Shown: positions 1 through 64,000 of the stretch, one piece after another
Numbering within the stretch: the stretch's first letter is position 1
How the letters are laid out: the number at the start of each line of letters is the position of its first letter
Source: an uncultured Bacteroidia bacterium
GTDB lineage: Bacteria; Bacteroidota; Bacteroidia; Bacteroidales; UBA932
Reading direction: 5' to 3'
Length of the DNA stretch: 64,000 bases
Assembly (NCBI GenBank): GCA_902785065.1
Contig: CACZXH010000002.1
Span: 186,001-250,000 of the forward strand
Position numbers and translations under genes: made by a program
Notes under the pieces: generated by a model
What the model was told of the DNA's origin: nothing
The model's input: the letters and a program-made list of their open reading frames with translations, nothing else
Databases searched by the model: none

Positions 1-775
1 CACTGGGCGCGATGGCCCGGCGCTGGTCCGTGCCGGAAAGCATTCCGTACAAGGGAAAGACCTGCGTCGCCCCGAGCGAAGATCCCAGATGCTCCGCGCA
101 GCGCCGGATATCGGCCTCGCCGGGCAGGAATGCGAGGATGTCCCCTTCGTGTTCCCGATGGGCGATCCGAACCGTCTGCGCGACGAGTTCCGCCGCATTC
201 TCCGGCTTCGCTTCTTCCTTGCCGCGGACGATTTCCACCGGGAACATCTTCCCACGACTTTCCACCAGCGGGAGATCCAGCGTGGTGCAAAGGCCGGTCG
301 CGTCGATGGTGGCCGACATCAGCACCAGCTTCAAGTCCGGCCGCAGGACCGACCGCGCCTCGCGCGTGAGCGCAAGCGCCACGTCGTTCGTCAGGCTCCG
401 CTCGTGGAATTCGTCGAAAATCACCACCGCAACACCATCGAGGCCGGGATCGTCCACGAGCCGGCGGACCAGTACGCCTTCTGTGACGACCTCCACCCGC
501 GTTCCCGCAGACACGCACTGCTCAAACCGCATCCGGTAGCCGACCGTCTTTCCGACGGGTTCTCCCAGCATCCAGGCCATCCGCTCGGCAATCTGCCGCG
601 CAGCGACCCGCCGCGGCTCCAGCATCACGACCTTCCCTTCCGGCAGGGAGTCCAGGATGGTCAGGGGCAATAACGTGGACTTGCCGGCGCCGGGAGGAGC
701 GGTCACCACCGCTCCGCCCCGCTCCGACAAGGCACGGTTCACTTCCCCGGCGACTTCCGCGACGGGGAGGGCTAT
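1..775 (-). CDS. hrpB: ATP-dependent RNA helicase HrpB, N-terminal part (gene runs off the window)
   Basis: DExH-box superfamily 2 helicase. Reading the minus strand gives about 258 codons with motif I APPGAGKST, motif II DEFHERSL, motif III SATID and the linker into the second RecA-like domain; DEFHERSL is characteristic of HrpB rather than HrpA. The C-terminal part lies beyond base 1. No ATG exists near the conserved N-terminus, which reads ALPVAEVAGEVNRAL and resembles the start of known HrpB proteins. The plausible starts are ATA at 775, CTG at 787, or a GTG at 742 that would remove the conserved residues. The gene follows pepD with essentially no gap (pepD stop 777-779), so translational coupling is likely. 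Family call is firm; the start is uncertain. Confidence 0.85.
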   Translation of the reverse strand, partial: MALPVAEVAGEVNRALSERGGAVVTAPPGAGKSTLLPLTILDSLPEGKVVMLEPRRVAARQIAERMAWMLGEPVGKTVGYRMRFEQCVSAGTRVEVVTEGVLVRRLVDDPGLDGVAVVIFDEFHERSLTNDVALALTREARSVLRPDLKLVLMSATIDATGLCTTLDLPLVESRGKMFPVEIVRGKEEAKPENAAELVAQTVRIAHREHEGDILAFLPGEADIRRCAEHLGSSLGATQVFPLYGMLSGTDQRRAIAPS

Positions 776-776
776 G

Positions 777-2234
777 TTACTTTTCAGGTACGTTCTTGAG
801 GACCTCCTTGAGATACTCCCAGGTACGGCCGACGGAAGCGATGTTCACACGCTCGTCCGGGGAATGCGGATACTTGACGGTGGGTCCGATCGAAACCATC
901 TCCCAGTTCGGGTACTTCGCGCCGAGGAGGGCGCATTCGAGTCCGCCGTGGGTGGCCATGATCTTCATCGGGCGGCCGTATACCTTCTGGAACTGCTCCA
1001 TCATCACCTTGTTCATCGGGGTGTCCAGTTTCGGCGTCCAGCCACTGTAACCGCCCTTGAATTCAATCTCGTCGGCGCCGGCGAGTTCGAAGATGCAGCG
1101 GATGCGCTGGGCCAGGGCAGCCTTCGCAGTATCCACCGCACTGCGCATCAGGGAGTGGACGGTGATCCGGCCCTTCTCGGTGCGGACGATGGCCAGGTTG
1201 ACGGAGGTCTCGGTGAGGCCTTCCATCGTCTGGCTCATGCGGGTGACGCTGGACGGGCAGGCCAGGATGGCCTTCACCGCGTTCAGCATCACGCGGCCCT
1301 GGATGAACTTCGGGGCGGCGGGCACATCGTCCACATAGAGCACAGCACCCGGATCGCTGTCCTTGAATTCAGCCTGGATCTCGTCGAAGATGTTGCCGAT
1401 GAGCTTCTTCACGGACTCCAGGTTTTCGGCGGGAACGACAGTCTCGACCGTAGCCTCGAACGGGATCGCGTTGCGGAGGGAACCGCCGGTGAAACTCACA
1501 ACCTGCACACCGAACACCTCCATCAACGGAAGGAGGATGCGGGCCATCACCTTGTTCGCGTTGGCGCGGTACAGGGAGATGTCCATGCCGGAGTGACCGC
1601 CCTTCAGGCCCTTGACCGTAAGTTTCAGGCCCTTCCAACCGGGTTTCACCGGATACTTGCGATACTTGAACTCGGCGGAGACATCCAGGCCGCCGGCGCA
1701 GCCGACGCACAGTTCGCCTTCGTCCTCGGAATCCAGGTTGATGAGGATGTCGCCCTTCAGGACGCCCGGCTTGAGGGCCGTGGCGCCGGTCATGCCGGTT
1801 TCCTCGTCATAGGTCACGAGGACCTCGATGGGGCCGTGCTCGACGGACTTGTCCTCGCAGACGGCGAGGCCCATCGCCACGCCCATGCCGTTGTCGGCGC
1901 CGAGGGTGGTACGGTCGGCGGTGACCCAGTCGCCATCGACATAGGCCTGGATCGGGTCGGTCAGGAAGTTGTGGCCGGAATCGGATGTCTTCTGCGGGAC
2001 CATGTCCATGTGGCCCTGGAGGATCACGCCGCGGCGGTTCTCGTAGCCCGGGGTGGCCGGCGCACGGAAGATCACGTTGCCGGTCTCGTCCTTGCTGACT
2101 TCGACGCCGTGGTCCTTGCCCCACTGGAGCAGATATTCGATGACTTTTCCTTCATGCTTGGAGGGGCGCGGGACCTGCGTCAGGCCGTAGAAGTTGCCCC
2201 ATACCACTTTGGGTTCCAGATCTTTGATACTCAT
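777..2234 (-). CDS. pepD: Cytosol non-specific dipeptidase PepD (M20 family aminoacyl-histidine dipeptidase)
   Basis: Cytoplasmic zinc dipeptidase of 485 residues, the usual length for PepD. Visible M20 hallmarks are GHMDMVPQ (His75, Asp77, metal ligand region), GADNGMG, DEETGMTGA (catalytic and metal-binding acidic residues), NLDSEDEGEL and GGHSGMDI in the lid/dimerisation domain. It would hydrolyse dipeptides that enter the cell, which fits the two POT peptide transporters encoded 2-5 kb away on the other strand. It sits 25 bp downstream of the DUF4831 gene and directly upstream of hrpB, so these minus-strand genes probably share a transcript. No signal peptide. Confidence 0.93.
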   Translation of the reverse strand: MSIKDLEPKVVWGNFYGLTQVPRPSKHEGKVIEYLLQWGKDHGVEVSKDETGNVIFRAPATPGYENRRGVILQGHMDMVPQKTSDSGHNFLTDPIQAYVDGDWVTADRTTLGADNGMGVAMGLAVCEDKSVEHGPIEVLVTYDEETGMTGATALKPGVLKGDILINLDSEDEGELCVGCAGGLDVSAEFKYRKYPVKPGWKGLKLTVKGLKGGHSGMDISLYRANANKVMARILLPLMEVFGVQVVSFTGGSLRNAIPFEATVETVVPAENLESVKKLIGNIFDEIQAEFKDSDPGAVLYVDDVPAAPKFIQGRVMLNAVKAILACPSSVTRMSQTMEGLTETSVNLAIVRTEKGRITVHSLMRSAVDTAKAALAQRIRCIFELAGADEIEFKGGYSGWTPKLDTPMNKVMMEQFQKVYGRPMKIMATHGGLECALLGAKYPNWEMVSIGPTVKYPHSPDERVNIASVGRTWEYLKEVLKNVPEK

Positions 2235-2259
2235 AATCGGTATAGTGTTTTATGTGTAG

Positions 2260-3249
2260 TTATTTCAAGGGATAAAGCGCTTCCAGGCCCAGCTGATACA
2301 CCGGGATGCGGCTCTCGAAGAGCGTCCGGCCGCCCGTGGTGAGACGCACGTTGCAGACGGCGGGAATCCGGTAATGGACCACGTTCTTCGTGTCGCGGAT
2401 GGCGGCCTGCGGGTCGGACACCTCCTCCGGGGAGAACTCCAGGGAGTAAACCGTGCCGGCGCCATCGGTGACGATGCCCTCCTTGCCGTTGAGGCGGAAG
2501 GCCGTATACTTGCGCGTGGAGCCCGAGGGGACGATGTCGAACGAGCCGCTCTGTTCCCGGGTCACGGTGTAACCGGTGAACAGGGTCAGGTATTCCTTCT
2601 CCACCCGGTCCAACTCCGCGATGGCCGCACCGAGCGCCTCTCCGCTGAAAGTGGCATCGGTGTTGCCGGTGGAAATGTTGAAACGCTCCCGGCGGGCCTT
2701 CAGGACCATGTCCGCGGCCTCCTGGGCCTTCATCTCAGGGGTTTTCTGGATCTGGTAAGCCTCCTCGACGGGGACGCGCACGAAAGCGGTGTCCGTCTCC
2801 ACTTCCTTCCAGATGGTCCGAGTCTCGGTCTTCGTCTGGGAGGTCACGCCCTTGGCGCCGAAATCGGCTTCCGGCTGCGGGTTGAAACGCCAGACGAGGT
2901 CGCCGGCTTCCAGCTTGTCCTGGAAGGAGACCAGTCCCTGGGAGCTCAGGGCGAGGAAACGGTCCTCGACACCCTTCGTGTCCACGGAGTAACGAGCCTG
3001 CGGATCGGCCTCCACCCGGGTGACGAGACGGACTTCCTTCACATAGGAGCGGGAAGCGTCCGTTTCCCGGACGTCGATGCCGAGGAACCGCTTGGCATAG
3101 GCGGCATAGGGGCCGGCGAAGAAGGATTCCTGGATGGCATCCACTTCCACGGTCACGGTGGTCTGCGGAAGGCTGTAGGTGACGGTCTGCGCCTCGAGGA
3201 GGGCGGGGACGGCCAGGAAAAGGCCGGCGGCAAAGGCTTTCAGATTCAT
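2260..3249 (-). CDS. DUF4831 family exported protein
   Basis: Protein of 329 residues from the chosen start, with a signal peptide (MNLKAFAAGLFLAVPALLEAQ). It matches the Bacteroidota family DUF4831, whose function is unknown; the N-terminal YSLPQT stretch and the repeated beta-rich body are typical as I recall them. The start at 3249 is preferred over an ATG 12 bases upstream because it gives the ATGA overlap with the stop of the acyltransferase gene and puts the signal peptide at the N-terminus. Together with that acyltransferase it suggests an envelope-related operon, but I cannot assign a reaction. Confidence 0.8.
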   Translation of the reverse strand: MNLKAFAAGLFLAVPALLEAQTVTYSLPQTTVTVEVDAIQESFFAGPYAAYAKRFLGIDVRETDASRSYVKEVRLVTRVEADPQARYSVDTKGVEDRFLALSSQGLVSFQDKLEAGDLVWRFNPQPEADFGAKGVTSQTKTETRTIWKEVETDTAFVRVPVEEAYQIQKTPEMKAQEAADMVLKARRERFNISTGNTDATFSGEALGAAIAELDRVEKEYLTLFTGYTVTREQSGSFDIVPSGSTRKYTAFRLNGKEGIVTDGAGTVYSLEFSPEEVSDPQAAIRDTKNVVHYRIPAVCNVRLTTGGRTLFESRIPVYQLGLEALYPLK

Positions 3250-4181
3250 TGTTTTCTCCAACGTTTATGCGTCCAGAGATAGTTCCAGGGTTGGGCCTGG
3301 ATATCCTCCTCCAGATGCTTGTAATACAGTTTCATCAGTTCTTCCGGGGTGGTTTCCGCCGCGTTTTCCACGAGGGGGACGAAGGTCATCCGGTAATGGC
3401 CGCGTTCCGCCCGGTACCAGCGGATATAGGCCACGGACATGCCCATCTTGCAGGCGATGGAGGCGCCGCCGCCCATCGCGAGCGTATCCTGGTGCAGAAA
3501 CTCGCCGACGGAGAAACGGCCCGCCTGCCAGTAGGGATACTGGTCCGTGTTGAAGATATAGAGTTTCTTCTCTTTCCGATGGGAGATGGCGTAGCGGAGG
3601 ATAGCGCTTCCCTCCACGTAGCCCTCGAAATCGCGGTCCGAGACCGGGGCACAGCGCCCGTCGGCCATCACCTGGTCCCAGAACTTGCTGGAGAGGGCGC
3701 GGTACAGGACCACGACCTCCTTGTCCGTCCACGAGCGCTTGCCCGGGGCGAGGTTGTCATACTGGCCCACGCCGCCCATCAGCTCCCAATTCCCGGCGTG
3801 GGAGTTCAGGAGCATCACGGACGAAGACCGGTCGTAGAAAGCGTTGAACTCGTCGATGTTGTCGATCTGGCAGATGTTCTGCCGGATGAGCCGTTTCCGG
3901 CCCTTTTCTCCCCGGCAGCCGGAGAACCAGACCGCCTCGGCGAAGAGCTCGCCGAAATGGACATAGAACTGTCTGTAGATGTCCTTGATGGCATCATAAT
4001 CCTTGTCCGGGAAACTCCGGGCCACGTTCGTCAGGACGACATCGGTCCGGTAGCGGAACACGTCCCGCACCAGCCAGGTTATGAACCGTCCCCAGGCGTA
4101 GTGGTATCCGAGCGGCAGCCGTGCATGGAGGCGCAGGAACGACTCCATGGCACGAACACCGAATGACCTTTTCTTGTCCAT
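3246..4181 (-). CDS. Lysophospholipid acyltransferase, LpxL/HtrB (lipid A biosynthesis) family
   Basis: Membrane-associated acyltransferase of 311 residues. The HX4E-type catalytic motif is HAGNWE (His128, Glu133), followed by the conserved GG. The family adds secondary acyl chains to lipid A or acylates related lipids such as ornithine lipids; which substrate is used here cannot be read from sequence. First gene of a minus-strand run with the DUF4831 gene, pepD and hrpB. A TATCTTTG box at 4189-4196 ends only 7 bases before the ATG, so the message would have almost no leader. Confidence 0.88.
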   Translation of the reverse strand: MDKKRSFGVRAMESFLRLHARLPLGYHYAWGRFITWLVRDVFRYRTDVVLTNVARSFPDKDYDAIKDIYRQFYVHFGELFAEAVWFSGCRGEKGRKRLIRQNICQIDNIDEFNAFYDRSSSVMLLNSHAGNWELMGGVGQYDNLAPGKRSWTDKEVVVLYRALSSKFWDQVMADGRCAPVSDRDFEGYVEGSAILRYAISHRKEKKLYIFNTDQYPYWQAGRFSVGEFLHQDTLAMGGGASIACKMGMSVAYIRWYRAERGHYRMTFVPLVENAAETTPEELMKLYYKHLEEDIQAQPWNYLWTHKRWRKQ

Positions 4182-4188
4182 ATCCTCA

Positions 4189-4196
4189 CAAAGATA
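4189..4196 (-). promoter_or_regulatory. Bacteroidota -7 promoter box for the acyltransferase operon
   Basis: TATCTTTG on the minus strand, a match to TAnnTTTG. Only 7 bases separate it from the ATG at 4181, so transcription would start within a few bases of the start codon. Confidence 0.6.
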
Positions 4197-4218
4197 CGAT
4201 TTTTTGGGAAATCTTTGT

Positions 4219-4226
4219 TATATTTG
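4219..4226 (+). promoter_or_regulatory. Bacteroidota -7 promoter box for the peptide-transporter operon
   Basis: TATATTTG, 36 bases before the ATG of the first POT transporter; a T-rich stretch with TTTG lies upstream as a possible -33 element. It is divergent from the acyltransferase promoter. Confidence 0.55.
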
Positions 4227-4262
4227 TGAAACCGACCCGCATAATCTTAAAACTTCATAGAC

Positions 4263-5810
4263 ATGTTCAAAAACCACCCGAAAGGACTGCTTGCCGCCGC
4301 GCTCAGCAACATGGGCGAACGCTTCGGCTACTACATTATGAACGCGGTCCTGCTGCTGTTCCTCGTCTCCAAATTCGGACTCAGCGATGCGACCGGCGGC
4401 CTGATCTATTCCATTTTCTACTCCGCCATCTATGTGCTCTCCCTGGTGGGCGGCATCATCGCCGACCGCACCCAGAACTACAAGGGCACCATCCAGAAGG
4501 GCCTGATCATCATGGCGGCGGGTTACATCCTCCTGTCCATTCCCATCACGGCCTCTTCCACCAACACCGCATGGCTTCTTCCCTTCACCTGCCTGGCCCT
4601 GGCCCTGATCGCCTTCGGCAACGGCCTGTTCAAGGGGAATCTCCAGGCCATTGTCGGCCAGATGTACGACAACTATGAGGTCGAAGCGGCCAAGGAAGGC
4701 CCTGAGGCCTTGAAGGCGGCCAAGGAGAAGAGGGACGCCGGCTTCCAGATCTTCTACGTCTTCATCAACATCGGCGGTCTCGTCGCGCCGTTCGTCGCGC
4801 CCCTCCTCCGCCAGTGGTGGCTGAAGACCAACGGATTCCTGTACAATTCCAACCTGCCCGAACTCTGCCACAGAGCCATCGCCGGCAATCTGGGCGACCA
4901 GGCCGACAAATATGCCGAACTCGTGGAGAAGGTCACCCTGACCGGCACCACGTTCGACCCGTCCTCCTATCTGGAGGTCTTCAACCAGGGCGTCCATTTC
5001 TCGTTCATCGCCTCCGTGCTCGCGATGCTCGTCTCCCTGGCTATCTTCCTCGCCAACAAGAAGATCTTCCCGAATCCCACCGCGAAGGCGGCCACCGAGT
5101 CCGTCTCCTACACCGAGGAGGAGAAGCACGCCATGGCCAAGGAAATCAAGCAGCGCATGTACGCCCTGTTCGCCGTCCTGGGCATCGCCATTTTCTTCTG
5201 GTTCTCCTTCCATCAGAACGGCCAGTCCCTGTCCGTGTTCGCCCGCGACTTCGTGAAGACCGACAAGATCGCCCCGGAGATCTGGCAGGCGGTCAATCCT
5301 TTCTTTGTCATTGTCCTCACGCCGATCATCATGGCTATCTTCGGCGCGCTCGCCAAGAAGGGCAAGGTAGTATCCACGCCGCGCAAGATCGCCTATGGCA
5401 TGGCCATCGCCGGGTGCGCCTACTTGTTCCTCGCCCTCTTCTCTTTTGCGAACCACTATCCGTCCGGCACCGAATTCCGCGCCCTCGATGAAAGCATCGC
5501 CGCCGGCATGAAGGCCGACTGGTGGGTCCTCATCGTCACCTACTTCTTCCTGACCGTTGCGGAACTGTTCATCTCCCCGCTCGGCCTCTCCTTTGTGTCG
5601 AAGGTTGCCCCGAAGAACCTCCTCGGCCTGTGCCAGGGCCTCTGGCTCGGCGCCACCGCCCTCGGCAACCTCCTCATCTGGATCGGCCCGGTCATGTACA
5701 ACGCCTGGCCCATCTGGAAGTGCTGGACCGTCTTCCTCGTCGTCTGCCTGATCTCCATGGGCGTGATGCTCGGCATGGTCAAGTGGCTCGAACGCGTTAC
5801 CAACGCATAA
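4263..5810 (+). CDS. Proton-dependent oligopeptide (POT/PTR2 family) transporter, copy 1
   Basis: Major-facilitator peptide:proton symporter of 515 residues with about 14 hydrophobic segments, the usual bacterial POT size. The family's first-helix signature is visible as NMGERFGYY with the conserved ER pair, and the conserved FFWFSFHQNGQSL stretch starts the C-terminal bundle. It would import di- and tripeptides across the inner membrane. A soluble loop of about 50 residues (around 185-240) separates two helices in this copy and is missing from copy 2. It starts the plus-strand run with copy 2 only 15 bases downstream, so the pair is a tandem duplication. Confidence 0.92.
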   Translation: MFKNHPKGLLAAALSNMGERFGYYIMNAVLLLFLVSKFGLSDATGGLIYSIFYSAIYVLSLVGGIIADRTQNYKGTIQKGLIIMAAGYILLSIPITASSTNTAWLLPFTCLALALIAFGNGLFKGNLQAIVGQMYDNYEVEAAKEGPEALKAAKEKRDAGFQIFYVFINIGGLVAPFVAPLLRQWWLKTNGFLYNSNLPELCHRAIAGNLGDQADKYAELVEKVTLTGTTFDPSSYLEVFNQGVHFSFIASVLAMLVSLAIFLANKKIFPNPTAKAATESVSYTEEEKHAMAKEIKQRMYALFAVLGIAIFFWFSFHQNGQSLSVFARDFVKTDKIAPEIWQAVNPFFVIVLTPIIMAIFGALAKKGKVVSTPRKIAYGMAIAGCAYLFLALFSFANHYPSGTEFRALDESIAAGMKADWWVLIVTYFFLTVAELFISPLGLSFVSKVAPKNLLGLCQGLWLGATALGNLLIWIGPVMYNAWPIWKCWTVFLVVCLISMGVMLGMVKWLERVTNA

Positions 5811-5825
5811 TCTGTTTGACGACAT

Positions 5826-7355
5826 ATGTTCAAAGGTCAACCCAAAGGACTCTTCGCCCTCGCGCTCGCCAATACCGGTGAGCGCTTCGGCTACTACACG
5901 ATGATCGCCGTGTTCGCGCTCTTCCTCCGGGCCAATTTCGGCCTGGACCCGGGCACGGCCGGCCTCATCTACAGTTCGTTCCTGATGCTGGTGTATTTCC
6001 TCCCGCTCGTCGGCGGCATCCTGGCCGACAAGTTCGGTTTCGGGAAAATGGTCACCGCCGGCATCATCATCATGTTCTTCGGCTACCTGCTGCTGTCCAT
6101 TCCGCTGGGCAGCGGCACCATGGCGCTCATCGGCATGATCGCCGCCCTGCTCCTGATCGGATTCGGGACAGGACTCTTCAAAGGAAACCTGCAAGTGATG
6201 GTGGGCGACCTTTACAACGAGCCCCAGTTTGCGGCCAAACGCGACGCCGGATTCTCCCTCTTCTACATGGCTATCAACATCGGCGCCCTGTTTGCCCCTA
6301 CCGCGGCCATCAAGATCCGCGAATGGGCCATCAGCCTGGGCTTCGACGGGAACGCCGCCTACCACTTCTCCTTCGCCGTAGCCTGCGTTTCCTTGATTGT
6401 TTCCATCGCTATCTACTACGCTTTCCGTAGCTGGTTCAAGCATGTGGAAGGAGGCGCCAAGAAGGACAAGAAGGAAGAAATCGTGGACACCCTCACCCCG
6501 GAGCAGACCAGGAAACGGATGGTCGCCCTGTTTCTGGTGTTCGCCGTGGTCATCTTCTTCTGGATGTCCTTCCACCAGAACGGACTCACCCTCACCTATT
6601 TCGCCGATGAATTCACCGCCCGGTCCTCCGAGGGAATCCAAAGCATGGCCTTCAATGTCTGGAACCTGGTGGCCGTCATCGCCATCGTCTACGCGCTATT
6701 CTCCATTTTCGACAAGGAGACGAGCGGGAAAGGGATGTATATCAGCCTGGGCGTCGTGATCGCGGCCGTTGCCTTCCTCATCTGGCAGTATCACCGCCTC
6801 AGCGGTCCCATCGAGGTCAGCGCCCCGATCTTCCAGCACTTCAACCCCTTCTATGTGGTTGCCCTCACCCCCGTCTCCATGGCCATCTTCGGTTCCCTGG
6901 CCAAGAAAGGGAAAGAGCCTTCCGCTCCCCGTAAGATCGCTTACGGAATGCTGGTGGCCGCGGTCGCTTTCGGCCTGATGATGTTCTTCTCCATCGGCCT
7001 GCCGCATCCCGAGACCGTGATGGGTCCGGACGGCCAGCTCGTCGGCAAGCATGTGGCCGACGTCACACCCAACCTGCTGATCTCCGTCTATCTGATCCTC
7101 ACCTTCGGCGAACTCCTGCTCAGCCCGATGGGTATCTCCTTCGTGTCCAAGGTGGCTCCGCCCAAATACAAGGGCATGATGATGGGCATGTGGTTCGTCG
7201 CCACCGCCCTGGGCAACTTCCTGGTGCAGGTGGGCGGCCATCTCTGGGGTCCCCTCCCGCTCTGGGCCGTCTGGGCCGTGTTCCTCGGTGTCTGCGTCAT
7301 TTCCGCCATCTTCATGTTCTCCATGATGAAGAAACTGGAGGACGCCACCCGATAA
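5826..7355 (+). CDS. Proton-dependent oligopeptide (POT/PTR2 family) transporter, copy 2
   Basis: Second POT transporter, 509 residues, clearly related to the preceding gene throughout (FKGQPKGLFALALANTGERFGYY at the N-terminus compared with FKNHPKGLLAAALSNMGERFGYY in copy 1; FFWMSFHQNGLTLTYF in the middle). Divergence is large enough that the duplication is old and the substrate range may differ. Copy 2 has an added hydrophobic region around residues 275-320 before the last helices. Likely in one transcript with copy 1 and, 9 bases downstream, the zeta-like kinase gene. Confidence 0.92.
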   Translation: MFKGQPKGLFALALANTGERFGYYTMIAVFALFLRANFGLDPGTAGLIYSSFLMLVYFLPLVGGILADKFGFGKMVTAGIIIMFFGYLLLSIPLGSGTMALIGMIAALLLIGFGTGLFKGNLQVMVGDLYNEPQFAAKRDAGFSLFYMAINIGALFAPTAAIKIREWAISLGFDGNAAYHFSFAVACVSLIVSIAIYYAFRSWFKHVEGGAKKDKKEEIVDTLTPEQTRKRMVALFLVFAVVIFFWMSFHQNGLTLTYFADEFTARSSEGIQSMAFNVWNLVAVIAIVYALFSIFDKETSGKGMYISLGVVIAAVAFLIWQYHRLSGPIEVSAPIFQHFNPFYVVALTPVSMAIFGSLAKKGKEPSAPRKIAYGMLVAAVAFGLMMFFSIGLPHPETVMGPDGQLVGKHVADVTPNLLISVYLILTFGELLLSPMGISFVSKVAPPKYKGMMMGMWFVATALGNFLVQVGGHLWGPLPLWAVWAVFLGVCVISAIFMFSMMKKLEDATR

Positions 7356-7364
7356 ACCTGCCCC

Positions 7365-7952
7365 ATGCCCCGCATGTACATTATTTCCGGCTGCAACGGA
7401 TCCGGGAAGACGACGGCGTCCTATACGCTGCTCCCGGAGCTGCTGGACTGCAGCGAGTTCGTGAACTCGGACGAGTTCGCGAAAAGCCTGGCGCCATTCC
7501 ACCCAGAGACAGCGTACATTACGGCCAGCCGGTACATGCTCAAGAAACTGCGCTACCTGTTCACCCGGCGGGAGGATTTCTGCATTGAAACCACCCTGGC
7601 CACCCGGTCCCTCCTCAAGACGGTCCGGATGGCCCAGGACCAGGGCTATTTCGTCACGGTCGTGTACCTGTGGCTGCGCTCCCCCGAGATCGCCATCAAG
7701 CGGGTGGCCGCCCGGGTGGAAGCCGGGGGGCACGACGTGGCCCCCGACGTCATCCGGCGGCGGTACTACACCGGCCTGGAGTACTTCTTCGAGCTGTACT
7801 CCCCCGTCTGTGACAAATGGATGCTCGTGGACAACAGCGACATGGAATTCCGCATCATCGCGGAAGGCAGCGCGAAAGGGACGACGGTCCGGGACCTTCC
7901 CCTCTATCAACAGATCAAACAACAGATCGAGGAATTTCATGATTCACCCTAA
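7365..7952 (+). CDS. Zeta-toxin-like P-loop kinase (COG4185 type)
   Basis: Small P-loop protein of 195 residues. The Walker A motif is GCNGSGKTT (residues 9-17), close to the N-terminus as in zeta toxins and their chromosomal relatives. DEF near residue 43 and the FCIETTLATRS stretch match the substrate-binding and catalytic region of COG4185 proteins. Zeta toxins phosphorylate UDP-N-acetylglucosamine; many chromosomal homologues lack a partner antitoxin and have no proven substrate. No epsilon-like antitoxin gene is adjacent: upstream is a transporter, and downstream the tldD start overlaps this gene by 14 bases. A housekeeping kinase is as likely as a toxin. Confidence 0.75.
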   Translation: MPRMYIISGCNGSGKTTASYTLLPELLDCSEFVNSDEFAKSLAPFHPETAYITASRYMLKKLRYLFTRREDFCIETTLATRSLLKTVRMAQDQGYFVTVVYLWLRSPEIAIKRVAARVEAGGHDVAPDVIRRRYYTGLEYFFELYSPVCDKWMLVDNSDMEFRIIAEGSAKGTTVRDLPLYQQIKQQIEEFHDSP

Positions 7953-9405
7953 ACAGCATTATCTGGACTTGTTCCAGGTGGGGGAATCACAGCTCGACAC
8001 GCTCGTCGCCGAGGCTTTGCGGCACGGCGGCGACTACTGTGACCTCTACTTCGAGAACACGACCTACGGCAACCTGACCCTCCGGGACGGCATCGTGAAC
8101 GCCGCCGGACGGCATATCGACTACGGCGTGGGCATCCGCGTCCTGTGCGGCGAGAAGACGGGCTACGCCTATGCGGAAAGCACGGCGATGCCGGACATGC
8201 TCGCCTGCGCCCGGGCCGCGTCGGCCATCGCCGACGGGACCTCGGCCTTCTACGAGCATTCCGTCCGGGCCGAGGCGAACGGCTCGCGGCTGGTCGGGCG
8301 CCGGTTCCGCGGCGAGCCCAACCCCGCCGCCGACCGCTACCCCGTCGGAACCCACTGGCGCAGCACGGAAGCATCGGCCCTGATTCCCTTCCTGAAAAAG
8401 CTGGAGCAGACCGTCCAGGCCCGGGACAACCGGATCGTCAAGATTATCGCCATGCTCGCCTGGCAAGTTACGGACGTGCTGATGTACAACTCCCTGAAGG
8501 AGCTCAAATTCGAGACCCGGCCCATGGGCACCGTCTCCGTCACGGCCATCTTCCAGCAGGACGATAAAATCGAGAACAAATCCGTCTCCCGGAGTTTCCG
8601 CACCGGCGTGGAGATGCTTACCGACGGACTCCTGGAGGAAATGGCGGCCGAGGCCGTTCACGGCATTGACGAGCGTTTCGCCGCCCGGCGGCCCAAGGGC
8701 GGCCGGATGCCCGTGGTGATGGGCGCCGGCGCCTCCGGCATCCTCCTCCACGAGGCCATGGGACACGCCTTCGAGGCCGATTTCAACCGCAAGGGAACGT
8801 CCATTTTCTCCGACAAGATGGGGCAGCGGATTTGCGCCGAAGGGATCCAAATCATTGACGACGGCACCCTCAAAGGGAACCGCGGCTCCCTCAATTACGA
8901 CGACGAAGGAGTCCCCGCCCAGAAGACTTATATGGTCGAAGACGGCATCCTGACCTCCTACCTGCACGACCGTATCAGCGCCCGCCACTACGGCGTGTCC
9001 CCGACCGGGAACGGCCGGCGCGAGTCCTTCCGCTACGCCCCCATTCCCCGGATGCGTTCTACCTACATGGAAAGCGGAAACGCCGCTCCGGCGGACATCA
9101 TCGCTTCCGTCCCGAAAGGCATATATGTGGATCAGTTCTCCAACGGGCAGGTCAAGATCGGGGAAGGCGATTTCACCTTCTTCGTCAAGAGCGGCTTCCT
9201 CATTGAAAACGGCCGCCTGACCGCCCCTGTGAAGGATATCAATATCATCGGCAACGGTCCGGAAGCCCTACGGGACATCGTCGCCGTGGGCAATGACCTG
9301 GTCATCGACCCCGGCGCGTGGACCTGCGGGAAAGAGCAGAGCGTACCCGTTTCCTGCGGCATTCCGACGGTGCTTGTCAACAACCTGACCGTAGGAGGAG
9401 AATAA
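7939..9405 (+). CDS. tldD: Metalloprotease TldD
   Basis: Catalytic subunit of the TldD/TldE heterodimeric protease, about 488 residues. The zinc-binding HEAMGH (HExxxH, His271, Glu272, His276) is intact and followed by AFEAD, as in the family. TldD/TldE degrades unfolded peptides and in some bacteria trims modified peptides or antitoxins. The start at 7939 (MIHPKQHYLDLF) is chosen because the frame upstream is the shadow of the zeta-like gene and the conserved TldD N-terminus begins here; it gives a 14-base overlap with that gene. tldE follows after one base. Confidence 0.93.
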   Translation: MIHPKQHYLDLFQVGESQLDTLVAEALRHGGDYCDLYFENTTYGNLTLRDGIVNAAGRHIDYGVGIRVLCGEKTGYAYAESTAMPDMLACARAASAIADGTSAFYEHSVRAEANGSRLVGRRFRGEPNPAADRYPVGTHWRSTEASALIPFLKKLEQTVQARDNRIVKIIAMLAWQVTDVLMYNSLKELKFETRPMGTVSVTAIFQQDDKIENKSVSRSFRTGVEMLTDGLLEEMAAEAVHGIDERFAARRPKGGRMPVVMGAGASGILLHEAMGHAFEADFNRKGTSIFSDKMGQRICAEGIQIIDDGTLKGNRGSLNYDDEGVPAQKTYMVEDGILTSYLHDRISARHYGVSPTGNGRRESFRYAPIPRMRSTYMESGNAAPADIIASVPKGIYVDQFSNGQVKIGEGDFTFFVKSGFLIENGRLTAPVKDINIIGNGPEALRDIVAVGNDLVIDPGAWTCGKEQSVPVSCGIPTVLVNNLTVGGE

Positions 9406-9406
9406 G

Positions 9407-10753
9407 ATGCTGACAGACCAGGAAATCGCCCTGGCGAGGGCCTCGATGGAATTCGCGCTCGCCCACGGCGCGCAGAAAGCGCGCGTGACGCTCAACAAGA
9501 GCCTGATGGAGCTGTTCGGGATGCTGAACGGCGAACTGGACAAGGTCACCCACGCCCTGGACCGGAGCCTGCAGGTGGCTCTGTTCGTGGACGGCCGGTT
9601 CGGGAGCTTCTCCTCCAACCGGCTGGAAGAGGAGGGCCTGAAGGCCTTCCTCCTGGATGCGATCGAAACGGTCCGCACCCTGCAGCCGGATCCGGCCCGG
9701 GACCTTCCGGACCCTGACCGCATGGCGAGAGACGCGCAGACCGGCCGGGAACTGGGCCTGTATGACCCCGCCTACGAGGAGTTGACCTCAGACAAGAGAC
9801 GAGAACTCGCCCTTGGAACCGCAGTCTGGAACAGGAAAGCGGAACTCGAAAAGGGTTTCACCCTCATTTCCGAGGAAGGCGAGTATTCCGACAGTCTGTT
9901 CGACAGTGTCGTCATGGATTCGAACGGACTCTTCGCCCGGCATACGGAAACTTCCTTCGAGATCGGTTACGAAGTCACCGTGGAGGATTCTGACGGCAAC
10001 CGTTACGCCAGCTATTGGTGGGATGCGACGCCGCGGCTCAAGGACATACTCCCTTCCCTGAAAACCTGCAGTGAAACGGCCGTGCGGCGCGCCGCCGCCC
10101 AGATCGGGCCGATGGACCACCCCGGCGGGAAATGCAACATCGTCGTGGACAGCGAATGCGCCTCGAAGTTCCTGACACCGGTCCTGAACGCCCTCGGCGG
10201 CTATGCCGTCCAGCAGAAGAACTCCTTCCTCGTGGACAAGGCCGGCACGCAGGTGTTCCCGGAGCGGCTGACTATCCTGGACTGCCCCCGCAGCCCCGGC
10301 GAAACGGGTTCCCGCCTCTACGACAGCGAAGGCGTCGCCACGCAGGAGTTCCCGATCGTCGACAAGGGCGTCATCACCCGCTATTTCATCAACACGTACA
10401 TCGCCGGCAAGACCGGGATGACCCCGACCATCGAAGACGCCACACGACCGAAAGTGGTGCCTTTCGGCGGCTGCAAGACGCGGGACGACCTCCTGCGGAA
10501 GATGGGCAGCGGCATCTACATCACCGGCTTCAACGGGGGCAATTCGAACACCTCGACGGGCGATTTCTCCTACGGGATCGAAGGATTCGCCTTCGAGGAT
10601 GGCCGCATCACCCATCCGGTTCGCGAAATGCTGGTCACGGGCAATTTCATCGACCTGTGGAACCACCTCGTCGCCACGGCCGACGACGCCCGCTTGTGCA
10701 TGTCGAAATTAATCCCGACCTTAGCCTTCGAAAACATCGACTGCAACGCATGA
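9407..10753 (+). CDS. tldE: TldE/PmbA family protease partner subunit
   Basis: Protein of 448 residues homologous to TldD but without the HExxxH zinc site, as expected for the TldE/PmbA subunit that forms the heterodimer. Conserved C-terminal family features are the RYFINTYIAGKTG and FNGGNSNTSTGDFSYG regions. The ATG lies one base after the tldD stop, so the two are translationally coupled and probably made in equal amounts. The stop overlaps the next ATG (ATGA). Confidence 0.92.
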   Translation: MLTDQEIALARASMEFALAHGAQKARVTLNKSLMELFGMLNGELDKVTHALDRSLQVALFVDGRFGSFSSNRLEEEGLKAFLLDAIETVRTLQPDPARDLPDPDRMARDAQTGRELGLYDPAYEELTSDKRRELALGTAVWNRKAELEKGFTLISEEGEYSDSLFDSVVMDSNGLFARHTETSFEIGYEVTVEDSDGNRYASYWWDATPRLKDILPSLKTCSETAVRRAAAQIGPMDHPGGKCNIVVDSECASKFLTPVLNALGGYAVQQKNSFLVDKAGTQVFPERLTILDCPRSPGETGSRLYDSEGVATQEFPIVDKGVITRYFINTYIAGKTGMTPTIEDATRPKVVPFGGCKTRDDLLRKMGSGIYITGFNGGNSNTSTGDFSYGIEGFAFEDGRITHPVREMLVTGNFIDLWNHLVATADDARLCMSKLIPTLAFENIDCNA

Positions 10754-11787
10754 AGACGGCTATCGTCATACTCAACTGGAACACAAAGGGATACCTGCAG
10801 GCGTTCCTGCCCGGGCTGATCGCCTCCACGGAGGGAATGGACGCGGAAGTCATCGTCGCCGACAGCGCCTCGACGGACGGCTCCCTGGAAATGCTCTTCC
10901 ACGAGTTCCCCACGGTCCGGCAGATCCGGCTGGACAGGAACTATGGGTTCACCGGTGGCTATAACCGCGCCCTCGCGCAGGTGGAAGCCGATTATTTCGT
11001 CCTCATCAACTCCGACATAGAGGTTCCGGAAGACTGGCTGAAACCCCTTGTCGCCTGGATGGACACCCACCCCAAATGCGGCGCCTGCGGCCCCAAGCTG
11101 CTGTCCTGGCACGACCGGACCCGGTTCGAATACGCGGGCGCCGCAGGCGGCCTGCTGGACCGCTACGGCTACCCTTTCTGCCGGGGACGCGTCATGAAGA
11201 AGTTGGAGAAGGACGAGGGCCAGTATGATACCCCGGCCGATGTCTTCTGGGTCTCCGGCGCCTGCCTGATGGTCCGGAGCCGGCTCTGGAAGAAACTCGG
11301 CGGCCTGGACGACCGTTTCTTCGCCCACATGGAGGAAATCGACCTGTGCTGGCGGCTGCAGCTCGCCGGATACCGGGTTACCGTCGTTCCCGAATCCTAC
11401 GTCTACCACATCGGTGGCGGCACGCTTCCGAATGACTCCCCCGCCAAACTCCGCTTCAACTACCGGAACAATCTCCTGCTGCTGGAGAACAACCTCGCCA
11501 AGACCTTCCGGGCGCAGGGATACAGCGTGGAGGGCGCCCTGGGCAAGGCCCGGCGGCGCATACTCACGCGAATGCTCCTGGACGGCGCCGCGGCCGTCAG
11601 CTACCTGGTCACCAAGAAATGGGACGCCTACAAGGCCGTGGTCAAGGCCCATGCCGAGTACTGGAAACTGCGCCGCAAGCCGAACCCGGACGAAGTGGCC
11701 TCCCAGCAAAAAGAAGTCACCATCCACGGTTGGTATCCCAAGTGGATGGTGCCCCGGGCCCTTTCGGGCCGTAAAATCAATTTCTGA
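10750..11787 (+). CDS. Glycosyltransferase family 2 protein
   Basis: GT-A fold glycosyltransferase of 345 residues. The N-terminus MKTAIVILNWNTKGYL, the nucleotide-sugar region DSASTDGSL, the INSDIEVPEDW acidic motif and the later EEIDLCWRLQLAGY stretch are those of rhamnosyltransferase-like GT2 enzymes that build cell-surface polysaccharide. The C-terminal 80 residues are basic and probably membrane-associated. The start overlaps the tldE stop (ATGA). The reading frame stays open upstream inside tldE, but GT2 homology starts at this ATG. The acceptor cannot be predicted. Confidence 0.9.
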   Translation: MKTAIVILNWNTKGYLQAFLPGLIASTEGMDAEVIVADSASTDGSLEMLFHEFPTVRQIRLDRNYGFTGGYNRALAQVEADYFVLINSDIEVPEDWLKPLVAWMDTHPKCGACGPKLLSWHDRTRFEYAGAAGGLLDRYGYPFCRGRVMKKLEKDEGQYDTPADVFWVSGACLMVRSRLWKKLGGLDDRFFAHMEEIDLCWRLQLAGYRVTVVPESYVYHIGGGTLPNDSPAKLRFNYRNNLLLLENNLAKTFRAQGYSVEGALGKARRRILTRMLLDGAAAVSYLVTKKWDAYKAVVKAHAEYWKLRRKPNPDEVASQQKEVTIHGWYPKWMVPRALSGRKINF

Positions 11788-11790
11788 CGA

Positions 11791-12573
11791 CTATTTCGCC
11801 GGCCGCTTGTAGCCTTCCGCCGTGGCACGTTCGGCCATCCGGTGGATACGGGTTTCCGTATCCGGATGGGAGGAGAACAGTTTCTGGGCGGCCGAAGCCT
11901 GTGCGCCGGAGCCGCCGGCCACTTTCTGCAGCTTTTCGAAAGACATCGCCATGCCCCAAGGGTTCTTGCCCACGGCCTTGAGGAACTGGTAACCGTAGTC
12001 GTCCGCCTCGGTTTCCTGCTTCCGGGAGTACCGGGCGTTCAGGACAGCATTGCCGATGGCGCCCAGCTGGGAGTCCGTGAGGACCGCCGCCGTCTGGCTG
12101 GTGGAGGCGATTCCCTCGAGGGCCGCACTCGTCAGGAGCGAGTTGCGCATCTCCTTTTTCGTATGCTTCATCGCGACGTGGCCGATTTCGTGGCCGATTA
12201 CGCCCAGGAGCTCGTTGTCCGTCATCACGTCCATGATGCCGGTATAGACGCGCACGCTCCCATCGGCGCAAGCGAAGGCGTTCACCTGGTTCTCCTGATA
12301 CACCTTGAAGTTCAGCGGGACGCCGTCCACGGAATTCAGGCCCTTCGTCAGCGCGCGGAGACGCTTCGTGTAGGCGTTCGTCTCCGGCAGCACCTTGCTC
12401 TGCGCGTCAAGCTGGGTGATGTACTGGTGGACATAGGCCTGGACCTGTTCGTCGGACAGGGACATGGCCTGCGCGGCGATCATGCCTCCCTGGAGAAGAC
12501 GGGTCGCATCGAACGTTTCGGAGCAGGAGACGAGCATCAGCACGCCGGCTGCGAAGGCAAGAAGTCGTTTCAT
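11791..12573 (-). CDS. M48 family metallopeptidase, lipoprotein
   Basis: Zinc protease of 260 residues. A lipoprotein signal is present (lipobox LVSC, Cys17), so the protein is expected to be lipid-anchored in the periplasm. The active site is HEIGH (His128, Glu129, His132), with the downstream glutamate in the EADDYG region, as in BepA/LoiP-type M48 proteases that look after outer-membrane protein quality. It is a single gene convergent with the glycosyltransferase. A TATATTTG box at 12581-12588 ends 7 bases from the start codon, so the mRNA leader would be minimal. Confidence 0.92.
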   Translation of the reverse strand: MKRLLAFAAGVLMLVSCSETFDATRLLQGGMIAAQAMSLSDEQVQAYVHQYITQLDAQSKVLPETNAYTKRLRALTKGLNSVDGVPLNFKVYQENQVNAFACADGSVRVYTGIMDVMTDNELLGVIGHEIGHVAMKHTKKEMRNSLLTSAALEGIASTSQTAAVLTDSQLGAIGNAVLNARYSRKQETEADDYGYQFLKAVGKNPWGMAMSFEKLQKVAGGSGAQASAAQKLFSSHPDTETRIHRMAERATAEGYKRPAK

Positions 12574-12580
12574 GATACTG

Positions 12581-12588
12581 CAAATATA
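12581..12588 (-). promoter_or_regulatory. Bacteroidota -7 promoter box for the M48 protease
   Basis: TATATTTG on the minus strand, seven bases from the ATG at 12573; implies a nearly leaderless message. Confidence 0.55.
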
Positions 12589-12612
12589 AACAAATCTTTA
12601 CAAAAAAATCCA

Positions 12613-12639
12613 TGTCATTTCCAGCTTGTCGAGAAATCT
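12613..12639 (+). repeat. Dispersed palindromic repeat, degenerate copy next to the trkA promoter
   Basis: TGTCATTTCCAGCTTGTC followed by GAGAAATCT: the two ends match the repeat found at 25439, 50436 and 54219, with a changed centre. It finishes three bases before the trkA -7 box and so occupies the spacer/-33 region of that promoter. Confidence 0.6.
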
Positions 12640-12642
12640 GCG

Positions 12643-12650
12643 TATCTTTG
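12643..12650 (+). promoter_or_regulatory. Bacteroidota -7 promoter box for trkA
   Basis: TATCTTTG, 23 bases before the ATG at 12674. The upstream promoter region is taken up by a dispersed repeat. Confidence 0.65.
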
Positions 12651-12673
12651 TGTCTGACAAGAAGGACAGACGT

Positions 12674-14041
12674 ATGAAGATTATCATCGAAGGGGCCGGT
12701 CAGGTGGGCTCCCACCTGGCGAAGATGCTCAGCCACGAAGGCGGTGACATCACCGTCATCGACGACAACGAGGCGCGGCTCCAGCGGCTCAACGCCACGG
12801 CCGACGTGGTCACCATCCTCGGCGACCCCTCCTCCATCAAGGTCCTCCGGGAAGCCGGCTGCGCGAAGGCTGACCTGTTCATCGCGGTCAATCCCGCCAC
12901 CACCCAGACGGTGAACATCGTCAGCGCCCTGCTGGCGAAGCGCCTGGGCACCAAGCGGGTCATCGCCCGCATCGATGACGAAGCCTACCTGCTTCCCGAG
13001 AACAAACTGATTTTCAAGGATATGGGACTGGACATGCTCTTCTATCCCGAGAAAATCGCCAGCGACGAAATCATCGACCTCCTCAAGCATACGGCCTCCA
13101 CGGACTCCATGGACTTCGCCCGCGGGAAACTCCAGCTGGTGGTGTTCCGCCTGGACGACGACTCCCCCATCCTGGACATGAAGGTTGCCGAATTCGTGAC
13201 GGCAATGACCGCCGCCTCGTCAGAAGCCCAGCTCCGCATCATCGCCATCTCCCGCAAGGGCGAGACCATCATCCCGAAGTTCGACACCCCGTTCGTCTAT
13301 AACGACCATCTGTACATCATCGCCAAGCGGGAAGGCGTCCCGGCAATCCTGAAGTTCCTGGGCAAGGACAACATCGAGGTGAACAAAGTGATGATCCTCG
13401 GCGGCAGCGAGATCGGCGAGATGGTCGCGGCCCAGCTCCTCCGCCAGCAGCTGGACGCGGTGAAGATCATCGACATCGACAAGCAGCGCTGCCGGGAACT
13501 GACCGAGAAACTCGCCGGCGGCCTCCTGGTCGCAAACGGCGATGCCCGCAACTCGGATTTCCTCGTGGAGGAAGGCATCCGGGACTATGATGCCCTGGTG
13601 GCCGTCACCGGCAACGACGAGGCGAACATCCTCTCCTGCGTCGTCGCGAAGAAATTCGGCGTCTCCCGCACTGTGGCCCAGGTGGAGAACCTGGAATACC
13701 TGCGCCTGGCCGAGGACATGGGCGTGGACGCCGTCATCAACAAGAAACTCATTACGGCCGGCCGTATCTTCAAGTTCACCCTTTCCGACAAGGTCCGTTT
13801 CGTCCGCTACATGAGCGGGACGGACGCCGAGGTGCTGGAATACACGGTCGCCCCCCATGCCCGTATCACCCGGGCGCCCCTGAAGGATATCGATTTTCCG
13901 CGCAACGCCATCATCGGCGGCGTCATCCGGGGCAGCGACTCCTTCATCGCCGTGGGCGATACCCGGATCGAACCGTACGACCGCGTGGCGGTCTTCGCGC
14001 TGCCCGATACGGTCAAGGAAGTGGATAAATTCTTTAAGTAA
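12674..14041 (+). CDS. trkA: Trk-type potassium uptake regulatory protein TrkA
   Basis: Cytoplasmic NAD-binding regulator of the Trk/Ktr potassium channel, 455 residues, in the usual two-fold arrangement RCK_N-RCK_C-RCK_N-RCK_C. The first Rossmann motif is EGAGQVGSHLA at the N-terminus and the second is ILGGSEIGEMVA near residue 240. The start at 12674 is chosen because translation from the ATG 48 bases upstream would begin inside the dispersed repeat and ahead of the promoter box. No trkH membrane subunit is adjacent. The stop overlaps the next ATG by one base (TAATG). Confidence 0.93.
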   Translation: MKIIIEGAGQVGSHLAKMLSHEGGDITVIDDNEARLQRLNATADVVTILGDPSSIKVLREAGCAKADLFIAVNPATTQTVNIVSALLAKRLGTKRVIARIDDEAYLLPENKLIFKDMGLDMLFYPEKIASDEIIDLLKHTASTDSMDFARGKLQLVVFRLDDDSPILDMKVAEFVTAMTAASSEAQLRIIAISRKGETIIPKFDTPFVYNDHLYIIAKREGVPAILKFLGKDNIEVNKVMILGGSEIGEMVAAQLLRQQLDAVKIIDIDKQRCRELTEKLAGGLLVANGDARNSDFLVEEGIRDYDALVAVTGNDEANILSCVVAKKFGVSRTVAQVENLEYLRLAEDMGVDAVINKKLITAGRIFKFTLSDKVRFVRYMSGTDAEVLEYTVAPHARITRAPLKDIDFPRNAIIGGVIRGSDSFIAVGDTRIEPYDRVAVFALPDTVKEVDKFFK

Positions 14042-14781
14042 TGCGTAACATATTGATTATCACAGCGATGCTTGTCAGCCTCGAAGCGGGGGCCCAGGGC
14101 TATCGCAGCTACGACTGTTACCGGACCTCCGGCAAGGTCAAGATCGACGGGAAACTCAACGAGCCCGACTGGCAGGCGGCTCCCCTGTCCGATGCCTTCG
14201 TGGACATCCGCGGGGTGGATTTCCAGCCCGCACCCACCCAGGAGACGTATATGAAGATGCTCTGGGACGACGACTGCCTGTACATCGCCGGCATCATCGA
14301 GGAGGAGCAGGTCACGGCCTCCCTCACCGAGCGCGACGCCATCATCTACAAGGACAACGACTTCGAAGTCTTCCTCGACCCGGACGGAGACGGCAAGTTC
14401 TACTTCGAGTTCGAATGCAACGCCTTCGGCACGCTGATGGACCTGATCATGGACAAGCCATACAACGCCGGCGGCAACTTTTTCATGCCGTGGGACTGCA
14501 AGGATGTCCGGCTGAAGGTCCATGTGGACGGCAAGATCAACAACGCGAAGAAGACCGACAAGGGTTGGACCGTCGAATGGGCCATTCCGTTCGCGTCCCT
14601 TGCCATCGGCTTCGACAGCCCGACGAAGTTCAACCCCTGGCGGGTCAACTTCTCCCGTGTGGAGTGGCTGAAGAAGGACGGCCCCGAAGAAAACTGGGTC
14701 TGGAACCCTACCGGCGAGGTGAACATGCATATGCCGGACCGCTGGGGCTATGTGAAGTTCATTGACCAGCCTGTCCGATAA
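14041..14781 (+). CDS. Exported carbohydrate-binding family 9-like (CBM9/DOMON-fold) protein
   Basis: Protein of 246 residues with a signal peptide (cleavage near EAGAQG). The body is one beta-sandwich related to the CBM9-like domain: GKVKIDGKLNEPDW at its start, LWDDDCLYIAG, and the YKDNDFEVFLDPDGDG acidic motif in the middle. The family binds sugars, sometimes cytochrome-type ligands; here no catalytic domain is attached. Translation is coupled to trkA (TAATG), and serB follows after 2 bases, an odd mix of functions for one operon. Role unknown. Confidence 0.82.
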   Translation: MRNILIITAMLVSLEAGAQGYRSYDCYRTSGKVKIDGKLNEPDWQAAPLSDAFVDIRGVDFQPAPTQETYMKMLWDDDCLYIAGIIEEEQVTASLTERDAIIYKDNDFEVFLDPDGDGKFYFEFECNAFGTLMDLIMDKPYNAGGNFFMPWDCKDVRLKVHVDGKINNAKKTDKGWTVEWAIPFASLAIGFDSPTKFNPWRVNFSRVEWLKKDGPEENWVWNPTGEVNMHMPDRWGYVKFIDQPVR

Positions 14782-14783
14782 CT

Positions 14784-16013
14784 ATGGGATACGAACAGAT
14801 TCTCGTCCGCATAACCGGCAAGGACCGGATCGGACTCACCGCCGCTTTCATGGAGATTCTCGCCAAGTACGATGCCCAGATCCTGGACATCGGCCAGGCC
14901 GACATCCATTCCACCCTGTCGCTGGGCATCCTCATCCGCATGGACGAGCAGAACTCCGGCCAGGTCATGAAGGAACTCCTGTTCAAAACCACGGAACTGG
15001 GCGTGCAGATCGGCTTCGAGCCGGTCCCGGACGACGAGTATGAGGAATGGGCTTCCCGGCAGGGCCGGACACGCTATATCCTCACCGTCATCGGCCGGAG
15101 CCTCTCCGCTGCGCAGATCGAGGCGGCGGCCAAGATCGTGGCCGAGCAGGGGCTGGACATCGATTCCATCAAGCGCCTCACGGGCCGTCTGAGCATTGCC
15201 CACCCCGAACGGAACACCCGCTCCTGCATTGAGTTCTCCCTCCGCGGCGTGCCCAAGGACAAGCAGGCCATGCAGAAAAGCCTCATGCAACTGTCCACCG
15301 ATATGGGCATGGATTTCTCCCTCCAGCGGGACGACATGTACCGTCGGATGCGACGCCTTATCTGCTTCGACATGGACTCCACCCTCATCCAGACCGAATG
15401 CATCGACGAACTGGCTGAACGGAACGGCGTCGGCGCCGAGGTCCGGGCCATCACGGAATCCGCGATGCGCGGGGAAATCGATTTCAAGGAAAGCTTCACG
15501 CGGCGCGTCGCCCTGCTCAAAGGCCTGGATGTCAGCGTCATGCAGGATATCGCCGAGAAACTGCCCATCACCGAGGGCGCCGACCGCCTGATGTCGGTGC
15601 TCAAGACTTACGGCTACAAGATTGCCATTCTCAGCGGCGGTTTCACCTTCTTCGGTGAGTATCTCCGCCAGCGGTTCGGTGTGGACTATGTCTATGCCAA
15701 CGAACTCGAGATCGGCGAGGACGGCAAGCTCACCGGCCGCTATCTGGGCGAGATCGTGGACGGCCGCCGGAAGGCGGACCTGCTGAAACTCATTGCCCAG
15801 ACCGAGCGGGTGAACCTTGCGCAGACCATTGCCGTGGGCGACGGGGCAAACGACCTCCCGATGCTCGGCGAGGCCGGCCTCGGCATTGCTTTCCACGCAA
15901 AACCGCGCGTGGTCGCCAACGCCCGCCAGTCCATCAACACCATCGGCCTGGACGGCGTTCTCTATTTCCTGGGCTTCAAGGACAGCAACCTGGGCGAGCA
16001 GGGGAAGATGTAA
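14784..16013 (+). CDS. serB: Phosphoserine phosphatase SerB with N-terminal ACT domains
   Basis: HAD-superfamily phosphatase performing the last step of serine synthesis, 409 residues. Residues 1-180 hold two ACT-like regulatory domains (YEQILVRITGKDRIGLTAA and YILTVIGRSLSA). The catalytic half carries motif I FDMDSTLIQTE (Asp196 nucleophile, Asp198), motif II ILSGGF and motif IV VGDGANDLPML. The double-ACT arrangement is that of the long SerB class, where serine binding gives feedback control. It lies between the CBM9-like gene and the porin gene with almost no spacing. Confidence 0.95.
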   Translation: MGYEQILVRITGKDRIGLTAAFMEILAKYDAQILDIGQADIHSTLSLGILIRMDEQNSGQVMKELLFKTTELGVQIGFEPVPDDEYEEWASRQGRTRYILTVIGRSLSAAQIEAAAKIVAEQGLDIDSIKRLTGRLSIAHPERNTRSCIEFSLRGVPKDKQAMQKSLMQLSTDMGMDFSLQRDDMYRRMRRLICFDMDSTLIQTECIDELAERNGVGAEVRAITESAMRGEIDFKESFTRRVALLKGLDVSVMQDIAEKLPITEGADRLMSVLKTYGYKIAILSGGFTFFGEYLRQRFGVDYVYANELEIGEDGKLTGRYLGEIVDGRRKADLLKLIAQTERVNLAQTIAVGDGANDLPMLGEAGLGIAFHAKPRVVANARQSINTIGLDGVLYFLGFKDSNLGEQGKM

Positions 16014-16017
16014 CCCT

Positions 16018-17007
16018 ATGCGACCTAAACTTCTGGCAATCTTCCCTTTCCTGCTGGCCTCCACCCTCCTGCTGGCGCAGCAGACGCATGTGGACGAGGT
16101 GTCCGTCGATACCCGCGCCACGTTCCACCAGCAGACGACGGACGGCGTCTATGACTCTCATTTCCAGGGCGACTACCTGAACCTGCACATCAAGGGACAG
16201 CTCACGGACGCACTTACCTTCCGTGTCCGGCAGCGCCTGAACAAGAAAATCGACGAAAAGAACCCCTTCAATGCCACGGACTTCCTCTGGCTCAAATGGC
16301 AGGCCGCACCGAAATGGTCCTTCACAGCCGGCAAGCAGGCTATCCTGATCGGCGGCTACGAGATTGATTCGCCGCCCATCGACGTATATTACTACGGCGC
16401 TTTCAGCAGCCGGCTGTACCAGTACTACGCCTTCGGGGCGACGGCCACGTTCTCGCCGGCGCCCGGGCAGGATATCTCGGTCCAGTTCTGTCCCTCCCCC
16501 ATCTCGCCCGGCACCCAGGATGCCTACTCCTACAACCTGTACTGGAGCGGGCATATCGGGAAAATCTGGAAAACCACGTGGAGCTACAACTACGTGGAGG
16601 ACGAGCTGCACCGGAAAATGAACTGGTTCGTGCTGGGCAACAAGTTCTTCCTGGGAGACCTCGTCGTGGACATCGACTGCATCGACCGGGTCGCCTTCGG
16701 CCAGCCGCGGTTCTTCTCGGACTGGACCGTCATCGGCAAGGCCATCTGGACCGTCGGGAAATGGAACCTGTGCACGAAGGTGGGGTACGAACGGAATGCC
16801 GCGGAGAATGTCGCCCCAGACGGCATCTCGTACGACCTGGTCCTCCCGGCGGGCAACGACTACCTGTACGGCGGCGCCGGCGTGGAGTTCTTCCCGCTCG
16901 GAAACGACCTCCTGCGGCTCCACGCGGTGTATTTCCGCGACAACCACGACCGGGTGAACAACTTCGACATCGGCATCACCTGGCGGTTCAATATCTATAA
17001 GCGGTAA
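16018..17007 (+). CDS. Porin, OprO/OprP-like outer-membrane beta-barrel
   Basis: Protein of 329 residues with a signal peptide (MRPKLLAIFPFLLASTLLLAQ) and a body of alternating polar/aromatic strands ending in an aromatic-rich strand (FDIGITWRFNIYKR), as expected for a beta-barrel. The opening strands and the TAGKQAILIGGYE region resemble phosphate/pyrophosphate-selective porins, but selectivity cannot be predicted. The start at 16018 is the only ATG giving a signal peptide; it lies 4 bases after the serB stop. It converges on lpd. Confidence 0.75.
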   Translation: MRPKLLAIFPFLLASTLLLAQQTHVDEVSVDTRATFHQQTTDGVYDSHFQGDYLNLHIKGQLTDALTFRVRQRLNKKIDEKNPFNATDFLWLKWQAAPKWSFTAGKQAILIGGYEIDSPPIDVYYYGAFSSRLYQYYAFGATATFSPAPGQDISVQFCPSPISPGTQDAYSYNLYWSGHIGKIWKTTWSYNYVEDELHRKMNWFVLGNKFFLGDLVVDIDCIDRVAFGQPRFFSDWTVIGKAIWTVGKWNLCTKVGYERNAAENVAPDGISYDLVLPAGNDYLYGGAGVEFFPLGNDLLRLHAVYFRDNHDRVNNFDIGITWRFNIYKR

Positions 17008-17013
17008 GCCTGC

Positions 17014-18393
17014 TTACAGCCGGAAGGCGGTTTCCTTGAAGATTTCGGAAACGGTCGGGTGCGGGAAGACGACTTTCTTGAGCTGCTCGACGGTCATGCC
17101 CTGCTCGATGGCGATGCAGGCGCTGTGAATCATCTCGGAACAGGGATTCCCCAGCATGTGGACACCCAGGACGCGGTGGTCCGTTCCATCCACGATCACC
17201 TTGCACAGGCCTTCACCGCGCTCGTTCTCGGCGACAAAGCGACCGGCATAGGCCATCGGGAGCTTCAAGGCCACATATTCCAGTCCCTTACTGGCGGCCT
17301 CGGCCTCGGTGAGGCCCACGCCGGCGACTTCCGGGTTCGTGTACACCACGCCCGGGATGGCGTTGTAATGCATCCGGTCATCCTTGCCCAGGATGTCGTT
17401 CACCGCCACTTCGCCTTCGCGGGAGGCGGTATGGGCCAGCATGGAGAAGCCGGTCACGTCACCCGCCGCGTACACGCCCGGGACATTCGTGCGCATCTTC
17501 TCATCGACCCGGATGCCATAGGGACGGCCCGCCGGATTGAGGGCAAGTTCCACGCCGAGGTTCTCCAGGCCGATGCCCTGGAAATTAGCCCTGCGGCCCA
17601 CGGAGACGAGGATCTTGTCCCCCTGCGCACGACAGGTATTACCGTCCGGATCCTCATAGACGACCTCGTTTCCTTCCACGCCGACAACCTTGCAGCTGAG
17701 GTGGAACTCCACGCCCTTCTTTGCATATTGGGCCTGGAGCATCGCACTGATCTCGTCATCCTGCGGTCCCAGGATCTTCGGAAGCATCTCCACCACCGTC
17801 ACCTTCGTGCCGATGGAATTGAAGAAGCTCGCGAACTCCATCCCGATGACGCCTCCCCCAATGATGACGAGCGACTCCGGCTGCTCCTCCAGCGCGAGGA
17901 TCTCCCGGTTGGTGACGACCACGTCGCCGAGGCCTTCGCGAAGTCCCGGAATGGGCGGGACCGCCGCTTCGGAGCCCGAGCAGATCAGGAGGTTGCGGGC
18001 TTCATAAGTCGATTCGCCGCTGACAATGACAAAGCCTTCGTTGCCGCGGCCCTGGATGACGGCCTCTTCCTTGACGACCTCCACCTGGGCATCCCGCATC
18101 TGGATGCGCACCCCGCCGACGAGTTTCTTCACCACCTTCTGCTTACGCTTGAAGATGGCGCCGAAATCGACGGACGAGCCCTCGACATTCACGCCGTATT
18201 TGTCGGCATGGCGGCTGTAATCATAAACCTTGGCGCTGTAGAGCAGTGTTTTGGTCGGGATGCAGCCTTCGTTCAGGCATACCCCGCCCAGTTCCCTTTT
18301 CTCGAAGAGGATGACCGAAAGGCCGGCGGAACCGGCGCGCTCCGCGGCCACATAACCGCCGGGGCCTCCCCCGATAATCGCGAGATCGTACAT
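17014..18393 (-). CDS. lpdA: Dihydrolipoyl dehydrogenase (E3)
   Basis: FAD-dependent disulfide oxidoreductase of 459 residues. The N-terminal FAD motif is IIGGGPGGYVAA; the redox-active disulfide is GGVCLNEGCIPTK (Cys39, Cys44); the NAD motif is IIGGGVIGMEFA; the FAD-interacting YAAGDVTG and the C-terminal HPTVSE dimer-interface histidine-glutamate pair are intact. It reoxidises lipoyl groups of 2-oxo acid dehydrogenases or the glycine cleavage system, none of which is encoded nearby. It is 27 bases downstream of the GH2 gene on the same strand and could be read through from it. Confidence 0.94.
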   Translation of the reverse strand: MYDLAIIGGGPGGYVAAERAGSAGLSVILFEKRELGGVCLNEGCIPTKTLLYSAKVYDYSRHADKYGVNVEGSSVDFGAIFKRKQKVVKKLVGGVRIQMRDAQVEVVKEEAVIQGRGNEGFVIVSGESTYEARNLLICSGSEAAVPPIPGLREGLGDVVVTNREILALEEQPESLVIIGGGVIGMEFASFFNSIGTKVTVVEMLPKILGPQDDEISAMLQAQYAKKGVEFHLSCKVVGVEGNEVVYEDPDGNTCRAQGDKILVSVGRRANFQGIGLENLGVELALNPAGRPYGIRVDEKMRTNVPGVYAAGDVTGFSMLAHTASREGEVAVNDILGKDDRMHYNAIPGVVYTNPEVAGVGLTEAEAASKGLEYVALKLPMAYAGRFVAENERGEGLCKVIVDGTDHRVLGVHMLGNPCSEMIHSACIAIEQGMTVEQLKKVVFPHPTVSEIFKETAFRL

Positions 18394-18420
18394 AGTGTTA
18401 TCGTTTAAGTTGCATGTTCA

Positions 18421-21400
18421 TCATTTGACGGGCCGGATGCGGATTATCCGCTCATACACGGTCGGATAGGCGCGGTAGGCGCCCAGGATGCCCCGGGCGG
18501 TGTCGCCCACGCCGGAGGTGGCGTAGTCCAGATTGAGCGTAATGTCGCCGCCCCGCTGCAGGTCGAACTGGTAAACAGCCTTGGTCAGATTGTCCGTCGT
18601 GCAGTCATAGGCGCTGAAGGCGAAGGGCTGGTCCATGGAGAATTCCAGGCCGCATCCGGAGGCGTCCGTCATCCGTACCCAGCGCGTGTCCGTCCGGAGG
18701 CCGTAGTCCTGCGGCATCAGATAGGGTTCATACATAGACGCCACATCGGTTTGCCAAATGCCCAGCCGGTAGCCGCTTTTGCGGTCCGGATAGGAGGCCT
18801 GCGGGCCGCGGCCATGCCATTCCACCTGGTCCAGGGACTTGTCCAGCATCAGGGTGAGGCCCATGCGGGGCAACCATGCCGGCATCGAACCCTGCGGATT
18901 CACCTTGTGGTGCAGGGTGAGTGTGCCGTCTCCCGCCACGATCCAGCGATACGACTCCTCGAAGCCGGAGTACGAGCGGCCGGAGATATAGGCATCCAGC
19001 TGCTTGTCCTCACTGCCCAGGAGCGCCAGGGTCCGAACCTCCACGACGACGTCGTCCCCCGCCTCGCGGGCGGTCACCCGGATGGGGTGCGAGGCCATCC
19101 GGTCCAGTCCGGCGGCATAGTAATGGGCCGCCAGGATCTGTGACGTATGGCCGACTGCACTGTAGCCCGGCGCATTCACCCGGCCTGCGCTGCTGCCGCC
19201 CCAGCCGTCCACCTCGTTGGCGATCGGCGCCCGCCAGACATTGAGTTTCAGCGGCTTGGCAATCATTTCCTTGCCATGGACGACCGCCGATACCAGTTCG
19301 CCGGTGACCGTACTGAACGCGTACGAGAAGCCCTCGCCGGAAACGACATAGGAAGCGTTCTTTTCCGTAAGCCCGACCGCACCTGACACGGCCTGGTGGA
19401 CATCGGCGATATTCCAAGCCTTGAGTTCGAACTGGTCCCAGGAAACCTCGTGCCCCTTCGGGGCCCACATTTCATCCTTCGCAAGTACCGAACTGACCGT
19501 CAGGCGGTATTCCTTGCCGGGGACGGCCTGCGGATGCGGGAGTTGGATCCGGACAATCTTCCGGTCCATCGGCGCGACGTCCAGCGGCAGTTCGCCGGAG
19601 GCGACCACGTCGGCATCGGCCGTCAGGGTCCAGGTGGTCACATAATGCGAGGCATTCAGGAACCGGCTCCGGTTCCACACCTCGACAGTCCCCTGGTCCG
19701 CATCCAGCAGCCGGAACGACAGGGGCTGCGTGCTCTTCTTCATCTGCCACATCTCCGGCTGCGGTGTCCGGTCCGGCCAGATACTGCCGTAGGTCCGTGC
19801 GCCAAGGCCATAGCTCCAGAAGGTCCCTTCGTCCGTCTCCTCCTCGAAATCCAACCACACGGCGGCCTTTGAAGGGTCGAAGACGCCCGGGGCGACCGCC
19901 TCGGCGAAGACGCCCGCATTGTCGATGAGCGCGTCGCAGGTGAACACGTTGGTGTCCTGTCCGCAGCCGTCTTCGCTGCGGCCGATACAGACGGACAGGG
20001 GCAGGTTCCGGATGGCGCCGGTCATCGGCTGCGAAGCCGCCAGGGCTCCATCCAGGTAAATCCGCATCTCCTTTCCGTCATAGGTGGCCGTGACATTGTG
20101 CCAGCGGCCCTCCCAGTCAGTAGGAAGCGGAGCGGACAGGACCTGCTTCTGTCCATTGTCCAGATAGAAATCCAGGCGTTCGTTCCGCCACTGGCGCAGG
20201 CCGAACTGGTTTTCGCCCTTGGTAAGCAGATAGCCGCCGGAGACGTTGTACTTCCGGGGCAGGATGTCCAGCGTGAGCGTGAGGCCTTCGCCGGCGATCT
20301 CCAGCGCATCGGCCCGGTACAGCTGGACCCACTGGTCCTGCTTGTTCAGGTCGACGGCCTTTCCCGTGCGTCCCTTCACCAGCTTCGCCTGGCCCATCAG
20401 ATGGGCGGGAACGGCATTCGGGGACTGGTCCTGCAGCGTCCGGACGCGCTCGGTGAGGCCGGGGCTCACAAAATCCCAGACGGCGCCGCCCATGAGCTTG
20501 GGATAGGCATAGACGACCTCCCAGAAATCGTCCATTGCGCCTCCGCCGTTACCGGCGACCGATACGTATTCATCCATGAACGAGGGTCGCATGTCCTTGG
20601 TATCCAGGCCATAACCCAGTTCGAGCTCCAGAGGGATCGGATAGCGCGGGCCCACGATATCTTCGGCCGGATGCTTGGGCGCATTGCCGCCGTACATCCA
20701 ATAGCGCGTGGGATCGAGTGACTTGCCTTCCTGGATCACCTCGGCGATATTCTCCCCCTCACCGCTTTCGTTGCCTGCGCTCCAGAACAGCACACAGGCA
20801 TGGTTGCGATCCCTGAGCACCATACGGCGCACCCGTTCCCGGTACATCTCCTTGAATTCGGGAAGGCTGCTCGCATATTCGGAAGCATGGGACTCGTCCC
20901 CGGTCTCGTCGATGATATACAGGCCGTACTCGTCGGCGAGATCCAGATACTCGTTCACGGGCGGATAGTGGGAAGTACGTACTCCGTTGAAATTGAACTG
21001 CTTGAGGATTTCCATGTCGCGACGGATGACCTCCTCGGTCATGGCGTGGCCCAAGGTCGGATGCTGCATGTGGGAGCACTGGGCACTCACTTTGACGGGC
21101 TGCCCGTTCAGGTAGAAGACGCCGTCCCGGATCTCGGTCTTCTTGAAGCCGATGCGCTTGTCCACCTGGTCCACAACCTTTCCGGCCGCGTCCGTGAGGA
21201 CAAGGTCCAGCCGGTACAGCGTCGGGGTTTCCGCCGTCCATTTCTCAGGAGCCTTCACCTTTGCGGCGAGGTTCACGGTCTGGCAGCTGCCCGGGCCGAT
21301 GGCGACGGGACCGCCGGCCATTTCCGCGACACTCTTTCCGTCCTTGGAAACGGTCGCTTTCACCTTGTAGCCGCTCCCCTGCACGTCAAATCCGCGCAAG

Positions 21401-22206
21401 GTGACGGCGACGCTCAGGTCCGAATCCACGAAATCCGGCCCGAAATCCGTAATCACCTGCCAGTCCCAGATCCGGGCCTGCGGCGAAGCGTAAAGTGTGA
21501 CATCGTCGAAGATGCCCGCGAGCCGCCAGTAATCCTGGCCTTCCAGGTAATAGCCGTCGCTGTATTTGAGCACCAGCACGGCCAGGGTGTTCTTGCCAGG
21601 CTTGAGATACTTCGTCACATTGTATTCCGCCGGTTCCTGGGCACCTTCGTTATAGCCTACTTCCTGCCCGTTGATCCACACGAATGAGGCCGACGCCACC
21701 TTCTCGAACCGCAGGAACACCTGTTCGCCCTTCCAATCCCGGGGCAGGTTGAAAGTGGTTCTGTAGGCCCCTGTAGGGTTGAATTCCGGCGCCTTGGGGA
21801 ACTGCACGGCGAAGGGGGGCACGTCCTCCTGGAACCTTCTCCGGAACCGGTTCCGAATCTCCTCGGGAGGCACGATGTAGAACGGCGCAGAGACGTTCCG
21901 GAACACGGCCTGGCCGTACCCCTGCATTTCCCAGTTGGAGGGAACTTCGATGGTCCCCCACTTCCGGTCGTTGAAAGCCGGCTTGAAGAAATCCGCCGGG
22001 ACCTCCGACGGGCTCTCGTAGTAGCCGAACTTCCAGGTGCCGTTCAGGGACAGGGACTGCGCCGGGATATGGAAAGCCCGGCCGGGCTCCTGGTTTTCCT
22101 CGAACACGGACGTGTTCTCGATGTAATCGGAAAGACGGTCTAGATAGGACTGGGCGCCGACGGGAAGCGCCAGCGCCAGCAGGCAGAGGGTAAAGGCCTT
22201 TTTCAT
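18421..22206 (-). CDS. Exported GH2 beta-galactosidase-like enzyme with an internal LamG-like domain
   Basis: Very large secreted GH2 protein, 1261 residues from MKKAF (an ATG 6 bases upstream is an alternative), with a signal peptide. In order: GH2 sugar-binding domain (LNGTWKFGYYESPSEVP), Ig-like domain, TIM barrel with acid/base glutamate in AGNESGEGEN (Glu480) and nucleophile in FMDEYVSVAGN (Glu546). An inserted concanavalin/LamG-like domain of about 170 residues follows (roughly 610-780, with the typical WHNVTATYDGKEMRIYLDG strand), then the second Ig-like domain and the C-terminal Bgal_small_N beta-sandwich. The LacZ-like layout suggests beta-galactosidase, but the substrate may be a plant or host glycan. 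Own promoter; next to the rha operon. Confidence 0.9.
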   Translation of the reverse strand: MKKAFTLCLLALALPVGAQSYLDRLSDYIENTSVFEENQEPGRAFHIPAQSLSLNGTWKFGYYESPSEVPADFFKPAFNDRKWGTIEVPSNWEMQGYGQAVFRNVSAPFYIVPPEEIRNRFRRRFQEDVPPFAVQFPKAPEFNPTGAYRTTFNLPRDWKGEQVFLRFEKVASASFVWINGQEVGYNEGAQEPAEYNVTKYLKPGKNTLAVLVLKYSDGYYLEGQDYWRLAGIFDDVTLYASPQARIWDWQVITDFGPDFVDSDLSVAVTLRGFDVQGSGYKVKATVSKDGKSVAEMAGGPVAIGPGSCQTVNLAAKVKAPEKWTAETPTLYRLDLVLTDAAGKVVDQVDKRIGFKKTEIRDGVFYLNGQPVKVSAQCSHMQHPTLGHAMTEEVIRRDMEILKQFNFNGVRTSHYPPVNEYLDLADEYGLYIIDETGDESHASEYASSLPEFKEMYRERVRRMVLRDRNHACVLFWSAGNESGEGENIAEVIQEGKSLDPTRYWMYGGNAPKHPAEDIVGPRYPIPLELELGYGLDTKDMRPSFMDEYVSVAGNGGGAMDDFWEVVYAYPKLMGGAVWDFVSPGLTERVRTLQDQSPNAVPAHLMGQAKLVKGRTGKAVDLNKQDQWVQLYRADALEIAGEGLTLTLDILPRKYNVSGGYLLTKGENQFGLRQWRNERLDFYLDNGQKQVLSAPLPTDWEGRWHNVTATYDGKEMRIYLDGALAASQPMTGAIRNLPLSVCIGRSEDGCGQDTNVFTCDALIDNAGVFAEAVAPGVFDPSKAAVWLDFEEETDEGTFWSYGLGARTYGSIWPDRTPQPEMWQMKKSTQPLSFRLLDADQGTVEVWNRSRFLNASHYVTTWTLTADADVVASGELPLDVAPMDRKIVRIQLPHPQAVPGKEYRLTVSSVLAKDEMWAPKGHEVSWDQFELKAWNIADVHQAVSGAVGLTEKNASYVVSGEGFSYAFSTVTGELVSAVVHGKEMIAKPLKLNVWRAPIANEVDGWGGSSAGRVNAPGYSAVGHTSQILAAHYYAAGLDRMASHPIRVTAREAGDDVVVEVRTLALLGSEDKQLDAYISGRSYSGFEESYRWIVAGDGTLTLHHKVNPQGSMPAWLPRMGLTLMLDKSLDQVEWHGRGPQASYPDRKSGYRLGIWQTDVASMYEPYLMPQDYGLRTDTRWVRMTDASGCGLEFSMDQPFAFSAYDCTTDNLTKAVYQFDLQRGGDITLNLDYATSGVGDTARGILGAYRAYPTVYERIIRIRPVK

Positions 22207-22213
22207 GGGCATT

Positions 22214-22230
22214 GAATGAATAAATCATTC
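22214..22230. repeat. Short inverted repeat in the GH2 5' leader
   Basis: GAATGA and TCATTC separated by five bases, between the -7 box and the GH2 start codon. It could be a weak operator or nothing; seen in sequence only. Confidence 0.3.
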
Positions 22231-22237
22231 AAAGATA
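22230..22237 (-). promoter_or_regulatory. Bacteroidota -7 promoter box for the GH2 gene
   Basis: TATCTTTG on the minus strand, 23 bases before the ATG at 22206, so the GH2 gene has its own start downstream of the rha operon. Confidence 0.6.
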
Positions 22238-22277
22238 CCCATTTCCTACCGATAAAGCAAACGGTGGGATACCGATC

Positions 22278-23090
22278 CTATTTCGGCAGATGGAAAGCGT
22301 CGGACAGCTCCTGCATCTGCCCGTCCGACATTCCCTCCGGCTCGAAACCCATGTTCCGGGCCGCGATGTAGATCTGGGCGGACTTGTTCAGGACATCGAC
22401 CTGGTCGAAGGCCGACATCACGTCCGTATCCACCGCGAACACGCCGTGCTTCTCCCACATCACCACGTCATAGTCCTCGTCGATGGCCTGGATCGTCGCT
22501 TCCGCGAGGTCCACGCTGGAGGGAAGCATGTACGGGACCATGCCCAGGCCCCGGGGGCAGAAGGCCTTGGTCTCGGGAATCATGGACCAGAGCATCCGCG
22601 TGGCCACGTCCTTCTCCATCCATTTCCGGCTGTGGGTGAGCGCCACCAGTTCGATGGGATGGGTGTGCAGGGAGGCCCGGTACGGGGAGCCCTTCGCCAG
22701 CAGGTAGTTATGGACACTCAAGTGGGAAGGGAGTTCGGAGGTGGGGGCGACGGGAAGGTCCGCCACGATCTCGTACCGCATGCAGTCGTCCACGATGCGG
22801 ATGATGGAGCCGTTCGCCATCGGGTCGCGGGCGAGGTCCCGCATCCGCCGGCCGGTTCCCTTGCAGTAGAACCAGCAGCCTTCCAGCTCCGGGAGCTTCG
22901 TGCCGATGGGGACCGACGGACCGATGGCCGGCAAGGCCCGCATCGCGTCGTCCACCCACTCGGTGATGTTGATGGTGATATTGCCGCCGTTCCGCTCGGC
23001 CCAGCCTTTCTGCCAGAGATAGCCGGCCACTTCGGCGACCTTGTCGATTTCGGCCTTCAGCAAAGGCCTGTTATCCAAAATGCTTGTCAT
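22278..23090 (-). CDS. rhaD: Rhamnulose-1-phosphate aldolase
   Basis: Class II zinc aldolase of 270 residues that splits L-rhamnulose 1-phosphate into dihydroxyacetone phosphate and L-lactaldehyde. The metal-binding SLHTHPIELVAL motif (two of the zinc histidines) and NGGNITINITEW near the N-terminus fit RhaD. It is the last gene of the minus-strand operon rhaB-rhaI-rhaT-rhaD. Its ATG is part of a dispersed repeat at 23084-23112, which also supplies the stop codon of rhaT. No lactaldehyde reductase gene (fucO) is present in the window. Confidence 0.93.
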   Translation of the reverse strand: MTSILDNRPLLKAEIDKVAEVAGYLWQKGWAERNGGNITINITEWVDDAMRALPAIGPSVPIGTKLPELEGCWFYCKGTGRRMRDLARDPMANGSIIRIVDDCMRYEIVADLPVAPTSELPSHLSVHNYLLAKGSPYRASLHTHPIELVALTHSRKWMEKDVATRMLWSMIPETKAFCPRGLGMVPYMLPSSVDLAEATIQAIDEDYDVVMWEKHGVFAVDTDVMSAFDQVDVLNKSAQIYIAARNMGFEPEGMSDGQMQELSDAFHLPK

Positions 23091-23112
23091 GCTGAACGAA
23101 GTGAAGAATCTA
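23084..23112 (+). repeat. Dispersed repeat spanning the rhaT stop and rhaD start
   Basis: TTGTCATGCTGAACGAAGTG continuing to AAGAATCTA on the plus strand. In the sense of the genes it begins with TAG (rhaT stop, 23112-23110) and contains the ATG of rhaD (23090-23088). It is a variant of the family at 25439, with GCTGAACGAAGTGAAG in place of TCGAGCGAAGTCGAG. Confidence 0.75.
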
Positions 23113-24138
23113 GATCAACTGCGGCAGGAAAGTACTGAAAATCAACACGGCGAGACCCACGAGGAGGACCGTGATGGTCTTCCGGGAAACGCCCTTCCAC
23201 TCCTTGAGGATAATGCCCCAGACATTGGAGAACACGACGTTCAGTGCCATCAGGATGCACCAGCTGAAGGTGATGAGGACCGGGTAGTCCGTCAGGAAGC
23301 CCTTGCCCAGGCTCAGTCCGAAGAACTGGCTGTACCAGAGCAGGCCGGCGAGGCAGCAGAAAACGAGGTTGTTGCCCCAGAGGGCCTTCTTCCCGTAGTC
23401 GCCCCAGGTCTTGTTCTTATTGTTCTGGTAGAAGCAGTAAACGGCGTTCGTCAGGAAGCCGCCGAAGGTCACGAGCATCGTGGCCGGCAGCGTCTGGAAG
23501 ATGGGCTTCGTGCCGGGCAGGTACAGGTCCTGGCCGAAGTTCAGGCCGATGTTGAAGCAGGCGCTCATGAAGCCGGCGAGCAGCGCCACGGCGATGCCCT
23601 TGCCGAAGTTGAAGTCCTTGACGGCCTTCTTCTTCTCTTCCTCCGGCAGCGCGGCGGCCTTCATGCCGCCAGCGACGCCGATGATGGCGATGCCGACGAG
23701 CGTCACGACGACGCCGATGATCACGGCGCTCGTGAGGTCACCCGCGTGGCCCGTGAAGACCGGGCCCAGGATGGCGCCGAGGGCGGAGCAGGTGCCGAGC
23801 GCGATGCTCTGGCCCAGGGCGACGCCGAGATAACGCATGCTGAGGCCGAAAGTCAGGCCGCCAACGCCCCACAATGCACCGAAGAGAATGGTGAGCCAGG
23901 TGGCCTTGGGATCCGCGCTCATCATCGCGAGCAGGTCGCCGAAACTCCCGCCGGTCCCGGAGACCGACAGGAGGGCGCCCACGAGCGGGAACAGGAGCCA
24001 GGCGAAAACGCCCTGGACGATCCAATAGCTCTCCCAGCTCCAATCCTTGATCTTGTTGATCGGGACATAGCTGGAACTCTGGCAGAACGCCCCGACCGCA
24101 ATGATTAAAAGTCCAATTATCAAATACATAGCCGTCAT
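23110..24138 (-). CDS. rhaT: L-rhamnose:proton symporter RhaT
   Basis: Inner-membrane sugar transporter of 342 residues with ten hydrophobic segments, the usual RhaT topology. The conserved VPINKIKDWSWESYW loop, GALWGVGGLTFGLSMRYLGV and the late WCILMALNVVFSNVWG stretch match the family. It imports L-rhamnose for the neighbouring isomerase, kinase and aldolase. Two starts are possible: 24138, inside the hairpin repeat between rhaI and rhaT, or MYLIIG at 24129 just after it. The TAG stop is supplied by the next repeat. Confidence 0.92.
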   Translation of the reverse strand: MTAMYLIIGLLIIAVGAFCQSSSYVPINKIKDWSWESYWIVQGVFAWLLFPLVGALLSVSGTGGSFGDLLAMMSADPKATWLTILFGALWGVGGLTFGLSMRYLGVALGQSIALGTCSALGAILGPVFTGHAGDLTSAVIIGVVVTLVGIAIIGVAGGMKAAALPEEEKKKAVKDFNFGKGIAVALLAGFMSACFNIGLNFGQDLYLPGTKPIFQTLPATMLVTFGGFLTNAVYCFYQNNKNKTWGDYGKKALWGNNLVFCCLAGLLWYSQFFGLSLGKGFLTDYPVLITFSWCILMALNVVFSNVWGIILKEWKGVSRKTITVLLVGLAVLIFSTFLPQLI

Positions 24139-24161
24139 GCCCGGCTTAACCGGGCATCTCC
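24134..24161. repeat. Hairpin repeat between rhaI and rhaT
   Basis: GTCATGCCCGGCTTAACC followed by GGGCATCTCC. ATGCCCGG and CCGGGCAT form a strong stem around a TTAA loop. It fills almost the whole gap between the rhaI stop (24162-24164) and rhaT, and overlaps the first possible rhaT ATG. It could tune the amount of transporter relative to isomerase. Confidence 0.75.
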
Positions 24162-25412
24162 TTAACGCTTAGATGTGACTTCTCTTTCGTACTGTTCGAT
24201 GCAAGGGATGAACTCCTCGCCCACGGGAACTCCGTTCTTGTAGTTGAAGTAATCGAACACGGCGCCAAACGGGAGGGTCTTCGCCTCCTCGAGGAGGGCG
24301 AGACGCTGGAAGCCCTTGCCGGCGTCCTCGTATTCGCGGAGCTTCGCGAGCGGCTCGAGGAGCGCGGAAAGGACGCACTTCTGCGTGGCGCGGGTGCCGA
24401 TCACATAGGCGCCTATACGGTTGATGGCGGCGTCGAAGTAGTCCAGGCCGATGTGGCTGCGGCCGAGGGCGTCCGCCCGGACGATTTCCTTGAAGAGGTC
24501 CAGGGTCTGGTCGTTCATGATGGTCACGTGGTCGGAGTCCCAGCGGATCGGGCGGGAGACATGGAGCATCAGTTCCGGCACGAAGAGCAGGAGCGAAGCG
24601 ACCATGTCGGCCACGTTCTCAGTCATCTCATAGTGGCCGGTGTCCAGGGTGTACATGAGTTTGCGGGTGGCGCAGTAGCCGGCCACGAAGTCGTGGGAGC
24701 CCACGGTATAGCTCTCGAGGCCGATGCCGAAGAGCTTCGCCTCCAGGCAGGTCTTCATCCCCGGGAGGTCCTCCTTGAGGATCTCGTCCAGGGACTCGGC
24801 GAAAATCTCGCGGTAGCGCTTGCGCTCCACGGTCTGGTCCTTGGATCCGTCGTGGACCCAGATGTTCATGATGCAGGGATCGCCCTGGGCCTTGCCCATC
24901 GCATCCGCGATGCGGCGGCAGCGCTTGGTGTGCTCGATCCAGAATTCGCGGATGGCGGGATCGGGGTTGGCAAGGGACAGGTCGCCGCTCTTGGGATGGC
25001 CGAAGGAGGTGGAGTTGAAGTCCAGCTTCATGTTGTTCTCGCTTGCCCACTGGATCCAGCTCTGGAAATAATCGACTGTGACCTCGTCGCGGTCCACGAA
25101 CTTGCCGCCGAAATCGCCGTAGATCTCGTGGAGGTTCAAGCGGTGGTTGCCGGCGATGAGGCTCTTGGCAAACTTGACGTCGGCCCGGACCTCGTCGATG
25201 TTGCGGGCGCGGCCCGGATAGTTACCGGTGGTCTGGATGCCGCCGGAGAGGCCGTCCTTGGATTCGAAACCAATCACGTCATCGGTCTGCCAGCAGTGCA
25301 GGGAAATGGGGGTTTTCTCGAGGATTTCGACGGCCTTGTCGGTGTCGACGCCGATGGCGGCATAGCGCTCCTTGGCGAACTCGTAGGCTTTCAGGATCTG
25401 TGCTTCTTTCAT
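24162..25412 (-). CDS. rhaI: L-rhamnose isomerase
   Basis: TIM-barrel metal-dependent aldose-ketose isomerase converting L-rhamnose to L-rhamnulose, 416 residues. Recognisable family stretches are ISLHCWQTDDVIGFES, LNLHEIYGD, MNIWVHDGSKD, LDTGHYEMTENVADM and IRWDSDHVT, which carry the metal-binding Glu/Asp/His residues. It follows rhaB in the operon with a 52-base gap that holds a dispersed repeat, and precedes rhaT. Confidence 0.93.
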   Translation of the reverse strand: MKEAQILKAYEFAKERYAAIGVDTDKAVEILEKTPISLHCWQTDDVIGFESKDGLSGGIQTTGNYPGRARNIDEVRADVKFAKSLIAGNHRLNLHEIYGDFGGKFVDRDEVTVDYFQSWIQWASENNMKLDFNSTSFGHPKSGDLSLANPDPAIREFWIEHTKRCRRIADAMGKAQGDPCIMNIWVHDGSKDQTVERKRYREIFAESLDEILKEDLPGMKTCLEAKLFGIGLESYTVGSHDFVAGYCATRKLMYTLDTGHYEMTENVADMVASLLLFVPELMLHVSRPIRWDSDHVTIMNDQTLDLFKEIVRADALGRSHIGLDYFDAAINRIGAYVIGTRATQKCVLSALLEPLAKLREYEDAGKGFQRLALLEEAKTLPFGAVFDYFNYKNGVPVGEEFIPCIEQYEREVTSKR

Positions 25413-25438
25413 AATGATTCAGTGTTATTGTTATCTCT

Positions 25439-25467
25439 TGTCATTTCGAGCGAAGTCGAGAAATCTA
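25439..25467 (+). repeat. Dispersed palindromic repeat, canonical copy after rhaB
   Basis: TGTCATTTCGAGCGAAG continuing to TCGAGAAATCTA. CTCGACTTCGCTCGA forms the palindromic core. Read in the direction of rhaB it starts with TAG, which is the rhaB stop codon. The same sequence fills the atpB-atpD gap at 54219. Confidence 0.8.
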
Positions 25468-26952
25468 AACAGAAGGATAAAAAGTCTTCACCGCAAAGGC
25501 GTCGGCGATCATCTTGCGCATTTCCCAGCGGTCCTTGACGAGGCCGGCGGCGCGTGCCTGGATCATCACGTTGCCGATGGCGGTCGCCTCGGTGGGGCCA
25601 GCCACGACCGGAATGCCGAGGGCGTCCGCCGTCCACTGGCTCATCGTGTCGTTGGCGCTGCCGCCGCCGATCACGTGGAGTTTCTCGATCGGGAACGGCG
25701 CGAAGCCCTGGAGCATATCCACGACCTCCTTGTATCGGTCCGCAAGGCTATGGTAGATGCAGGACACGATCTGCGCGTCGGTGAGAGATTCCCGGTCAAG
25801 CCGGGAATGACGGTCGTCGTCAAGCCGGGAATGACGGTCGTCGTCATGGCCGGCCCCGACCGGCCATCTCATGGCGCGTCGGATTTCCTCCGCCATGTTC
25901 GCCGGGGCGGCGAAACGCGGGTCGTCCGGGTTGATGCGTCCCGCGAAACCGGCCTCGGAACGGGCCATGGCCTCGAGTTCCGCATAGCTGTAGGTGCGGC
26001 CTTCCGCGGCCCATACCTTGCGGCACTGCTCCAGGAGCCACATGCCGGTGATGTTCTTCAGGAACCGGGTGGTGCCGTCGATGCCGCCCTCATTGGTGAA
26101 ATTCAGGCGGGTGGAAGCCTCGTTGATGATGGGCGCCGGGGTTTCGATGCCCATCAAGCTCCAGGTGCCGCTGGACAGGTAGGCGAACTTCGCGTCCGCG
26201 GCCGGGACGGCGGCGATGGCCGACGCCGTATCGTGGCCGGCGACGGCGACGACCGGCACCTCGGGGACGCCGCAGGACTCGGCAATTTCCTTCCGGAGCG
26301 TGCCGATGACGGCGCCCGGCTGCGTGATCGGCAGAAGGACATCGGTCCGGACGCCCAGCTTCTTCAGCAAGCCCAGGTTGAACTGGCGGGAAGTCTGGTC
26401 CATCATTCCGGAGGTGGAGGCGATGGTGTACTCGCAGACTTTGTTTCCTGTCAGCATATAGGCGAGGAGGTCCGGGATGAAGAGGACCTTGTTCGCCACG
26501 CGGAGCGGGGCGAAGCCTTCCTTCGTCTGCGCATACAGCTGGAAGATGGAATTGAAGTTCAGGATCTGGATGCCCGTGGCCCCGTACAACTCCTCCCGGG
26601 AGACCGTCTTGAACACTTCCTCGGGGATCCCGTCCGTATAGGGATCGCGGTATGCGCGGGGATTGCCCACGAGGGAGCCGTCGTCGGCCACGAAGCCGAA
26701 GTCCACGCCCCAGGTGTCGATGCCGATGGAATCGATCCGGACCCCTTCCCGGCCCAGTTGCGCCAGGCACTTGCGGAAATGGTCATAAATCGCGAGGATG
26801 TCCCAGTAATACTTGCCGTTCAGTTCTATGATGCCGCTCGGGAAGCGGTACACTTCCTTCATCGTGAAGGCGCCGTCGGAAAACGTGGCCAACACCGCGC
26901 GTCCGGAAGTGGCGCCGCAGTCGAAGGCCAGGAAACTGCGAATGTAAGCCAT
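25465..26952 (-). CDS. rhaB: Rhamnulokinase with an in-frame repeat-derived insertion
   Basis: FGGY-family sugar kinase, about 495 residues from the start at 26952 (MAYIRSFLAFDCG), phosphorylating L-rhamnulose. The N-terminal phosphate-1 motif AFDCGATSGRAV, the VAGHDTASA region and the adenosine-binding VIGGGSANDTM are intact. Start 26952 is preferred over ATGs up to 27003, because those lie in the hairpin region and the kinase fold begins at AYIRSF. Residues about 364-388 read GHDDDRHSRL-DDDRHSRL-DRESLT, which is translated dispersed-repeat DNA with a 24-base tandem duplication. Ordinary RhaB proteins have a shorter linker here. The stop codon belongs to another repeat. First gene of the rha operon. 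Confidence 0.92.
   Translation of the reverse strand: MAYIRSFLAFDCGATSGRAVLATFSDGAFTMKEVYRFPSGIIELNGKYYWDILAIYDHFRKCLAQLGREGVRIDSIGIDTWGVDFGFVADDGSLVGNPRAYRDPYTDGIPEEVFKTVSREELYGATGIQILNFNSIFQLYAQTKEGFAPLRVANKVLFIPDLLAYMLTGNKVCEYTIASTSGMMDQTSRQFNLGLLKKLGVRTDVLLPITQPGAVIGTLRKEIAESCGVPEVPVVAVAGHDTASAIAAVPAADAKFAYLSSGTWSLMGIETPAPIINEASTRLNFTNEGGIDGTTRFLKNITGMWLLEQCRKVWAAEGRTYSYAELEAMARSEAGFAGRINPDDPRFAAPANMAEEIRRAMRWPVGAGHDDDRHSRLDDDRHSRLDRESLTDAQIVSCIYHSLADRYKEVVDMLQGFAPFPIEKLHVIGGGSANDTMSQWTADALGIPVVAGPTEATAIGNVMIQARAAGLVKDRWEMRKMIADAFAVKTFYPSV
25786..25846. repeat. Dispersed repeat inside rhaB, with 24-bp tandem duplication
   Basis: Plus strand: AGATTCCCGG, then two exact tandem copies of a 24-base unit (25796-25819 and 25820-25843) beginning TCAAGCCGGGAATGACGG, then TCATGG. 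The unit contains the GTCATTCCCGGCTTGA form of the repeat. A multiple of three, it encodes DDDRHSRL twice without breaking the kinase frame. Confidence 0.85.
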
Positions 26953-26986
26953 AGTGGTCATTAGTTTGGGTAAAAATACAAAAAAA

Positions 26987-27027
26987 TATCGCATAATCTT
27001 CACGCAAAAGGTGAGGATTATGCGATA
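26987..27027 (-). terminator. 17-bp inverted repeat between the GH3 gene and rhaB; probable terminator
   Basis: Arms 26987-27003 and 27011-27027 are complementary except for one G-T pair, around a 7-base loop. On the minus strand the stem is followed by seven T, which fits a Rho-independent terminator for the upstream GH3 gene. Because it sits only 35 bases before rhaB it may also be an operator or attenuator of the rha operon. Confidence 0.6.
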
Positions 27028-27066
27028 ATCATCGCCGGTTTCAAAGAAACCTGCCGCAGTCTTCTC

Positions 27067-29376
27067 CTATTCGCTGACCGGGGCGAGCACGTTGTGCACG
27101 GCCCAGCTCTTGGCCTTGCCGAGCTTGTAGCCGGCCTGGGCGCGGATGTCCGCGACGGAAGCGCCGAACATCACGTTGTAATTGCCCGCAGGGGCCTCCC
27201 AGGCGCTCGTCGCCTCATTGAAGGAAGCGAGGGAGTAGTTGTCCACCTTCACGGTCACGACCTGGCTCTCACCCGGGGCGAGAAGTCTGGTCTTGGCAAA
27301 GGCCTTGAGTTCACGATCCGGCTTCTCCAGACCGCCTTCGGGGGCATGGACATACACCTGGACGGCTTCCTTACCGGCCACTTTGCCCTGGTTGGTCACG
27401 GTAACGGAGGCCTCGAAACCGTCGGCCGTAGCCTTCACGACCGGCTTGGAATACACGAAGTAACTGTAACTGAGGCCGAAACCGAACGGATAGGAAACCT
27501 CGACACCCTTGGTGGTGAAATGGCGGTAGCCCACCCAGATGCCCTCGGCATAGTCGGTGTAGTCCACGTCCTTGCGGAGCTGGCGCTGGCCGCCCCAGCC
27601 GCCGAAGCCGCGGTTGTTGCCCTGGTTGCTGTAGTTGTACGGGAAGTTCGCGGAGGACGGGTGGTCCATGAAGTTCACGGGGAAGGTCATCGGGAGCTTG
27701 CCGGACGGGTTCACCTTGCCGGTAAGGACGTCGGCGACGGCGTTGGCGCCTTCCTGGCCCGGGGACCAGGGCAGGACAATCGCATCGACCATGTTCTTCC
27801 AGGAAGCGGTCTCGATGACACCGCCGATGTTCAGGACCACGACCACCTTCTTGCCGGCGGCATGGAAAGCGGTGCTCACGTCGCGGAGGAGTTCGCGCTC
27901 GACGTTGGTGAGCTCGAAGTCGTCGATCTGCTTGCGGTCGGCGCCTTCACCGGCGTTGCGGCCGAGAACCACGACGGCGACATCATTGGCACGGGCCTCG
28001 TTCTCGATGGCGGCGGTCGGGATGGCGATCTCGGCGAGCTTGCGGCGGCTGAACCAGCCGAAGCCACCGCCGCTGAGGGCGGTCTGCGCCTTGTCGTACG
28101 CGGCAAAAGCCTTGTAGTAGTCCATCAGGCTCTGGTCCAGGGTGAAACCGGCGGTCTTCATCGCATCCTCCATGTTCACGACATAGGCCTTGTTCACGTC
28201 ACCGGAGCCGGTGCCACCAGCCACGAAGTCGATGGCGGAGACGCCGTACAGGGCGACCTTCTCATTGCCCTTGAGGGGAAGGGCCTCATTCTCGTTGCGG
28301 AGGAGGACGATGGCCTCGGCGGCGGCCTTGCGGGCCACGGCGGCGTGGGCCTTCAGGTCCGGCTTGTTGGAGAACTTGTAGCCGTTGAAGCGCGGGGTGC
28401 GGACGATGTAGTTGAGCATGTTGCGGACGTTGCGGTCCAGTTCGGCCTGGGTGATGCTGCCGTCTTGGACGCCCGCGATGATGCGGTCGATCTCGTTCTG
28501 GTTGCCCGGTTCCATCAGGTCGTTGCCGGCCTTGGCGGACTTCACGGTGCCGGCCTTGTTGCCCCAGTCGGTCATCACGATGCCCTTGAAGCCCCACTCG
28601 TCGCGGAGGACGGTGGTGAGCAGATCGACCTTCTGCTGGGTGTACTCGCCGTTCATCTGGTTGTAGGAGGACATCACGGTCCAGGGATCGGACTCCTTGA
28701 CAGCAATCTCGAAGTTCTTCAGGTAGATTTCGCGGAGGGCGCGCTGGCTGATGCGGGCGTCGTTCTCGTTGCGGTTGGTCTCCTGGTTGTTGGCCATATA
28801 GTGCTTGATGGAGGTGCCCACGCCGTTGGACTGGATGCCGCGCACGTAGGCGGCAGCCATCTTGCCGGAGAGGATCGGATCCTCGGAGAAGTACTCGAAG
28901 TTACGGCCGCACAGCGGGTTGCGATGGATGTTCATGCCCGGGGCAAGGAGAACGTCCACGCCGTACTCGAGCACTTCGTTACCCATAGCTTTGGTCACAT
29001 CCTCCACGAGGGCGATATCCCAGGAGCTGGCCAGCAGGGTTCCCACCGGGAAGCCGGTGCAGTAATAGGTGTTGCTGTCACCCTGGCGGGTGGGCTGGAT
29101 GCGCAGGCCGGCAGGGCCGTCGGCGAGGACGGTGCCGGGGATGCCGAGGCGCTCGATCGGACGGGTGTTGCCGGCGGCGCCGGGAACCTGCCAGGCGGTA
29201 CCGGAGGTGACGCCGTTCACCATGGCGGCACGGGCGCCGCCAACGAGCAGGGTGGCTTTCTCCTGCAGGGTCATCGCCTTGATGATTTCTTCGATGTTGT
29301 CCTTGCGCAGCTGCGGCTGGGCATAGGCGCCGAGCGCCACGACGAGCGCTGCAACGGTCAGTAAGAATCTTTTCAT
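27067..29376 (-). CDS. Exported GH3 beta-glycosidase
   Basis: Periplasmic GH3 enzyme of 769 residues with a signal peptide (MKRFLLTVAALVVALGAYAQ). Domain order: TIM barrel, alpha/beta sandwich, C-terminal fibronectin-III-like domain (from about residue 670). The nucleophile aspartate is in GIVMTDWG (Asp270); the substrate-binding NIHRNPLCGRNFEYFSEDP and KHYMANNQETNR stretches are typical. The family includes beta-glucosidases and beta-xylosidases; with xylan enzymes nearby either is possible. It is a paralogue of the lipoprotein GH3 at 40388. Own promoter at 29411-29418. Confidence 0.92.
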   Translation of the reverse strand: MKRFLLTVAALVVALGAYAQPQLRKDNIEEIIKAMTLQEKATLLVGGARAAMVNGVTSGTAWQVPGAAGNTRPIERLGIPGTVLADGPAGLRIQPTRQGDSNTYYCTGFPVGTLLASSWDIALVEDVTKAMGNEVLEYGVDVLLAPGMNIHRNPLCGRNFEYFSEDPILSGKMAAAYVRGIQSNGVGTSIKHYMANNQETNRNENDARISQRALREIYLKNFEIAVKESDPWTVMSSYNQMNGEYTQQKVDLLTTVLRDEWGFKGIVMTDWGNKAGTVKSAKAGNDLMEPGNQNEIDRIIAGVQDGSITQAELDRNVRNMLNYIVRTPRFNGYKFSNKPDLKAHAAVARKAAAEAIVLLRNENEALPLKGNEKVALYGVSAIDFVAGGTGSGDVNKAYVVNMEDAMKTAGFTLDQSLMDYYKAFAAYDKAQTALSGGGFGWFSRRKLAEIAIPTAAIENEARANDVAVVVLGRNAGEGADRKQIDDFELTNVERELLRDVSTAFHAAGKKVVVVLNIGGVIETASWKNMVDAIVLPWSPGQEGANAVADVLTGKVNPSGKLPMTFPVNFMDHPSSANFPYNYSNQGNNRGFGGWGGQRQLRKDVDYTDYAEGIWVGYRHFTTKGVEVSYPFGFGLSYSYFVYSKPVVKATADGFEASVTVTNQGKVAGKEAVQVYVHAPEGGLEKPDRELKAFAKTRLLAPGESQVVTVKVDNYSLASFNEATSAWEAPAGNYNVMFGASVADIRAQAGYKLGKAKSWAVHNVLAPVSE

Positions 29377-29410
29377 AAAAGTGTATTTGGTTTTATAAGT
29401 TTCAGCACGA

Positions 29411-29418
29411 CAAAGGTA
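29411..29418 (-). promoter_or_regulatory. Bacteroidota -7 promoter box for the GH3 gene
   Basis: TACCTTTG on the minus strand, 34 bases before the ATG at 29376. Confidence 0.5.
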
Positions 29419-29508
29419 GGAGTTTTCATTCCGACTCTCTTACACGCTTGTCCAAATGTTTGTCAAAGTGTAAAAGTGACCTTACAGCCGGGCGTGACCG
29501 GTGGTCGT

Positions 29509-31170
29509 TTACGGGATATAGATCAGTTTTTTCGTTTCGGGGTCGCGGCGGAAGTGGGAGAAGAAATCCCACATGATGCGGGCCGTAGGCTGGAAGTTCC
29601 AGTGGCCGTAGTCCATCACCGCCACCATCTTGATCATGGGGATGTCGCCTTTGTACAGCACGCCGGTCTCGATGGTAATGCCGTCGCCCTTGTTCGTGAC
29701 GATGGTTTCACGGTCGCGCATCGGCTGACCGAAGACCTTGTCGACGGAGAAGTCAATCCGGTCGACCACCTCCATCCCGTTCATCTGTTCGTAGGCGTTC
29801 CAGGCGTTGAGGTAACCGTTGTTCTGCCAATTGTCGGGACGGATGTAAGGGACCACGTTGTCCTTCGTGCCAAAGACGGAGCAGTAAGGCATTTCCACTG
29901 CGCCCCGTTTCTGGACAGCCTCGTCCCAGAGCGGGCCGAAAGACGGGAATCCCGGCACCGGGTTTACGAGGAGGCCGCCGGAATGGCCGCCCACGGCGGC
30001 GAACAGATGGGACTTCTTGATCCCCAGGGCGGTCGCGGTCATCGAGCCGGCGGAAAGGCCCTCGGCATACACGCGGGAAGGGTCCAGCTGGGGATACTTG
30101 GCGAACAGCTGGTACAGGACGGATTCGATGCCGTCGTGGCCCATGGCCTGGTAGTTGGGCGTTCCCTGCCACTCCATCTCCACCACGAAGAAACGGTCCT
30201 CAGCCGCCACCTGGATGAAGCCGGAGGTCTCGGCCTGCGTACGGGGATCGTTCTGGTTTCCATGCAGGAGAACCATCACCGGGACGCTGCGCGCAGGGGC
30301 ATTTTCCAGCAGTTCCTCCGGCCAGTACTCGTACCAGAGTTGCTTGGGGGCATCCTGTCCGCGCTGGCCCCTTCCTACGGGCTGTTCCACGATGACCCGC
30401 TTGATGCCCAGGGATTCGCAATCCAGATAGGGTTCCAGCTCATAGGAGCCGTACTGGCCGAACTGCGCACCCTCGTAATGGGTATGGTTGTAATTGTTAT
30501 ACCGATAGTTGCGGCCCAGCACTTCTTTCCAGGCCCCGGCGAAGACCTCCTTCAGGGACGCCTTTTCGGCCGGGTTCACAACCACCTTCAGCAGGGGTTC
30601 ATCGGCGTGGGCGGCGACGGCGGCCTGGTAAGGCTTCGCCACCTTCGCGACCCCCTTCCCCGCGATGTACGCGGGCACGCCGGCCGCATCGACCGTCTTG
30701 CCGGGCTTGCCGCCCATCGACAGGATGCCTGCAATCTGCCCGCCTGCCTTCGGGGCGATCACCTGGTTGACGAACGTCGCCCCCTGTCCGATGCCCACGA
30801 CCTTGAGGTTCCCCGGGCCACGGTTGGCGTTGAAGAGGTTCACGAATGCCTCGAAGTCCGCATTGGCGGCATACTGGTCCCCGACGGGGTTGACCACCAT
30901 CGCCGTGCCGTATTCACTGTCCAGCAGCGGCTGGATATCCAGTTCCTGCAGCAGGGCCTCCGCACCGGCCTTGTCCAGCTTTCCATCCGGATAGATGAAA
31001 AAAACAGGGGTAAAGTTGTACGAACGGCCTTCTGCGCGGGTAGGACCGCCATACTGGATGGTACTGGTGGCGCGGGCTGTCAGGATGACCTGCTGCGGCA
31101 TCCGGCCCGGCTGGGCAAACGCCCCGACGGTCACCGTCAGGACGAAAGCCATGCAAAGAAATCGTTTCAT
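29509..31170 (-). CDS. Exported alpha/beta-hydrolase esterase (PHB depolymerase / feruloyl esterase-like)
   Basis: Secreted protein of 553 residues; start at 31170 gives a signal peptide (MKRFLCMAFVLTVTVGAFAQ), whereas the longer frame begins ahead of the promoter. The nucleophile elbow is GLSAGS (Ser373), preceded by PVMVLLHGNQNDPR with the oxyanion-hole HG, and followed by GGHSGGLL. Residues 20-290 form a separate N-terminal region that also looks alpha/beta-hydrolase-like (VVGIGQGATFVNQ), perhaps a degenerate duplicate. Esterase action on plant polysaccharide side chains is likely from context, unproven from sequence. Confidence 0.75.
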   Translation of the reverse strand: MKRFLCMAFVLTVTVGAFAQPGRMPQQVILTARATSTIQYGGPTRAEGRSYNFTPVFFIYPDGKLDKAGAEALLQELDIQPLLDSEYGTAMVVNPVGDQYAANADFEAFVNLFNANRGPGNLKVVGIGQGATFVNQVIAPKAGGQIAGILSMGGKPGKTVDAAGVPAYIAGKGVAKVAKPYQAAVAAHADEPLLKVVVNPAEKASLKEVFAGAWKEVLGRNYRYNNYNHTHYEGAQFGQYGSYELEPYLDCESLGIKRVIVEQPVGRGQRGQDAPKQLWYEYWPEELLENAPARSVPVMVLLHGNQNDPRTQAETSGFIQVAAEDRFFVVEMEWQGTPNYQAMGHDGIESVLYQLFAKYPQLDPSRVYAEGLSAGSMTATALGIKKSHLFAAVGGHSGGLLVNPVPGFPSFGPLWDEAVQKRGAVEMPYCSVFGTKDNVVPYIRPDNWQNNGYLNAWNAYEQMNGMEVVDRIDFSVDKVFGQPMRDRETIVTNKGDGITIETGVLYKGDIPMIKMVAVMDYGHWNFQPTARIMWDFFSHFRRDPETKKLIYIP

Positions 31171-31195
31171 ATCGCGTATCGCATTGTGTCTGTCG

Positions 31196-31203
31196 CAAAA
31201 GTA
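31196..31203 (-). promoter_or_regulatory. Bacteroidota -7 promoter box for the esterase gene
   Basis: TACTTTTG on the minus strand, 25 bases before the ATG at 31170. Confidence 0.45.
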
Positions 31204-31275
31204 CCGATTAATTCCGGGAAAGGTTTGCACCTGCGACAAACTATTTTCCCCTATGTAAAACAAGGGAAATTTACG

Positions 31276-31283
31276 TATATTTG
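31276..31283 (+). promoter_or_regulatory. Bacteroidota -7 promoter box for the SGNH hydrolase
   Basis: TATATTTG, 12 bases before the ATG at 31296; divergent from the esterase promoter. Confidence 0.6.
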
Positions 31284-31295
31284 CAACTGTTGCCT

Positions 31296-32165
31296 ATGAA
31301 AAGAATAACGATTCTCGTACTCCTGTCGCTCTGCGTCCTGTCCGTCCGTGCGCAGAACCGGTTCCGGGCGGCCGTCATCGAGCCGGCGGCGCCGACGGCG
31401 GAGACCGGCCTGGTCCGGCATCCCTGGACAGGCAAGAAGGTCCTGTTCATCGGGGATTCCATCAGCGACTGCGTCGCCTCCCACATCGTGGACCGCCACT
31501 ATTACGACTGGCTCTCGGACTGGCTGGGCATCACTGCCTACGTGCCTGCCATCAGCGGCTGGGAAATGAAGCACGTGGAAACCGAGGTCCGGATGTTTCA
31601 AGAAACCGCCCCCGGCGTGCAGCCGGACATGATCTGCATCTTCCTGGGAACCAATGATTACAATGCAGGCATCCCCATCGGGGAATGGTATACAGAAGCC
31701 GTGGAAGAGGTAGAAGCGGCCGTGGGCGAGCCCAAACGGGTTTTCCAGCGGCTCCACCGCACATTCGTCTATGACGAGGGAACTTTCAAGGGCCGGATCA
31801 ATCGCGCGGTCCGTCTCCTGAAAGAGGCCTTCCCAGGAACGCCCATCACCTTCCTGACGCCCGTGCACCGCGCCCTCTTCGATGCCGGCGACGAAAATTA
31901 CCAGCCCGAGGAAACCTGGCAGAACCGCATCGGCCTGTACCTGGACGCGTACGTGGACGCCATCAAGGAAGCGGCCAACGTCTGGAGCGTGAACGTCATC
32001 GACCTGCACGCCGTCTCCGGGATGTATCCCATCCTGGACGAGGATGCCGCCTTATTCTACAAGAATACGGACAAGGACCGGCTCCACCCGAACGAAGCCG
32101 GCCACCGGCGCCTGGCGGAAGTCCTCCTCTATCAGTCCCTTGTCCTCCCCTGCCGGGTAATCTAG
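31296..32165 (+). CDS. Exported SGNH/GDSL hydrolase
   Basis: Protein of 289 residues with a signal peptide (MKRITILVLLSLCVLSVRAQ). SGNH blocks are clear: block I GDSISD with Ser55, block III GTNDYN, block V DRLHPNEAGHRRLA with the Asp and His. Family members include acetylxylan esterases and other carbohydrate esterases, which would suit the surrounding xylan genes; the acyl group removed is not predictable. The 3' end overlaps the end of higA by four bases in convergent orientation. Confidence 0.88.
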   Translation: MKRITILVLLSLCVLSVRAQNRFRAAVIEPAAPTAETGLVRHPWTGKKVLFIGDSISDCVASHIVDRHYYDWLSDWLGITAYVPAISGWEMKHVETEVRMFQETAPGVQPDMICIFLGTNDYNAGIPIGEWYTEAVEEVEAAVGEPKRVFQRLHRTFVYDEGTFKGRINRAVRLLKEAFPGTPITFLTPVHRALFDAGDENYQPEETWQNRIGLYLDAYVDAIKEAANVWSVNVIDLHAVSGMYPILDEDAALFYKNTDKDRLHPNEAGHRRLAEVLLYQSLVLPCRVI

Positions 32166-32629
32166 TCAATCTTCTCCAGCGTCCATCCCAAACGGGCGGC
32201 CAACTGTTCCAGTATAGCCTGGTCACCAGACGGGATGGACAATGTATAACGGTTCCCCAAGACGAACCCGGGATCGTTCAGTACCCAAGCAGGTGCTTCC
32301 TGAACGCCCCCATATCCGGTAACCAGGCGAGAAGTATTTTCCTTCTTTCTCTGGTTGTCCCGATTGTAACTGCTTTGCATCCGTGTCCAATAATCGGCAG
32401 ATATGCCCGTCAGGCCTGATGCAATTTTCTCGGCCACGGCCGGGGTAAAAGAACGCATCCCATGGATCAATGCACTCAAGTGCGAGGGTTGCATCCCAAT
32501 AAGCCCGGCAAAGGCTTTCTGGCTGATTCCCCGTTCTTTCAACTCCCGTCCCAGGATATCGCCCGGATGTACGGGAGAAGCCGAAGGGACATCGTTTACC
32601 CGATGCCAAGTCTCATCTCTTGTTTCCAT
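32162..32629 (-). CDS. higA: HigA-type antitoxin (XRE helix-turn-helix)
   Basis: Protein of about 155 residues. VHPGDILGRELKERGISQKAFAGLIGM is the HigA/VapI-type helix-turn-helix, followed by PSHLSALIHGMRSFTPAVAEKIA. The C-terminal half is longer than in the minimal HigA. It neutralises HigB and normally represses its own operon. The start at 32629 overlaps the higB stop by 17 bases; an ATG at 32650 is the alternative. Confidence 0.88.
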   Translation of the reverse strand: METRDETWHRVNDVPSASPVHPGDILGRELKERGISQKAFAGLIGMQPSHLSALIHGMRSFTPAVAEKIASGLTGISADYWTRMQSSYNRDNQRKKENTSRLVTGYGGVQEAPAWVLNDPGFVLGNRYTLSIPSGDQAILEQLAARLGWTLEKID

Positions 32630-32933
32630 AATGCGTATCATTGATCTCAATCAGTTTAACCACAATCCCGCCATCTATCTCTTCAAAGATCAACCGATGC
32701 ACATACCGGTTTGAAAGGCGGACAGATGACAATCCGGCCAACTGATGCTTCAGATGTTCGTAATGCAAGAAACTGAAGGCACTCAGCTGATCGACAGAAT
32801 CGACAGACATCATGGAACGGACCGCACGGTCGAAACCACTTCTCAGTTCAGGATTCCGCGCAACCTCCTTGTATTTCCTGTTCTTCCCCGTCGAATACAG
32901 TTCAAACAGGTCACCGTCCATATATACGTCCAT
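32613..32933 (-). CDS. higB: HigB-type toxin (RelE superfamily mRNA interferase)
   Basis: Protein of 106 residues. LFELYSTGKNRKYKEVARNPEL and the C-terminal EEIDGGIVVKLIEINDTHYGNKR match the Bacteroidota HigB/plasmid maintenance killer family, which cleaves mRNA on the ribosome. Toxin first and antitoxin second is the usual HigBA order. Base composition is visibly more AT-rich than the neighbours, in line with recent acquisition. A promoter box and a perfect inverted repeat lie just upstream. Confidence 0.86.
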   Translation of the reverse strand: MDVYMDGDLFELYSTGKNRKYKEVARNPELRSGFDRAVRSMMSVDSVDQLSAFSFLHYEHLKHQLAGLSSVRLSNRYVHRLIFEEIDGGIVVKLIEINDTHYGNKR

Positions 32934-32953
32934 CTCTCTGCTCAGTTCATGGA

Positions 32954-32961
32954 CAAATATA
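32954..32961 (-). promoter_or_regulatory. Bacteroidota -7 promoter box for higBA
   Basis: TATATTTG on the minus strand, 20 bases before the higB ATG. Confidence 0.55.
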
Positions 32962-32974
32962 CGGATTAATCGAT

Positions 32975-32999
32975 AATTATCATAACTATTATGATAATT
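32975..32999. promoter_or_regulatory. Perfect 11-3-11 inverted repeat, likely HigA operator
   Basis: AATTATCATAA and its exact reverse complement are separated by CTA. It lies 13 bases upstream of the higBA -7 box, across the -33 region, where repressor binding would block transcription. HigA-type autoregulation is established for the family; binding to this site is inference. Confidence 0.6.
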
Positions 33000-33039
33000 T
33001 TACCGAATAAACGGATCCCTCCTCCCAAGAAAGAGCCTG

Positions 33040-35430
33040 TCAGCAATCCACTTCCAGCGTCTGCTTTCCGGGCTTGTAAGGGATGAATACCTTCCCTCCC
33101 TTGCCCGCATTGCGGATGATGAGGTCGTATTCGGCGTCGCGGAAGCGGCGGTGGATGCGGTAGGTACCGATGGGGATGCAAGGTTCGACGAGCAGGCCGT
33201 CGAACTGCGGCTTGATGCCCAGCAGGGCCTCGCTCACGGCCTTCCAGGTCCAGGCGGCCGTGCCCGTGAGCCAGCTGTTCTTGCCTTCGCCGGGCTTTTC
33301 GGCGTCCTTTCCGGCCACCATCTGGCAGAAGACGTAAGGCTCGATCTTGCGGAGCTCCTGGTCCTTCGTGAAGGCCGGCGTAATCTTCTGATAGTGCCGC
33401 CAGGCGTCCTCCGCGCGGCCGGCCATGGCCTCGCCGATGATCACCCAGGGATTGTTGTGGCAGAAGATGCCGGCGTTCTCCTTGTAGCCCTGCGGGTAGG
33501 AGCTGATCTCGCCGTAGTCGATATAGTACTTCGTGTAAGCCGGGTTGTTCAGGACCAGGCCGTACTCGCATTCCAGATACTTCTTCGCGGAATCCAAAGC
33601 CTTGTCGCAGAGGCCTTCCCCGGCGCCGATGCGGGCCATCGTGCACCAGCCCTGGCTCTCGATGAACACCTTGCCTTCCTCGCACTCCTTGGAGCCGATC
33701 TTCCGACCGTAATAGTCATACGCGCGGAGGAACCATTCGCCGTCCCAGCCGTATTTCTTCACGGCCTTCTCCATCGCATCGACGGATTCCTTGACGCCCA
33801 GGACATACTCCGGATCCGCCGCGACGGACGGATGCGAGAGCAGTTCCACGAAGTCCTTGCCCTCGGCCACGAACAGGCCGGCGATCATGAGGGATTCCGC
33901 CTTCGAGCCTTCGGTCTTGTTCTCGGTGGTCTGGAAGGACTCGTCGGGGTTGTCGGAGAAGCAGTTCAGGTTCAGGCAGTCGTTCCAGTCGGCCCGGCCG
34001 ATGAGCGGGAGGCCGTGAGGGCCAAGATTGTCCGTCACATGCTTGAAGCTGATTTTCAGGTGCTCCAGCAGCGACACCTCGGTTCCGGGCTGGTTGTCGA
34101 AGGGAACCGGCTCGTTCAGAATGCCGAAATCCCCCGTCTCCCGGATATAAGCGACGGTGCCGAAAATGAGCCATAGCGGGTCGTCATTGAAACCGCCGCC
34201 GATGTCGTTATTGCCTCGCTTAGTAAGGGGCTGGTACTGGTGGTAGCAGCCGCCGTCCGGGAACTGCGTGGAGGCGATGTCGATGATGCGCTGCCGGGCG
34301 CGGTCCGGGATGAGGTGGACGATGCCCGCGAGGTCCTGGTTGGAGTCACGGAAGCCCATGCCCCGGCCGATGCCGCTCTCGAAATAGCTGGCGCTCCGGC
34401 TGAAGAAGAACGTGATCATGCACTGGTACTGGTTCCAGACGTTCACGGTCCGGTCCAGCTCCGGGACCTCGGATTCCACGATGAAGCGGTCCAGGAGGTC
34501 GTCCCAGAACGCCCGCAGCTGCGCGAAGGCCGCATCGACCTGCGCCCCGGTAGCGAACGCGTCCATCATCGCCTGCGCCTTCGCCTTGTTGATGATTTGC
34601 GGAGCGACGAACTTCTCCTCGGGCGCATTCTCCACATACCCCAGGACGAAGATGAGCTCCTCCGAGGCGCCGGGTTCGAGCGTCAAATCGAACCGGTGCG
34701 AGGCGACGGGACTCCAGCCATGGGCCACGGAGTTCCCGGAGGTGCCTGCGAGGACCTGCTGAGGGGCATTGAAGCCATTGTACATGCCGATGAAGGTTTC
34801 CCGGTCGGTATCGAAGCCGTCGAAAGCGCGGTTCACGCCGAAGAAGGCGTAATGGTCGCGGCGCTCGCGGTATTCGGTCTTGTGATATAGGACGTTCCCC
34901 TCGATTTCCACCTGGCCGGTGGACAGGTTCCGCTGGAAGTTCTCCATGTCCGTCGAGGCATTCCAGAGGCACCATTCCACGAAGGAATAGAGCTGGAAGG
35001 TCTTCTTCACCGCGCCCGTGTTCGTGAGTTTCACCCGGTGCACCTCGCAGCGGTGGCCGATGGGCACGAAGAAAAGGACATCGGCCTTCAGGCCGTCCTT
35101 CTCTCCCGTCACGCGGGTATAGCCCATGCCGTGCCGGCACTCATAGAAGTCCAGCGGCGTCTTGCAGGGCTTCCAGCCCGGGTTCCAGACAGTGTCGCCG
35201 TCCTTGATGTAATAATAGCGCCCGCCATCGTCCATCGGCACCCCGTTGTAGCGGTACCGCAGGATCCGGCGGAACTTGGCGTCCTTGCAGAAGCAGTAGC
35301 CGCCGGCGGTGTTGGAAATGAGGGAGAAGAAATCTTCCGTGCCCATATAGTTGATCCAGGGCCACGGGGTGGCGGGATCCGTGATGACGTACTCGCGGTG
35401 CGCGTCGTCGAAATGTCCGAAACTTTTCAT
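33040..35430 (-). CDS. GH94 glycoside phosphorylase (cellobiose phosphorylase-like)
   Basis: Cytoplasmic phosphorylase of 796 residues, no signal peptide. The N-terminal beta-sandwich ([19 protein letters not shown]), the helical (alpha/alpha)6 barrel and the catalytic region [10 protein letters not shown] are intact; Asp484 of WND matches the general acid of cellobiose phosphorylases. GH94 uses phosphate to split cellobiose, cellodextrins, chitobiose or laminaribiose, giving a sugar 1-phosphate and saving [12 protein letters not shown] points to the cellobiose/cellodextrin branch. Start 35430 (MKSFGHFDD) is preferred because the longer frame runs over the promoter box at 35452-35459. Confidence 0.9.
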
Positions 35431-35451
35431 CGTTGGCTGCAATAGATTAAT

Positions 35452-35459
35452 CAAAGATA
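35452..35459 (-). promoter_or_regulatory. Bacteroidota -7 promoter box for the GH94 gene
   Basis: TATCTTTG on the minus strand, 21 bases before the ATG at 35430, in the gap after the AraC gene. Confidence 0.6.
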
Positions 35460-35487
35460 CGGTTTTCCCGCCAGCTTTCAAAACGCG

Positions 35488-36423
35488 CTATCCCAGCATG
35501 TACGCCCGGGGCGTCTGGCCGGTAGCCTTCCGGAAATAGCGGCAGAAATAGGAGGGCGACGGGAAATGCAGGAGGTCACTGACCTGCTGGATGTTGTACT
35601 TCCCTTCCTTGAGCAGGGCTTCCGCCTCGGCGATCACATTTTCCTGGATGACCAGGAGCGCCTTCTTTCCGGCGACCTTGCTGACGATGCGGGAGAGGTA
35701 TTTCGGGGTGATGCAGAGCTCCCGGGCATAGTAGTCCAGGTCGCGGTGCTCCAGGCACCGGGCCTGGACGAGCCGGATGAAATCCTGCGTGACGGTCATC
35801 TCGCGGGGAACCCGCGTCCGCCGGTCTGTCCTTTCCACCACGAGCCGCGCCAGGCCGCCGCTGAACATCTGCGCGGCGCCGCTGATGATGTCGTCCTGGA
35901 AATCATAGTCCGGACCGCCGCTCGCCACATGGATCAGAACCCGGATCAGATGCATATAGCGATCCATCCGCTCCTGGTCCATGGTCAGGACGAAGGGGGC
36001 GATCATCGACGCCTTGAGGATCTTCGCGGAGCGGGAAGTCATGGCGGAGAAGAGCTTTCCGTCGTTGTAGCCGAAGAGGATGTACCGGGTTCCCGCCTGC
36101 CAGTTCAGGTCCCGGAGGAGCGTCGCCGAGGGAATCAACAGGACGGACCGGTTCGTGATGCGGAACGTTTCCGTGTTGAGGATGCAGTCCACCACGCCGG
36201 TTTCCACGAACAGGATCGCGTTGAAGCCGATCCGGTAGGGAAACTCCAGCCAGTTCGGGCGCAGGGTGCGCGTGGGCCTCCCCTTCTCCAGGAGGGCGGC
36301 GATGCCCGGCGGGAGCCGGATGGAGAGGTTGTCGGAAATGACGAATTCGTCCTTTACGTACAAGGTTTTCGAAGTCCGGGGCACCATGTCCAGGTGCAGG
36401 GTCTTGTCAAGCGGATGTTCCAT
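35488..36423 (-). CDS. AraC family transcriptional regulator
   Basis: Protein of 311 residues from the start at 36423 (MEHPLDKTLHL); the frame upstream of this ATG crosses its own promoter. Residues 30-180 form a cupin-like sensory domain, and the last 100 residues the AraC double helix-turn-helix (LDYYARELCITPKYLSRIVSKVAG and NIQQVSDLLHFPSPSYFCRYFRKATGQTP). Divergent from the acyl-CoA synthetase gene with a shared 150-base control region, and upstream of GH94; either or both may be targets. The ligand is unknown. Confidence 0.9.
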   Translation of the reverse strand: MEHPLDKTLHLDMVPRTSKTLYVKDEFVISDNLSIRLPPGIAALLEKGRPTRTLRPNWLEFPYRIGFNAILFVETGVVDCILNTETFRITNRSVLLIPSATLLRDLNWQAGTRYILFGYNDGKLFSAMTSRSAKILKASMIAPFVLTMDQERMDRYMHLIRVLIHVASGGPDYDFQDDIISGAAQMFSGGLARLVVERTDRRTRVPREMTVTQDFIRLVQARCLEHRDLDYYARELCITPKYLSRIVSKVAGKKALLVIQENVIAEAEALLKEGKYNIQQVSDLLHFPSPSYFCRYFRKATGQTPRAYMLG

Positions 36424-36470
36424 AAGGGCACAAAAATGTTTATTTTTCCCACATCGTTTTCGCAAAGTTA

Positions 36471-36478
36471 CAAATATA
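36471..36478 (-). promoter_or_regulatory. Bacteroidota -7 promoter box for the AraC gene
   Basis: TATATTTG on the minus strand, 47 bases before the ATG at 36423. Confidence 0.5.
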
Positions 36479-36543
36479 TTTTCATATTTCCCACAAGAAC
36501 AACCCATTTTCTGCCATAATTTGTCCAAAATCTACCCGTTTCC

Positions 36544-36551
36544 TAATTTTG
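36544..36551 (+). promoter_or_regulatory. Bacteroidota -7 promoter box for the acyl-CoA synthetase gene
   Basis: TAATTTTG, 23 bases before the ATG at 36575, with TTTG about 20 bases further upstream as a possible -33 element. Confidence 0.5.
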
Positions 36552-36574
36552 TTCTGCAACTGGAAAACGGAAAA

Positions 36575-38197
36575 ATGGACAATTTCAAGCAGATATTCGA
36601 ATCGCGCTATACCTGGATCGAGGGCTTCCTGCGCAACGTGCGGCGGTACGGGAACCGCCCCGCGATGATTTCGCCCGCCGACGGACGGAGCTGGACCTAC
36701 CGGGAGCTGGACCGCGAATGCAACCGCTTCGCCAACGCCCTGATGGACGCCGGCCTCCAGAAGGGAGATGTCTTGATGATGCAGCTGGGCAACTGTCCGG
36801 AATTCGCCATCGGCTATGTCGCCGCCCACAAGACGGGCGCCATCTGCTGTCCCGTCAGCTTCCGTTTCAGCCCGGGCGAACTGGCCTGGAGCATCGACGA
36901 CTCCCGCCCGAAGGCGCTCTTGTTCTGCGCCCCCTGCCGGGAAACCGTGGAGCATGCACTGAGCCTGGCCCATCACCGGCCGGAAATCCTCCTGGCCATC
37001 GGGGACGGCACACCGTGGGGGGCCTCCTCCTATGCGGCCTTCATTGAAAGCGCGTCGGAGGCCGAGCCGGACGTGGACCACAATATTTATGACGAGACGG
37101 CCCGCCTCTATACGTCCGGCACCACCGGCCATCCCAAGGCCATTCCGCTCACGAGCATCAACGAAGTCCTGTCCGCACATGACGTGATGATCCATTTCCC
37201 GATGAGCTACCGCGACGTGACGATGAACACCACGCCGTGGTTCCATCGCGGCGGCCTTCACTGCGCGGGCCCCTGCCCGGCCTTCTATGCCGGCGCGGCC
37301 ATCGTGGTCCTTCCGAAGTTCGACGCTAAGACGGCGCTCGAGTACGTCTCCCGGTACGGCATCACCTTCCTCGTGGGGGTTCCCACGGTCCTCGGCAGTC
37401 TGGCCGACGAACAGGAAGAGGCATCGCACGATATATCTTCCCTCAAGGGAATCGTCACCATGGGCAGTCCCCTGGAGAAAGCGGCCTGCATCCGCTACCA
37501 GCGCGTGCTCACCCCGAATATCTTCAACGGCTACGGCACCACGGAAACGTTCTGGAACACATTCCTCCGCCCCTTCGACCTGCCGGAAGGAGCCGGTTCC
37601 GCCGGCGCTTCCTGTGTCGATGACGACGTGCGTGTGGTCCGCCTCCATGACGGCCGCCGCACCGAACCCGACGACCTGGCCGCCCAGGACGGTCTCGAGA
37701 TCGGCGAGGTCATCCTCTCCTCCCCCGCCAAATCACCCTACCTCTATTACGACAACGAGTCCGAGACGGAGCGCAAGTACTACAAGGGTTTCCTCTACAC
37801 CAACGACCTCGCGACCTGGGACGGGAAGGGTTTCATCACCATCGTCGGCCGCCGCGACGACATGATCATCTCCTCCGGTGAAAACATTTATCCCACCGAG
37901 GTTGAGGCCGTCCTCGCCATGAATCCGAAGGTCAAGGACTGCGTCGTGACATCCGTGCCCGACAAGGTCCGGGGACAGCTGGTGACAGCCTACATCGTTC
38001 CGAAGGACGGTGCCCTGACCGTCGGGGAACTGGACGATTTCTGCAAGGAAAGCCCCTACATCGCCAACTTCAAGCGGCCCCGCTACTATCGTTTCGTGGA
38101 CTCCGTCCCCTACACGGCCACCGGCAAAAAACGCCACGTGGAAGCCCGTGAAAACGCAGCAGCAGACCTCGCGAAAGGCCTGCTGCAAGCGGTGTAG
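36575..38197 (+). CDS. AMP-dependent acyl-CoA synthetase/ligase (ANL superfamily)
   Basis: Adenylate-forming enzyme of 540 residues. The P-loop motif is YTSGTTGHPKAIP, the A5 motif NGYGTTETFW, the A7/A8 region TNDLATWDGKGFITIVGRRDDMIISSGENIYPTEVE, and the C-terminal lysine lies in TATGKKRH. It activates a carboxylic acid to acyl-AMP and then CoA thioester. Placed among feruloyl-esterase-like genes and divergent from an AraC regulator, an aromatic acid such as ferulate is a possible substrate, but this is inference; fatty or bile acids are equally allowed by the sequence. Start 36575 lies just downstream of the promoter. Confidence 0.88.
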   Translation: MDNFKQIFESRYTWIEGFLRNVRRYGNRPAMISPADGRSWTYRELDRECNRFANALMDAGLQKGDVLMMQLGNCPEFAIGYVAAHKTGAICCPVSFRFSPGELAWSIDDSRPKALLFCAPCRETVEHALSLAHHRPEILLAIGDGTPWGASSYAAFIESASEAEPDVDHNIYDETARLYTSGTTGHPKAIPLTSINEVLSAHDVMIHFPMSYRDVTMNTTPWFHRGGLHCAGPCPAFYAGAAIVVLPKFDAKTALEYVSRYGITFLVGVPTVLGSLADEQEEASHDISSLKGIVTMGSPLEKAACIRYQRVLTPNIFNGYGTTETFWNTFLRPFDLPEGAGSAGASCVDDDVRVVRLHDGRRTEPDDLAAQDGLEIGEVILSSPAKSPYLYYDNESETERKYYKGFLYTNDLATWDGKGFITIVGRRDDMIISSGENIYPTEVEAVLAMNPKVKDCVVTSVPDKVRGQLVTAYIVPKDGALTVGELDDFCKESPYIANFKRPRYYRFVDSVPYTATGKKRHVEARENAAADLAKGLLQAV

Positions 38198-38200
38198 TAT

Positions 38201-38213
38201 CCCGTAATACGGG
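38201..38213. terminator. Small hairpin between convergent acyl-CoA synthetase and GH43 genes
   Basis: CCCGTAATACGGG, a five-base-pair stem without a good T run; a weak candidate terminator in a 18-base convergent gap. Confidence 0.3.
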
Positions 38214-38215
38214 CC

Positions 38216-40264
38216 TTAATTGATCCAGTAGATCTTCTCCAGCCCCTTCCAGGAGCACTTGACGGTTGCACGGCCGTTCACGACGGGTCCGGTGGAAATC
38301 AGGACGTCGGGATCGGATGCGCTCACCTGCAGGACGGAACCGTCCTGGAGCGGGGCGTACACCTGATAGTGGAGCTGGTCCATGATGCCGCTCGCGTTCG
38401 TGAAGCGGACGGGCGTCGTGGGAACGGCCAGCTGTTTCCCATCAGCAAAGATCTTCACCTGCGGCACGGTCGGACGGATGCAAGGCGTACCGGGCTTGGA
38501 GAAGCCAATGCCGTGCAGGTCGAAGAGCCCGTCCGGACGGCGGGGATTCCGCGCGGCGAAAGCGGCGAAGCGCGGGTCCATTTGCGGACGCTGGATATCG
38601 GCGCCCTCCGCCACCAGGAAGATGGCGTGCTTGCCGGAGAGGCCTTCCACGGCCGGAACCGGCACCGTCAGATGCAGCAACTCCCCTCTCTTGCCGTCAG
38701 GAACCTCGACCACCGCGATCTCGCGGCCTTGCCACGTGGCATTGGCATAGGGGCCGTCCAGCATCACATGGATCTTGAAAGCGCCGTGACGGCCGGGCGT
38801 CAGGTACAGGTCCAACTGCGTGCCGTCGCCCTGCCTGGTGCCCACAAAGGGATTCACACCCTTTTTCCACTGGTCCAGGCCGCCGAAGCCGAAGTACTTG
38901 AAGCCGACAATGCCGCCGTTGGTGACGCCGGCCACATCCATGTCATTGCACCAGACATCGTGGTTGTCCTGCATCCATTCCTGGTCCGACAGGTAGCAGG
39001 CGTAGCCGGCAGAATAGTAGGCGTACGGAGGCAGGCCGAAGATCTGGAAACCCTCGCTCGTTACCTCCGCGCCCGTATAGGTCGTGCCGTCCGCGGCGGA
39101 AGCCGTCCAGGCCTCGTCCTTGGCGTACGGGTCGTAGCCCGTGATGCGGAGCTGTCCTCCGTCGGCCACTTTCTTGTTGTCCCATTCGATCTTCACGGGC
39201 GCCACCATCGACTGGCGGGCGTTGCCGAAACCGCGCGGCGGGCGGTGATAGAACACATACCACTGGCCGTTGATCTCCTGCAGGGAACCGTGCGTGTTGT
39301 GCGCGGCATTGGAAGTGGTCAGATGCTCGCCGTTCTCGTCGGGAACGACGCCGCGGGAGTCCACGAGCACGCCGCCGGAGCGCCAGGGACCGAGCGGCGA
39401 GTCGCCAAAGGCGTAGCGGAGCGCGGAGTTCGTGGAGGAAAGGCCGTAATCCGGGCCGCTGTAGCCGGAGAACACCATGACATATTTGTTCCCCACCTTG
39501 CGGATGCTGGAAGCCTCGAAGAAGTTGAAATCGCCGGGGTTCTGGCCCTTGTACAGCGCCGGATACTGCGTTCCTTCGGGATCGCGGACCTGGCCGTACT
39601 GGGAGCTGGCCGGAATGAAATAATCGTGCAGCTGCGTACCGGGCCGCATGGAATACATGGTGTTCTGGTCCAGCTCGCAGGCCGTCGAGTGCTGGAAACC
39701 ATAATAGACATAGGCGCGAAAGCCGATGCCGTAATCCGGATCCTTCCTGTCCGTGATGGTCTCGATGAAGACGGAAGGGTCGAAGTCGATGAGGGAGCCG
39801 GGCAGGACGCCGCGGCCGTCCTCGGTGACATTGACCGGGACGAACGGACCATCCGGACGATCAGACTTGCACACGGTGGCGATCCGGCCGCGCCCGCGGG
39901 AATGCGGATACAGGTAATAAGTCTTCTTGCCCGTGACGCGGTCACGCACCTCCACGAGATCCGGAGCATACATGGTATCCCACTGGCCGTCCACGAACCA
40001 GGAGAAGAGGATACCCTCGTCCCGCCACTGGCTCAGGTCCTCGACCGGGGCCGACCACATGCGGATGTCGCCGCTGCAGTAGGCGGTGTAGGTGAGGTCG
40101 TGCGAGCCGATGATGTAGGCGCGGTATTTTCCCGGCTGGTCGGGATCTTCGAAAACGCGGGGCTCGCCGTCGGGAAGGTGCTCCCAGAGCGGCAGATACG
40201 GGTTTTGGGCCCACAGGAACGGAGCGACGGCGAGGGCCGTCAGGAGGGTGACAATCTTTTTCAT
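38216..40264 (-). CDS. Exported GH43 family glycosidase with C-terminal carbohydrate-binding region
   Basis: Secreted protein of 682 residues with a signal peptide (MKKIVTLLTALAVAPFLWAQ). The five-bladed propeller GH43 domain occupies roughly residues 25-385: catalytic base region PRVFEDPD, MYAPDLVEV with the pKa-modulating Asp, and FFEASSIRKVGNKY with the general-acid Glu. Residues 400-560 look like a CBM6-type beta-sandwich, followed by a short beta-rich end. GH43 enzymes are arabinofuranosidases, xylosidases or arabinanases; with GH10 and CE1 close by, arabinoxylan side chains are a sensible target. Confidence 0.9.
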   Translation of the reverse strand: MKKIVTLLTALAVAPFLWAQNPYLPLWEHLPDGEPRVFEDPDQPGKYRAYIIGSHDLTYTAYCSGDIRMWSAPVEDLSQWRDEGILFSWFVDGQWDTMYAPDLVEVRDRVTGKKTYYLYPHSRGRGRIATVCKSDRPDGPFVPVNVTEDGRGVLPGSLIDFDPSVFIETITDRKDPDYGIGFRAYVYYGFQHSTACELDQNTMYSMRPGTQLHDYFIPASSQYGQVRDPEGTQYPALYKGQNPGDFNFFEASSIRKVGNKYVMVFSGYSGPDYGLSSTNSALRYAFGDSPLGPWRSGGVLVDSRGVVPDENGEHLTTSNAAHNTHGSLQEINGQWYVFYHRPPRGFGNARQSMVAPVKIEWDNKKVADGGQLRITGYDPYAKDEAWTASAADGTTYTGAEVTSEGFQIFGLPPYAYYSAGYACYLSDQEWMQDNHDVWCNDMDVAGVTNGGIVGFKYFGFGGLDQWKKGVNPFVGTRQGDGTQLDLYLTPGRHGAFKIHVMLDGPYANATWQGREIAVVEVPDGKRGELLHLTVPVPAVEGLSGKHAIFLVAEGADIQRPQMDPRFAAFAARNPRRPDGLFDLHGIGFSKPGTPCIRPTVPQVKIFADGKQLAVPTTPVRFTNASGIMDQLHYQVYAPLQDGSVLQVSASDPDVLISTGPVVNGRATVKCSWKGLEKIYWIN

Positions 40265-40343
40265 ATCGGGGTCAAGTTACCGAATACAAACATCGGAAAT
40301 AATAATTGAACATCCAAATAAGAACGGATCAGGATAATCTCCG

Positions 40344-40351
40344 TATCTTTG
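40344..40351 (+). promoter_or_regulatory. Bacteroidota -7 promoter box for the GH3-CE1 operon
   Basis: TATCTTTG, 36 bases before the ATG at 40388. Confidence 0.65.
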
Positions 40352-40387
40352 CCGAACATAACCGACACTGAAACCATTGCTTACGAT

Positions 40388-46297
<5,910 letters not shown>

Positions 46298-46317
46298 ACT
46301 GAACCTGACCACGTTGA

Positions 46318-46348
46318 GAGGCCGTCCTTCGGGGCGGCCTCATTTTTT
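46318..46348 (+). terminator. Rho-independent terminator after the GH10-CE1 gene
   Basis: GAGGCCG and CGGCCTC around a short loop, then A and six T. A near-identical hairpin in the opposite orientation is at 48220-48250. Confidence 0.88.
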
Positions 46349-46382
46349 GCCGTGGATCGCCCACAACAGCCCCCACAAGGCC

Positions 46383-46400
46383 CCTCGCCACCTGGCGAGG
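46383..46400 (-). terminator. Hairpin just downstream of the ABC-F gene
   Basis: CTCGCCA and TGGCGAG close a short loop directly after the ABC-F stop at 46405; no T run on the minus strand, so it is only a weak terminator candidate. Confidence 0.3.
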
Positions 46401-46404
46401 CACG

Positions 46405-48192
46405 TCAAATCTCCGACAATTCCAGCCAGCGGAGTTCTTTCTCGTCCAGGATACCCTGCAGTTCGCCGTAACGGGTGGAGGCGGTTTGCAATTCAGTGGC
46501 GGAGAGGGTGCCGGAGGATAGCTTGGCTTCGAGGTCAGCCTTTTCGGCTTCCAGGCGCGGGATTTCCTCGTCCAGGGCCTTGAGTTCCTGCTGCTCTTTC
46601 CAGGTGAGTTTTCGTTTGGCAGGGGCTTTCGGTTTGGCAGATTCCTTCGCTGCGCTCGGAATGACCGCTTTCGCCGCCGCCTTCTGCGCGGCTTCGTAGT
46701 CCTTGAAGAAGGTGCGGTATTCGGTGTAGTTGCCGATGAAGTCCTTGACGACGCCGTCGCCGCAGAAGACGAAGAGGTGGTCCACCAGGCGGTCCAGGAA
46801 ATGGCGGTCGTGGGAGACGATAATCAAGGATCCCTTGAACTCCAGCAGGTATTCCTCCAGGATGTCCAGGGTGACGATGTCCAGGTCGTTCGTGGGCTCG
46901 TCCAGGATGAGGAAGTTGGGCTGTTGCAGCAGGATTGTCAGCAGGTACAGCCGCCGCCTCTCGCCGCCGGAGAGCCGCGAGACGGGGTTCATCCACATGT
47001 CGTGCGGAAAGAGGAACCGTTCCAGCAGGTGCGTACTCGGGACGGTGTCCATCACGGTCTGGTTCGGGTCGAACTGCATGCCGGCCTGGTGGTAATAGCC
47101 GATCTTGAGAGATTCGCCGAGGTCTACGATACCAGTCATCTGCCCGCCCATCGACGGGTTCCATTTCCCGGTGATGAGGTTCAGGAAGGTCGTCTTCCCG
47201 GCGGCGTTCCGGCCGACGATCCCCACACGCTCGTATCGCTGGAAATTGTAGCTGAAGTGGCTCAGGTAGCATTTGTCCTCCCACCAGAAGGAAAGGTCCT
47301 TGCAGTTGATGACCTTGTTGCCGAGGTAGGTGCCCTTGATCTGGATTTCGGACATGTCCACCTGCTTGGACACATAGGTGTCCTCCGCCCGCTCCTTCAG
47401 TTCCCAAAAGGCCTGCTTGCGGTATTTGGCCTTGCCGGTGCGGGCGCACGGTGAGGCGTGCATCCATTCCAGCTCCCGCCGGAGGACGTTCCGGACCTTG
47501 TCCGTCTCCGCATTGTAATTGTCGATACGCTCCTGCCGCTTCTCGAGGAAGTTCATGTAGTCGCCGCGGTAGATATAGACCTTGCCCCGGTCCATCTCCA
47601 TCACCGTGTTGCACACGCGGTCCAGGAAATAGCGGTCGTGCGTGACCATGAACAGGGTGCTGCGGGCGTGCTTGAGGTGCTGCTCCAGGAATTCGATGGC
47701 ATCGATATCCAGGTGGTTCGTGGGCTCGTCCATGATGTAGAAGTCGGCCTCGGAGGCGAGCATCTGGGTCAATGCCACCCGCTTGACTTCGCCGCCGGAG
47801 AGGTCTTTCATCGGCTTTTTCCAGTCCGTGAGGGAGAACTGCGTCAGGAGCCGCTGCACCCGGCGCTCGTACTCCCACAGATGGTCCTGGTCCAGGTGCT
47901 CCGTCCATTCGGTGGAGCCGTCCATGATCTGCCGGAAAATGCTCTTCTCGGGGTCGTAGGCATATTCCTGCTCCAGGAAAGCGATGCGTATGTCCTTGAG
48001 GAACAGAATCTTCCCACCGCTGTCGGACTTGTCCTTGCCGGCGAGGATCCGCAGCAGGGAGGTCTTCCCGGTGCCGTTCGGCGCGATGAGCGCGACCTTG
48101 TCGCCCTCGTTGATGTTGAAGTCGATGTGCTCGAACAGCACCTTGGGGCCGTACGACTTGGAAATGTTCTCGATCTGCAGGTAACTTGCCAT
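46405..48192 (-). CDS. ABC-F family ATPase (Uup/EttA-like ribosome-associated)
   Basis: Soluble protein of 595 residues with two ABC domains and no membrane segments. Walker A motifs are APNGTGKT and GRNAAGKT; both LSGGE signatures and Walker B DEPTNHLD / DEPTNDLD are present. The C-terminal 80 residues are a basic linker and coiled coil (RLEAEKADLEAKLSSG), as in Uup. ABC-F proteins act on the ribosome in translation or resistance. The linker contains VIPSAAKES, the translation of a dispersed repeat copy. The promoter box at 48200-48207 ends 7 bases from the ATG. Confidence 0.93.
   Translation of the reverse strand: MASYLQIENISKSYGPKVLFEHIDFNINEGDKVALIAPNGTGKTSLLRILAGKDKSDSGGKILFLKDIRIAFLEQEYAYDPEKSIFRQIMDGSTEWTEHLDQDHLWEYERRVQRLLTQFSLTDWKKPMKDLSGGEVKRVALTQMLASEADFYIMDEPTNHLDIDAIEFLEQHLKHARSTLFMVTHDRYFLDRVCNTVMEMDRGKVYIYRGDYMNFLEKRQERIDNYNAETDKVRNVLRRELEWMHASPCARTGKAKYRKQAFWELKERAEDTYVSKQVDMSEIQIKGTYLGNKVINCKDLSFWWEDKCYLSHFSYNFQRYERVGIVGRNAAGKTTFLNLITGKWNPSMGGQMTGIVDLGESLKIGYYHQAGMQFDPNQTVMDTVPSTHLLERFLFPHDMWMNPVSRLSGGERRRLYLLTILLQQPNFLILDEPTNDLDIVTLDILEEYLLEFKGSLIIVSHDRHFLDRLVDHLFVFCGDGVVKDFIGNYTEYRTFFKDYEAAQKAAAKAVIPSAAKESAKPKAPAKRKLTWKEQQELKALDEEIPRLEAEKADLEAKLSSGTLSATELQTASTRYGELQGILDEKELRWLELSEI
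46640..46667 (-). repeat. Dispersed repeat translated inside the ABC-F gene
   Basis: AGATTCCTTCGCTG continuing to CGCTCGGAATGACC on the plus strand, the GGAATCT/GTCATTCC form of the repeat seen at 61645. In frame it encodes VIPSAAKES in the linker before the C-terminal coiled coil. Confidence 0.7.
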
Positions 48193-48199
48193 GGGAAGA

Positions 48200-48207
48200 C
48201 AAAGATA
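48200..48207 (-). promoter_or_regulatory. Bacteroidota -7 promoter box for the ABC-F gene
   Basis: TATCTTTG on the minus strand, seven bases from the ATG at 48192; predicted near-leaderless message. Confidence 0.6.
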
Positions 48208-48219
48208 CGCATTTTCCGC

Positions 48220-48250
48220 AAAAAATGAGGCCGCCCTTCGGCCCGGCCTC
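48220..48250 (-). terminator. Minus-strand terminator just upstream of the ABC-F promoter
   Basis: GAGGCCG / CGGCCTC stem followed, on the minus strand, by A and six T. It would stop transcripts coming from the transposase cassette before the ABC-F promoter. Confidence 0.8.
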
Positions 48251-48264
48251 GAGGTGTCTTTGAC

Positions 48265-48458
48265 GGGTCAGCACACCTACTTTTTCAACATGCTGATTTT
48301 TAATCAATTACAAATCCACCCGTGCTAACCCCCTCCCTTTTCAGTAGGGTTTAGCACGCCCGCGTGCTGACCCCTCCGAAAAACGGGTGGGGTTGGTACA
48401 AGGCAATTATGAAGGCATTGTGGATCAGTGTGTTATGAAACGTAGCGTGCTGACCCCC
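48265..48458. repeat. Left REP-like cluster of the RAYT cassette
   Basis: A forward subunit (48265-48333, GGGTCAGCAC ... GTGCTAACCCC with AACATGCTGATT inside) is followed by a hairpin core (CCCTCCCTTTTCAGTAGGG, then TAGCACGCCCGCGTGCTGA) and an inverted subunit ending GCGTGCTGACCCC. The part from 48329 on mirrors the right cluster. Confidence 0.8.
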
Positions 48459-48515
48459 TCAAGGGCCAGTCCCGGCCCCCTGCCCCCGTTCCGCACCTGG
48501 CTAGTCTTACGCCCC

Positions 48516-49379
48516 CTATAGCCAGTCTTCCAGGAGGGTTTTGCCAACTCCGAGGACCCGTTGCAGTTGCTCGGCCGAGGTGCCGAAGCGCATGGACAAA
48601 GTGCGGCACAGGCGGAGGAGTTCCTTGGCGGGGAGCTGGCGATGGTCCTTGACATTCAGTTCGTTCTGGCAGATGGTCTGCACCCGGGCGGCGATTTCCT
48701 GATCGCTGAACTTGAGCTCCATCGGCAGGCCGGACAACTGGTTGCGCCGCGCCTCGACCGGTTCCATCAGCCGTCGGAGGTAAGTGGCCTCGTCGTTCTC
48801 GAAGGCTTTCTCGACAGCCTTCCAGTTCACAAAGTGAGGAATGACCATGCCGTTTTCTGCAATCTCCCAGTGTCCCGGAATCCGGACATTGGTCTTCAGC
48901 ATCCGGCGCAGTTCACGGGCCGTGAACGTGGACGCTTTCCGACCAACCCATTGGCCGCGCCTGGAAAAGTACATGCCGACCGAACTCCACGGGTAGTCGC
49001 CCGGGTAGCAGATCTTTGCCTTGAAAGGGTTCCGCAGCAGGTACAGTACCTCGATGACGAAATGATCGACCCCCTTGACGACTACCACTTCCCGATTCTC
49101 CGGTCCATAGGGCACTACACCGCTCAACCCGTATTTCCTTTTCAGCCAGAGGGAAAGTCGATGCATCACCGCATCATAGTAGGCCTCACACTGCTCTCTG
49201 GGCCCACCCAGCAGGAGATGGATATGGTTGCTCATCAGCGTGAAGGCATAGACCACCACGCCCGGAAACTGGAGCAGGATCAAGGCCAAGGTGTTGACCC
49301 CATAGATATAATCCTCCTCATCCCGGAACAGCAGTTCCTTCTCCAACTTCTTGGAATTGATCTGAAAGCACGGCTTCAT
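48516..49379 (-). CDS. REP-associated tyrosine transposase (RAYT; Y1_Tnp / IS200-like)
   Basis: Protein of 287 residues. The HUH motif NHIHLLL (His52, His54) is present; Tyr113 in VLYLLRNPFKAK is the likely catalytic tyrosine, followed by the family signature PGDYPWSSVGMYF. The C-terminal 90 residues form a helical domain with a helix-turn-helix-like end (SAEQLQRVLGVGKTLLEDWL) that could bind the repeat hairpins. RAYTs are single-copy domesticated relatives of IS200/IS605 transposases thought to move or cut REP sequences. Start 49379 (MKPCFQINSKKLEK) is preferred over 49427, since the family similarity begins here. Confidence 0.88.
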   Translation of the reverse strand: MKPCFQINSKKLEKELLFRDEEDYIYGVNTLALILLQFPGVVVYAFTLMSNHIHLLLGGPREQCEAYYDAVMHRLSLWLKRKYGLSGVVPYGPENREVVVVKGVDHFVIEVLYLLRNPFKAKICYPGDYPWSSVGMYFSRRGQWVGRKASTFTARELRRMLKTNVRIPGHWEIAENGMVIPHFVNWKAVEKAFENDEATYLRRLMEPVEARRNQLSGLPMELKFSDQEIAARVQTICQNELNVKDHRQLPAKELLRLCRTLSMRFGTSAEQLQRVLGVGKTLLEDWL

Positions 49380-49614
49380 GTCCTTTCTTTTTTGTCCCAA
49401 GGTACACCCGCCGCCCGCATTCAGCAAGGGATTGTTGATAACTTGTGTTGTTTCACTATGTATTTTATGTGTTTCTTGTTACATTTTGTTCGAAATCCAT
49501 CGTAACGGACATCCCAAACTTCACTCGATTACTTTATAGCCCGACACCTGCTTTTTACGCCCCGCATGGACCGGAGTACAGGACTTGGAGCGTCGGATTC
49601 CTGGTGGAGTATTA

Positions 49615-49743
49615 GGGGTTAGCACGCTTTGGTTTATAACATGCTGATTCATAAAGCTTTCATAATTGTCTTGTACTAACCCCTCCTGTTTTTCGGAGGG
49701 GTCAGCACGCGGGCGTGCTAGACCCTCCCGAAAAGGGAGGGGG
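49615..49743. repeat. Right REP-like repeat of the RAYT cassette
   Basis: GGGGTTAGCACGC, AACATGCTGATT, TTGTACTAACCCCTCC, then the core hairpins GGGGTCAGCACGCGGGCGTG and CCCTCCCGAAAAGGGAGGG. Its reverse complement matches 48329-48458 along the full length with scattered substitutions. Confidence 0.8.
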
Positions 49744-49826
49744 TGCGATGGCGAGAGACAACCTTTTTTTCTGACAATACCACTTTGATTTTATGGCCAC
49801 AGCCTTGGGTTTTGGCCATTTTTTAT

Positions 49827-49834
49827 TATATTTG
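49827..49834 (+). promoter_or_regulatory. Bacteroidota -7 promoter box for the V-type ATPase operon
   Basis: TATATTTG, 43 bases before the first ATG at 49878; TTTTGG about 15 bases upstream may be the -33 element. Confidence 0.65.
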
Positions 49835-49877
49835 TTGGTTAGTAACCGCAGACTAATAAACAAACACTGATACGAAT

Positions 49878-50438
49878 ATGGACAAACTCCAAGAACTCAC
49901 CCAGAAGCTGTACGAGGAAGGTCTCGCCAAGGGAAAACAGGACGGCGAAGCCCTCCTCCAGAAAGCCCAGGCCGCCATCCTCGCCAAGGCCCGCAAGGAC
50001 GCCGAGGACTTCAAGGTCAAGGTCGAGGGCGACGTGAAGATGGCCGCCCAGCAGGCCGTCCAGGCCACCCGCACGGACATCGAGAACCTCGTGGTCTCGA
50101 AGGTCGTGGACGGCACCGTGGACAAGGCCCTCGCCAATGAAGACTTCATCAAGGGCATTATCACCGCCGTGGCGCAGAAATTCTCCGCCGATGAGCCCGC
50201 GGACCTCTCCCTCGTCCTTCCGGAAAGCCTGAAGTCCGCGCTCGAGCCCTTCGTCAAGAACGAACTCGGCAAGCTCCTCGGCAAGGGGATCGACGCCTCC
50301 TTCTCCAAGAAGGTCGCCGGCGGCTTCAAGATCGGCCCCAAGGACGGCGGCTACTTCGTGAGCCTCACGGATGAGACCTTCAAGGACCTCATCGGCAGCT
50401 ACCTGCGTCCCGCGACGAAGAAACTCCTGTTCGGGTAG
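49878..50438 (+). CDS. atpE: V-type ATP synthase subunit E
   Basis: Peripheral stalk subunit of 186 residues. The N-terminal half is a long charged helix (QELTQKLYEEGLAKGKQDGEALLQKAQAAILAKARKDAE region) and the C-terminal half is globular, as in the E subunit of A/V-type ATPases. First gene of the operon E-DUF2764-A-B-D-I-K. The partner stalk subunit G/H is not seen. Its TAG stop is the beginning of a dispersed repeat (50436-50463). Confidence 0.85.
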   Translation: MDKLQELTQKLYEEGLAKGKQDGEALLQKAQAAILAKARKDAEDFKVKVEGDVKMAAQQAVQATRTDIENLVVSKVVDGTVDKALANEDFIKGIITAVAQKFSADEPADLSLVLPESLKSALEPFVKNELGKLLGKGIDASFSKKVAGGFKIGPKDGGYFVSLTDETFKDLIGSYLRPATKKLLFG

Positions 50439-50490
50439 ATTTCTCGACAAGCTCGAAATGACAAGAGACCAACAGCTCGAAATGACAAGA
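50436..50490 (-). repeat. Dispersed repeat with a second half-copy after V-ATPase subunit E
   Basis: TAGATTTCTCGAC then AAGCTCGAAATGACA (50436-50463), with a half-copy AGCTCGAAATGACAAGAGC at 50473-50491. The TAG is the subunit E stop. The repeats fill the 54-base gap to the DUF2764 gene. Confidence 0.8.
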
Positions 50491-50492
50491 GC

Positions 50493-51134
50493 ATGAGCAA
50501 TTTCGAATATATCATCTCGAGTCTCCCCTACCTGACCTTGGACTTCAAGTATGCCGGTCAGGCCGGGTTCAACTCGGTGATCTCCGACATCAAGCGGGAC
50601 CTGGACGAGAAGGACCAGGGCCTCGTGGAATTCCTGCTGAAGGGCTTCTCTGACAAGGAGCTGAATGCGGACTTCTATGCGGCGGCCCTCAAGCACCGGA
50701 ACCGCTTCCTCCGGGAGTATTTCCGGTTCGACCTGAACCTCCGCAACGCCAAGGTCCGCTACCTGAACGCCCAGCTGGGCCGTGAGCCCGACCAGGACTT
50801 GATGACCGGGGAGGATCCCGAGGCGGAGGACGTGGATATCGACGGTTTCCGTTTCACGGGCGGCGAGTTCGAGGAAGCGCTCAAAGTGGACAATATCCTG
50901 GCCGACCAGGACCTCGTCTCCCGCGAGAAAGGGCTGGATGACGTCCTCTGGGACAAGATCGACAGCCTCGCCACCTTCCACTACTTCGACATCGAAGCCG
51001 TCCTCGCCTACATCGCCAAGCTCCGCATCGTGACCCGCTGGCTGAACCTGGATGAGGAAGTGGGACGGGACGTGTTCCGCCGCCTCCTGAAGGACGTCCG
51101 CGGCACTTACAAGGGCGTCAAGTATTCCGAATAA
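50493..51134 (+). CDS. DUF2764 family protein of the V-type ATPase operon
   Basis: Cytoplasmic protein of 213 residues, mostly alpha-helical and acidic, beginning MSNFEYIISSLPYLTLDFKY. It belongs to DUF2764, a family regularly found in Bacteroidota V-ATPase operons between subunits E and A, the place of subunit C in other bacteria. A role as a C (d)-like central-stalk connector is a reasonable guess from position and helical content, but no clear sequence similarity to subunit C is visible to me. Confidence 0.78.
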   Translation: MSNFEYIISSLPYLTLDFKYAGQAGFNSVISDIKRDLDEKDQGLVEFLLKGFSDKELNADFYAAALKHRNRFLREYFRFDLNLRNAKVRYLNAQLGREPDQDLMTGEDPEAEDVDIDGFRFTGGEFEEALKVDNILADQDLVSREKGLDDVLWDKIDSLATFHYFDIEAVLAYIAKLRIVTRWLNLDEEVGRDVFRRLLKDVRGTYKGVKYSE

Positions 51135-51156
51135 TAATCAACTAAAGATAAATCGA

Positions 51157-52899
51157 ATGAAAACTACAGGTATTGTTACGGGTATCGTCTCGAACCTTGT
51201 GACCGTACTGGTGGACGGACCGGTGGCAGAAAACGAAATCTGCTTCATTGACCTGGGCGGCGTCAAGATGATGGCCGAAGTCATCAAGGTCAACGGGAAG
51301 TACGCCTCCGTACAGGTGTTCGAGAGCACCCGCGGCCTCCGGGGCGGCGACAAGGTCGAGTTCGAAGGACGGATGCTCCAGGTCACCCTGGGTCCGGGCC
51401 TGTTGTCCAGCGTCTACGACGGCCTGCAGAACGACCTCACCACCATGGAGAGCGTCTTCCTCAAGCGCGGCGAGTACACCGATCCGCTGGACCACGAGAA
51501 ACTCTGGGACTTCACCCCCATCGCGCAGCCCGGTGACAAAGTCATCGCGGCCGACTGGCTGGGCGAGGTCAAGGAAGGCTGGCTTCCCCACAAGATCATG
51601 GTTCCGTTCACCTTCCAGGGCGCGTACACCGTCAAGTCCATCGTTCCTGCCGGGCAGTACAACATCGACACCGTCGTCGCGGTCCTGACAGGGGCCGACG
51701 GCGAGGATGTCAATGTCACCATGACCCAGAAATGGCCCGTCAAGGTGGCTATCAAGGGCTACAAGGAAAAGCCGCGTCCCAACCGCATCATGGAGACGGG
51801 CGTCCGCGTGATCGACACGCTGAACCCCATCGCCGAAGGCGGCACGGGCTTCATCCCGGGCCCGTTCGGCTGCGGAAAGACGGTCCTCCAGCACGCCATC
51901 GCGAAGCAGGGCGACGCCGACGTGATTGTCATGGCGGCCTGCGGCGAGCGCGCGAACGAGGTCGTGGAGATCTTCACCGAGTTCCCGGAACTGATTGACC
52001 CGCACACCGGGCGCCACCTGATGGAACGTACCACGATCATCTGCAATACCTCCAACATGCCGGTGGCCGCCCGTGAGGCGTCCGTCTACACCGCCATGAC
52101 CCTGTGCGAATACTACCGCGCGATGGGCCTCAAATGCCTCCTCCTCGCGGACTCCACGTCCCGTTGGGCCCAGGCCCTCCGTGAGATGTCCAACCGTATG
52201 GAAGAGCTCCCGGGCGCCGATGCGTTCCCGGTGGACCTGTCCGCCATTATCTCCAACTTCTACGCCCGCGCGGGCATGGTCGTGCTGAACAACGGCCAGA
52301 CCGGCGCCGTCACCTTCATCGGCACGGTGTCCCCGGCCGGCGGTAACCTCAAGGAGCCCGTCACCGAGTCCACCAAGAAGGCCGCCCGCTGCTTCTACGC
52401 CCTCGAGCAGAACCGGGCCGACCAGAAACGCTACCCGGCCGTCTCCCCGCTGGATTCCTATTCCAAATACCTGGAGTATCCGGAAATCGAGGCGTACCTG
52501 GACGAGACCGTCGAACCCGGCTGGGTCGGCAAGGTCAAGACCGCAAAGAACATCATCCGCCGCGGCAAGGAAGCCAGTGAGCAGATCAACATCCTCGGCG
52601 ACGACGGTGTCCCGATGAGCTACCACGTGAACTTCTGGAAGTCCGAGCTCGTGGACTTCGTCATCCTGCAGCAGGATGCCTTCGACGCCATCGATGCCCT
52701 GTGCCCGATCGAGCGCCAGCGCTACATGCTGGACCTCGTGCTGGGCATCTGCGACAAGGAATATGAGTTCGAAGACTTCGAAAAGTGCCGGACCTTCTTC
52801 AAGGACCTGATCAACGTGCTCCGCCAGATGAACTACTCCGAGTTCCAGGGCGAGGCCTTCCAGGGCTACCAGGATACCGTCAACCAAATGATTGCATAA
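51157..52899 (+). CDS. atpA: V-type ATP synthase subunit A (catalytic)
   Basis: Catalytic subunit of 580 residues. The Walker A motif GPFGCGKT (residues 235-242) is the A-subunit form; before it the non-homologous insertion (about 110-200) distinguishes it from F-type beta. MAACGERANEVVEIFTEFPEL and LLADSTSRWAQALREMSNRMEELPG are typical active-site and interface segments. It hydrolyses or makes ATP with subunit B and drives ion movement. 22 bases follow the DUF2764 stop; the B gene starts 4 bases downstream. Confidence 0.96.
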   Translation: MKTTGIVTGIVSNLVTVLVDGPVAENEICFIDLGGVKMMAEVIKVNGKYASVQVFESTRGLRGGDKVEFEGRMLQVTLGPGLLSSVYDGLQNDLTTMESVFLKRGEYTDPLDHEKLWDFTPIAQPGDKVIAADWLGEVKEGWLPHKIMVPFTFQGAYTVKSIVPAGQYNIDTVVAVLTGADGEDVNVTMTQKWPVKVAIKGYKEKPRPNRIMETGVRVIDTLNPIAEGGTGFIPGPFGCGKTVLQHAIAKQGDADVIVMAACGERANEVVEIFTEFPELIDPHTGRHLMERTTIICNTSNMPVAAREASVYTAMTLCEYYRAMGLKCLLLADSTSRWAQALREMSNRMEELPGADAFPVDLSAIISNFYARAGMVVLNNGQTGAVTFIGTVSPAGGNLKEPVTESTKKAARCFYALEQNRADQKRYPAVSPLDSYSKYLEYPEIEAYLDETVEPGWVGKVKTAKNIIRRGKEASEQINILGDDGVPMSYHVNFWKSELVDFVILQQDAFDAIDALCPIERQRYMLDLVLGICDKEYEFEDFEKCRTFFKDLINVLRQMNYSEFQGEAFQGYQDTVNQMIA

Positions 52900-52903
52900 G
52901 ACC

Positions 52904-54217
52904 ATGAAAGCATACCAAAGAGTCTACACCCAGCTGGAAGGCATCACCAAGGCGACGGTTTCGCTCCGCGCGAAGGGCGTGTCCAATGACGAACTGGCCG
53001 TCGTGGCCGGCAAGCTCGCCCAGGTCGTGCGCATCAAGGGCGACGTCGTAACCCTGCAGATCTTCTCCGGCACGGAGGGTATCCCCACCAATGCCGAAGT
53101 CACTTTCCTCGGCGAGCCGCCCGTGCTCAAGGTCTCCGACCAGCTCGCCGGCCGCTTCTTCGACGCCTACGGCCATCCGCTGGACGGCGGCCCCGAGATC
53201 GAGGGTGAAGAGCGCCAGATCGGCGGTCCGTCCGTGAACCCGTACAAGCGCCGCCAGCCGTCCCAGCTCATCCCGACCGGCATTGCCGGCATCGACCTGA
53301 ACAACACGCTCGTGTCCGGCCAGAAGATCCCGTTCTTCGCCGACCCGGACCAGCCCTACAACCAGGTGATGGCCGATGTGGCCCTCCGCGCCGATGTGGA
53401 CAAGATTATCCTCGGCGGCATGGGCCTGTCCAACGACGACTACCTGTTCTTCAAGAACTCCTTCGAGGCCGCGGGCGCCCTGGACAAGATCATCTGCTTC
53501 ATCAACACGACCGAGAATCCCCCGGTGGAGCGCCTCCTGGTGCCGGACATGGCCCTGACCGCCGCCGAGTACTTCGCCGTGGACAAGAATGAGAAAGTCC
53601 TGGTGCTGCTGACCGACATGACCCTGTACGCGGACGCCCTGTCCATCGTGTCCAACCGTATGGACCAGATCCCGTCCAAGGACTCCATGCCGGGCTCCCT
53701 GTATTCCGACCTCGCGAAGATCTACGAGAAGGCCGTGCAGCTCCCGACCGAGGGTTCCATCACCATCATCGCGGTGACCACCCTGAACGACGGCGACATC
53801 ACGCACGCCATCCCGGACAACACCGGTTATATCACCGAAGGCCAGCTGTTCCTCCGCGCGGACACCGACACCGGCAAGGTCATTATCGACCCGTTCCGCT
53901 CCCTGTCCCGTCTGAAACAGCTCGTCCAGAACAAGAAGACGCGCGAAGACCACTCCCAGGTCATGAACGCCTCCGTCCGCCTGTACGCCGATGCCCAGAA
54001 CGCGAAGACCAAGCTGGAGAACGGTTTCGACCTCTCCGACTACGACGTCCGCTGCCTGGACTACGCGAAGGACTACGCCCGCGAACTGCTCGCCATCGAC
54101 GTGAACATCTCCATCACCGAGATGCTGGACACCGCCTGGAAGCTGTTCGCGAAGTACTTCACCCCGGCCGAAACCGGCATCAAGCAGGCCCTCGTGGACA
54201 AATACTGGAAGGCCTGA
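52904..54217 (+). CDS. atpB: V-type ATP synthase subunit B (regulatory nucleotide-binding)
   Basis: Subunit B of 437 residues, starting MKAYQRVYTQLEGI. As expected it lacks a canonical Walker A; the family stretches GEERQIGGPSVNPYKRRQPSQLIPTG, LILGGMGLSNDDYLFFKN and SNRMDQIPSKDSMPGSLYSDLAKIYE are present. The start at 52904 is preferred over an ATG 12 bases earlier that overlaps the atpA end. A canonical dispersed repeat fills the gap to subunit D. Confidence 0.95.
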   Translation: MKAYQRVYTQLEGITKATVSLRAKGVSNDELAVVAGKLAQVVRIKGDVVTLQIFSGTEGIPTNAEVTFLGEPPVLKVSDQLAGRFFDAYGHPLDGGPEIEGEERQIGGPSVNPYKRRQPSQLIPTGIAGIDLNNTLVSGQKIPFFADPDQPYNQVMADVALRADVDKIILGGMGLSNDDYLFFKNSFEAAGALDKIICFINTTENPPVERLLVPDMALTAAEYFAVDKNEKVLVLLTDMTLYADALSIVSNRMDQIPSKDSMPGSLYSDLAKIYEKAVQLPTEGSITIIAVTTLNDGDITHAIPDNTGYITEGQLFLRADTDTGKVIIDPFRSLSRLKQLVQNKKTREDHSQVMNASVRLYADAQNAKTKLENGFDLSDYDVRCLDYAKDYARELLAIDVNISITEMLDTAWKLFAKYFTPAETGIKQALVDKYWKA

Positions 54218-54218
54218 T

Positions 54219-54246
54219 TGTCATTTCGAGCGAAGTCGAGAAATCT
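54219..54246 (+). repeat. Dispersed palindromic repeat, canonical copy between V-ATPase B and D
   Basis: TGTCATTTCGAGCGAAG continuing to TCGAGAAATCT, one base after the atpB stop and ending 8 bases before subunit D. Identical over its length to the copy at 25439. Confidence 0.85.
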
Positions 54247-54253
54247 TTAATGT

Positions 54254-54865
54254 ATGGCTGTTAAATTCCAATACAATAAAACGTCGCTGAACGAGATCGG
54301 CAAGCAGCTGAAGGTCCGGCAGAAGGCGCTTCCTACGTTGCAGAACAAGGAAAGCGCCCTGCGGCTGGAAGTGCGCAAGGCCAAGAACGAGAGTGACCGT
54401 CTTATTGCCGACCTGGAAGCCGCCATGGAACGCTACGACTATCTCGCCTCCCTCTGGAACGAGTTCGATCCGGGCCTCGTGGCCATCACGGATGTGGACC
54501 TGCACACCGTGAAGGTCGCGGGCGTGAAAACCCCGGCCCTCGGGGACATCCACTACGAGATCCGCCCGTTCAACGCCTTCGCCAAACCGGCCTGGTACGC
54601 CGACGGCGTGGCCATTCTCAAGGAGCTCTCCCGGCTCGGCATCGAGTCGGAAGTGTACCGGGAGAAGGCCCGCATCCTGGACTACCAGCGGAAGAAGACG
54701 ACCCAGAAGGTGAACCTGTACGAGAAAGTCCAGATTCCGGGATTCCAGGAAGCGATCCGCAAGATCAAGCGGTACATGGAGGATGAGGAGAACCTCTCCA
54801 AGGCCTCCCAGAAGATCGTCAAGCAGCGCCATGCGGCAGAGGAGGAGGAGGCCTCGGAGGTATGA
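54254..54865 (+). CDS. atpD: V-type ATP synthase subunit D
   Basis: Central rotor-shaft subunit of 203 residues, two long antiparallel helices with a short central segment. The start MAVKFQYNKTSLNEIGKQL and the C-terminal FQEAIRKIKRYMEDEENLSKASQK helix match the family. Its stop overlaps the start of subunit I (ATGA), so the two are coupled. Subunit F, its usual partner, is not encoded in the operon. Confidence 0.92.
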   Translation: MAVKFQYNKTSLNEIGKQLKVRQKALPTLQNKESALRLEVRKAKNESDRLIADLEAAMERYDYLASLWNEFDPGLVAITDVDLHTVKVAGVKTPALGDIHYEIRPFNAFAKPAWYADGVAILKELSRLGIESEVYREKARILDYQRKKTTQKVNLYEKVQIPGFQEAIRKIKRYMEDEENLSKASQKIVKQRHAAEEEEASEV

Positions 54866-56640
54866 TCAGTCCGATGACCAAATACTCCTTCATCCTGCTC
54901 AACGGTGAACAGGAAGGCCTGCTGGAGAAACTCCAGGAGATAGGCCTCGTCGATATCACCCGCAGCGTGAAGCCCGTGGACGGGCCGTCCGGCGAGCTGC
55001 TCCGCGCCGTGGAGCATCGGAAGGACCTCGTCCAGTCCCTCGGGAAGATCTTCTTCCCCGAAGAGCTCCAGCCCGCCCCGATCGAGGGTGACCTCACCTA
55101 CGCCACCGCCGCGGCGCTGGATACCCTGGAGCAGCTCGGTGAGCGGATGAAGGCCCTCGAGAAAGAGGCCGCCGCCGCGGAGCCATGGGGCGCATTCGAT
55201 CCGGAGCTTCTGAAAAAGCTCTCCGACGCCGGTGTCCCGGTCCAATTCCACGTCAGTTCCGCCAAGTCGTTCAATCCGGAATGGGCCCAGCAGAATGCTG
55301 TCAACATTGTGAAAGAGGCCGACGGTAAGGTCTGGTTTGTCGTGGCGGGTCCTGACACCCTTCCCGACCGCGTCCGCGCTCCGCACCGCAGCTTCGGGGC
55401 TGTGCAGCAGGAAATCGCGGAAGTCCAGGCCGAGATGGACCACGAGAAGGCAATCCTCCTGACTGCGAAGAAACGTCAGGACGAATTCGAGGCCGAAAGC
55501 CGCGAGCGTCTCACCCAGCTGGACCTCTACCTCGCCAAACAGGCCGCCGTGCCCGCTGCTGAGAATACCATTGTCACCCTCGTTGGCTATGCCCCGACGG
55601 AGAACGAAGAGGCGGTCACCAAGGCTGTGGAGGAAACGGGCGTTTACTATCTCAAGGACGAGGCGCAGGTGGACGATAATCCGCCCATCAGCTTCCGCAA
55701 CAACAAGTTCGTGAAGATGTTCGAGGTGCTGACCGACATGTACGGCCGCCCGGCCTATGACGGTTTCGACCCCACGCCCTTCATCGCTGTGTTCTTCCTG
55801 CTGTTCTTCGCCTTCTGCATGGGCGACGCCGGCTATGGGCTGCTGCTCATTATTATCGGCCTGCTGCTCAAGAAGGTGGACAGTTTCAAGGGTTTCGCCC
55901 CGCTCGTGGTCACCCTGGGCATCGGCACCACCGTCATCGGCTTCCTGTTCCATACGTTCTTCTCGATGGACATCGCCGAATGGTCCATTTTCAAGGGCTT
56001 TCCGTTCCTACCGGCCAAGATCGCCGGCTATGACGGGACGATGGTCCTCGCCCTTATCATCGGTATCGTGCACCTGTGCCTCGCCATGGTCGTGAAAACC
56101 TACAACGCGACGAAAGTCAAGGGCTTCGCGAACTCGCTCGGCACCTGGGGCTGGACCCTCCTGATCGTGGGCGGCACCATCGTCGGCGCCCTCGCCCTCG
56201 TGGGCGTGCTGGACAAGGCGGCGACCAAGTGGATCATTATCGTGATCGGCGTGCTTTCCGCCGTCGGTATCTTCCTGCTGAACGACCTGCACCGCAACCC
56301 GCTCATCAACATCGGCTCCGGCCTGTGGGAGAGCTACAACACGGTTACCGGTCTGCTCGGCGACGTCCTCAGTTACCTCCGCCTGTATGCGCTCGGCCTC
56401 GCCGGCGCGATGCTGGGCAAGGCTTTCAACGACATCGGCCTGATGATCCTCGGCGACGGGAAGTCCATCCCCCTGTGGATCCCGTTCCTCCTGGTGGTCA
56501 TCATCGGACATACCCTCAATATCGCGATGTGCGCCCTCGGCGCCTTCGTGCACCCGCTGCGACTGAACTTCCTGGAGTTCTTCAAGAATTCCGGCTACGA
56601 AGCCGCAGGACGTACCTACAACCCGTTAAAGAAACAATAA
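54862..56640 (+). CDS. atpI: V-type ATP synthase subunit I (a-subunit)
   Basis: Membrane stator subunit of 592 residues. The N-terminal half is soluble with a coiled coil (around 175-225); from about residue 300 there are seven or eight membrane helices. YLRLYALGLAGAMLGKAFN near residue 505 carries the conserved arginine facing the K-ring in the ion path. It links the peripheral stalk to the membrane rotor. Confidence 0.93.
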   Translation: MISPMTKYSFILLNGEQEGLLEKLQEIGLVDITRSVKPVDGPSGELLRAVEHRKDLVQSLGKIFFPEELQPAPIEGDLTYATAAALDTLEQLGERMKALEKEAAAAEPWGAFDPELLKKLSDAGVPVQFHVSSAKSFNPEWAQQNAVNIVKEADGKVWFVVAGPDTLPDRVRAPHRSFGAVQQEIAEVQAEMDHEKAILLTAKKRQDEFEAESRERLTQLDLYLAKQAAVPAAENTIVTLVGYAPTENEEAVTKAVEETGVYYLKDEAQVDDNPPISFRNNKFVKMFEVLTDMYGRPAYDGFDPTPFIAVFFLLFFAFCMGDAGYGLLLIIIGLLLKKVDSFKGFAPLVVTLGIGTTVIGFLFHTFFSMDIAEWSIFKGFPFLPAKIAGYDGTMVLALIIGIVHLCLAMVVKTYNATKVKGFANSLGTWGWTLLIVGGTIVGALALVGVLDKAATKWIIIVIGVLSAVGIFLLNDLHRNPLINIGSGLWESYNTVTGLLGDVLSYLRLYALGLAGAMLGKAFNDIGLMILGDGKSIPLWIPFLLVVIIGHTLNIAMCALGAFVHPLRLNFLEFFKNSGYEAAGRTYNPLKKQ

Positions 56641-57072
<432 letters not shown>

Positions 57073-57091
57073 GTCCGCACAATGCCTTTTT

Positions 57092-57123
57092 CAAGCCGGT
57101 CTCCCCAGACTGGCTTGTTTTTT
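57092..57123 (+). terminator. Rho-independent terminator of the V-ATPase operon
   Basis: AAGCCGGTCT pairs with AGACTGGCTT (one mismatch) around a CCCC loop, followed by six T. Confidence 0.85.
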
Positions 57124-57151
57124 GTATCCTGCGGGGAAAACGCATTATGCC

Positions 57152-57808
57152 ATGAGAAGAGTTCTGATCACCCTCGTCGCATTGGCCGTCGGGATGACCG
57201 CCTTTGCCCAATATGGACCCGGACGCCCCGGCGGCGGCCGCGGTTACGGCTACGGCCACAACTACGGAGGCGGCGGATACCGTCCCAGCCGTTACTATAT
57301 GGACGGCGCCATCGAATTCGGCATCATGTTCAACCATTTCAGCAAGGCCGGGGACACGTTCCGGCCGGACAAGCTGGGTTTCTTCGGGGAATATCGGGTG
57401 AAGATCAATCCGGTCGTGGATATGGGCCTGCAACTGTCCACCACGTTCGGAAAGGGATCCTACACCACCGCCAGCGAGCCCATTGGCCCGGATGCCCGGT
57501 TCTGGCAGGGTGCGCCCCTGGTGGTCACGGACTTCAACCTGTTCCCGTACAGCGGCTTCAATCCCTATTTCGGCCTGGGCGTCGGCCCGGGATTCGGCTA
57601 CGAGAAAAGCGAGTTTGCGGATACGGGCGAATGGACCCAGGCGCTCGTGCTCAGCCCCCGCGTCGGTGTCGAACTGTTTGAATGCCTGCGGCTCAGCGTC
57701 CATTACCAGTGGTACCTGAGCAATGCATCTACGTTCTCGCACATTGGTTTCGGCATCAGTTGGGCTTTCAACACAATGGGTGGCGGCGGAAGGCCCATGA
57801 GAAGGTAA
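57152..57808 (+). CDS. Exported outer-membrane beta-barrel protein
   Basis: Protein of 218 residues with a signal peptide (MRRVLITLVALAVGMTAFAQ) followed by a Gly/Tyr/Arg-rich stretch of about 30 residues, then alternating hydrophobic strands (GAIEFGIMFNHF, VDMGLQLSTTF, FNPYFGLGVGPGFGYE, LSVHYQWYLS, GFGISWAFN), as in porin-family/OmpA-like small barrels. No OmpA peptidoglycan-binding domain. Function unknown. Start 57152 is the ATG that yields the signal peptide; the stop overlaps the next ATG (TAATG). Confidence 0.75.
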   Translation: MRRVLITLVALAVGMTAFAQYGPGRPGGGRGYGYGHNYGGGGYRPSRYYMDGAIEFGIMFNHFSKAGDTFRPDKLGFFGEYRVKINPVVDMGLQLSTTFGKGSYTTASEPIGPDARFWQGAPLVVTDFNLFPYSGFNPYFGLGVGPGFGYEKSEFADTGEWTQALVLSPRVGVELFECLRLSVHYQWYLSNASTFSHIGFGISWAFNTMGGGGRPMRR

Positions 57809-58530
57809 TGTCATTCGACCGGAAAAAGGATGCCGGGCTCCCGGCAACCGTCGTATCTGCGGAGACAATGCTCGGTGTCATTGAGGCGCTGGGCATTGTC
57901 CCGTTTTTTGAAAACCCCATTCCTGGCTACTCCATCGAGGAAATGACCGCCCGGGAGAACTGGTTCGACGGGCAGGAGGACCTGCGCCTCACGCCCTGGG
58001 ACTGGAAGATTCCGGTCGTCCAGAGCGGGGACGTCGCCTACGGCAAGTTCCTCTGGGGTGGCAAGGCCGCTTTCGCGACGGTGGAATGGTATGCTGAACT
58101 GATGAACTGGCGGCGGAGCCTGCCGAAGTATCAGCCCACGGCCGAGCAGCGGCAGATAATGGACTATCTGGCGGAGCACGGAAGCATCGGCATCAAGGAA
58201 ATCCGGGCGCTGCTGGGCGTGAAGAAAAGCGCGGCCGACGCCTTGATCACGCGCCTTCAGATGCAATGCCGCGTCATCACCGGCGACATGATCCGCGTCT
58301 ACCGCGGCCCCGACCTCCACTACAACGGCTGGCAAGTATCTTCTTTCTGCACGCCGGAGTCCTTGTTCTGTGTCGATGCCATCCCCGGCCCCGGCGGCTT
58401 CCCCTTCGGCGAAGCCCGCACCCTGGACGTAAATCACTCCCCTGCCGAATCGTTGGCCCTGCTCGTGGATCATATCCGGGGAATCGCTCCCACCGCCACG
58501 GAGAAACAGATCCTGAAGATGCTGCAGTAA
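57808..58530 (+). CDS. AlkZ-related winged-helix-like protein
   Basis: Cytoplasmic protein of 240 residues coupled to the preceding gene by a one-base overlap. The middle part (PTAEQRQIMDYLAEHGSIGIKEIRALLGVKKSAADALITRLQMQCRVI) is a clear winged-helix pattern; upstream WDWKIPVVQSGDVAYGKFLWGGKAAF is aromatic-rich. It resembles the Bacteroidota proteins called AlkZ-related, distant to the AlkZ interstrand-crosslink DNA glycosylases, but lacks an obvious QxQ catalytic motif. DNA binding is likely; repair activity is a guess. Confidence 0.6.
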   Translation: MSFDRKKDAGLPATVVSAETMLGVIEALGIVPFFENPIPGYSIEEMTARENWFDGQEDLRLTPWDWKIPVVQSGDVAYGKFLWGGKAAFATVEWYAELMNWRRSLPKYQPTAEQRQIMDYLAEHGSIGIKEIRALLGVKKSAADALITRLQMQCRVITGDMIRVYRGPDLHYNGWQVSSFCTPESLFCVDAIPGPGGFPFGEARTLDVNHSPAESLALLVDHIRGIAPTATEKQILKMLQ

Positions 58531-58550
58531 AGCGGCCCGCCTGATTACGA

Positions 58551-58586
58551 AAAAACCTCGTTCTAATTGCTTAGAGCGAGGTTTTT
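58551..58586. terminator. Bidirectional terminator between the AlkZ-related gene and tRNA-Glu
   Basis: AAAAACCTCGTTCTA pairs with TAGAGCGAGGTTTTT (one G-T pair) around six bases; A run on one side and T run on the other serve both strands. Confidence 0.85.
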
Positions 58587-58660
58587 GGTACTGGGTAGGA
58601 GAATCGAACTCCTATTGCGAGATTGAGAATCTCGAGTACTAACCGTTATACGAACCCAGC
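58586..58660 (-). tRNA. tRNA-Glu (anticodon CTC)
   Basis: Minus-strand cloverleaf: acceptor GCTGGGT / ACCCAGT, D arm GTATAACGGTTAGTAC, anticodon stem-loop CGAGATTCTCAATCTCG with CTC at 34-36 (reads GAG), T arm AGGAGTTCGATTCTCCT. The discriminator A and CCA are encoded and merge with the terminator. First acceptor pair is G-U. No split or intron. Confidence 0.93.
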
Positions 58661-58706
58661 AGATTGGGAATACAAAGGTACGGCTTTTTTCCGGATTTCC
58701 AAATTT

Positions 58707-59084
58707 TTATTTCAGAAATACGAAAAAAACCGCGAGAATGAGGCAGATGAAGGCGGCGATGTGATTCCACTGCACAGGCTGGCCCTTGAACAGGAAGGTG
58801 ACGATAATCGTAAAGATCGTGAGAGAGATCACCTCCTGGATAATCTTGAGTTGCATCAGGTTGAAGGGGCCGCCGTTCTCGTTGAAACCGATCCGATTGG
58901 CCGGGACGGTAAGACAGTATTCGAAGAAAGCGATGCCCCAAGAGAAGAGAATAACGAGGATCAGCGGCCAGCCGGTCGAGATCTTCATCTCCTGAAGTTT
59001 GAGATGACCGTACCAGGCGAATGTCATGAAGACGTTCGAAAACACGAGCATGATGACGGTCCAGATACCTTGCTGCATAATCAT
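58707..59084 (-). CDS. DMT-superfamily small membrane protein (DUF486)
   Basis: Inner-membrane protein of 125 residues with four hydrophobic segments. GWPLILVILFSWGIAFFEYCLTVPANRIG and the FNLMQLKIIQEVISL stretch match DUF486, a half-size relative of drug/metabolite transporters that probably works as a dimer. No substrate can be assigned. Its -7 box (59101-59108) abuts the divergent promoter of the mutase gene. Confidence 0.88.
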   Translation of the reverse strand: MIMQQGIWTVIMLVFSNVFMTFAWYGHLKLQEMKISTGWPLILVILFSWGIAFFEYCLTVPANRIGFNENGGPFNLMQLKIIQEVISLTIFTIIVTFLFKGQPVQWNHIAAFICLILAVFFVFLK

Positions 59085-59100
59085 TTTTGGATTTGGGGCG

Positions 59101-59108
59101 CAAATATA
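59101..59108 (-). promoter_or_regulatory. Bacteroidota -7 promoter box for the DUF486 gene
   Basis: TATATTTG on the minus strand, 16 bases before the ATG at 59084; back to back with the next box. Confidence 0.5.
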
Positions 59109-59109
59109 G

Positions 59110-59117
59110 TAAATTTG
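59110..59117 (+). promoter_or_regulatory. Bacteroidota -7 promoter box for the glmM gene
   Basis: TAAATTTG, 19 bases before the ATG at 59137. The divergent box on the other strand is only one base away, so both cannot be used at once. Confidence 0.55.
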
Positions 59118-59136
59118 TATGATAAATGATCATGTA

Positions 59137-60549
59137 ATGACCCTCATCAAATCCATTTCCGGCATCCGCGGCACCATCGGTGGCGCTCCGGGCAACGCCC
59201 TCACCCCTGTCGATATCGTCAAGTTCACCGCGGCGTATGCCGCCACCCTCCCCCAGCGGAAACCGCAGCCCAACGGCGAGCGATACAAGGTCGTCGTAGG
59301 CAAGGATGCACGCCTGTCGGGCGACATGGTCGAACAGCTGGTCGTGGGCACCCTCATGGGCTGCGGCATCGACGTCGTCAAGTGCGGCTTCGCCTCCACC
59401 CCGACCACAGAGATGGCCGTCCTGTTCGCCAAGGCCGACGGCGGCATCATCCTCACCGCCAGCCACAACCCGCGCCAGTGGAACGCCCTCAAGCTCCTGA
59501 ACGACAAGGGTGAGTTCCTCACCGCCATGGAAGGCCAGGCCGTCCTGGACCTCGCCGCCTCCGAGGCGTTCTCCTTCGCCGAGGTCGACAACCTGGGCAC
59601 GGTCGAGGAAGAGGATTTCACCGACAAGCACCTGGACGCCGTCCTGGCCCTGCCGGCCGTGGACGTGGAGGCCGTGAAGGCCGCGAACTTCACCGTCGTG
59701 GTGGACGCGGTCAATTCCGTGGGCGGCATCATCATGCCGCGCCTGCTGGAGCGTCTCGGCGTCAAGTGCGTCGAACTCAACTGCAATCCTACGGGCGACT
59801 TCGCCCACAACCCGGAGCCGCTGCCCGCGAACCTCGTGGACCTCTCCCGCACCGTCGTCCGCGAGCAGGCGGACCTTGGCGTGAGCGTGGACCCGGATGT
59901 AGACCGGCTCGCTTTCATCTGCGAGAACGGGGACCCGTTCGTGGAGGAATACACCCTCGTGAGCGTTGCCGACTATCTGTGTGAGCTTGCCGAAAAGGCC
60001 GGAAAGCCCATCGCCACCGTCTCCAACCTGTCTTCGACCCGCGCTCTCCGCGACGTGACCGAGGCCCATGGCGGTACCTACTATGCTTCCGCGGTGGGTG
60101 AGGTCAATGTGACCACCCAGATGCACCGGGTGAACGCCCTCATCGGCGGCGAAGGCAACGGCGGCGTCATCTACCCGGCCATCCACGCCGGCCGCGACGC
60201 CATGGTGGGCGTGGCCCTCTTCCTGTCGAACCTGGCCCATAAGAAAATGAAGGTCAGCGAGTTGAAGAAGACCTACCCGCAGTACTTCATCGCCAAGAAC
60301 AAGATCCAGCTCAGCGACTCCGCCCTCATCGACCGCATCCTCTCCGAACTCAAGAAGATCTACGCCAATGAGGACATCAACGACATCGACGGCGTCAAGA
60401 TCATCTTCGAGGCCAGGAAGGAATGGGTCCACCTGCGCAAGTCCAACACGGAGCCCATCATCCGCATTTACGCGGAGGCCGGCACGATGGAGCGCGCCGA
60501 AGCCCTGGCAAACGAGGTCATCGCCGTCGCGAACAAGATCATCGGCTAA
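59137..60549 (+). CDS. glmM: Phosphoglucosamine mutase / phosphohexomutase
   Basis: Alpha-D-phosphohexomutase of 470 residues from MTLIKSISGIRGT; an ATG at 59119 is possible but sits right on the promoter. The phosphoserine loop is TASHNPRQ (Ser109), the magnesium loop DPDVDRLAF, the sugar-binding loop GGEGNGG and the phosphate-binding RKSNTEPIIRIY. Bacteroidota enzymes of this type act as GlmM, making glucosamine 1-phosphate for peptidoglycan and lipopolysaccharide; phosphomannomutase activity cannot be excluded. Its stop overlaps the next start by one base. Confidence 0.88.
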   Translation: MTLIKSISGIRGTIGGAPGNALTPVDIVKFTAAYAATLPQRKPQPNGERYKVVVGKDARLSGDMVEQLVVGTLMGCGIDVVKCGFASTPTTEMAVLFAKADGGIILTASHNPRQWNALKLLNDKGEFLTAMEGQAVLDLAASEAFSFAEVDNLGTVEEEDFTDKHLDAVLALPAVDVEAVKAANFTVVVDAVNSVGGIIMPRLLERLGVKCVELNCNPTGDFAHNPEPLPANLVDLSRTVVREQADLGVSVDPDVDRLAFICENGDPFVEEYTLVSVADYLCELAEKAGKPIATVSNLSSTRALRDVTEAHGGTYYASAVGEVNVTTQMHRVNALIGGEGNGGVIYPAIHAGRDAMVGVALFLSNLAHKKMKVSELKKTYPQYFIAKNKIQLSDSALIDRILSELKKIYANEDINDIDGVKIIFEARKEWVHLRKSNTEPIIRIYAEAGTMERAEALANEVIAVANKIIG

Positions 60550-61616
60550 TGTTCTCCTTCCGCACCACCCCCCTCGAGGACCAGCTGGACAGGACCCTGC
60601 AAGAGGGCCGGATCGGCTGCTTCTGCACGCAGAACTGCTGGGACACCGGACGCAGCCGCTGGATGTACGACATCTTCCGGCAGCGGGGCAACCTGCAGGT
60701 CGTGTTCACACCCCGCGACGCGGAGCTCACCCCCGGCACGAACCACATTGACTTCGACCTGGAACGGCTGCAAGGGCTGAACGCCGTCGTCGTGGAGATC
60801 CAGGACGTGGGCGTCCGCTATTTCAACTACACGAAGGACGTGATGCGGCTGATGGAGATGCTGCAGCTCCTGGGCGATGAAGCGCCGTCGCTGTATGTCG
60901 TGGACCATATCAACCCCTCCGGCCGCGTGGTCGAGGGAACGATTCCGGCCGTCGTGGGCGAGATGTTCGTCCCGAAGGTCGCCCATCGGCACGGACTCAC
61001 CCTCGGGGAGCTCGTGAACCTGTACGCCGGCGAGATCGGCGCGAAGTTCCCGATCCATATCATCTCGGCGCGGGCGACGGACTCCAACCGGCAGCTCCTG
61101 CCGTGGACCATCGCACCCGCGTCCGATATCCCGGGCCTGTTCAGCTCCTACCTGTATAGCGGCGGCGGCCTGTGGAACAATACGACCGTGACGCCCGGCA
61201 TCGGCACGGCGCGGCCGTACGAGTATATCGGCGCCCCCTTCGTGCGTCCCGGCCTGCCCGTGGACCTGCCCGTGGTGGAAGGCGCCATCCTGCGTCCCTG
61301 CTCCTTCACGCCGGCCGCTGGCCGCTACGCCGGCGAGCGCTGCCAGGGCTTCCAGATCATGCTCCTCCCCGGCGAGGACTACCACAGCTTGATGCACACC
61401 CTCCGCCTGATGCGCTGGTTCACAGAGCACTACTCCGCCTTCGAGTTCGAGGAGGCCTTCTGGACCAAGCTGGCGGATCCCGTGCTGGCCGAATACCTCA
61501 AGGGTTCCATCCCCTTCGACGTCGCCCGCGAGCACATCAAACTGGAAGAACAGAAATGGATCCGCAAGGCCAAACGCTATCTCCTGTACGACGATCAGCC
61601 GTATCGGATGAAATAG
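60549..61616 (+). CDS. DUF1343 family protein (divergent NamZ-like exo-muramidase)
   Basis: Protein of 355 residues, without a signal peptide. VVVEIQDVGVRYFNYTKDVMRLMEM, VVDHINPSGRVVEG, RHGLTLGELVNLYAGEIG and ARPYEYIGAPFV align with DUF1343/NamZ (GH171), which releases N-acetylmuramic acid from muropeptides. Two family features are altered: the usual LLTNQTG near the N-terminus reads CFCTQNCWDTG, and the EGTN-SEGRGT motif reads WNNTTVTPGIGTARP. Activity may therefore be changed or lost. It is coupled to the glmM gene, linking it to amino-sugar and wall metabolism. Confidence 0.8.
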   Translation: MFSFRTTPLEDQLDRTLQEGRIGCFCTQNCWDTGRSRWMYDIFRQRGNLQVVFTPRDAELTPGTNHIDFDLERLQGLNAVVVEIQDVGVRYFNYTKDVMRLMEMLQLLGDEAPSLYVVDHINPSGRVVEGTIPAVVGEMFVPKVAHRHGLTLGELVNLYAGEIGAKFPIHIISARATDSNRQLLPWTIAPASDIPGLFSSYLYSGGGLWNNTTVTPGIGTARPYEYIGAPFVRPGLPVDLPVVEGAILRPCSFTPAAGRYAGERCQGFQIMLLPGEDYHSLMHTLRLMRWFTEHYSAFEFEEAFWTKLADPVLAEYLKGSIPFDVAREHIKLEEQKWIRKAKRYLLYDDQPYRMK

Positions 61617-61621
61617 CCCGA

Positions 61622-61672
61622 TGTCATTCCGAGCTTGACCTTCCTGTCATTCCGAGCGAAGTCGAGGAATCT
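61622..61672 (+). repeat. Dispersed repeats: half-copy plus full copy after the NamZ-like gene
   Basis: TGTCATTCCGAGCTTGACC (61622-61640) then TGTCATTCCGAGCG continuing to GTCGAGGAATCT (61645-61672). This is the ATTCC/GGAAT form of the repeat. Confidence 0.8.
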
Positions 61673-61705
61673 CAAAAAAGATTTGGAGGTATCCCTGAAA
61701 AACAC

Positions 61706-61713
61706 TATCTTTG
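61706..61713 (+). promoter_or_regulatory. Bacteroidota -7 promoter box for rpmE2
   Basis: TATCTTTG, 38 bases before the ATG at 61752. Confidence 0.65.
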
Positions 61714-61751
61714 CGGTCCGAAATTGTTAACAATTAGTTTTTTTACGTAAA

Positions 61752-62003
61752 ATGAAGAAAGGAATCCATCCCGAAACCTACCGTCTTGTAGCTTTCAAGG
61801 ATATGTCGAATGACACCATCTTCGTCACCCGGTCCTGCGCCCCGTCCAAGGAGACCATCGAGGTCGAAGGCGTCGAGTACCCGCTGGTGAAGCTGGAGAT
61901 TTCCAACACTTCCCACCCGTTCTACACGGGCAAGGTGAAGCTCGTTGACACCGCTGGTCGCGTCGATATGTTCTACCAGAGATACAAGAACCGCAAGAAG
62001 TAA
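61752..62003 (+). CDS. rpmE2: 50S ribosomal protein L31 type B
   Basis: Ribosomal protein of 83 residues. The start MKKGIHPETYRLVAFKDMS and SHPFYTGKVKLVDTAGRVDMFYQRYK match L31 type B. The CxxC zinc ribbon of type A is absent (a single cysteine), so it is the zinc-independent form, the usual L31 of Bacteroidota. Own promoter and terminator, highly expressed. Confidence 0.96.
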   Translation: MKKGIHPETYRLVAFKDMSNDTIFVTRSCAPSKETIEVEGVEYPLVKLEISNTSHPFYTGKVKLVDTAGRVDMFYQRYKNRKK

Positions 62004-62026
62004 GTTCTTCCGGATCTACAGGTTAC

Positions 62027-62063
62027 AAGAAGTCCCGCTCGAGAGAACGGGACTTCTTCGTTT
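62027..62063 (+). terminator. Terminator after rpmE2
   Basis: AAGAAGTCCCG pairs with CGGGACTTCTT; the following T stretch is short (CGTTTA). Confidence 0.75.
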
Positions 62064-62080
62064 ATGACGGTGCTTTTTCG

Positions 62081-62088
62081 TATCTTTG
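62081..62088 (+). promoter_or_regulatory. Bacteroidota -7 promoter box of a leaderless gene
   Basis: TATCTTTG followed by only TCCC before the ATG at 62093. With the usual distance to the transcription start, the message would begin at the start codon. Confidence 0.65.
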
Positions 62089-62092
62089 TCCC

Positions 62093-63331
62093 ATGGCGCA
62101 TCCTTTCCAGAACCAGCTGCTGCTGGAGGACGCGGTCCGGATCACCGGGCCGGCGGCCTTCAATATCATGCTCAAGCCGGCGGGGTCGCTGTGCAACCTG
62201 GGGTGCGCGTACTGCTATTACCTGGACAAGGCCGATATCTACGGCGGCAAGGAGCCCCGGATGAGCCTGGAGATGCTGGAGACCGTGATCCGGGAGTACA
62301 TCGCGGCCAACGATGTCCCGGAGGTCACGTTCAACTGGCACGGCGGCGAGCCGCTGGTGCTCGGGCTGGATTTCTACCGGAAGGCGATGGAACTGGAAAG
62401 GAAGTATGCCGACGGGAAGACGGTCTTCAACACCCTGCAGACGAACGGCACCCTCCTCACCTCCGAATGGGCCGATTTCCTGCGGGAGAACCGCTTCCTC
62501 GTGGGCATTTCCATTGACGGTCCCCGCGACATCCACGACAAGTACCGGAAGGACAAGGGCGGTGCGGGCACCTTCGACAAGGTTATCCACGGCATCGGGC
62601 TCCTACGGGCCCATGGGGTCGAATTCAATACGATGTCCACCGTGAACAAGGTCTCCGAGGGTCGCGGGCTGGAGGTGTACCGCTTTCTCCAGTCGCTCGG
62701 CAGCCGGTACATGCAGTTCATGCCGGTGGTCGAACACGTGAAACAGCGTCGTATCGTCTCCCCCACGACCGAAGGTGTACGCCTCGCCCCCTGGTCGGTT
62801 TCCTCCCTGGGCTTCGGCCAGTTCATGTGCGACATCTTCGATTACTGGGTGCGGAATGATGTGGGACGGACTTTCGTAGGCCTGTTCGATGCCACCCTGG
62901 CGAACTGGTGCGGCGTGACGCCCGGTACCTGCGCCTACGACCGCACCTGCGGCGGGAACGCCGTTATCGAGCACAACGGGGATCTCTACCCCTGCGACCA
63001 TTTCGTCTACCCGCAGTACCGGCTCGGGAACATCGCCGAAACCCCGATCCGGTCGATGATGGAGTCGCCCCGGCAGGTGAAGTTCGGGATCGACAAACGG
63101 AATTCCCTGCCGGCGAAATGCTTCCGCTGCAAGTACCTGCATCTGTGCAACGGCGAGTGCCCGAAGCACCGTTTCAACCGCACCGAGTCCGGTGAAACCG
63201 GCCTCAGCGCCCTCTGCGAGGGTTATTACCGGTTCTATGGGCACACGGCTCCCTACATGGAAAAAATGAGGGAGCTCCTGCAACAGGAACTCCCTCCGGC
63301 GTATGTCATGCCCTGGGCGCGCTTGCGCTAA
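62093..63331 (+). CDS. Anaerobic sulfatase maturase (radical SAM, SPASM)
   Basis: Radical SAM enzyme of 412 residues. The first iron-sulfur cluster motif is CNLGCAYCYY (Cys34, Cys38, Cys41). A SPASM region with further cysteines follows (GTCAYDRTCGGN, YPCDHFVYP, CFRCKYLHLCNGECPKHR). These enzymes convert a cysteine or serine of sulfatases to formylglycine in the absence of oxygen. No sulfatase gene is in the window. Convergent with ykvA, overlapping its end by four bases. Promoter and ATG are 4 bases apart. Confidence 0.92.
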   Translation: MAHPFQNQLLLEDAVRITGPAAFNIMLKPAGSLCNLGCAYCYYLDKADIYGGKEPRMSLEMLETVIREYIAANDVPEVTFNWHGGEPLVLGLDFYRKAMELERKYADGKTVFNTLQTNGTLLTSEWADFLRENRFLVGISIDGPRDIHDKYRKDKGGAGTFDKVIHGIGLLRAHGVEFNTMSTVNKVSEGRGLEVYRFLQSLGSRYMQFMPVVEHVKQRRIVSPTTEGVRLAPWSVSSLGFGQFMCDIFDYWVRNDVGRTFVGLFDATLANWCGVTPGTCAYDRTCGGNAVIEHNGDLYPCDHFVYPQYRLGNIAETPIRSMMESPRQVKFGIDKRNSLPAKCFRCKYLHLCNGECPKHRFNRTESGETGLSALCEGYYRFYGHTAPYMEKMRELLQQELPPAYVMPWARLR

Positions 63332-63747
63332 TCGTGCTTCTCGAAGAAAAGGTCGAGCAGATGCTCGTCGAAGTCGCCGAACCACTCGTGGAGCTTCGCG
63401 GCGGCATTGGCCTTCACTTCCGGGGTGATGCTCTTGATGACGCAGTAAACGCCCCAGGTGAGGGCGGCCAGGTCGTCAGTGTAGCCGGCAATGGGGATGA
63501 AGTCCGGGATGATGTCGATGGGCAGGAGGAAATAGCCCAGGGCGCCGATGATCTTCGCCCGGTCCTTCCCCGAGGTAAGCGGGCTCTTCAGGACATAGTA
63601 CAGCAGCAGGGCGGCATAGCACACCTTGATGCCTGCCTTCCGGCCGAATTTCTTCAGTTTCTCCCAGAAGGCGTTCTCGTCATAATTCTTCGCGTACTTG
63701 ACGATCTCCCCGTCTTTCCACTCCTTGTCGAATTCCTTTTCGTCCAT
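63328..63747 (-). CDS. YkvA family protein (DUF1232)
   Basis: Membrane-associated protein of 139 residues from MDEKEFDKEWKDGE. The DUF1232 core GALGYFLLPIDIIPDFIPIAGYTDDLAAL is clear. Function unknown. The frame is open a further 36 codons upstream, but that part is a dispersed repeat (reading TPSFRACPGIS) and is not expected to be translated. Confidence 0.88.
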   Translation of the reverse strand: MDEKEFDKEWKDGEIVKYAKNYDENAFWEKLKKFGRKAGIKVCYAALLLYYVLKSPLTSGKDRAKIIGALGYFLLPIDIIPDFIPIAGYTDDLAALTWGVYCVIKSITPEVKANAAAKLHEWFGDFDEHLLDLFFEKHD

Positions 63748-63808
63748 TCCCAAAAACAATTTGTCCCTTCGTCCTGCAAAAATCGGGCGAAGGGACAAAA
63801 AGTCAGGT

Positions 63809-63835
63809 GAGATTCCGGGGCAAGCCCGGAATGAC
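63809..63835. repeat. Dispersed repeat upstream of ykvA
   Basis: GAGATTCCGGGGCAAGCCC followed by GGAATGACG, the CCCGGC-centred form also found inside rhaB. Six bases from the stop of the next minus-strand gene. Confidence 0.75.
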
Positions 63836-63841
63836 GGGGTA

Positions 63842-64000
63842 CTACTTGCCGACAATCCGGATATTGTCCAGATGCCAGCGCTGATAGTTCGGCGTAGAGC
63901 CCATGTTGGTCGGACGGATCTTGATCCGGGTCGCCGACGTCACACCGTTCAGGGTGACGCTTGCGTGCTGCCAGAACATCTGACCAGTCTCCTGGACATG
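63842..64000 (-). CDS. C-terminus of a probable surface/lipoprotein (truncated by the window)
   Basis: The last 52 codons of a minus-strand gene that enters from beyond base 64000, ending YQRWHLDNIRIVGK. The repeated Thr/Ser, the beta-strand pattern and the LDNIRI end resemble the C-terminal beta-sandwich of Bacteroidota secreted or surface glycan-binding proteins. Too short for a firm family. Confidence 0.5.
   Translation of the reverse strand, partial: HVQETGQMFWQHASVTLNGVTSATRIKIRPTNMGSTPNYQRWHLDNIRIVGK

Follow-up and report, generated by a model that had tools for sequence, protein, structure and literature searches.

In the present study, a RAYT gene enclosed by two long repeats was analysed within a stretch of 64,000 nucleotides (the window, which denotes the whole of this DNA), and the results indicate that the locus is probably a domesticated RAYT-type system of the REPtron/TIRtron kind and not an insertion sequence (IS). 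The system is described as domesticated because the gene is under purifying selection and keeps a fixed location. As judged from comparison between genomes, the system is marked by the anatomy of its repeat units, the pairing of many genes in the family with repeats particular to them, purifying selection, solo units that vary between species, inversions that end at the units, and the divergence or replacement of gene-repeat cassettes at three loci.

The RAYT protein and its repeat units

The RAYT/TnpA_Y1-like gene (48516..49427, minus strand) encodes a protein of 303 aa with the HUH motif NHIH (H68, H70), a catalytic-type tyrosine (Tyr129, in YLLRNP) and a helical C-terminal region. H68, H70, Y129 and N133 were invariant in all 77 aligned family proteins (77 of 78, the 726-aa frame of locus L020 being left out). 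In a subset of 34 of these 78 proteins (set A2), the NCBIfam family REP_Tyr_transpos matched 30 members at E <= 0.1 (best E 6.5e-13), and the Pfam family Y1_Tnp matched 21 at the same threshold (best E 1.4e-5). Taken alone, the window protein matched REP_Tyr_transpos with E 0.088 and 12.7 bits, the cut-off being 80, and no Pfam family at E <= 1. The family profile also matched the HUH stretch of the ISDra2 TnpA (PDB 2xm3; E = 0.021). On the evidence of these motifs and profiles, the 303-aa protein is best classed as a divergent RAYT. At the window locus, the dN/dS of the gene was 0.07-0.18 in ten of ten pairs among five species.

The sequence-only reading of this DNA had described long repeats and a RAYT-like HUH protein extended at its C-terminus, and this description was borne out. 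In the predicted model, helices lie within residues 242-302, in a block with pLDDT of 66-81 up to residue 300, and a divergent helix-turn-helix (HTH) in this region is possible. HTH_23 and HTH_28 were absent among the Pfam matches at E 0.1, which held only weak single-member matches to other HTH families. Bac_DnaA_C (PF08299) was found at a single place in the genome, taken as DnaA, and not in the RAYT, and the comparison of the RAYT family profile with that DnaA protein gave E 0.47; on these two results, a C-terminus of the DnaA-domain-IV type was dropped as an established fact. Placement by structure was dropped as well, the AlphaFold model (5 close sequences) having a mean pLDDT of 46.7 and Foldseek matches at the level of noise, none with E <= 0.001. 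PADLOC returned nothing save one weak Cas5b match, taken as chance.

Around the gene, positions 48328-48457 and 49615-49744 form an inverted repeat of 130 nt with 86% complementarity (alignment score 170, versus at most 21 in 20 shuffles), in agreement with the imperfect inverted repeats of about 130 bp proposed earlier. The extra direct subunit that had been read at the left is instead the first third of one complete unit of 194 bp (48264..48457, plus strand), since the motif GGGGTYAGCAC recurs at fixed offsets within it (0+, 58-, 83+, 100-, 125+ and 183- in the motif scan). According to the motif scan, the unit alignment and the predicted fold, this unit is near-palindromic and carries six copies of the motif in alternating orientation, each with 0-2 mismatches. 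Its central palindrome (48347..48374, plus strand; TTTAGCACGC CC GCGTGCTGA) is paired in the predicted folds. The right unit (49615..49744, plus strand) is truncated to 130 of 194 bp by the absence of the last third, and its counterpart is complete in two relatives, L044 and L045. The window and five relatives together provided nine complete units, which were aligned without gaps (mean column identity 84%); GTAG was present in four of these copies and GGAG in five. As single-stranded DNA, the left unit is predicted to form a single long hairpin with nested stems (z = -5.5), and the truncated right unit to keep the core hairpin (z = -4.8). No covariation was present in the unit alignment, and this line of support for the fold was dropped; the conservation of the motif lies in its sequence.

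The window locus in related species

The RAYT gene was observed at one locus, with neighbours in common, across six related species (loci L042-L047, where L044 is the same sequence as the stretch from genome G003 and L047 lies in genome G065). Window-type (W-type) orthologs with 86-97% aa identity are present in L042-L045, and the units adjoin these orthologous genes. Only the 3' part of the gene (78%) is present in L046, and the gene of L047 has decayed to 57 codons. By sequence comparison, the window locus is regarded as one allele type across the relatives, the nearest named records being RUG records, which we take to be rumen genomes, plus one from a roe-deer omasum.

The left neighbour is an ABC-F ATPase gene (46405..48192, minus strand; Pfam and locus comparison). 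It points its N-terminal end towards the unit in the window and L044, and its C-terminal end in L043, L045, L047 and, as far as it is covered there, L042. The right neighbour (49878..50438, plus strand) has no Pfam match and is probably a V-type ATPase subunit E, as named from the gene order. In a scan of 30 genus loci of this gene, no RAYT was found within 1.5 kb at 28, an absence of weak weight since the RAYT of L042 lies 2.5 kb away and only 1.5 kb was covered. Two further observations concern these neighbours. In L042, an ORF (L042:6249-8990) joins the start of a UvrD-like helicase, named by eye, to the ABC-F end and resembles either a gene fusion or an artefact of chimeric assembly. A gene for an Omp85-domain outer-membrane protein stands by the V-ATPase cluster in L047 (1190-2515), L043 (1226-2551) and L045 (4207-5532) and is missing in the window.

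In L042, L043 and L045, two units enclose a block of five genes, the RAYT being separated from the next unit by an operon. This operon encodes an ECF sigma factor, a protein of 144 aa with the appearance of an anti-sigma factor, a protein of 158 aa and a protein of porin-like or other outer-membrane type, the last differing in L045. Pfam matches were obtained for the intact sigma gene of L042 (Sigma70_r2 and r4) and for its 158-aa protein (DUF6108), and the other two proteins had none. The operon has been lost in the window and L044. A tblastn search with the intact L042 gene located a sigma-factor remnant in the window (49378..49509, plus strand; residues 1-48, 71% aa identity), divergent from the RAYT ORF and overlapping its 5' end, and comparison with L042 revealed the last 29 codons of the last operon gene (49526..49612, plus strand; 83%), which is porin-like by appearance without a Pfam match. 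Because sigma residues 1-48 and the last 29 porin-like residues have been kept, the spacer before the right repeat in the window is a deletion scar. Directly upstream of the RAYT start, an element of about 50-80 bp was also noticed (49429-49477; AAACACATAAAATACATA..TGAAACAACAC.AGTTATC.ACAA, with a DnaA-box-like core), which recurs in the relatives and at several sites of the window's genome; it may be part of the promoter of the lost ECF-sigma gene.

These observations bear on a reading of the locus as an IS200/IS605-like element, either still active or decayed not long ago, in which the repeats would be the ends and the whole element would transpose. A gene between hairpin-bearing repeats and an HUH/Y1 protein would suit such an element, as would the finding that, among the matches listed for the 37 genus genomes, the W-type gene is present only in the window's genome and G003 (94%), the next best match being 37%. 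However, the matches listed contain one W-type gene per genome, always at the same locus; the neighbours are common to six species; dN/dS is low; and a block of five genes lies between the two units in L042, L043 and L045. Several near-identical copies of gene plus ends, as expected of an IS, were not found in the window's genome. The protein shares the HUH stretch with the ISDra2 TnpA of IS200/IS605, whereas its gene is without sign of mobility and its C-terminal region is additional. An IS was rejected on account of the single W-type gene and its stable place, and we hold it to be highly improbable. In other words, of the domesticated IS200/IS605 element suggested earlier, the domestication is retained, given the purifying selection and fixed place, and the IS is not.

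The window's genome (2.74 Mb, 50 contigs, 95% complete) contains the 194-bp unit only as the two flanking copies; in the search of the whole assembly, three further matches of 14-19 nt were obtained and no solo W-type unit. In G003, a solo unit (L044:6115-6308) lies 2 kb from the RAYT gene, beyond the ABC-F gene, and is absent at the corresponding approximate place in the window (46360..46385, no strand assigned). In G065, one complete solo with the exact motif spacing (L157) and one truncated solo (L158), an assignment that replaces a view of the two places as remnants, lie on contigs other than that of L047, and their surroundings have no similarity to the window or the loci of the six relatives except for a 65-bp match. 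The solo copies with a single gene that the sequence-only reading had envisaged are absent from the window's genome and present in G003 and G065. Its opposite case, of no further copies and no relatives with the repeats, agrees with the lack of further copies in the genome and disagrees with the relatives, which carry the repeats beside orthologs and as solos.

The orientation of the block also varied. Relative to the V-ATPase gene, the RAYT has one orientation in L045 and L046 and the opposite one in the window, L042, L043 and L044. An inverted repeat-RAYT-repeat block was also seen at a second locus, in L194 (genome G061) versus L009 (genome G000), where the alignment switches strand inside the 90-nt repeats. 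Misassembly at repeats is possible, since these are metagenome assemblies, L045 and L046 are short, and the inversion ends at repeats. The opposite blocks next to the units, and the L194 inversion with its ends inside the repeats, are what a programmed inversion switch would produce, in which the RAYT would flip the block between the units. Nevertheless, the repeat pairs of the family, although near-palindromic, are mostly direct; the window and L044 have lost the ECF operon; and the inversions were seen only between species, in metagenome contigs. Such a switch is considered unlikely, if slightly less so in view of the L194 inversion.

Gene-specific repeats across the family

The family consists of RAYTs of about 300 aa, with six members in the window's genome. 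Among the matches listed, 33 of 61 genomes (own included) had family matches, all within the 37 of the genus and none among the 24 from other families, and six near relatives had 6 to 16 match rows each in the profile search, fragments and split genes counted. When the family profile was searched against 149 genomes of the order (E <= 1e-10), matches along its full length were confined to the window's genus (2 genomes); in 17 other matching genomes, the matches fell within profile positions 3-160, the catalytic part. The proposal of a distinct RAYT group is supported by this distribution.

Repeat pairs were scored by comparing upstream with downstream flanks at a threshold of 34. From among the matches listed, a larger set, 80 loci were selected, of which 78 were usable (L093 and L100, with no match, being left out); the shuffle test of repeat scores left out two more for short flanks. 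Paired flanking repeats were observed at 46 of 78 RAYT loci and at 3 of 78 control frames, the controls being stop-to-stop frames of more than 250 codons on both strands of the window, many of which are not genes. One of 20 shuffles reached the threshold in 1/78 loci. No pair exceeded the threshold at 32 of 78 loci, among them L008, with a score of 32 just below it and yet with visible direct copies. In the 46 loci, the direct alignment was better in 37, the inverted in 8, and the two were equal in one. Inversion within the 29 strongest pairs was limited to the window and its ortholog L013, so that the fixed inverted arrangement first regarded as a hallmark of the group does not hold for the family. 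L009 was ranked as inverted because the ORF start had been set too far upstream; its actual repeats are direct 90-nt copies with 93% identity.

The repeats are largely particular to each gene. Of 946 locus pairs, 31 have a protein identity of >=50%, and the arms were alike in five of these; among the 915 less similar pairs there was no such case. The repeats were not shared in the other 26 of 31, which may reflect fast turnover or a weak link; within one genome, for example, the proteins of L009 and L011 are 62% alike and their repeats unrelated. When 15 joined arms were searched against 12 genomes, at least 11 of 15 repeat types had solo copies in their own genome among the matches listed, several of them within about 6 kb of their RAYT gene, and no own-genome solo was among the matches listed for the W, L040, L078 and L024 types. 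The L017-type repeat forms arrays with a period of about 74 bp at several places in genome G016 (e.g. contig C4:197115-199779). At four sites, a solo unit was present in one species and absent in another; the site of L132 in G061, considered as an empty one, was found to be filled and was ruled out. The comparison of insertion sites in relatives suggested by the sequence-only reading thus yielded variable solos at four sites, and no exact target site or duplication was readable in the diverged intergenic DNA around them.

The units fold well, are intergenic and are without covariation, and both a complete and a truncated W-type solo persist in G065 despite the decayed gene. These features are compatible with passive host repeats or terminators, to which the RAYT would be a bystander associated through shared descent. 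Against this, the association holds at 46 of 78 loci versus 3 of 78 controls, homologous genes have different repeats, and, at a fixed locus, a change of gene is accompanied by a change of repeats; we find purely passive repeats quite improbable.

Herein, we favour the domesticated RAYT-type system and propose the following course of action. A 303-aa HUH/Y1 nuclease, kept by selection at one place with two 194-bp palindromic units of its own, would use the repeated motif to bind the unit in its folded single-stranded form, and Tyr129 would cleave it. The C-terminal region probably aids recognition. Single units would be copied or moved at a low rate, often nearby, with the gene itself staying in place. 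Ordinary recombination would then invert blocks or exchange cassettes by way of the homology between the near-palindromic units.

Cassette divergence and relation to known systems

Orthologous loci were compared for 36 loci, namely the six of the window's genome and 30 others (29 of 64 profile match rows, plus L057). Outer flanks identified 32 orthologous-locus pairs, and in 23 of these an outer flank was at least 88% identical over at least 300 bp. The RAYT was 81-98% identical (aa) in 12 of the 23 well-flanked pairs (six loci) and 58-67% in the other 11, which, as pairs within one locus are not independent, represent three loci (the L008, L010 and L012 types). In the remaining nine pairs, with less similar flanks, the RAYT was 60-87% identical. 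Most segments of the diverged L008- and L012-type pairs showed 34-62% identity over the repeats, with 42-72% over the gene and approximately 77-99% again outside, on at least one side. For L008 versus L196, the lowered identity extends about 900 bp upstream; for L008 versus L211, the downstream side stays low; and for L010 versus L199, the gene is at 53-79% with recovery on the downstream side only. By eye, the repeat of the L008 locus is of the GAGGTTGGGAACC type in G000 versus the GGGTCTGC type in G003. The comparison of L012 with L218 revealed a mosaic, near-identical at the 5' end and N-terminus and diverged at the 3' end (33% in the last alignment block), which suggests recombination inside the gene. 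Genes of the same locus formed a clade at seven of eight loci, and the gene that broke this pattern at the remaining one (L194) belongs to the same locus in inverted form. Therefore, the genes stayed put while diverging, which again argues against an IS. The divergence of the cassettes could result from exchange between species or from accelerated change.

The system was compared with known ones as these are described in the accessible parts of the cited articles. First, in the TIRtron/TIRYT elements reported by the Di Nocera group in 2013 (PMC3733652), the repeats are terminal inverted repeats with the motif GGGGWSAS. The likeness includes a RAYT-like gene between long repeats, some of them self-complementary, repeats peculiar to each gene, low to moderate copy number, and the resemblance of GGGGWSAS to GGGGTCAG of the window units, in which only some motif copies fit GGGGWSAS exactly. 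Long terminal inverted repeats are present at the window (130 nt, 86%). In contrast, direct pairs dominate in the window's family, of 44 loci, the window and L013 alone carry GGGGWSAS in both arms (shuffle mean 0.15), and Bac_DnaA_C was not found. Second, the family shares with TnpA_Y1 subclass 2.1 (Quentin 2018, PMC6006769), as described there, the NHxH and Y...NP motifs, an SS motif (WSS) and a C-terminal extension, and with subclass 2.6 of the same source an occurrence mostly in Bacteroidetes and atypical secondary structures with copies elsewhere. Unlike these subclasses, the text of which gives medians of 238 and 179 aa, the family has about 300 aa and full-length matches in one sampled genus, this being a comparison by description; the C-terminal Bac_DnaA_C, HTH_23 or HTH_28 of subclass 2.1 was not found.

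Third, in the REPIN-RAYT/REPtron systems of E. coli and others, as far as the available descriptions extend (PMC8049555, PMC8266576), there is usually one gene per repeat type, the gene is immobile, and non-autonomous palindromic units are dispersed without the gene, clustering near it in Marinomonas; in these respects the family is similar. RAYT/TnpA_REP features were recognised in the HUH motif with Y1 tyrosine, one gene per repeat type, purifying selection and stable location, and own flanking repeats with gene-less copies in much of the family, for the window type through the solos of G003 and G065. However, the units of the window family are about 90-200 bp, compared with REPs of 20-40 bp, and have few copies; there are up to 16 gene match rows per genome; and cassettes diverge sharply between species at three fixed loci. 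The conserved GT[AG]G at the hairpin foot of GTAG REPtrons is not found, GTAG being present in both arms at 9 of 44 loci, with a shuffle mean of 15.5. The loop word TCAGNNNGTTANNAA is conserved at only 2 of 78 loci, and upstream DnaA boxes occur at 5 of 78. Among the matches listed from the open literature, in a search where the genus name was not a term and subscription papers were mostly outside, there was no paper on the RAYTs of these bacteria or on cassette exchange.

Herein, we also advance a tentative hypothesis, to which we give somewhat less than an even chance, that the repeat-RAYT-repeat cassettes constitute a multi-locus system of locus-specific allele lineages, in which nuclease and repeat specificity might co-diversify and be swapped between species through recombination in the flanks. 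Each fixed place would then hold, depending on the species, a similar cassette or one with a protein of only about 60% identity and other repeats, set in surroundings of about 90% identity. Such exchange may be likened to that of restriction-modification or toxin-immunity loci, and it would contrast with the mainly vertical picture of RAYTs, which are described as domesticated transposases present in one copy and passed on vertically (PMC8049555). Where one genus holds up to 16 RAYT match rows in a genome, and many of these have a repeat of their own, dozens of natural nuclease/hairpin pairs become available from which a recognition code could be read. Moreover, genes and repeats that differ together at fixed loci provide a setting in which to ask what selection keeps this diversity.
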